Source: a bacterium
Lineage (GTDB): Bacteria; RBG-13-66-14
Assembly (NCBI GenBank): GCA_035528375.1
Contig: DATKYS010000021.1
Location: 1-22,608 of the forward strand
Direction of reading: 5' to 3'
Length of the DNA: 22,608 nt
Each line of letters opens with the position of its first letter. Position 1 is the first letter of the stretch. Position numbers and translations under genes: made by a program. The notes under the pieces were generated by a model. It made no database searches and was not told the DNA's origin. It saw nothing but the letters and a program-made list of their open reading frames with translations. Positions 1-22,608 of this stretch are shown in pieces.

Positions 1-586
1 GGGGCCGGAAGGGGGGAGCGTCAAAGTAGAACCCGAGCGAGGGCAGCCGCACGACCCCTCCCCCCTTTGGGGGGAGGGCTAGGGAGGGGGGCGGGCTCCT
101 CACCTCAACCCGACGGCGCGCCGTTCAGGTCGGCCCGCGGGCGGGCACAGAGACCCGCCCCTACGTCATCGCTGAGGCACGGGTCGGGGTGAGGGCTGCC
201 ATAAACCCCCTCACCCCTTTGGGGGGAGGCTCGCCTACGGGAGGGGGAGGGGGGCAAAGCGGCGGGGATTTGCCGGGGGCATAGCTTGCTTCGCTCGGTT
301 AAAATCCCCGCCCTACATTCAGGCGCGTGACGCGGGATAAACCGACGGGCGGGTGTGGACACCCGCCCCTACGGCGATATGCGGCGAATCATCCGTAGGG
401 GCGACCGTCCACGGTTTCCCATTTCCACGATTGCCCAACGTAGGGGCCGACCGACGGCGCGCCGCTCCCCAGAGGGGAGAGGGAAAACACATCCCCGCCC
501 TACATTCAGGCGCGCGCGTTATGACGATAACGGCGATAAAACGGAGGACCGACTCGCGCCGGTCCCCCTGAAACACGGAACGGCCG
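1..586. repeat. Gene-free, repeat-rich left edge
   Basis: No convincing gene is seen here; the open frames follow hairpin arms and overlap on both strands. Visible elements are a hairpin with arms GGGCGGG/CCCGCCC running into CTACGTCATCGC (about 139-172), a nested hairpin (261-318), arms GGGCGGGTGT/ACACCCGCCC (347-372), a half-degenerate GTAGGGGCGACCGT element (394-420), a GTAGGGGCCGACC element with the palindrome GGCGCGCC (about 440-466), and a CCCCGCCCTACATT fragment near 495-515. Two further stretches (about 54-100 and 205-255) belong to a second type rich in CCCTC and GGGAGGG. The DNA is a mosaic of repeat fragments, some eroded. Confidence 0.75.
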
Positions 587-1546
587 CTAGTACTGCAGCG
601 TCCATTCATCACCGGTGAACTGGTACACCTTGCCCGCGGAATCTATGGACATGACGTAGTAGGCGTCGGCGTCGGGATCGTAGAAGGCGTCGAGATCGAA
701 GGGCGCCTTGCCCGGAACCTTCGCCCCCACGTCCGTCCAGTCATCGCCCTCCCACACGTAGAGGTTGCCCGCGCCGTCAATGACGTAGAAGAGGTAGGCG
801 TCGGCGGCGACGTCGTGGAAGCCGGTGATGCGGAAGGGGCCCTTGGCGGCGATAGGCATGCCCGAGTCCGCCCATTCACCCGCGATGAAGTCGTAGGCCT
901 TGCCGGCGCTGTCCACGACCGAGGTCCAGTAGAGGTCGCTCGTCTTGTCGTAGAAGACGGTCAGATCGAAGGGGCCCTTGCCGGGGCAGACGTTCTCGTG
1001 GACCAGGTCCCAGGCCTCGCCGTTGAACACGTAGAGCTTGCCGTCGGGGGCCATGGTGGAGATGACGGGCTCGCCGTAGGTGGTGTCGTAGAAGGCGGCC
1101 AGGGCGTACTGGCCCTTGGTGCCGACGGGCTCCGCCACGCGGTCCCAGCCCTTGGTGGAGTGCCAGAGTGCGCCCTCGCCGTCCACCGCCAACACGCCCC
1201 AGGTGTCGGAGTCGGGGTCGTGGAAGGCGGCCAGATCGAAGGGGCCTTTGCCGGGGCAGGGCTCGCCGTCGGCGTCCCACTCGCCCGAGTCGAAGTTCAG
1301 GAAGTGGAGCTGGCCCTTCGAATCCAGGTGGTAGAGGAAGCCCAACTGGGCGACCGTATCGTAGAAGGCGGCGAGGTGGGGGCCTGCGACGGCCGCGGCG
1401 GTAACCTGATCCCCGTCGCCGGGAGTGACCTCGGCGGTCGTATCATCTCCCGCTTCTCCCTCCCCGGCGCCCTTCCCTTCGCAGCCGAGGATGAAGAGCG
1501 GCAGGACGAAGAGGGCGGCCAGGAGCATGTACAAGAGCTTGCGCAT
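587..1546 (-). CDS. Lipoprotein of six ~45-residue tandem repeats
   Basis: The 319-aa product starts with a lipoprotein signal peptide: Arg2-Lys3, a hydrophobic stretch, then I-L-G-C with the lipidated Cys at 22. An acidic, Gly/Thr-rich linker follows (about 23-54). The rest is six tandem repeats starting near residues 55, 101, 145, 191, 236 and 281. Each opens with G-P-F-D-L-x-x-F-Y-D, continues with a V-x-D-x-x-G-x-x-Y strand and ends at a W before the next P-G-K. Six regular beta-rich repeats suggest a closed, six-bladed propeller-like surface protein. I do not recognise a named family or an enzymatic motif. The ATG at 1546 has GAGG about 7 bases upstream and a good promoter at 1592-1620. 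It probably sits in the periplasm or on the outer membrane; its function is unknown. Confidence 0.88.
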   Translation of the reverse strand: MRKLLYMLLAALFVLPLFILGCEGKGAGEGEAGDDTTAEVTPGDGDQVTAAAVAGPHLAAFYDTVAQLGFLYHLDSKGQLHFLNFDSGEWDADGEPCPGKGPFDLAAFHDPDSDTWGVLAVDGEGALWHSTKGWDRVAEPVGTKGQYALAAFYDTTYGEPVISTMAPDGKLYVFNGEAWDLVHENVCPGKGPFDLTVFYDKTSDLYWTSVVDSAGKAYDFIAGEWADSGMPIAAKGPFRITGFHDVAADAYLFYVIDGAGNLYVWEGDDWTDVGAKVPGKAPFDLDAFYDPDADAYYVMSIDSAGKVYQFTGDEWTLQY

Positions 1547-1591
1547 TTTTTCCTCACTTTTTTGAGTGGAACTCAGGCAACCTATCCACCG

Positions 1592-1620
1592 ATTTTAGCC
1601 CAGCGGGGGAAAAAGGTCAA
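1592..1620 (-). promoter_or_regulatory. Sigma-70-type promoter of the six-repeat lipoprotein
   Basis: On the minus strand TTGACC (1615-1620) and TAAAAT (1592-1597) are separated by exactly 17 bases. This fits a housekeeping promoter with a start near 1585, giving a leader of about 40 bases before the ATG at 1546. Confidence 0.65.
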
Positions 1621-1720
1621 AACCGGTCGGTGAGTCGGGCGGCGACCCGTGGGATGGGCATGTCTATCCCCGTGGGAGGCCTGCAAGGCACGGGCGGGGG
1701 TGAGGGGTTGATGCGAGAGC

Positions 1721-1886
1721 GGCGGGGTTAGGAAACCCCGCCCTACGTTACATATCGGTCGTCAACCTCGTAGGGGCCGACCTTCAGGTCGGCCCGCGGG
1801 CGGGTCTAAAGACCCGCCCCTACGTCATCGCAACCGGGGGTGAGGGCTGCCTTAAAAAACGGCGGGGACTAAAGTCCCCGCCCTAC
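1721..1886. repeat. Three-part hairpin repeat block
   Basis: Between the two minus-strand exported-protein genes lie a GGCGGGGTT/AACCCCGCC hairpin (1721-1746), a double element (1769-1832) with arms GGGCCGACCT/AGGTCGGCCC then GGGCGGGTCT/AGACCCGCCC flanked by CTACGTCATCGCA, and a GGCGGGGACT/AGTCCCCGCC hairpin (1861-1886). Stem sequences differ but the CTAC and GTAGGG edges are shared. The last element doubles as the terminator of the upstream gene. Confidence 0.85.
1854..1882 (-). terminator. Intrinsic terminator made from a repeat hairpin
   Basis: Read on the minus strand, a 10-bp perfect stem GGCGGGGACT/AGTCCCCGCC with a TT loop is followed by G and six Ts. It lies about 18 bases beyond the stop codon of the secreted multidomain protein gene (1901-3406). 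Confidence 0.8.
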
Positions 1887-1900
1887 ATTTACGCGCGCAC

Positions 1901-3406
1901 CTAGAACTGGGCCTTGAGGGCGCCCCAGGTCGTATTCTCGACCCCGGCGCCGTGCACCTTGAAGGACCAGATGATGTTCCGGTCGGTGGCGTTGCCGGCC
2001 GTGTCCGCGAGCCCGGCAGACACGGTACAGGTGATGGTGTCGGGCGGCAGCAGTTGGTCCGGGTCGAAGGTGCAGATGACGTCCAGGGGGTCGGCGTCGT
2101 TGATGGTGAGCGTTCCGGAGATCAGGGTGTTTGAACCGCCGGCGCGGAGGACCGCACCGCCCGCGGACGGCGAGGAGTCATGGCAGGTGAAGACGATGGT
2201 GGAGGTGTCCACCCCGGACATGTCGTCGGTCGCGTGGAAGGATATGTTGACGTCCGACGGCACTTCGGTCTGCCCGTGCGGCGGGGACTGGCCCGATACC
2301 TGGGGCGGAGTGGAGTCCAGCTCCTCGATGAGGGTGAAGGACCTGACGCTGTCGGCCATGCGGGTGTTTCCCAACAGGGACTCCTCGCAGCGCACGCTCC
2401 AGTACCAAATTCCCGGGTCCAGGCCGATGGTGCCGAAGACGATATCCTTGTGGGTGCTGGAGCCCACGTTGAGCTCGTAGGGGTCGGTGAGCTCGGGGTT
2501 GTCGGCGAAGAGCATGTAGTAGGTCAGATCGCCTTCGCCCTCGTAGGCCGGCTCCCCCCAGCGGAAGGTCACCCGGTCGCCGATGGTGATTTCCGTGCCG
2601 TCGGGGGGCGCCAGAAGGTCGAAGGGGCCGATCCGGCTGTCGTAGAGGAGCTGGTCCACGAAGCGGATGCCGAAGACGTCGGAGAGGACCGCCTGCTCGA
2701 AGGAGTACAGGGCGGCCTCGGTGCCGCCCTGGTTCTCCAGGCCGATGGTGGCGCTGGCGCCGGAGTCCCGCCAGGAATCGCCGATGACGTCGAAGTACTG
2801 CACCTCGATCCGGTTGTTCGTGCCCGGGTACTCCTGCTCGTAAATCTGAATCTGAAACTTGATGGGGTCCGACGGGGCGGAATCCGCGAAATACTGGGGC
2901 TGGTAGGTGATGGCCAGGGCCTGAACCCCATCGTGCGAGTCTAAGTCCAGCCAGATGTTGCCGCCCGAGCTGCCGTCCAGGTCGTCCCACCAGCCGGCGA
3001 TGATGGCGTTGGGTGCTGCGGAATCGGGCAGCTCCTGGTTGATCGGCTCATCCATCCCCGCCTCGGTGAAGCCCACCATGCCGTTGGAGCCCACGTAGAG
3101 GGGCGAGCCGGCGGGGTAGTCCACGCCGCAGAAGCGGACGTCGAAGGGGATGGTCGTGGTCCAGTAGGCGTCGTTGTCGGCCCAGCCCTGGGAACCCCAC
3201 TGGTGGAACCACCAGTAGCGGAAGATGGGGTCCGAGGGCTCGGTGGTGTCGAAGAAGTAATAGCCGGCGCCCGAGCCGGCCACGTTGTCCTCGAAGCCCG
3301 GCGTGATGACGAAGGCCTCAGGCGGCTCCTCGGCGGGCGCATGCAGGGCGTTCGCGGCGAAAACCGCCGCCACGGCGAACAACAAGAGGAGGATGCACTT
3401 TTTCAT
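1901..3406 (-). CDS. Secreted multidomain beta-protein with Ig-like C-terminus
   Basis: The 501-aa product has a Sec signal peptide (Lys2-Lys3, hydrophobic to about residue 20, likely cleavage near A-N-A or L-H-A). Residues ~30-245 resemble the all-beta domain of many exported bacterial proteins with pattern IPFDVRFCG..Y..LYVGSNG, then PNAIIAGWWDDLDG and a late ATIGLENQGG. Residues ~248-365 look like a fibronectin-III/Ig-like module ending F-T-L. After D-S-T-P-P a bacterial Ig-like (Big_5-type) domain runs ~370-485. The protein ends T-T-W-G-A-L-K-A-Q-F, which resembles a short conserved C-terminal tag (see findings). There is no catalytic motif; adhesion or a structural surface role is inferred. 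The ATG at 3406 has AGGAGAGG just upstream, a strong promoter at 3456-3484 and a terminator at 1854-1882, so it is probably monocistronic. Confidence 0.88.
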   Translation of the reverse strand: MKKCILLLLFAVAAVFAANALHAPAEEPPEAFVITPGFEDNVAGSGAGYYFFDTTEPSDPIFRYWWFHQWGSQGWADNDAYWTTTIPFDVRFCGVDYPAGSPLYVGSNGMVGFTEAGMDEPINQELPDSAAPNAIIAGWWDDLDGSSGGNIWLDLDSHDGVQALAITYQPQYFADSAPSDPIKFQIQIYEQEYPGTNNRIEVQYFDVIGDSWRDSGASATIGLENQGGTEAALYSFEQAVLSDVFGIRFVDQLLYDSRIGPFDLLAPPDGTEITIGDRVTFRWGEPAYEGEGDLTYYMLFADNPELTDPYELNVGSSTHKDIVFGTIGLDPGIWYWSVRCEESLLGNTRMADSVRSFTLIEELDSTPPQVSGQSPPHGQTEVPSDVNISFHATDDMSGVDTSTIVFTCHDSSPSAGGAVLRAGGSNTLISGTLTINDADPLDVICTFDPDQLLPPDTITCTVSAGLADTAGNATDRNIIWSFKVHGAGVENTTWGALKAQF

Positions 3407-3455
3407 GTCCTCTCCTTCACGTTTTTTACCAATGTGATAGCGCTAAGCGAAGCAA

Positions 3456-3484
3456 ATAATATACTCAAATATCGTCCCCGTCAA
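3456..3484 (-). promoter_or_regulatory. Strong sigma-70-type promoter of the secreted protein gene
   Basis: Minus strand: TTGACG (3479-3484), 17-base spacer, TATTAT (3456-3461). The surrounding AT-rich patch (about 3420-3515) stands out in this GC-rich window. An 8-bp palindrome TAGCGCTA (about 3438-3445) lies just past the expected start and could be an operator, but nothing proves that. Confidence 0.7.
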
Positions 3485-3539
3485 GAACGCGGTCTTTTTT
3501 TGCATTTTTTTAAAAAGCCGGACGGGAAATCGGTAGCCC

Positions 3540-3968
3540 GCGGCGGGGAAAGGACTCCCCGCCCTACGAACATTAATGGCGAATCCAATCCGTAGGGGCG
3601 ACCCGTAGGACGAGTCCTCTGCGGTCGCCCGCGGGCGGGGACGGAGCCCCGCCCCTACGCCACCGCAAATCGTTGTGAGGCGTGCAGCGGTCCCCTTCCC
3701 CCTTTGGGGGGAGGGCTAGGGAGGGGGGTGCAGCGTCCCCATCTCCCTTTTAGGGAGCGGCGCGCCGACGGGCCGGGGTGAGGGTAAAAGCAGCGAAAAT
3801 CAATGACCCCCAATTCGTCCTAAATAAACGGCGGGGAAAGGATTTGCTTCGCATAGCTCGCTTCGCTCATTTCCCCGCCCTAAATTTACAATCGCACAAT
3901 AACCTCGTAGGGGCCGACCTTCAGGTCGGCCCGAGGCCGACCGCAGAGGGTCGCCCCTACATCATCGC
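3540..3968. repeat. Hairpin repeat cluster upstream of the SPT-like gene
   Basis: The 700-base gap 3407-4107 holds no gene apart from control sites at its ends. Repeats seen are a GCGGGGA-type hairpin ending CCCGCCCTAC (3540-3567), a degenerate GTAGGGGCGACC element joined to a GGGCGGGG/CCCCGCCC hairpin (3591-3659), CCCTTCCCCC/GGGGGGAGGG sequence (about 3693-3730), a nested copy carrying the CATAGCTCGCTTCGCTC insert (3829-3885), and a double element (3907-3968) starting CTCGTAGGGGCCGACC and ending CTACATCATCGCA. The open frame extending through here into 4108 is translated repeat sequence, not protein. Confidence 0.85.
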
Positions 3969-4043
3969 AGATTACTGGGCACTGGCCGGGGAGGGGGGTG
4001 CAGCGGCGGGGCGGTACGGCTCCTCGGAGCGGCGGTTCCCCCT

Positions 4044-4073
4044 TCGACCGGCCCTTTCCGTTTGTGCTAAGAT
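4044..4073 (+). promoter_or_regulatory. Extended -10 promoter of the SPT-like gene
   Basis: TGCTAAGAT (4065-4073) is an extended -10 element. TCGACC (4044-4049) stands 18 bases upstream of the TAAGAT hexamer as a partial -35. The expected start near 4080 leaves a leader of about 28 bases that contains GGAG at 4099-4102. Confidence 0.5.
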
Positions 4074-4107
4074 ACGCGGGATACGATTACGCACCCACGG
4101 AGCGACG

Positions 4108-5295
4108 ATGCCCGAAAAGGCCATTCTAAAAAAGTGCAGCCTGTTCACCCGGGCCAACGAGGCCCGCGCGTCGGGGGTTTATCCCTACTTCCGCCCCCTC
4201 TCCTCCGTCGGTCCCGAGTCGGTGATGAACGGCAAGAAAGTGCTGATGCTGGGCTCCAACTCCTACCTGGGGCTCAACCAACACCCGCGGGTGATAGAGG
4301 CGGCCAAGCGGGCCATGGACAAATACGGCACATCCTGCGCCGGTTCCCGGTTTTTGAACGGCACCCTGGACATCCACCTCGAGCTTGAGGACGAGCTGGC
4401 CAAGCTGGTGAAAAAGCCGCGGGCCCTCGTCTTCTCCACCGGCTTTCTGACCAACCTGGGCGTCATATCCTCCCTGGTCGGACGGGGCGAGTTCGTGGTC
4501 ATAGACAGCCTGGACCACGCCTCCATCGTGGAGGGCTCCCGCCTGGCTTTTGGCAAGATACTCAAGTTCCGCCACATGGACATGAAGCACCTCGAGGAGC
4601 GGCTGTTCTGGATTCCGCCGGTGAAGGGCAAGCTGGTGGTGGTGGACGGCATCTTCAGCATGGAGGGGCACATCGCCCCGCTGCCCCAGATAGTGGAGCT
4701 GGCGGAGAAGTACGGCGCGGCGGTGATGGTGGACGAGGCGCACGCCATCGGCGTGATGGGCCCCCGCGGCGAGGGCTGCACCGTCCACTTCGGCCTAGCC
4801 GACCGGGTGGATCTGATCATGGGCACCTTCTCCAAGACGCTGGGCTCCATCGGCGGGTTCGTGGCCGGGGATGAAAATGTGCTCGACTACATCCAGCACG
4901 TGAGCCGCGCGCTCATCTTCTCGGCGAGCATACCGGCCTCGGCGGCGGCGGCGGCCCTCGAGGCCCTGCGCATCATGCTCGAGCAACCCGAGCTTATAGA
5001 CAAGCTCTGGCACAACACCCGGCGGATGAAGGGCGCCCTCGACGCCTTCGGATTCGACACCTACGGCTCCGAGACACCGGTCATCCCCGTGGTGGTCGGC
5101 GATGACCTGACCGCCTTCAAGATGACCAGGCTCCTCCAGGATGACGGCGTCTTCGTCAACCCGGTGATCAGCCCGGCGGTGCCGCCCGGGGGCGCCCTGA
5201 TACGGATCAGCCTCACCGCGGCCCACTCCGACGAGCAGATAGACCGGGCCATCGCCGCCGTCGGCAAGGCGGGGAAGGCGCTGGGCGTAATCTGA
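4108..5295 (+). CDS. Serine palmitoyltransferase-like alpha-oxoamine synthase
   Basis: This 395-aa PLP enzyme belongs to the alpha-oxoamine synthase family (serine palmitoyltransferase, BioF, Kbl), which condenses an amino acid with an acyl-CoA and releases CO2. The PLP lysine is Lys243 in GTFSKTLGSIGG; V-D-E-A-H-A (208-213) gives the Asp that pairs with the PLP nitrogen and His212; D-H-A-S (136-139) supplies the ring-stacking His137. The YPYFRPL segment (25-31) and YGTSCAGSRFLNGTLDIHLE (73-92) closely match the Bacteroides-type serine palmitoyltransferase as I remember it, rather than BioF or Kbl. Substrate is therefore most likely serine plus a long-chain acyl-CoA, the first step of sphingolipid synthesis; this is inferred. 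The start at ATG 4108 is set by GGAG at 4099-4102; upstream codons are repeat DNA. No bio or kbl/tdh neighbour supports the alternatives. Confidence 0.9.
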   Translation: MPEKAILKKCSLFTRANEARASGVYPYFRPLSSVGPESVMNGKKVLMLGSNSYLGLNQHPRVIEAAKRAMDKYGTSCAGSRFLNGTLDIHLELEDELAKLVKKPRALVFSTGFLTNLGVISSLVGRGEFVVIDSLDHASIVEGSRLAFGKILKFRHMDMKHLEERLFWIPPVKGKLVVVDGIFSMEGHIAPLPQIVELAEKYGAAVMVDEAHAIGVMGPRGEGCTVHFGLADRVDLIMGTFSKTLGSIGGFVAGDENVLDYIQHVSRALIFSASIPASAAAAALEALRIMLEQPELIDKLWHNTRRMKGALDAFGFDTYGSETPVIPVVVGDDLTAFKMTRLLQDDGVFVNPVISPAVPPGGALIRISLTAAHSDEQIDRAIAAVGKAGKALGVI

Positions 5296-5747
5296 CCGGA
5301 GCGGGTCGGCGGGACGCCGATGGGGCTCCACGCGAATGTAGCGTCGTGGGCGGGTCGAGGGGACGGTTCGTTGCGGGGGCGGCGCGCAATCCGAGGCATG
5401 ACCGGATGCGGGTGGTTCGACCCGCTATTCATCCCGGGCCGTGGACGACGTTCCCGATCCGGATTGGAGCCCGGGTGGCGAAAAAGCTACCCGCGCGAGA
5501 GGCCGGGGTGTGGCGGTACTTTGAACGACCTTTAGAACGAGCCGCCCGCGCGAGAGGCCGGGAAGCTGTCAAATTCGGCCCCGGGGCAGCTTTGGCAGAC
5601 TTCAGCAGTAAGTTGAGGCAGGTTTTCTCTCCCCCGTTCGGCAGCTTTTTCGATACGCCGGGCCTGTTCGCTCCGCCGGACCGGCAGGCTGATTCCATTC
5701 CCGCCGGCGGGTCGCCGGACGTTCTTCAACCGAAGCCGGGACTCCGG
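5296..5747. other. Intergenic stretch without family hairpins
   Basis: No gene is convincing here; open frames on both strands have arbitrary composition and no ribosome binding site. Unlike most gaps it has no GTAGGGGCG hairpin. It contains an exact 18-base direct repeat (5490-5507 and 5545-5562). It could be decayed coding DNA or the control region of the next gene, whose promoter is at 5748-5776. Confidence 0.5.
5490..5562. repeat. 18-bp direct repeat pair, 55 bp apart
   Basis: CCCGCGCGAGAGGCCGGG occurs at 5490-5507 and again at 5545-5562. The two copies are identical. No function is evident. Confidence 0.7.
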
Positions 5748-5776
5748 TGGAGAGTTCCCGGGATTTGTACTATAAT
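5748..5776 (+). promoter_or_regulatory. Promoter of the DUF1385 gene
   Basis: A perfect TATAAT (5771-5776) lies 17 bases after TGGAGA (5748-5753, four of six match TTGACA). The expected start near 5783 gives a leader of about 64 bases. Confidence 0.6.
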
Positions 5777-5846
5777 CCGGTCGAGATTGCCGTTTCGTCC
5801 GAAACGTTATTTCCGACCGGATTTATGTGGATAGGTCTGAAAACCC

Positions 5847-6860
5847 ATGCCCGACAAGGAAAAAAAGCCCAAGAGGAAGCTGGTCGGCGGTCAGGCCGTC
5901 GTGGGCGGCGTGATGATGCGCGGCCGCAAGAAGTGCTTCATGGCCCTCAAGAGCCCCTACGACGAGCGCCTGGAGCTCACCGAGCTCCCCCTCCCCAGCT
6001 TCTTCCGCTGGAAAATCTTCAAGTGGCCCCTCTTCCGCGGGACCTCCATGCTCCTGGACTCCGCCGTCCTGGGCACCAAGGCGCTCACCGCCTCGGCCGA
6101 CTTCGCCGAGAAGGAGGAGCAGAAGAAGAAGGCCGCCGAGGAAGGGCGGTCCATCGAGGGCATAGACGAGAAGCCGGGGCTCATCTCGGGCAAGCGCGCG
6201 GCGTTCCTGCTCCTGCCCAGCCTGGTAATCGGCGTGGCGCTCTTCATCCTGGGGCCCCTGTGGGCCGCCCGGGGCATCCTCGCCCTCTGGCCGGCCGTCG
6301 GACCCGAGGGCGGCATCTGGTTCAACCTCATCGAGGGCGGCCTGCGAGTCCTCGTGTTCCTCATCTATCTGGTCGGAATCCGCGCCATGAAAGACGTCCG
6401 GGACCTCTTCCGCTACCACGGCGCCGAGCACAAGACCATCGCGGCCTTCGAGGCCGGCGAGGAGCTCACCATCGCCAACGTCTCCACCAAGAGCCGCCTG
6501 CACCCCCGCTGCGGCACCGGCTTCCTCGTCTTCATGCTCATCGCCCTTGTGCTGGTCCACTCCGCCGTCTTCGCCATCCCGGCGCTCCAGGGCATCTACT
6601 TCATCTACGCGGCGCTCATCCGCATCGCCCTCATCCCGCTCGTGGCCGGGGTGGCCTACGAGTGGATCCGTCTGGCCGGCCGGCACCCCGAGTCGAAAAT
6701 CATGCGCATCTTCGTCGCCCCGGGGCTGGCCACGCAGTTGCTCACCACCGTCGAGCCCGGGGAGCGCCACCTGGAGTGCGCCATCGCCGCCTTCAAGGCC
6801 GTGGTGGAGTCCGAGGGCGCCTTCGAGGACCCGGACGAAAAGCGGCCCATCGCGGCCTGA
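5847..6860 (+). CDS. yqhQ: DUF1385 (YqhQ-type) membrane protein
   Basis: This 337-aa protein carries the signatures of the DUF1385/YqhQ family: GGQAVVGGVMMRG at residues 14-26, YHGAEHKTI at 190-198 and HPRCGTGFLVF at 219-229. Hydrophobic spans suggest membrane segments near 119-140, 165-180, 225-243 and 249-270, with a charged Lys/Glu-rich cytoplasmic loop around 88-115. The His/Glu/Cys motifs look like a metal site or catalytic centre, but the family has no firmly established biochemical function. Length is near the family norm. The ATG at 5847 has only a weak AGG upstream; the conserved GGQAV motif so close behind makes a later start impossible. It is alone between two repeat-bearing gaps and not in an obvious operon. 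Confidence 0.9.
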   Translation: MPDKEKKPKRKLVGGQAVVGGVMMRGRKKCFMALKSPYDERLELTELPLPSFFRWKIFKWPLFRGTSMLLDSAVLGTKALTASADFAEKEEQKKKAAEEGRSIEGIDEKPGLISGKRAAFLLLPSLVIGVALFILGPLWAARGILALWPAVGPEGGIWFNLIEGGLRVLVFLIYLVGIRAMKDVRDLFRYHGAEHKTIAAFEAGEELTIANVSTKSRLHPRCGTGFLVFMLIALVLVHSAVFAIPALQGIYFIYAALIRIALIPLVAGVAYEWIRLAGRHPESKIMRIFVAPGLATQLLTTVEPGERHLECAIAAFKAVVESEGAFEDPDEKRPIAA

Positions 6861-6884
6861 AACGGTGTGAGTTTTTTCCGTCCT

Positions 6885-7179
6885 CGTAGGGGCGACCGTC
6901 CACGGTCGCCCGCGGGCCGACCTAAACGGCGCGCCGTCGGTCGGCCCCTACATCATCGCAAACGGGGTGAGGGCAAGCGGAGGGGATTAAAATCCCCGCC
7001 GTACATTTTGGCAAACAGTGGTGGATAACCAAACGGGCGGGTGTGGACACCCGCCCCTACGTCATCGCAATAGGCGCGATGTAGGGCGGCCCCGTGGGAT
7101 GCATCCCCTGCGGGCCGCCGCGGAGGGGATTTGCCGGGGGCATAGCTCGCTTCGCTCGGTTAAAATCCCCGCCTTACAT
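6885..7179. repeat. Dense hairpin repeat block upstream of the recombinase
   Basis: The gap 6861-7308 is almost entirely repeats: GTAGGGGCGACCGT/ACGGTCGCCC followed by a GGCCGACC arm with GGCGCGCC and its partner, ending CTACATCATCGCA (6885-6960); AGGGGATT/AATCCCC (about 6979-7005); GGGCGGGTGT/ACACCCGCCC ending CTACGTCATCGCA (7034-7069); a GTAGGGCGGCCC element (about 7081-7120); and a nested copy with the CATAGCTCGCTTCGCTC insert (7121-7179). Open frames running through this block are translated repeat DNA. Confidence 0.85.
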
Positions 7180-7308
7180 TTCGGCGCACGGCGGCCGCTG
7201 ACCTCGCGAACGGGTCCGGACACCCGCCTCAATACAAATTCACAACCGTCCGCCGGTCCGTCAAGGGCCGTCTGGCGGCGGTCGGCCCGGCGTATTACAA
7301 TGGCCCCG

Positions 7309-8523
7309 ATGGACGACCGGCCGCTTTCAGATTTCATGGAGGAATACCTCGCCGAGCTCGCGGTCCTGCGGGGCTTTTCCCCGCACACCCTGCGCGCGTA
7401 CCGGGGCGAGCTGGAAGCTTTCCTGAAAAACCTCTCCGCCTTCGGCGCGCCGGTGACCCTGGGCCGGTTCGTGGCGCTGGAGCTGCGGATTTACATGTCA
7501 CAGCGGCGGCAGGTGGGCGACTCGGACGCCACGCTGGCCCGGCGGCGGTCTGCGCTGGGCTCCTTCGGGAGCTGGCTGGTCAAGCGGGGCTTTTTGGGCG
7601 GCAACCCGGCGAAGTCCCTCCCCCGGGGGAAGGGGCTGCTCCGGCCGCTTCCCGGCGTACTCACGGTGGAGGAGGCGACGCGGCTGGTGGAGGCCCCGCG
7701 GGGTCCGCTGCCGCTGGAGGAGCGCGACCGGGTTTTGGGGCTCATGCGCGAAAAGCTGGAGCTCACCCCGGCGGTTTTGGCGAAGTTGAAGGTTGAAGAG
7801 GTGGACGCGGGCTACGGCGTGATTGACTCGGAAATCTGCCGGGAGCTGCGGCTGCCGGAACCGGTCCGCCTGGCGCTGGCGGGGTACGTGAAGCTGCGCG
7901 AAACCCTCGATCCGCAATCGGCCCGGCTCTTTCTCAACGGCAACGGCGGTCCGCTGTACGAGCGGGACATAGGGCCGGCGCTCGCCGGTTACGAAAAGGG
8001 GTGCGCGCTGCGGGCGCGGGATGTGGCGCTCTTGGAGCTGCTGTACGGCGCGGGCCTGCGCGTGTCGGAGGCGGCGGGCGTGATGGCGGGGGACTTCGAC
8101 TTCGGCCGGGGGCTGGTCACCGTGCGGGGGAAGGGGAAGAAGGAGCGGATCGTCCCCTGCGGTGAGACGGCGGCGGCGGCGATTTCAGATTACATAAAGC
8201 TGCGGGAGGCGCTCGCCCCAAAGTCCGAGCAGCTTTTTCTGAACCGCCGCGGCGGGCCGCTCACCGACCGCTCCGTGGACCGGCTGGTCAAGCGGTACGC
8301 CGTGCGGGCGGACATCGGGCGCGCCGTCTCGCCCCACGTCCTGCGGCACAGCTTCGCCACCCATTTACTCGAAGCGGGGGTGGACCTGCGGCTCATCCAG
8401 GAGATGCTGGGGCACGCGAGCCTGGACACGACGGCGGTTTACGCGCGGGTGGCGGTTGAGCGGTGGCGGGACGTTTACGACCGGGCGCACCCCAGGGCGC
8501 GGTTGCAGCAGCGGCTGCTGTAA
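7309..8523 (+). CDS. Xer-type tyrosine recombinase with internal duplication
   Basis: This is a tyrosine site-specific recombinase (404 aa from ATG 7309) of the XerC/XerD type, which normally resolves chromosome dimers in the cytoplasm. The N-terminal SAM-like core-binding domain spans about 6-100 (F-S-P-H-T-L-R-A-Y at 23-31). The catalytic set is complete: Arg251 (GLRVSE), Lys275 (RGKGKKER), His343 and Arg346 (SPHVLRHSF), His369 (LGHAS) and Tyr378. XerC/D proteins are about 300 aa; the surplus is a second, degenerate copy of the first half of the catalytic domain (137-229) ahead of the intact one (236-330). The closest part, 192-228 against 294-330, has 18 of 37 identical residues, while the degenerate copy lacks the Arg and Lys. 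No Shine-Dalgarno precedes 7309 or the alternative ATG at 7300. TACAAT at 7296-7301 could make 7309 a leaderless start. Confidence 0.9.
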   Translation: MDDRPLSDFMEEYLAELAVLRGFSPHTLRAYRGELEAFLKNLSAFGAPVTLGRFVALELRIYMSQRRQVGDSDATLARRRSALGSFGSWLVKRGFLGGNPAKSLPRGKGLLRPLPGVLTVEEATRLVEAPRGPLPLEERDRVLGLMREKLELTPAVLAKLKVEEVDAGYGVIDSEICRELRLPEPVRLALAGYVKLRETLDPQSARLFLNGNGGPLYERDIGPALAGYEKGCALRARDVALLELLYGAGLRVSEAAGVMAGDFDFGRGLVTVRGKGKKERIVPCGETAAAAISDYIKLREALAPKSEQLFLNRRGGPLTDRSVDRLVKRYAVRADIGRAVSPHVLRHSFATHLLEAGVDLRLIQEMLGHASLDTTAVYARVAVERWRDVYDRAHPRARLQQRLL

Positions 8524-8552
8524 ATCCCCTCGCCCACGGTCGGCTGTACGAG

Positions 8553-8822
8553 CGGGCGACCGTGGACGGTCGCCCCTACGGGACGGATTGACGGTGGGAC
8601 GTAGGGGCGGGTGTCTCCACCCGCTCGTCATTTTTTGAACAAATGTAGGACGGGGAATCCCTTCCCTGCCACGTTTATAAGGAAGCCCTCACCCCTGCCC
8701 CTCTCCCACAGGGAGAGGGGGGCTGCGCCAACCCTCACCCCGACCCGCGCCTTGCTGTTTGCAATGACGTAGGGGCGGGTGTCCACACCCGCCCGCGGGC
8801 CGATCGCATGTCGGCCCCTACG
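8553..8822. repeat. Repeat cluster downstream of the recombinase
   Basis: The gap 8524-8945 contains no gene I can support. It holds GGGCGACCGT/ACGGTCGCCC (8553-8580), a T-tailed GGGCGGGTGT-type element with imperfect arms (about 8600-8636, possible weak terminator for the recombinase), a decayed GTAGGACGGGGAATCC copy (about 8645-8672), a CCCTCACCCC/CTCTCCC/GGGAGAGGGG stretch (about 8687-8722), and a double element (8760-8822) beginning GCAATGACGTAGGGGCG. From 8823 to 8945 I see nothing recognisable. Confidence 0.8.
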
Positions 8823-8945
8823 TCGCGCACCGGCCTATCAACCACCAGTGCCCTATATCCGTTTAAATGGGACCGCTCGCGGATACGGGTTCACGAACTA
8901 CGCCGACCTCTCCCCGCGGAACAGCGGTCCAGCGTGCTACGCCGG

Positions 8946-9620
8946 CTACCACAGCTCGCCCAGGAGGCGGAACCACACGCCGACGAAGCGCAGGGTGTCG
9001 GCGACCACGCGCATCTTGCTGTCGGAATCCTTCAGGTACAGGGTGGGGATGGTCACCGGCGCGAGCTTGGCCCCGGCGCGGGCGGCGCGGACGAGCTGCT
9101 CGCTCTCTGCGGCGAAGCGGTCCGCACTGGTTACCGCCGCTTCCAGAACCCAGCGGCGTATCGCCCGCATCCCGCACTGGGAATCTTCGATTCTCGCACC
9201 GGCGAGGAAACCTACCAGGCGGGTGGTTACGCGGTTGGAGAAGATGCGCGCGGCGGGCATCTTTCCCAGATCGGTCAGGCGGTCGCCGTAGGCCAGGTCC
9301 GCCCCGGCGGCGAGCTTTTGTAAAAATGCCGGTATCAGCTCCGGCTGGTGCTGGCCGTCGGCGTCCAGGGTGACCACGACGTCGTACCCCTCGGCCAGGG
9401 CGTAGCGGAACCCCTGGCGTAAGGCGTGCCCCTTGCCGTGGTTGGGCGGGGGGAGATTCAGCACCAGGGCCCCGGCGTCGGCGGCCTCTTCCGCCGTGTC
9501 GTCGGTGGAGGCGTCGTCCACCACCAGCACCTCGGGCAGGTGCGCGAGGATACCCTCTATCACCGGGGCGATGCGCGGCGCCTCGTTGTAGGCCGGGATG
9601 ACGGCGAGGATTTTGGTCAT
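8946..9620 (-). CDS. Family 2 glycosyltransferase (DPM1-like, soluble)
   Basis: The 224-aa product is a GT-A fold family 2 glycosyltransferase. It opens with MTKILAVIPAYNEAPRI, the usual first strand; the nucleotide-binding V-V-D-D-A-S-T-D-D-T lies at 33-42; the metal-binding D-x-D is Asp86-Ala-Asp88 in TLDADGQHQPE. A later R-I-E-D-S-Q-C-G-M-R (143-152) matches the acceptor-side region of dolichol/undecaprenyl-phosphate sugar transferases. It has no membrane segments, so it is a soluble single-domain enzyme probably working at the membrane face on a lipid-linked acceptor; donor and acceptor cannot be read from sequence. The start at 9620 is the conserved N-terminus. There is no strong Shine-Dalgarno, but an extended -10 TGCTATACT lies 31 bases upstream. 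It stands alone between repeat blocks. Confidence 0.9.
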   Translation of the reverse strand: MTKILAVIPAYNEAPRIAPVIEGILAHLPEVLVVDDASTDDTAEEAADAGALVLNLPPPNHGKGHALRQGFRYALAEGYDVVVTLDADGQHQPELIPAFLQKLAAGADLAYGDRLTDLGKMPAARIFSNRVTTRLVGFLAGARIEDSQCGMRAIRRWVLEAAVTSADRFAAESEQLVRAARAGAKLAPVTIPTLYLKDSDSKMRVVADTLRFVGVWFRLLGELW

Positions 9621-9651
9621 TGGCTGGCTCTCGGGATTCGGCAGCGTTCCG

Positions 9652-9660
9652 AGTATAGCA
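9652..9660 (-). promoter_or_regulatory. Extended -10 of the glycosyltransferase gene
   Basis: Minus strand reads TGCTATACT, an extended -10 element. No good -35 hexamer is found at the right distance. The expected start near 9645 gives a leader of about 25 bases. Confidence 0.5.
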
Positions 9661-9710
9661 TTTAAAGGGGGAGCCGGACGGCTCCCCACAACGGCCCGTA
9701 CCTCGCCGGT

Positions 9711-10083
9711 TGCGATGACGTAGGGGCGGGTGTCCACACCCGCCCGTTTTTTTCTAAGGCAGCCCTCACCCCTGCCCCTCTCCCACGGGGAGAGGGAAAT
9801 CGCGGGCCGACCTGAAGGTCGGCCCCTACGAGGTTGACGCGCGATTCACACCTTAGCCGTAGGGGCGAGTGTCCACACCCGCCCGTTTATTTCTAAGGTA
9901 GCCCTCACCCTGTTTGCGATGATGCAGGGCGGCCCCCCCGCGGGCCGCCGCGAAATGCGATGACGTAGGGGCGGGTCTTTAGACCCGCCCGCGGGCCGAC
10001 CTGAAGGTCGGCCCCTACGAGGTTGACGCGCGATTCACACCTTAGCCGTAGGGGCGGGTGTCCACACCCGCCCGTTTTTTTAA
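9711..10083. repeat. Repeat array with T-tailed hairpins
   Basis: The gap between the glycosyltransferase and the CBS-tailed gene is nearly all repeats. In order: GCGATGACGTAGGGGCG plus GGGTGT/ACACCC arms and a T7 tail (9711-9753), CCCTCACCCC/CTCTCCC/GGGAGAGGG (about 9763-9797), a double element (9801-9888), GATGCAGGGCGGCC/GGGCCGCCG (about 9920-9950), and a triple element (9957-10083) ending in a T-run. The 9711-9753 hairpin is a textbook terminator on the plus strand although no plus-strand gene lies just upstream. Confidence 0.85.
9801..10077. repeat. 88-bp near-perfect direct repeat, 189 bp apart
   Basis: Bases 9801-9888 recur at 9990-10077 with a single difference (A at 9868, G at 10057). 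Each copy holds the GGCCGACCT/AGGTCGGCC hairpin, a unique-looking 27-base stretch containing ACGCGCGATTCACACC, and the GGGTGT/ACACCC hairpin. This indicates a recent segmental duplication of a composite repeat. Confidence 0.85.
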
Positions 10084-10119
10084 TATGGAAGCCCTCACCC
10101 CGGCCCGGTCACGTCAATG

Positions 10120-10140
10120 AAAAACGGGCCCGCGGGCCCG
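10120..10140 (-). terminator. Intrinsic terminator after the CBS-tailed gene
   Basis: On the minus strand the palindrome CGGGCCCGCGGGCCCG is followed directly by five Ts, about 30 bases beyond the stop at 10171. It ends the two-gene unit 13031-10171 and is unrelated in sequence to the neighbouring repeats. Confidence 0.75.
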
Positions 10141-10170
10141 CTGGAGCTCATTCCGAATCGCTCGGGTCAA

Positions 10171-11472
10171 TCACCCCGCCGGCCCGGAGCCGCCGACGAG
10201 GCGCAGCACGTCCGCCGCCCGGACGACGCCCCTCGGCGCGCCGTCCTTCCCGCAGACCACCAGGAGCTCCACCTCGGGATCGGCGAAGAGCGCCGCCATC
10301 TCCGCCAGCCCGGCTTCGGGACCCACCACGGCGAACCCCGTGGACATGAGCCCCTCCGCCTCGCGCCGGGGGAGGACGGACGGCTTGCGCTGGAGCTCCG
10401 ACAGCCGCCGGACCAGGTAGGCGTAGAAATCGTGGGTGGTGGTCCGGCCGTGGCTCATCGGCTGGGTCGGACCGCGCAGGCCCTCGAGAAAATCCAGGTG
10501 GGCGCGCAGGAGGCTTTTTTCCGTCTTGGGGTAGACGGACAGGAGGTGGCGGGTGCTCGAGTCGGGCACCTTCTCCTCCTTCCCCGGGGCGATGGCGCAG
10601 AGGACGACGTAGAGCAGAAGGTCCGCCTCGGGCACCTTCGCCTCGGGGACCCGCTCGCCCACCGTCATCGCCAGCTCGTCGTCCTGGTCGGAAAAGCGCG
10701 AGGAGAATTTCTCCAGGGTGTCCACGGCATCGGCCAGCCAGGCGCCCAGGGCCGTGCTCGTGCCGTAAAGAAGCCCCGCCCCGATGATGGACGCGTCGTC
10801 GGAGTGCCCCGGTCCCACGCGGTAGCGGATGTAGTCGTACTCGTAGGGGCCGTCGTCCACGTCGGCGACGGTGATTTTCCCCGCGTCGGCTATCATCCCC
10901 GCCCGGCGGAACTCGTCGAGCCGGGCCTCGTCGTGGGCCTCGTGGGCCAGCCGGTCCGGGTCCTCGCCCATTTCCTTCATCACGCGGGTGTCCACGACGA
11001 AGCACCTGCCGCCGCCGATTACCACGCCGTGGGCCTTCTCGGCGCGGGCCCGCACCGCCTCGTCGTCGCGCAGCCCGCCGATATACATCCCCCGCAGCAC
11101 CTCGCGCGGCTCCACCTCGATCCCGGCGAGCCAGGGCACCCGCAGGAGGGGATGGCCGGCCGCGTCCACCAGCCTCTTTCTCGGGTTCCCCCCGACGGCG
11201 GCCTCCACCCAGTCGGTGATTTCGTCAATCAGGGACTGGCGGGCCCGGCGGCAGTCGCTCACGTTCCAGCCCAACAGCTCCACGATGCGGTGGGTGACGA
11301 GGTCGGGGTAGCGGCGCTTGTGGAACGCCCCGGCGCCGGTGTGGGCGTGGCCCTCGATGGACTGGGCCAGAATCAGCTCGGCCACGCCTTGCTCCGTGTC
11401 CAGCCGCTCCTCCTCCACGAGGCTCGCGTAGTCGCGCCGGACGAGGTCTTCCAGGTTGGGTGCGGAAGCCAT
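10171..11472 (-). CDS. Unrecognised 433-aa protein with C-terminal CBS-like segment
   Basis: I do not recognise the main part of this protein. It looks soluble and acidic, with no signal peptide or membrane segment. Visible features are a His-containing stretch S-I-E-G-H-A-H-T-G-A-G-A-F-H-K (38-52), a Gly-rich A-H-G-V-V-I-G-G-G-R-C-F-V-V-D-T near 147-162, an Asp/Tyr-rich region V-A-D-V-D-D-G-P-Y-E-Y-D-Y near 201-213 and a His/Thr cluster G-R-T-T-T-H-D-F-Y-A-Y near 343-353. The last ~55 residues (M-S-T-G-F-A-V-V-G-P through G-V-V-R-A-A-D-V-L-R-L-V) fit one CBS motif, a module that usually pairs and binds adenine nucleotides. The ATG at 11472 has GGGAGGAG immediately upstream. It lies 62 bases after the zinc-ribbon protein gene on the same strand and probably shares its transcript. 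Confidence 0.8.
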   Translation of the reverse strand: MASAPNLEDLVRRDYASLVEEERLDTEQGVAELILAQSIEGHAHTGAGAFHKRRYPDLVTHRIVELLGWNVSDCRRARQSLIDEITDWVEAAVGGNPRKRLVDAAGHPLLRVPWLAGIEVEPREVLRGMYIGGLRDDEAVRARAEKAHGVVIGGGRCFVVDTRVMKEMGEDPDRLAHEAHDEARLDEFRRAGMIADAGKITVADVDDGPYEYDYIRYRVGPGHSDDASIIGAGLLYGTSTALGAWLADAVDTLEKFSSRFSDQDDELAMTVGERVPEAKVPEADLLLYVVLCAIAPGKEEKVPDSSTRHLLSVYPKTEKSLLRAHLDFLEGLRGPTQPMSHGRTTTHDFYAYLVRRLSELQRKPSVLPRREAEGLMSTGFAVVGPEAGLAEMAALFADPEVELLVVCGKDGAPRGVVRAADVLRLVGGSGPAG

Positions 11473-11534
11473 GCTCCTCCCGGGGGTGGGTTAGGGGATG
11501 CGCGGTTTGCCGTCCCGCGGGGGTCGGGGTTGAC

Positions 11535-13031
11535 CTAGGGCGCCGCCAGCGGCGGACCGAGGCAGGCCGATCGGATGTCGGAAATGCCCGTCCAGTACCG
11601 AATCTGCGGCATGTCCTCCCCCTCGAGGTCGTCCAGGTTGAAGAAAATGACGTTGTCCCGGCCCTCGTAGGCTCCGGCGACGACGACGACCCCGCCGGGG
11701 CCCACCGCCACGCTCTCCGGCGCGTCCCCCGGCACTTTGAAGTTTTCGCTGAAGGCCTCCCCGGGCCGCTGGTAGAAAGCCACCGGCGTGTCCTGATAAT
11801 CCACGCCGAGGTAGGCGAAGGTCCCGTCCTCCCCGAGGTCGAAGGAAATCATCCCCCCCTCGTTGCCCGCAGTCATGATGAACTCGTAGTCCCCGGTGGC
11901 CTGGTCCTCGGCGTACACGAGGGCCGGTTCGCCGGGCCCCGCCGAGTTGTGCTGGTAGTAGAGTACGCCGTCCGCGGCGACGCAGGGGATGAGGTTGGTG
12001 TTGTAGGACTCGAAGGGCTCGACGGCCCCGGTTTCCAGGTCGGCCGTCCAGATTTCGTAGTCGCCGGGGGGGCCGGCGGCCACGTAGAGGGTCTCGGCCG
12101 CCTCGTCGAGCCGCGGCTGGCGCAGGAGCTCGCCCGACGACCGGGCCCGGCTCAGCTCGCGGACGTACCCCTCCTCGCCGGAGTGCGCCTTCATCAGCCG
12201 CTCGAAGAGCGCCTCGCCGTCCAGGAGCAGCTCCGCCCCACCGCCCGTGGTGAGCCGGTACACGCCCAGGCCGTCCCGTGTGCGCAGGACGGCGGCGATG
12301 CCGGTTCCGTCGGGCGTCGGGTGAATATCGCCGAGGTCGCTCACGCCCTCGGGCAGCGGCAGAACCCTGAGCTCCTTGTCCTTCACCGCCTCGTAGTAGA
12401 TTATGGCGTCGTCCCCGACGAACCAGAGGGTCAGGTCGGCCGCGGGCCAGAGGTCCGGCGGGAGCCCGGCCACCGGCTCGTACCCCGCCTCGCGCATCTC
12501 CGCCGCCCGGTCGCGCCAGAGCGACTCCGACTCGCCCGCCGCCTTCTTCTCGCCTCCGGCGAGCCCACTGACCGCCTCCTCCAGGTCGCAGTCGCCCGAC
12601 AGGAGGAAGAAGACCACCGCCAACACGCCCAGAAGGGCCATGATGATGACCGACAGCAGGAGGACGCCCGTCACGACGCGGCGGGGGCTCGGCGTTGACG
12701 GCGCGGCCGTGCCGCCGTAATCCCGGGGAGGGCCGTAGACACCCGCATCGGGAAATTGGTCCACCGGCTGCTCCGCCTCCGCCGAGCGGAAGAGCCTTTT
12801 AAAGATGACCGTCGGTTCCGGCTCCGGGGTCTCCCCGGTCTCCAGGCTGAACTCGACCGTGGATTCGGCCGCGGGTTCAACCGCAGGCTCGACCTCCGAC
12901 CTCCCGGGGGGCATGCTGGCCTCGCCCGCCCGCTCCTCCTTCCAGCTCGGCTTCACCCGGACGCCGCACGCCGGGCAGCGTCCGCCCAGGGGGTCTATGA
13001 ACTCGGCGCCGCACTTCCGACAGAGGTACAT
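11535..13031 (-). CDS. Zinc-ribbon, single-pass membrane protein with propeller-like ectodomain
   Basis: The 498-aa product begins with a short zinc ribbon: Cys4-x-x-Cys7 and Cys19-x-x-Cys22 within the first 25 residues. A Glu/Pro-rich linker (~30-116) precedes one membrane helix (about 119-145, RRVVTGVLLLSVIIMALLGV). The outside part (150-498) is rich in beta strands and resembles TolB/WD-type propellers, with repeats such as D-I-H-P-T-P-D-G-T-G-I-A-A-V, L-Y-V-A-A-G-P-P-G-D-Y-E-I-W-T-A-D and V-A-V-G-P-G-G-V-V-V-V-A-G. The zinc ribbon would face the cytoplasm and could sense or bind a partner, as in other zinc-ribbon membrane proteins; this is inferred. The start at 13031 is chosen because the Cys motif begins at residue 4; the longer frame to 13124 would run through the promoter. 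It is divergent from nfo and first in a two-gene unit. Confidence 0.82.
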   Translation of the reverse strand: MYLCRKCGAEFIDPLGGRCPACGVRVKPSWKEERAGEASMPPGRSEVEPAVEPAAESTVEFSLETGETPEPEPTVIFKRLFRSAEAEQPVDQFPDAGVYGPPRDYGGTAAPSTPSPRRVVTGVLLLSVIIMALLGVLAVVFFLLSGDCDLEEAVSGLAGGEKKAAGESESLWRDRAAEMREAGYEPVAGLPPDLWPAADLTLWFVGDDAIIYYEAVKDKELRVLPLPEGVSDLGDIHPTPDGTGIAAVLRTRDGLGVYRLTTGGGAELLLDGEALFERLMKAHSGEEGYVRELSRARSSGELLRQPRLDEAAETLYVAAGPPGDYEIWTADLETGAVEPFESYNTNLIPCVAADGVLYYQHNSAGPGEPALVYAEDQATGDYEFIMTAGNEGGMISFDLGEDGTFAYLGVDYQDTPVAFYQRPGEAFSENFKVPGDAPESVAVGPGGVVVVAGAYEGRDNVIFFNLDDLEGEDMPQIRYWTGISDIRSACLGPPLAAP

Positions 13032-13088
13032 GGTAAATCCCGGTTTTCCGGTCGCGGACCGGAGGTTTTGCGGTGTGTATCCGCCCCA

Positions 13089-13094
13089 AGTATA
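13089..13094 (-). promoter_or_regulatory. -10 element of the zinc-ribbon protein gene
   Basis: Minus strand TATACT lies 57 bases upstream of the ATG at 13031. No convincing -35 is visible. It is back to back with the nfo promoter. Confidence 0.4.
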
Positions 13095-13132
13095 ACCGAC
13101 CGAAGGCGGCAGGGGGACCCCCAAAACGACGG

Positions 13133-13161
13133 ATGACCTCCGGGGCGTTTTGGGCTAAAAT
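13133..13161 (+). promoter_or_regulatory. Promoter of nfo
   Basis: ATGACC (13133-13138), 17-base spacer, TAAAAT (13156-13161). The expected start near 13168 leaves a short leader carrying GGGAGG just before the ATG at 13189. Confidence 0.6.
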
Positions 13162-13188
13162 GACCGCTCTCTCGGTCGAAGGGAGGCC

Positions 13189-14034
13189 ATGCGCTTCGGG
13201 ATGCACCTCTCGGTGGGGAAGGGGATAGACGCGGTGCCCGAGCTCGCCCGCCGGGTGGGGGCGGACGCGTACCAGATTTTCGTGGATTCGCCCTCGAGCT
13301 GGAGCTACTCGGAGTGGGACCCGGCCAAAATCGCCCGGTTCCGCGAGCGGAGGGTGGAGCTGGGGCAGGGCCCCGTCGTGGTCCACACCGGGTACCTCAT
13401 CAACCTCGGCGGCCCCAAGGCCGACGTTTTTACCAAAAGCCTCGCGGCGCTGGCGGCGGAGTTCGCCAAGGCCACTGCCGTCGGCGCCGACTACCTGGTC
13501 CTTCACCCGGGCAAGCACCTGGGGACCGGGCCCGAAACGGGATTGAAAAAAATCGTCGCCGGGCTCGCGCGGGTGATGGAAAAGAACCCCCCCGGCGCGC
13601 CGACGCTCCTGTTGGAAGACTCCGAGGGCTCGGGGACCTGCCTGGGGACGACCTTCGAGGAGCTGGCCTTCCTCCTGGGCGGCCTGGACGAAAAGGGGCC
13701 GGCGGCGGGCGTCTGCCTGGACACGGCCCACCTGTGGGGCGCCGGCTACGACCTCTCGACACCGGAGAAGGTCGCTTCGGTGCTGGACGCATTCGACCGC
13801 GTCGTGGGCCTGGACCGGCTGGGCTGCTTTCACCTCAACGATTCATCGAAGGAGCTCGGCTCGCGCACCGACCGCCACGCGTACCTGGGGGAGGGGAAAA
13901 TCGGTCTGGAGCCGTTCCGGGCGCTGGTCCGGGACCCGCGCGTGGAGCGCGTGGCCATGATTCTGGAGAAGACGGGCCGGGACGAGGCGCACTGTCGGGA
14001 GCTCATCGGTCAACTGCGGGGCCTGGCCCCGTAG
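13189..14034 (+). CDS. nfo: Endonuclease IV (AP endonuclease)
   Basis: The 281-aa product is endonuclease IV, the cytoplasmic zinc-dependent AP endonuclease of base excision repair that cuts 5' of abasic sites. All nine metal ligands of the E. coli enzyme have counterparts: His66 (VVHTGYLINLG), His106 (LHPGKH), Glu143 (LLLEDS), Asp178 and His181 (CLDTAH), His215 (FHLND), Asp228 and His230 (SRTDRHAYLGEG) and Glu260 (ILEKTG). Length matches the family (about 280). The ATG at 13189 follows GGGAGG with good spacing. It is transcribed away from the zinc-ribbon gene and followed within 75 bases by a signalling gene that has its own promoter, so co-transcription with that gene is not needed. Confidence 0.95.
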   Translation: MRFGMHLSVGKGIDAVPELARRVGADAYQIFVDSPSSWSYSEWDPAKIARFRERRVELGQGPVVVHTGYLINLGGPKADVFTKSLAALAAEFAKATAVGADYLVLHPGKHLGTGPETGLKKIVAGLARVMEKNPPGAPTLLLEDSEGSGTCLGTTFEELAFLLGGLDEKGPAAGVCLDTAHLWGAGYDLSTPEKVASVLDAFDRVVGLDRLGCFHLNDSSKELGSRTDRHAYLGEGKIGLEPFRALVRDPRVERVAMILEKTGRDEAHCRELIGQLRGLAP

Positions 14035-14036
14035 GG

Positions 14037-14065
14037 TTGCCGGATTTCCCGGTCGGTGCTACACT
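14037..14065 (+). promoter_or_regulatory. Promoter of the GAF-PAS-HisKA-REC gene
   Basis: TTGCCG (14037-14042), 17-base spacer, TACACT (14060-14065) preceded by TGC, making an extended -10. It begins 2 bases after the nfo stop codon. Confidence 0.6.
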
Positions 14066-14108
14066 TAAAAAAGGCGGCGCACCGCCGGCGGGTGACTCGG
14101 GAGCCGCT

Positions 14109-15848
14109 TTGCGTTACGAGGAACTGCGGGAGAAGCTGGATCAGGTTCTGACCGACGCGGGTCCGCTGCGGCGGACGGTGCTGGAGACGCTGGGCCGTCT
14201 GCGCCGCCGGATCGAGGACTACCGGCAGTCCGCGGCCCGGTTGAGGACGCTTCTGCGGGCCAGCGCACAGCTACAGACCACCGAGGACCTCTCCGCCCGG
14301 CTGCACCTCATCTGTCAGGTGATCATAGACATCCGCACCTACCGCCGGGCGGTGATCACCCTGTTGGACGACGAGTTGTGCGTGCTGGGCTACGGCCACG
14401 CCGGACTCATCGGGGACGAGGCCCTGGCGCTGGAAAACACGAAGCCGCTCTCCCCAGGGGAGCGGCGAAAAATTTTCGACGAGCGGTTCCGCATCGGGGC
14501 GTCCTACTTCATCCCCTTCCCGGAGTCGGAGAGGCTGTTCGGGCGCGACGTCGGCATCGCGGGCAGCCTCCCCGAGGGGGAGTACGTAAACTGGCACCCC
14601 AGGGACCTCCTCTTCGTCCCGCTGCGTGGACCCCGGGGGCGGCTGGTCGGCACACTCTCGGTGGACGATCCCTTCGACGGCCGGCGCCCCACCCGGGACT
14701 CCCTCAAGGTCCTGGAGCTCTTCGCCAACATGGCCGCCGGGCTCATCGCCGCCGACCGGCTCCAGACGGAACTGGCCTCCGCCAGCCGCTACCTGCAGAA
14801 CCTCATCGGGAACTCCGCCGACATCATCGTCGCCACCGATTCCCACGGCCGCCTCGTCCTCTTCAACCACGCCGCCGAGGAGATTCTGGGCTACACGACC
14901 GCGGAGATTTTCGGGCGCCACGCCGGCGAGCTCTACGCCAAGGCGAAGGACCGCGACCACATCACGCGCGTCCTGCGCGAACAGGGCTCCATCGCCGACT
15001 TCCAGACCAACGCCCGGGCCAAGTCCGGCGAGGAGATTCCCATCCTCCTCTCCGCCAACGTCCTCTACGACTCCGACGGCCGGTTCATCGGCACCGTGGG
15101 GATTTCCAAGGACCTGCGCGAGTACCTCCTGTTGGAGGCCCGGCTCATCGTCGCCGAGAAGCAGAAGACCCTGGCCGAGGCCGCCGTCGGCGTGGCCCAC
15201 GAGGTGAACAACCCCCTGGAGAGCATCATCTCCGCCTGCTCCCTGGCCGAGCGGTCCCTTTCGTCCAAGAAACCGGACCTGGGGCTGTTGCGGGAGAAGC
15301 TCGCCATCGCGCTCCGGGAGGCCCGGCGCATCAGCGGCATCACCGCCCGCTTCACCGAGCTGGCCCACGGCACCGGCTACCGCGTCACCGAGGTGGACGG
15401 CGAGGTCGCCATGGTGGACTTCACCGGCGACGTGGAGAAGGCCTACGCCGCGGGGGATGTCTGCGTCCTCCCCCGGCGCTACCGCGTCCTGATCGCCGAC
15501 GACGAGCCCACCATCCGCTTGCTCCTGGCCGAGTACCTCACCAAGGAGGGCTTCGCCGTGGAGACCGCCGTGGACGGCGAGGAGGTGGTGCGCAAGGCCA
15601 CCCAGGGACCGCCCTGGGACGTGGTCGTCACCGACATCATGATGCCCAAGAAGACCGGCTACGAGGTTTACTCGGAGATAAAGGATCGCTGCCCCGGGAC
15701 CGAGGTGATTCTGATGACCGGCTTCGGCTACGACCCGACCCATTCGCTGTTGAAGGCGCGCGGTGACGGGCTCAAGACCGTCCTCTTCAAGCCCTTCGAG
15801 CCGAGGGTGGTCCGGGACAAGATTCTGGAGGTTTTAAAGGGCAGGTGA
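14109..15848 (+). CDS. GAF-PAS-HisKA-REC signalling protein lacking the ATPase domain
   Basis: The 579-aa product has, in order: a coiled N-terminus (1-55), a GAF-type sensor domain (~56-215, ending V-G-T-L-S-V-D-D), a PAS domain (~225-335, N-S-A-D-I-I-V-A-T-D through G-T-V-G-I-S-K-D), a HisKA-like dimerisation helix pair with H-box AVGVAHEVNNPLESI (359-373, His364), and a receiver domain (~457-577) with acidic pair Asp464-Asp465, phospho-acceptor Asp509, Thr537 and Lys561. Between about 420 and 456 there is no room for a HATPase_c domain and no N, G1 or G2 box, so it cannot phosphorylate itself in the usual way. It probably acts as a phosphorelay or dimerisation partner in the cytoplasm. No ATG fits; TTG at 14109 has GGGAG five bases upstream and a promoter at 14037-14065. 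The frame continues upstream antiphase through nfo, which is not coding. Confidence 0.85.
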   Translation: MRYEELREKLDQVLTDAGPLRRTVLETLGRLRRRIEDYRQSAARLRTLLRASAQLQTTEDLSARLHLICQVIIDIRTYRRAVITLLDDELCVLGYGHAGLIGDEALALENTKPLSPGERRKIFDERFRIGASYFIPFPESERLFGRDVGIAGSLPEGEYVNWHPRDLLFVPLRGPRGRLVGTLSVDDPFDGRRPTRDSLKVLELFANMAAGLIAADRLQTELASASRYLQNLIGNSADIIVATDSHGRLVLFNHAAEEILGYTTAEIFGRHAGELYAKAKDRDHITRVLREQGSIADFQTNARAKSGEEIPILLSANVLYDSDGRFIGTVGISKDLREYLLLEARLIVAEKQKTLAEAAVGVAHEVNNPLESIISACSLAERSLSSKKPDLGLLREKLAIALREARRISGITARFTELAHGTGYRVTEVDGEVAMVDFTGDVEKAYAAGDVCVLPRRYRVLIADDEPTIRLLLAEYLTKEGFAVETAVDGEEVVRKATQGPPWDVVVTDIMMPKKTGYEVYSEIKDRCPGTEVILMTGFGYDPTHSLLKARGDGLKTVLFKPFEPRVVRDKILEVLKGR

Positions 15849-15878
15849 CGGTCGGGGTGCGGGTCGAGGCGTGAAAGC

Positions 15879-16040
15879 GGCGGGGATGGGAACCGAGCGA
15901 AGCGAGCTATGCCCCTGGCAAATCCCCGCCCTACGTCACGAACCGCACAACATCGCGTAGGGGCGACCGTCCACGGTCGCCCGTATTTACGGTGTATCGG
16001 CAAAACGGGCGGACCTAAAGGTCCGCCCCTACATCATCGC
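15879..16040. repeat. Repeat block between the signalling gene and the LamG-like lipoprotein
   Basis: The gap contains a nested GGCGGGGAT/AATCCCCGCC hairpin with the inserted segment in opposite orientation (15879-15936, GAGCGAAGCGAGCTATGCC), a GTAGGGGCGACCGT/ACGGTCGCCC element (15957-15983), and a GGGCGGACCT/AGGTCCGCCC hairpin ending CTACATCATCGC (16006-16040). Confidence 0.85.
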
Positions 16041-16074
16041 AGCGTGTGGATCACACGGGCCGGGAGAACGGTGC

Positions 16075-16097
16075 AAAAAGAAGGGTATGGATACCCT
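16075..16097 (-). terminator. Intrinsic terminator of the LamG-like lipoprotein
   Basis: Minus strand: stem AGGGTAT/ATACCCT (16082-16097) followed by a T-rich run TTCTTTTT (16075-16082). It lies about 15 bases after the stop codon at 16112. Confidence 0.8.
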
Positions 16098-16111
16098 CCC
16101 CGGCGGGCCGC

Positions 16112-16813
16112 CTACAGCTCCTCGACCAGGACGTTGTCGAAGGCGATGCCGGGGTTGCGGAAGGCCATCAGCGCGATCCGCCCCTGGTGGCAGAAGCTGT
16201 AGCTATCGCCGCCGTCCCACTCCAGCACCAGGTCGTTCAGGTTGCCGGCGAAGACGCGGACGATGTTGCCCGTGACCTCGATGATGACGCGGAAGGTTTC
16301 CCCGGGGATGTACCCCAAGTTCGGGTTGCGCGCCAGGACGGTGTACTCGCCGCCGCCGCGGTGGTCCAGCCGCCAGAAGGGCCCGCCGTAGGCCCCGTCG
16401 TCGGTGATGAAGACCCGGTAGTACTCCAGCCGCTTGTTCTCGATGACCTTGGTCCGGCAGTACACCGCCAGCCCACCGGTGACCGCCGGGGTGACGTCCA
16501 CGGTGAGGCGGTAATCCCCCCAGTTCTCGTCGCCGGCCAACAGGACCGTCCCCTCCTGGTAGTACACGTCGGGGTCGTTGTAGCCTCCCCAGGTGTCGTT
16601 GGCCTCCACGAGCTCCTCGTCCTGCACGTACCAGAGCCCGCGCGGCGAATCTCCGCGCAGGAGCATGTCGAACTGCGTCCAGCCGTCGGGGAAGCTGCCG
16701 TCGCCGTGGCCGGAGAAGTCGTCGGAGAAGAGCACGCCCTCGGGTTCGGTGCCCGTGTCGCAGGCCACGAGCAAAAGGACGGGCAGCAGCCGGAGTAAAG
16801 AGCTTCTTTTCAT
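16112..16813 (-). CDS. LamG/concanavalin-like lipoprotein
   Basis: The 233-aa product is a predicted lipoprotein: positively charged start (Lys2, Arg3, Arg8), hydrophobic core and L-V-A-C with the lipidated Cys at 18, followed by Asp19. In E. coli Asp at +2 retains lipoproteins in the inner membrane; whether this applies here is unknown. The mature part looks like one beta-sandwich of the LamG/DUF1080 type: F-S-D-D-F-S near 29-34, then W-Y-V-Q-D-E-E-L-V, Y-R-L-T-V-D-V-T-P, R-V-I-I-E-V-T-G-N-I-V-R-V-F-A-G and a final G-I-A-F-D-N-V-L-V, the pattern of exported carbohydrate- or surface-binding domains. No catalytic residues can be named. The ATG at 16813 sits just after GGGGAGGAG; it has its own promoter (16894-16922) and terminator, so it is monocistronic. 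Confidence 0.88.
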   Translation of the reverse strand: MKRSSLLRLLPVLLLVACDTGTEPEGVLFSDDFSGHGDGSFPDGWTQFDMLLRGDSPRGLWYVQDEELVEANDTWGGYNDPDVYYQEGTVLLAGDENWGDYRLTVDVTPAVTGGLAVYCRTKVIENKRLEYYRVFITDDGAYGGPFWRLDHRGGGEYTVLARNPNLGYIPGETFRVIIEVTGNIVRVFAGNLNDLVLEWDGGDSYSFCHQGRIALMAFRNPGIAFDNVLVEEL

Positions 16814-16893
16814 CTCCTCCCCGTTCTCGTCGGGCGGTGCCGGGGGGAACGTTCACCCCTCGCCGGCGTATAAAAGCAACGGCCGTCGCAGAC

Positions 16894-16922
16894 ATTATAG
16901 CTCGGGCGGCGATTTGCGGCAA
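16894..16922 (-). promoter_or_regulatory. Sigma-70-type promoter of the LamG-like lipoprotein
   Basis: Minus strand: TTGCCG (16917-16922), 17-base spacer, TATAAT (16894-16899). The expected start near 16887 gives a leader of about 75 bases. Confidence 0.65.
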
Positions 16923-16951
16923 CCCCGCGTTAGTGTACTTCCGTATACAGA

Positions 16952-16967
16952 TGTGACCGTTGACACA
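16952..16967 (+). promoter_or_regulatory. Possible CRP/FNR-type operator
   Basis: TGTGA-N6-ACACA differs by one base from the TGTGA-N6-TCACA consensus of CRP-family regulators. It lies between the divergent lipoprotein and sigma factor genes and overlaps a TTGACA (16960-16965) without a matching -10. A single site found by eye is weak evidence. Confidence 0.25.
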
Positions 16968-17080
16968 GTGCACAAAACTGCACGATTCGGGGTCGTTCCG
17001 GGGGGCACTTCGCGGTGTTCTTGACCGATACCGCCTGATAATCAACGAGTTGTGGAACTCCCACCCGCCCGGCGACCCGG

Positions 17081-17096
17081 TGGCACGGTAGTTGCT
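17081..17096 (+). promoter_or_regulatory. Sigma-54 (RpoN) promoter of the sigma factor gene
   Basis: TGGCACGGTAGTTGCT (17081-17096) matches the sigma-54 consensus TGGCACG-N4-TTGCW at every defined position, with GG and GC dinucleotides at the correct spacing. Transcription would start near 17106, about 38 bases before the ATG at 17144. Confidence 0.7.
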
Positions 17097-17143
17097 TTAA
17101 TAAACCCAACGGCTTAGAGCCACATTGGGAGGAACCCCGAAGC

Positions 17144-17977
<834 letters not shown>

Positions 17978-17993
17978 GCCTAAAATTTCCTTG

Positions 17994-18019
17994 AAAGGGG
18001 CCCCTCGGGGCCCTTTTTT
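17994..18019 (+). terminator. Intrinsic terminator of the sigma factor gene
   Basis: GGGCCC stem (17998-18003) and GGGCCC (18008-18013) with a CTCG tetraloop, flanked by As and followed by six Ts, about 20 bases after the stop codon. Confidence 0.9.
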
Positions 18020-18050
18020 GGGGTGGAAGGTTTGAATCGCGCGTCAAGCT

Positions 18051-18382
18051 CGTAGAGGCCGACCGACGGCGCGCCGTTTAGGTCGCCCGCGGGCGGGTTT
18101 AGACACCCGCCCATACGTCATCGCAGGCACAGACTAGGGTGAGGGTCGCCGCCTGTCCCCTCCCCCCTCTGGGGGGAAGCGCGCTTACGGGCTAGGGAGG
18201 GGGGTGGGGTGGTACGAGGCGAAAGCGGCGGGGTTAGGAAACCCCGCCCTACATTTCGGCGCAATAGGGTTGATGATTAAACGGGCGGGTGTGGACACCC
18301 GCCCCTACATCCATTCACGGCGATAACCCGTAGGGGCGACCGTCCACGGTCGCCCGCGGCGGGGAAAGGATTCCCCGCCCTA
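18051..18382. repeat. Repeat block between the sigma factor and PQQ lipoprotein genes
   Basis: Elements in order: a double hairpin with GGCGCGCC and GGGCGGGT/ACCCGCCC arms ending ATACGTCATCGCA (18051-18125), a CCCTC/GGGGGAAG-type stretch (about 18159-18206), GCGGGGTT/AACCCCGC ending CCTACATTT (18226-18252), GGGCGGGTGT/ACACCCGCCC (18282-18309), and GTAGGGGCGACCGT/ACGGTCGCCC directly joined to GCGGGGAA/TTCCCCGC (18329-18382). The last element supplies the stop codon of the next gene. No gene lies in this gap. Confidence 0.85.
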
Positions 18383-19528
18383 CTCGTCGGGGTCGGCACG
18401 CAGGCAGTACACGTGCCCCGCGAAATCGCCGATGTACACGAAGCCGTCGGCCACGGCGGGGACGCCGTCCTCCACTATCCCCGGCACGCTCTGCTCCCAG
18501 ATCACCGACGCGTCGGCCAGCGTCAGGCAGGTCACCGTGTTCCCCTCACCGAAGAAGACGTTTCCATCGTCAATCGCCACGCCGGAAATCTCCGCCCCGT
18601 CGTAGGTCCGGACCCACACCTCGGCCCCCGAGGCCGCGTCCAGGCAGTAAACCGTGTCGTCCGCGGCGAAGACCACGTAGGTCCCGTCGCTCACGGGCTC
18701 CGTGGGGAAGTTCGCCCCCGAGGCATACTCCCAGGCCACGGCGCCGTCCTCGGCGTTCCGGGCGGCCAGGACGCCGTAGCCGTCGGCGGTGTAAACGAAG
18801 TCGCCGTGCTCTTCCGGTCTGCGGTGGATGTAGTTCGTCGCCGGCGATTGCCAGACGACCGAGCCGTCAACGGCGTCCAGGCAGGTGACGAAGTTCCCCC
18901 CGTTGAACTCGGCCAGGTAGATGTACCGGCTCCCGGCGGTGCTGGTCATGAACGCGCCGGAATGGTAGCGCCAGACCACCGAGCCGTCGGCGCTGCGGAG
19001 GCAGTAGAGGTCGTCGGTGTCGGAGGGGGCGTAGTGGCCGTCGGCGACGACGTTGCCGAGCCAGTTGGGGCCGGTGGTCAGGACGCCCGAGAGGTTTTTG
19101 TGCCACTCCTCGGTCCCATCGGCGGCGTCCAGGGCGAAGAGGGTCTTCGAGGACTCCCGGCCGTCGTCGGTGTGGCTGTTGAAGAAAACCAGCACATCCT
19201 CGCCCGGGTCGTACTCCACGGAGGCTCTCTCCAAAATGGGGCCGTCGGCGGTGAAGCGCCAGACCTCCGCGCCGTCCTCGGCGGCGAGACAGTAGAGGTT
19301 GCCGTCCCGACTGCCCACGAAGACGCTCCCCTCGTACACCACCGGCCGGGCGACCACGGACCCGCCGGTGGCATAGGTCCAGACCAGGCGCGGGTTGTCT
19401 CCGTCCCCGTCTCCGTCACCATCGCCATCTCCGTCACCGTCCCCGTCGGCGGGGGTTGTGCAGAAGAGGAGGCCGAAACAGAGCATCAGGGCTGAAACGA
19501 GCAGGAAGATGACCGCCGTCGGGCGCAT
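18380..19528 (-). CDS. PQQ-like beta-propeller lipoprotein with Asp-Gly linker
   Basis: From the ATG at 19528 the product is 382 aa. A hydrophobic signal (residues 5-22) ends at L-L-F-C with Cys23 as the likely lipidation site. A linker follows of eight Asp-Gly pairs plus one Asp (28-44). The rest is a PQQ-like/BamB-type propeller: repeated blades with Y-C-L-A-A-E-D-G-A-E-V-W, Y-C-L-R-S-A-D-G-S-V-V-W, T-C-L-D-A-V-D-G-S-V-V-W and Y-C-L-D-A-A-S-G-A-E-V-W. Such proteins often serve as scaffolds or sensors; cofactor binding is not implied. An in-frame TTG at 19537 is an alternative start; neither start has a clear ribosome binding site. The stop TAG lies in a repeat element. It is divergent from a related gene at 19913. 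Confidence 0.87.
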   Translation of the reverse strand: MRPTAVIFLLVSALMLCFGLLFCTTPADGDGDGDGDGDGDGDGDNPRLVWTYATGGSVVARPVVYEGSVFVGSRDGNLYCLAAEDGAEVWRFTADGPILERASVEYDPGEDVLVFFNSHTDDGRESSKTLFALDAADGTEEWHKNLSGVLTTGPNWLGNVVADGHYAPSDTDDLYCLRSADGSVVWRYHSGAFMTSTAGSRYIYLAEFNGGNFVTCLDAVDGSVVWQSPATNYIHRRPEEHGDFVYTADGYGVLAARNAEDGAVAWEYASGANFPTEPVSDGTYVVFAADDTVYCLDAASGAEVWVRTYDGAEISGVAIDDGNVFFGEGNTVTCLTLADASVIWEQSVPGIVEDGVPAVADGFVYIGDFAGHVYCLRADPDE

Positions 19529-19562
19529 CAGAACCAACTTTCATTTTGAGGGCGCGAGTCCG

Positions 19563-19592
19563 AGTTAAGCACCCGGGGTCGCGGTTTGTCAA
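19563..19592 (-). promoter_or_regulatory. Candidate promoter of the minus-strand PQQ lipoprotein
   Basis: Minus strand: a perfect TTGACA (19587-19592) and, 18 bases on, TTAACT (19563-19568) preceded by TGC. The -35 is strong and the -10 is poor. Confidence 0.45.
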
Positions 19593-19649
19593 GCCGGGGC
19601 GGCGTCCGGCCGGCGTCCGACCAGCGCCCCCGGCCTGCGACCTGTCCCC

Positions 19650-19742
19650 TGCGATGATGTAGGGCGGTCCCTCCGCGGGCCGCCGTTTCCGTAATATACC
19701 CCGACCCTCACCCCAACCCTCTCCCTGAGAGGGAGAGGGAGC
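19650..19742. repeat. Two short repeat elements between the divergent PQQ genes
   Basis: GCGATGATGTAGGGCGG with a GGCGG/CCGCC hairpin (about 19650-19688) is followed by CCCTCACCCC/CTCTCCCT/AGGGAGAGGGAG (about 19708-19742). The rest of the gap 19529-19912 holds promoters for both genes and, from about 19800 to 19915, an AT-rich leader. Confidence 0.75.
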
Positions 19743-19814
19743 CGCGGCCGCCTTCAAACCTGCTCCGGGCTTTACTGACCACCCACACACCCGTGGGCGC
19801 TTTAATATATTTTA

Positions 19815-19842
19815 TTGAACTCAACACCGGGGGGTGTATAAT
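19815..19842 (+). promoter_or_regulatory. Strong sigma-70-type promoter of the amber-split PQQ gene
   Basis: TTGAAC (19815-19820), 16-base spacer, TATAAT (19837-19842). The expected start near 19849 gives a leader of about 64 bases. A near-consensus promoter shows that the gene was, and may still be, expressed. Confidence 0.65.
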
Positions 19843-19912
19843 GAATATAGATCAGGGAAGTGCCTTTGGTGTAGATGTGTTTTCAGTGCCTGTAGCGCGG
19901 GCGGTGGTCATT

Positions 19913-20992
19913 ATGTATTACCGTAAAACTTTCATCTATGCGGCGCTTGTGGTAATCCTCCTGGCGGGCTGCGACGGCGGCACGGAACCGGACGGCCAGA
20001 CCCCGGACCCCCTCGAGGTCGTCTGGACGTACCAGACCTAGGGGGCGGTCCGCACCACGCCGGTGCGCATCGGGGGCTACATCTTCTTCGGCTCCGACGA
20101 CGGGACGGTGTACTGCCTGGACGAGGACGACGGGAGCCGCGTGTGGGCCTTCCCCACCGGGGGCCCGGTCCGCTCCGACGTGGAGAACTTCCTCGTCAGT
20201 TACATCTACTTCGGCTCCGACTCCGGGCGCGTGTTCTGCGTGGACACCTGGACCGGCGTGGCGAGGTGGTCCTACGACGCGGGCGACCCGGTGCGGACGA
20301 CGCCCTACTTCAGCAGCGCCTCCCTGCTCTACTTCGCCGACACCGCCGGGGACGTCTTCTGCATCACGACGGGCGACGGCGACGTGGTGTGGACGGCCCA
20401 GGTCCCCGCCGGGGTGGAGTCCGACCCCTACGTGGACGCCGAGCGGGTCTACTTCGGCTGCGACGACGGGTACGTGTACGCCCTGGACGCGGACACCGGC
20501 GCGGACGTCTGGAGCTATGCCACCGGCGGGTCTGTGACCGCCCCGATGCTCAAGCTCATGGAGCAGATAATCGTCGGCTCCCAGGACGGTTTCCTCTACT
20601 CCCTCGATCCCGAGGACGGCGCGCTGAACTGGCGCTACGACGCGGGCTCGGCCATCCGGGGCGCGGCGTGCCCGAGGTACGGGGCGGACGCGGTCTTCGT
20701 CGGCACGGACGACGGCCTCGTGGTGTGCGTGGACCTGGACGGCACCCTTTTGTCGGAGTTCGACTCCGGGGCGGCGGTCACCGGCGCGCCCGACGGCTAC
20801 GGCCCGGTCTATGCCGTCGTCTTCGGCAACCACGACGGCCGGCTGTTCCAGGTGGACGACGGGGAGGAGGACTGGCGGATGGACGTGAGCGATTCCCCGA
20901 TTCAGGCATCCCCCGCGAATTACGGCGACATGATCTTCGTCGGCGCGGACGACGGGGTCATGTACCGCCTGGACCCCATCGAGGAGGAGTAG
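19913..20992 (+). pseudogene. PQQ-like lipoprotein gene split by an in-frame TAG
   Basis: From ATG 19913 the frame encodes a lipoprotein signal (MYYRKTFIYAALVVILLAGC, Cys20, Asp21) and the first propeller strand V-V-W-T-Y-Q-T, then meets TAG at 20039-20041. The same frame continues immediately with G-A-V-R-T-T-P-V-R-I-G-G-Y-I-F-F-G-S-D-D and runs uninterrupted to TAG at 20990-20992, giving 359 codons. Inside the same protein the blade junction reads T-G-G-P-V-R, A-G-D-P-V-R or T-G-G-S-V-T, so the stop occupies the position of a normal Gly. At least seven propeller blades (F-G-S-D-D-G-T-V-Y-C-L-D type) are intact. It may be a recent nonsense mutation, a sequencing error, natural amber readthrough, or a restart at an internal GTG (20063) that would lack the signal peptide. 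TAG serves as a normal stop elsewhere here. Confidence 0.7.
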
Positions 20993-21017
20993 GAATACGG
21001 CCCGTGACAGGCGCGGT

Positions 21018-21133
21018 GCGATGGCGTAGGGGCGGGTGTCCACACCCGCCCGCGGGCGACCGTGGACGGTCGCCCCTACGGGGTATTACGCTGCTCGAAA
21101 TGTAGGGCGGGGACTTTAGTCCCCGCCGTTTTT
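21018..21133. repeat. Hairpin repeats downstream of the split PQQ gene
   Basis: A double element GCGATGGCGTAGGGGCG with GGGTGT/ACACCC arms joined to GGGCGACCGT/ACGGTCGCCC (21018-21080) is followed by GTAGGGCGGGGACT/AGTCCCCGCC with a T tail (21101-21133). Confidence 0.85.
21107..21133 (+). terminator. Intrinsic terminator made from a repeat hairpin
   Basis: GGCGGGGACT/AGTCCCCGCC stem with a TT loop, then G and five Ts. It is the same sequence as the terminator at 1854-1882 on the other strand and lies between the split PQQ gene and the selD promoter. Confidence 0.8.
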
Positions 21134-21140
21134 ACTCCGG

Positions 21141-21169
21141 TTGACTGTCGGGGCCGGATTTCATATTCT
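21141..21169 (+). promoter_or_regulatory. Promoter of selD
   Basis: TTGACT (21141-21146), 17-base spacer, TATTCT (21164-21169). The start near 21176 leaves a very short leader that includes GAGGAGGT. Confidence 0.65.
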
Positions 21170-21191
21170 TGCACGGACCGTGAGGAGGTCA

Positions 21192-22250
21192 ATGCCCGAC
21201 GACCGTGATCAGCGCAAAGAGCTCAAGCGGCTGACGGCGAGCGTCCGCTGCTCGGGGTGAGCGGGTAAGCTGGGCCCCGCGGCCCTGCGGCAGGTGCTGG
21301 ACGCCCTGCCCCCCGTCAGCGACAGGCGGCTGCTCTCGCCCATCCACCACGCCGACGACGCCGGCGCGGTGCGGCTTGGCGACGGCCGGGTGCTCCTGGC
21401 CACCACGGATTTCTTCACTCCGGTGGTGGACGACCCGGCGGACTACGGCCGCATCGCCGCCGCCAACGCCCTCTCCGACATCTACGCCATGGGCGCCGAG
21501 CCCATGGGGGCGCTCAATATCGCCTGCTACCCCGACCGGGACTTCCCGCTGGAGTATCTGATCGAGGTGCTCCAGGGCGGGCAGGAGAAGATGAACGAGG
21601 CCGGGGCCTTGCTCCTGGGCGGCCATACGGTTACCGACGTGGAGTTCAAGTACGGCCTGGCGGTGTTCGCCATCTGCCGCGAGGAGGAGCTCTGGCAGAA
21701 CACGGGCGCGGAGCCGGGCGACTTTATCGCGCTCACCAAGCCCCTGGGGTCGGGGATTCTGGCCACGGCGCAGAAGGCGGACGACCTCTCCCCCGAGGGC
21801 CTCGCGCGGCTGGTAGCCGTCGCCTCCCGGCTGAACCGCTACTCGGCGGAAATCATGCGGCAGTTCGGGCCCCGCGCCGTCACCGACGTCACCGGCTTCG
21901 GCCTGACGGGCCACGCCCTCGAGGTGGCCCGGAATTCCCAGGTCCGGCTGGAAATCTCCCTCGACGCCCTGCCCCTCATCTCCCCCGAGGTACTGGTCGC
22001 CATGGACGAGCGGCTCAAGCCCGGCGGGCTCTTCAAGAACCTGGAGGCCTACGCCGACGAGGTGACGGTCCGGGAGGGGGCGCCCGAGCGGCTGGTGCAC
22101 CTGGCCCACGACCCCCAGACCTCGGGCGGGCTCCTGTTCTTCGACGCCGCGCCCAAGTGGCCGGACTACGAGCGGGCCTTCGCCGCCGCCGGCGAGACAC
22201 TCTGGCGCATCGGAGAGGTCACCCGCGGAAGGGGGATGTACCTGAAGTAA
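21192..22250 (+). CDS. selD: Selenophosphate synthetase, selenocysteine-containing
   Basis: SelD makes selenophosphate from selenide and ATP, the selenium donor for selenocysteine and selenouridine. The true gene starts at ATG 21192 (GAGGAGGT five bases upstream) and reads through an in-frame TGA at 21258-21260, so the protein is 352 aa with Sec23. The context R-C-S-G-U-A-G-K aligns with E. coli G-A-G-C17-G-C19-K20: Sec23 replaces Cys17 and Lys26 matches Lys20. Downstream family motifs are present: D-D-A-G-A-V (55-60), T-T-D-F-F-T-P-V-V-D (71-80), I-A-A-A-N-A-L-S-D-I-Y-A-M-G (88-101), L-L-G-G-H-T (141-146), T-D-V-T-G-F-G-L-T-G-H (231-241) and D-P-Q-T-S-G-G-L-L (307-315). A start after the TGA would remove the catalytic residues. 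It implies that selA, selB and selC exist elsewhere in the genome. Confidence 0.93.
21280..21299 (+). promoter_or_regulatory. Candidate bacterial SECIS hairpin in selD
   Basis: Starting 19 bases after the TGA, an RNA stem pairs 21280-21283 with 21296-21299 and 21284-21287 with 21291-21294, leaving one bulged U (21295) and a three-base CGG apical loop about 27 bases from the TGA. A G in the first loop positions and a bulged U are features of bacterial SECIS elements. An overlapping alternative hairpin (21269-21288, loop CCGC) competes. Confidence 0.45.
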
Positions 22251-22362
22251 TCTTCCGAGGCCTCGAAGGGGGGATTATTCCGCGGACGCCGTAGCGATAA
22301 GTGAACTATTGGCCGGGCGTTGTACAGTAAGTAACGGTGGTAGGGAAGGTGTGGAGGTAAAA

Positions 22363-22473
22363 ATGAACGAAGATCCGAAAGTTACTATTAAAACTGTGGT
22401 CAAGGGACCAAACGGGGGGAAGATTACGGTTGGAACTGTGAAAAGTGGTTCACCCGACCCACCGAAGAGGTGA
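22363..22473 (+). CDS. Small 36-aa protein of unknown function
   Basis: ATG at 22363 is preceded by GGAGGT with ideal spacing (GGAGGTAAAA then ATG). The 36-residue product is basic and hydrophilic: it begins M-N-E-D-P-K-V-T-I-K-T-V-V-K-G-P, has a central N-G-G-K-I-T-V-G-T-V and ends P-D-P-P-K-R. The alternating pattern suggests two short beta strands joined by a Gly turn. It has no signal peptide or membrane segment and no family I recognise. Codon use is far more AT-rich than in neighbouring genes. A strong terminator follows 16 bases after the stop. It may share the selD transcript or be separate; a TACAGT (22323-22328) could be its -10 but no good -35 accompanies it. Confidence 0.6.
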   Translation: MNEDPKVTIKTVVKGPNGGKITVGTVKSGSPDPPKR

Positions 22474-22488
22474 GCTTTCGCGTTTATC

Positions 22489-22518
22489 AAAAGGCGGCCG
22501 CGGGGCCGTCCTTTTTTT
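22489..22518. terminator. Bidirectional intrinsic terminator
   Basis: AAAAGG-CGGCC, loop GCGG, GGCCG-(T bulge)-CC then seven Ts on the plus strand; the flanking A-run gives a T-run on the minus strand. It sits between the small ORF and the convergent gene at the right edge. Confidence 0.8.
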
Positions 22519-22536
22519 GCTGAGAGTGGGCGGCGC

Positions 22537-22608
22537 CTAGTCGAAAATCTTCGAGAAGTAGAGCAGGAACAGAAGCGCGTCCTCGCCGGCCATCCCCTCC
22601 ATCTCGTC
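22537..22608 (-). CDS. C-terminal end of an unidentified minus-strand gene (partial)
   Basis: Reading the minus strand from the window edge, 23 codons are open before TAG at 22539-22537: D-E-M-E-G-M-A-G-E-D-A-L-L-F-L-L-Y-F-S-K-I-F-D. A convergent terminator 18 bases beyond the stop supports a real gene end. The helix looks amphipathic with an aromatic C-terminus. The fragment is too short to name. Confidence 0.5.
   Translation of the reverse strand, partial: DEMEGMAGEDALLFLLYFSKIFD

Follow-up and report, generated by a model that had tools for sequence, protein, structure and literature searches.

The usual explanation for how Xer recombination is turned on when and where it is needed is that the gamma domain of FtsK touches XerD. 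In the two-protein scheme of E. coli, gamma contacts helix E (E119, Q123, I127) and helix H (E184, Y187, W188) of XerD, on a face that points away from the DNA and lies above the cleft thought to hold the C-terminus of XerC, and fusing XerC to a gamma peptide of nine residues suffices to stimulate recombination (PMC5052618). Some described systems depart from this FtsK-gamma-switched scheme. The single recombinases of XerS/difSL and XerH/difH are examples, XerS lacking the residues through which XerD contacts FtsK (PMC5357621), and Xer recombination by archaeal XerA, a lone recombinase of normal length, is FtsK-independent (PMC5357621). Moreover, the tyrosine-recombinase fold is used without catalysis by MrpR/YopR of prophage SPbeta and by SroF of phi3T, which are separate full-length repressors (PMC10516654).

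Here we describe an Xer gene encoded in a stretch of 22,608 nucleotides (hereafter, the window) from an uncultured bacterium belonging to one family of Candidatus Coatesbacteria, for which we analysed seven genomes (G000 to G006, G000 being the genome of the window). As in the E. coli-type XerC/XerD systems, the protein combines a core-binding domain with a catalytic domain holding the R-K-H-R-H-Y set, and there are two xer genes per genome. Unlike them, it carries about 100 extra residues that form a dead half-domain between helices E and F, and its family lacks FtsK gamma and has no canonical dif that we could find. In this line, the family departs from the E. coli scheme just as XerS/difSL and XerH/difH do, but with two Xer genes and an internal duplicated module instead of a single recombinase. 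The insert also sets the protein apart from XerA, whereas the difference with MrpR/YopR and SroF lies in the module being a half-domain embedded in a recombinase predicted to be active.

Architecture of the recombinase

The gene (Table 1), for which an alternative ATG exists at 7300, encodes a protein that matches PF00589 with an E-value of 5.6e-43 (147 bits against a cut-off of 27). The Pfam match to the SAM-like domain covers residues 11-94, and that to the catalytic domain begins no earlier than residue 233. The best NCBIfam model is XerC (TIGR02224, equivalog) with 287.5 bits, below its curated cut-off of 335 bits, a threshold that is likewise not reached by an ordinary-length relative from the same phylum (G012, 304.4 bits). 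Identity to ordinary bacterial Xers is roughly 40-46% across the shared parts. E. coli XerD, the best match in the PDB, aligns in two blocks separated by about 92 skipped residues (the blocks are query residues 10-142 and 234-390), and the crystal structure of XerA is also among the top structural matches. GC-rich palindromic repeats of a dispersed family (e.g., GTAGGGGCGGGTGTCCACACCCGCCC) fill most intergenic spaces of the window, including 6885-7236, 8552-8803, 9684-10081 and many others, and one such stretch lies directly upstream of the xer gene. Elsewhere in the window, a selenophosphate-synthase-like gene (21204-22250, plus strand) has an in-frame TGA at 21258-21260 (VRCSG-U-AGKLGP) that is probably read as selenocysteine.

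Table 1. Positions in the window of the xerC-like gene and its parts, and canonical dif sites of other Coatesbacteria families
Feature	Position	Strand	Basis or remarks
xerC-like tyrosine recombinase gene, 404 aa	7309..8523	+	ATG 7309 to stop 8523
N-terminal core-binding (SAM-like) domain, residues ~1-107	7309..7629	+	PF02899 at 11-94, AlphaFold model
First catalytic-domain helix, residues 120-131 (= XerD helix E)	7666..7701	+	Alignment, AlphaFold model
Copy 1, dead half catalytic domain, residues ~135-234	7711..8010	+	Sequence and predicted fold
Copy 2, predicted live first half of catalytic domain, residues 235-333; R251 8059-8061, K275 8131-8133	8011..8307	+	
Second half of catalytic domain, single copy; H343 8335, R346 8344, H369 8413, nucleophile Y378 8440-8442	8308..8520	+	
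Canonical dif sites (CCGATAATATATATTATGTTAA or close), Coatesbacteria families f2, f3, f5			L179, L180, L181, L182, L183

The Xer protein holds a true tandem duplication of half of its catalytic domain. Local alignment of the two copies gives a score of 100-101, compared with a maximum of 53-59 for shuffled sequences, and in the orthologue from the same genus (G001) the copies align over the whole 94-column unit with a score of 127 (shuffled maximum, 64). Searched with a profile of canonical Xer half-domains (62 sequences), the inserts of all six family members that carry one match at E-values from 1.7e-6 to 1.7e-9, beating all shuffles, and hhalign recognises the insert as a half catalytic domain with a probability of 96.9%. 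The preferred boundaries of the duplicated unit are ~135-234 and 235-333. An earlier note on this DNA, made from the sequence alone, had already proposed a degenerate tandem copy, and the self-alignment and the profile and hhalign matches bear it out; our recount on the translation agrees as well with its 18 identities out of 37 residues between 192-228 and 294-330. Just as it had claimed, the catalytic Arg is gone from the first copy, where R251 aligns with T153 and none of the orthologues keeps an Arg (the six family species have T, S, S, E, P and E), and the hairpin of copy 1 is shortened and devoid of the Lys. By contrast, copy 2 together with the tail retains the complete R-K-H-R-H-Y set that the note had seen there, in the form of R251, K275, H343, R346, H369 and Y378. 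DNA identity between the two copies of one gene is just 52-63% over the best-matching stretch, too low for a duplication of recent date or for conversion between the copies.

When 62 canonical Xers are aligned with the protein, the match breaks off after residue 131 and is taken up again at residue 230, nearly all of the 62 having a gap at positions 132-229. The module consequently lies inside the catalytic domain, inserted after its first helix, between helices E and F, and not between the arm-like and catalytic domains, where it had been placed before.

The full-length AlphaFold model (66 sequences) has a mean pLDDT of 90.7, and between residues 121 and 250 all blocks of ten residues lie at 90-97. 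Within the insert it shows helices at 135-150 and 154-159, strands at 171-174 and 178-181, a helix at 184-200 and a last helix that starts at 218 and continues into copy 2. This order (helix-helix-hairpin-helix-helix) is that of copy 2, so residues 135-234 are predicted to fold as a half catalytic domain. Of five models of the isolated insert, the best has a pLDDT of 88.8 and overlays XerD 126-236 with a Z-score of 11.5 and an rmsd of 2.4 Å over 104 of 104 residues, the other four models staying at 40-61, which calls for caution. The folds of MrpR/YopR and SroF also match the module (Z 6.3-8.6). Altogether, the insert is homologous to residues ~126-236 of XerD in both sequence and fold.

A second Xer in the same genomes

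Exactly two PF00589 genes occur in the genome of the window. The second one (G000:C130) is intact, of near-normal length and carries all six catalytic residues R-K-H-R-H-Y, and a second Xer gene with the six residues is also present in G002, G004 and G006. These four genomes therefore do not show the single xer gene that characterises XerS, XerH and XerA. In a phylogenetic tree, the insert-bearing proteins of the family form an XerC-like clade and their partners an XerD-like clade, both with support of 100/100 and on long stems (0.63 and 0.91, respectively). The tree points to the insert-bearing protein as the XerC-like partner by descent, beside a separate XerD-like gene, the deep XerC/XerD split itself being weakly supported (78/91).

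The loop between helices E and F is long and variable among the Xers of Coatesbacteria. The XerD-like second Xers of G004 (L049) and G006 (L052) have their own insert of ~100-130 aa in this same catalytic-domain loop. In pairwise, HMM and hhalign comparisons with half-domain profiles, the inserts of these two proteins score no better than shuffled sequences, and accordingly we do not claim a shared origin with the XerC module.

Distribution and selection

All six genomes of the family with a detectable xerC, which span four genera and have proteins 52-85% identical, carry the insert, and it is absent from the other Coatesbacteria families. A search with the copy-1 profile over 386 genomes gave E-values of 5e-27 or lower only in the family of the window; the next-best match (7e-13) falls on the ordinary half-domain of an Xer of normal length, and no genome outside the family carries the module. 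A genome-wide pattern scan returned 80 loci, among which long Xer forms came from three family genomes only. Scans with the single copy-1 sequence found no relative in viral contigs, and the best matches in plasmids were enterobacterial XerC of ordinary length. The longer form is thus shared among related genomes, and the open-access literature yielded no paper on an Xer, or any other tyrosine recombinase, whose catalytic domain is duplicated or has a pseudo form, in keeping with the previous statement that no described Xer with this arrangement was known.

Within the genus, dN/dS is 0.19-0.25 for copy 1, 0.26 for copy 2 and 0.33-0.44 for the N-terminal domain, so the module, with ratios no higher than that of copy 2, is under purifying selection. 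Across genera, no part of the protein diverges more than the module (33-35% identical), and the hairpin of copy 1 is missing in G005.

FtsK gamma and dif in the family

The FtsK gamma domain was found in none of the seven genomes of the family, although the FtsK motor is kept in six of them, so the C-terminal gamma that defines the XerCD-dif-FtsK system is not found here. All seven other Coatesbacteria examined have gamma, as do 169 of the 186 genomes taken from outside the family. The FtsK frames of the family end 0-6 codons past the motor, compared with the 95-106 codons, including gamma, over which those of the sister families run on. The FtsK locus of the window's genome (G000:C101:16074-16649, L169), with orthologues L160, L166-L168 and L170, is one that ends right after the motor. 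Among the 17 gamma-less genomes outside the family, none has the module. In the Coatesbacteria that retain gamma, the XerD residues touching it are hardly conserved, and a footprint of the lost interface is for this reason unreadable on XerD.

The dif core CCGATAATATATATTATGTTAA occurs exactly or with one arm mismatch in 4/4 genomes of family f3 and exactly in f5, and its arms match in f2. In the family of the window, the canonical core at up to two mismatches is absent from six of the seven genomes (G000-G004 and G006), in which a diverged dif is possible; G005 has a single one-mismatch match that overlaps the start of an ORF. Loose patterns of E. coli-type dif gave matches no better than reversed-pattern controls.

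Possible roles of the module

We propose that, in the ancestor of this Coatesbacteria family, an in-frame tandem duplication of ~100 codons (from helix F to helix K) would have placed a second half-domain in the loop that follows helix E. Catalysis would have stayed with the downstream copy, and the upstream one, which lost the catalytic Arg and Lys while keeping the fold, would now be a domain on the surface, anchored to the side that corresponds to the gamma-docking face of E. coli XerD. Given that the family lacks FtsK gamma, with the motor kept, and a recognisable canonical dif, the module may have replaced an external activation or synapsis contact. It would act as a built-in, non-catalytic protein-interaction surface that assembles or switches the XerC/XerD tetramer without FtsK gamma. 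The insert-bearing XerC is best read as catalytically competent, as predicted from its sequence. To the overall reading, a competent XerC whose Xer system has been rewired to work independently of FtsK gamma, with the dead half-domain as its synapsis or activation surface, we assign a probability of about one half. In this regard, the suggestion of the earlier note that the module could change synapsis or regulation gains support, since FtsK gamma and a recognisable dif were lost in the same family. Both the functional link of gamma loss to module gain and the contacts made by the module are what we infer from this setting.

Several observations go against this explanation. The module sits in XerC, whereas gamma acts on XerD in E. 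coli; the 17 gamma-less genomes found elsewhere do without it; and its sequence diverges more between genera than any other part of the protein. Moreover, gain and loss fall on one branch and count as a single event, which makes the association between module and gamma inaccessible to statistics. A more daring version is for us rather doubtful: once the gamma activator was gone, the Xer system would have internalised its own switch, an XerC-derived pseudo-catalytic half-domain on the side matching the gamma-docking face would trigger or hold the active XerC/XerD synapse at a changed dif, and the second Xer of some members may be gaining a comparable insert at that position.

The main rival is that the module is a tolerated passenger, an accident in a permissive surface loop without any regulatory role, so that XerC works as usual and the fold is selected only because misfolding would harm the enzyme. 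We take this as a real, if tentative, possibility. It would fit with the module being the least conserved segment between genera, with the loss of the hairpin in G005 and with the variability of the helix E-F loop in Coatesbacteria Xers, including the ~100-130 aa that the second Xer of G004 and G006 has there, and a constraint relaxed after the loss of FtsK gamma would allow the insert. Yet a passenger has to be reconciled with the presence of the module in all six members in which the gene was detected, with the low dN/dS within the genus and with a confident predicted fold.

An extension for DNA binding, by which the module would contact the DNA next to a dif that is longer or altered, with an effect on site recognition, seems unlikely to us. 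The fold does derive from a DNA-binding half-domain, non-catalytic tyrosine-recombinase folds such as MrpR/YopR and SroF are known as DNA-binding repressors (PMC10516654) and the canonical dif was not found in the family. However, helix E, from which the module is rooted, faces away from the DNA in XerD (PMC5052618), and it is precisely the DNA-facing hairpin that is shortened or missing in copy 1.

Far less probable is a one-protein system, raised in the earlier note, in which the extra half-domain would let this Xer act alone in place of the XerC/XerD pair. The protein certainly has two half-domains of the same kind, but copy 1 is a half domain only and has neither the catalytic Arg nor the Lys, and the idea is not supported because XerC-like and XerD-like clades are separate and a second, intact Xer is present. 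Finally, an assembly or binning artefact, conceivable for a metagenome-assembled genome in 144 contigs, is refuted by the same arrangement in six independently assembled genomes, with an open frame, synonymous-biased change and copies already so different in their DNA.

The architecture of the protein is new for an otherwise known enzyme, with a pseudo-enzyme module that has arisen through tandem duplication inside an active enzyme, and the control of Xer in this family has visibly changed. A lineage that keeps the FtsK motor and both recombinases, lacks gamma and bears a dead half-domain on the corresponding face of its XerC offers a natural experiment on Xer control, in which the resolution of chromosome dimers may be controlled in a new way.
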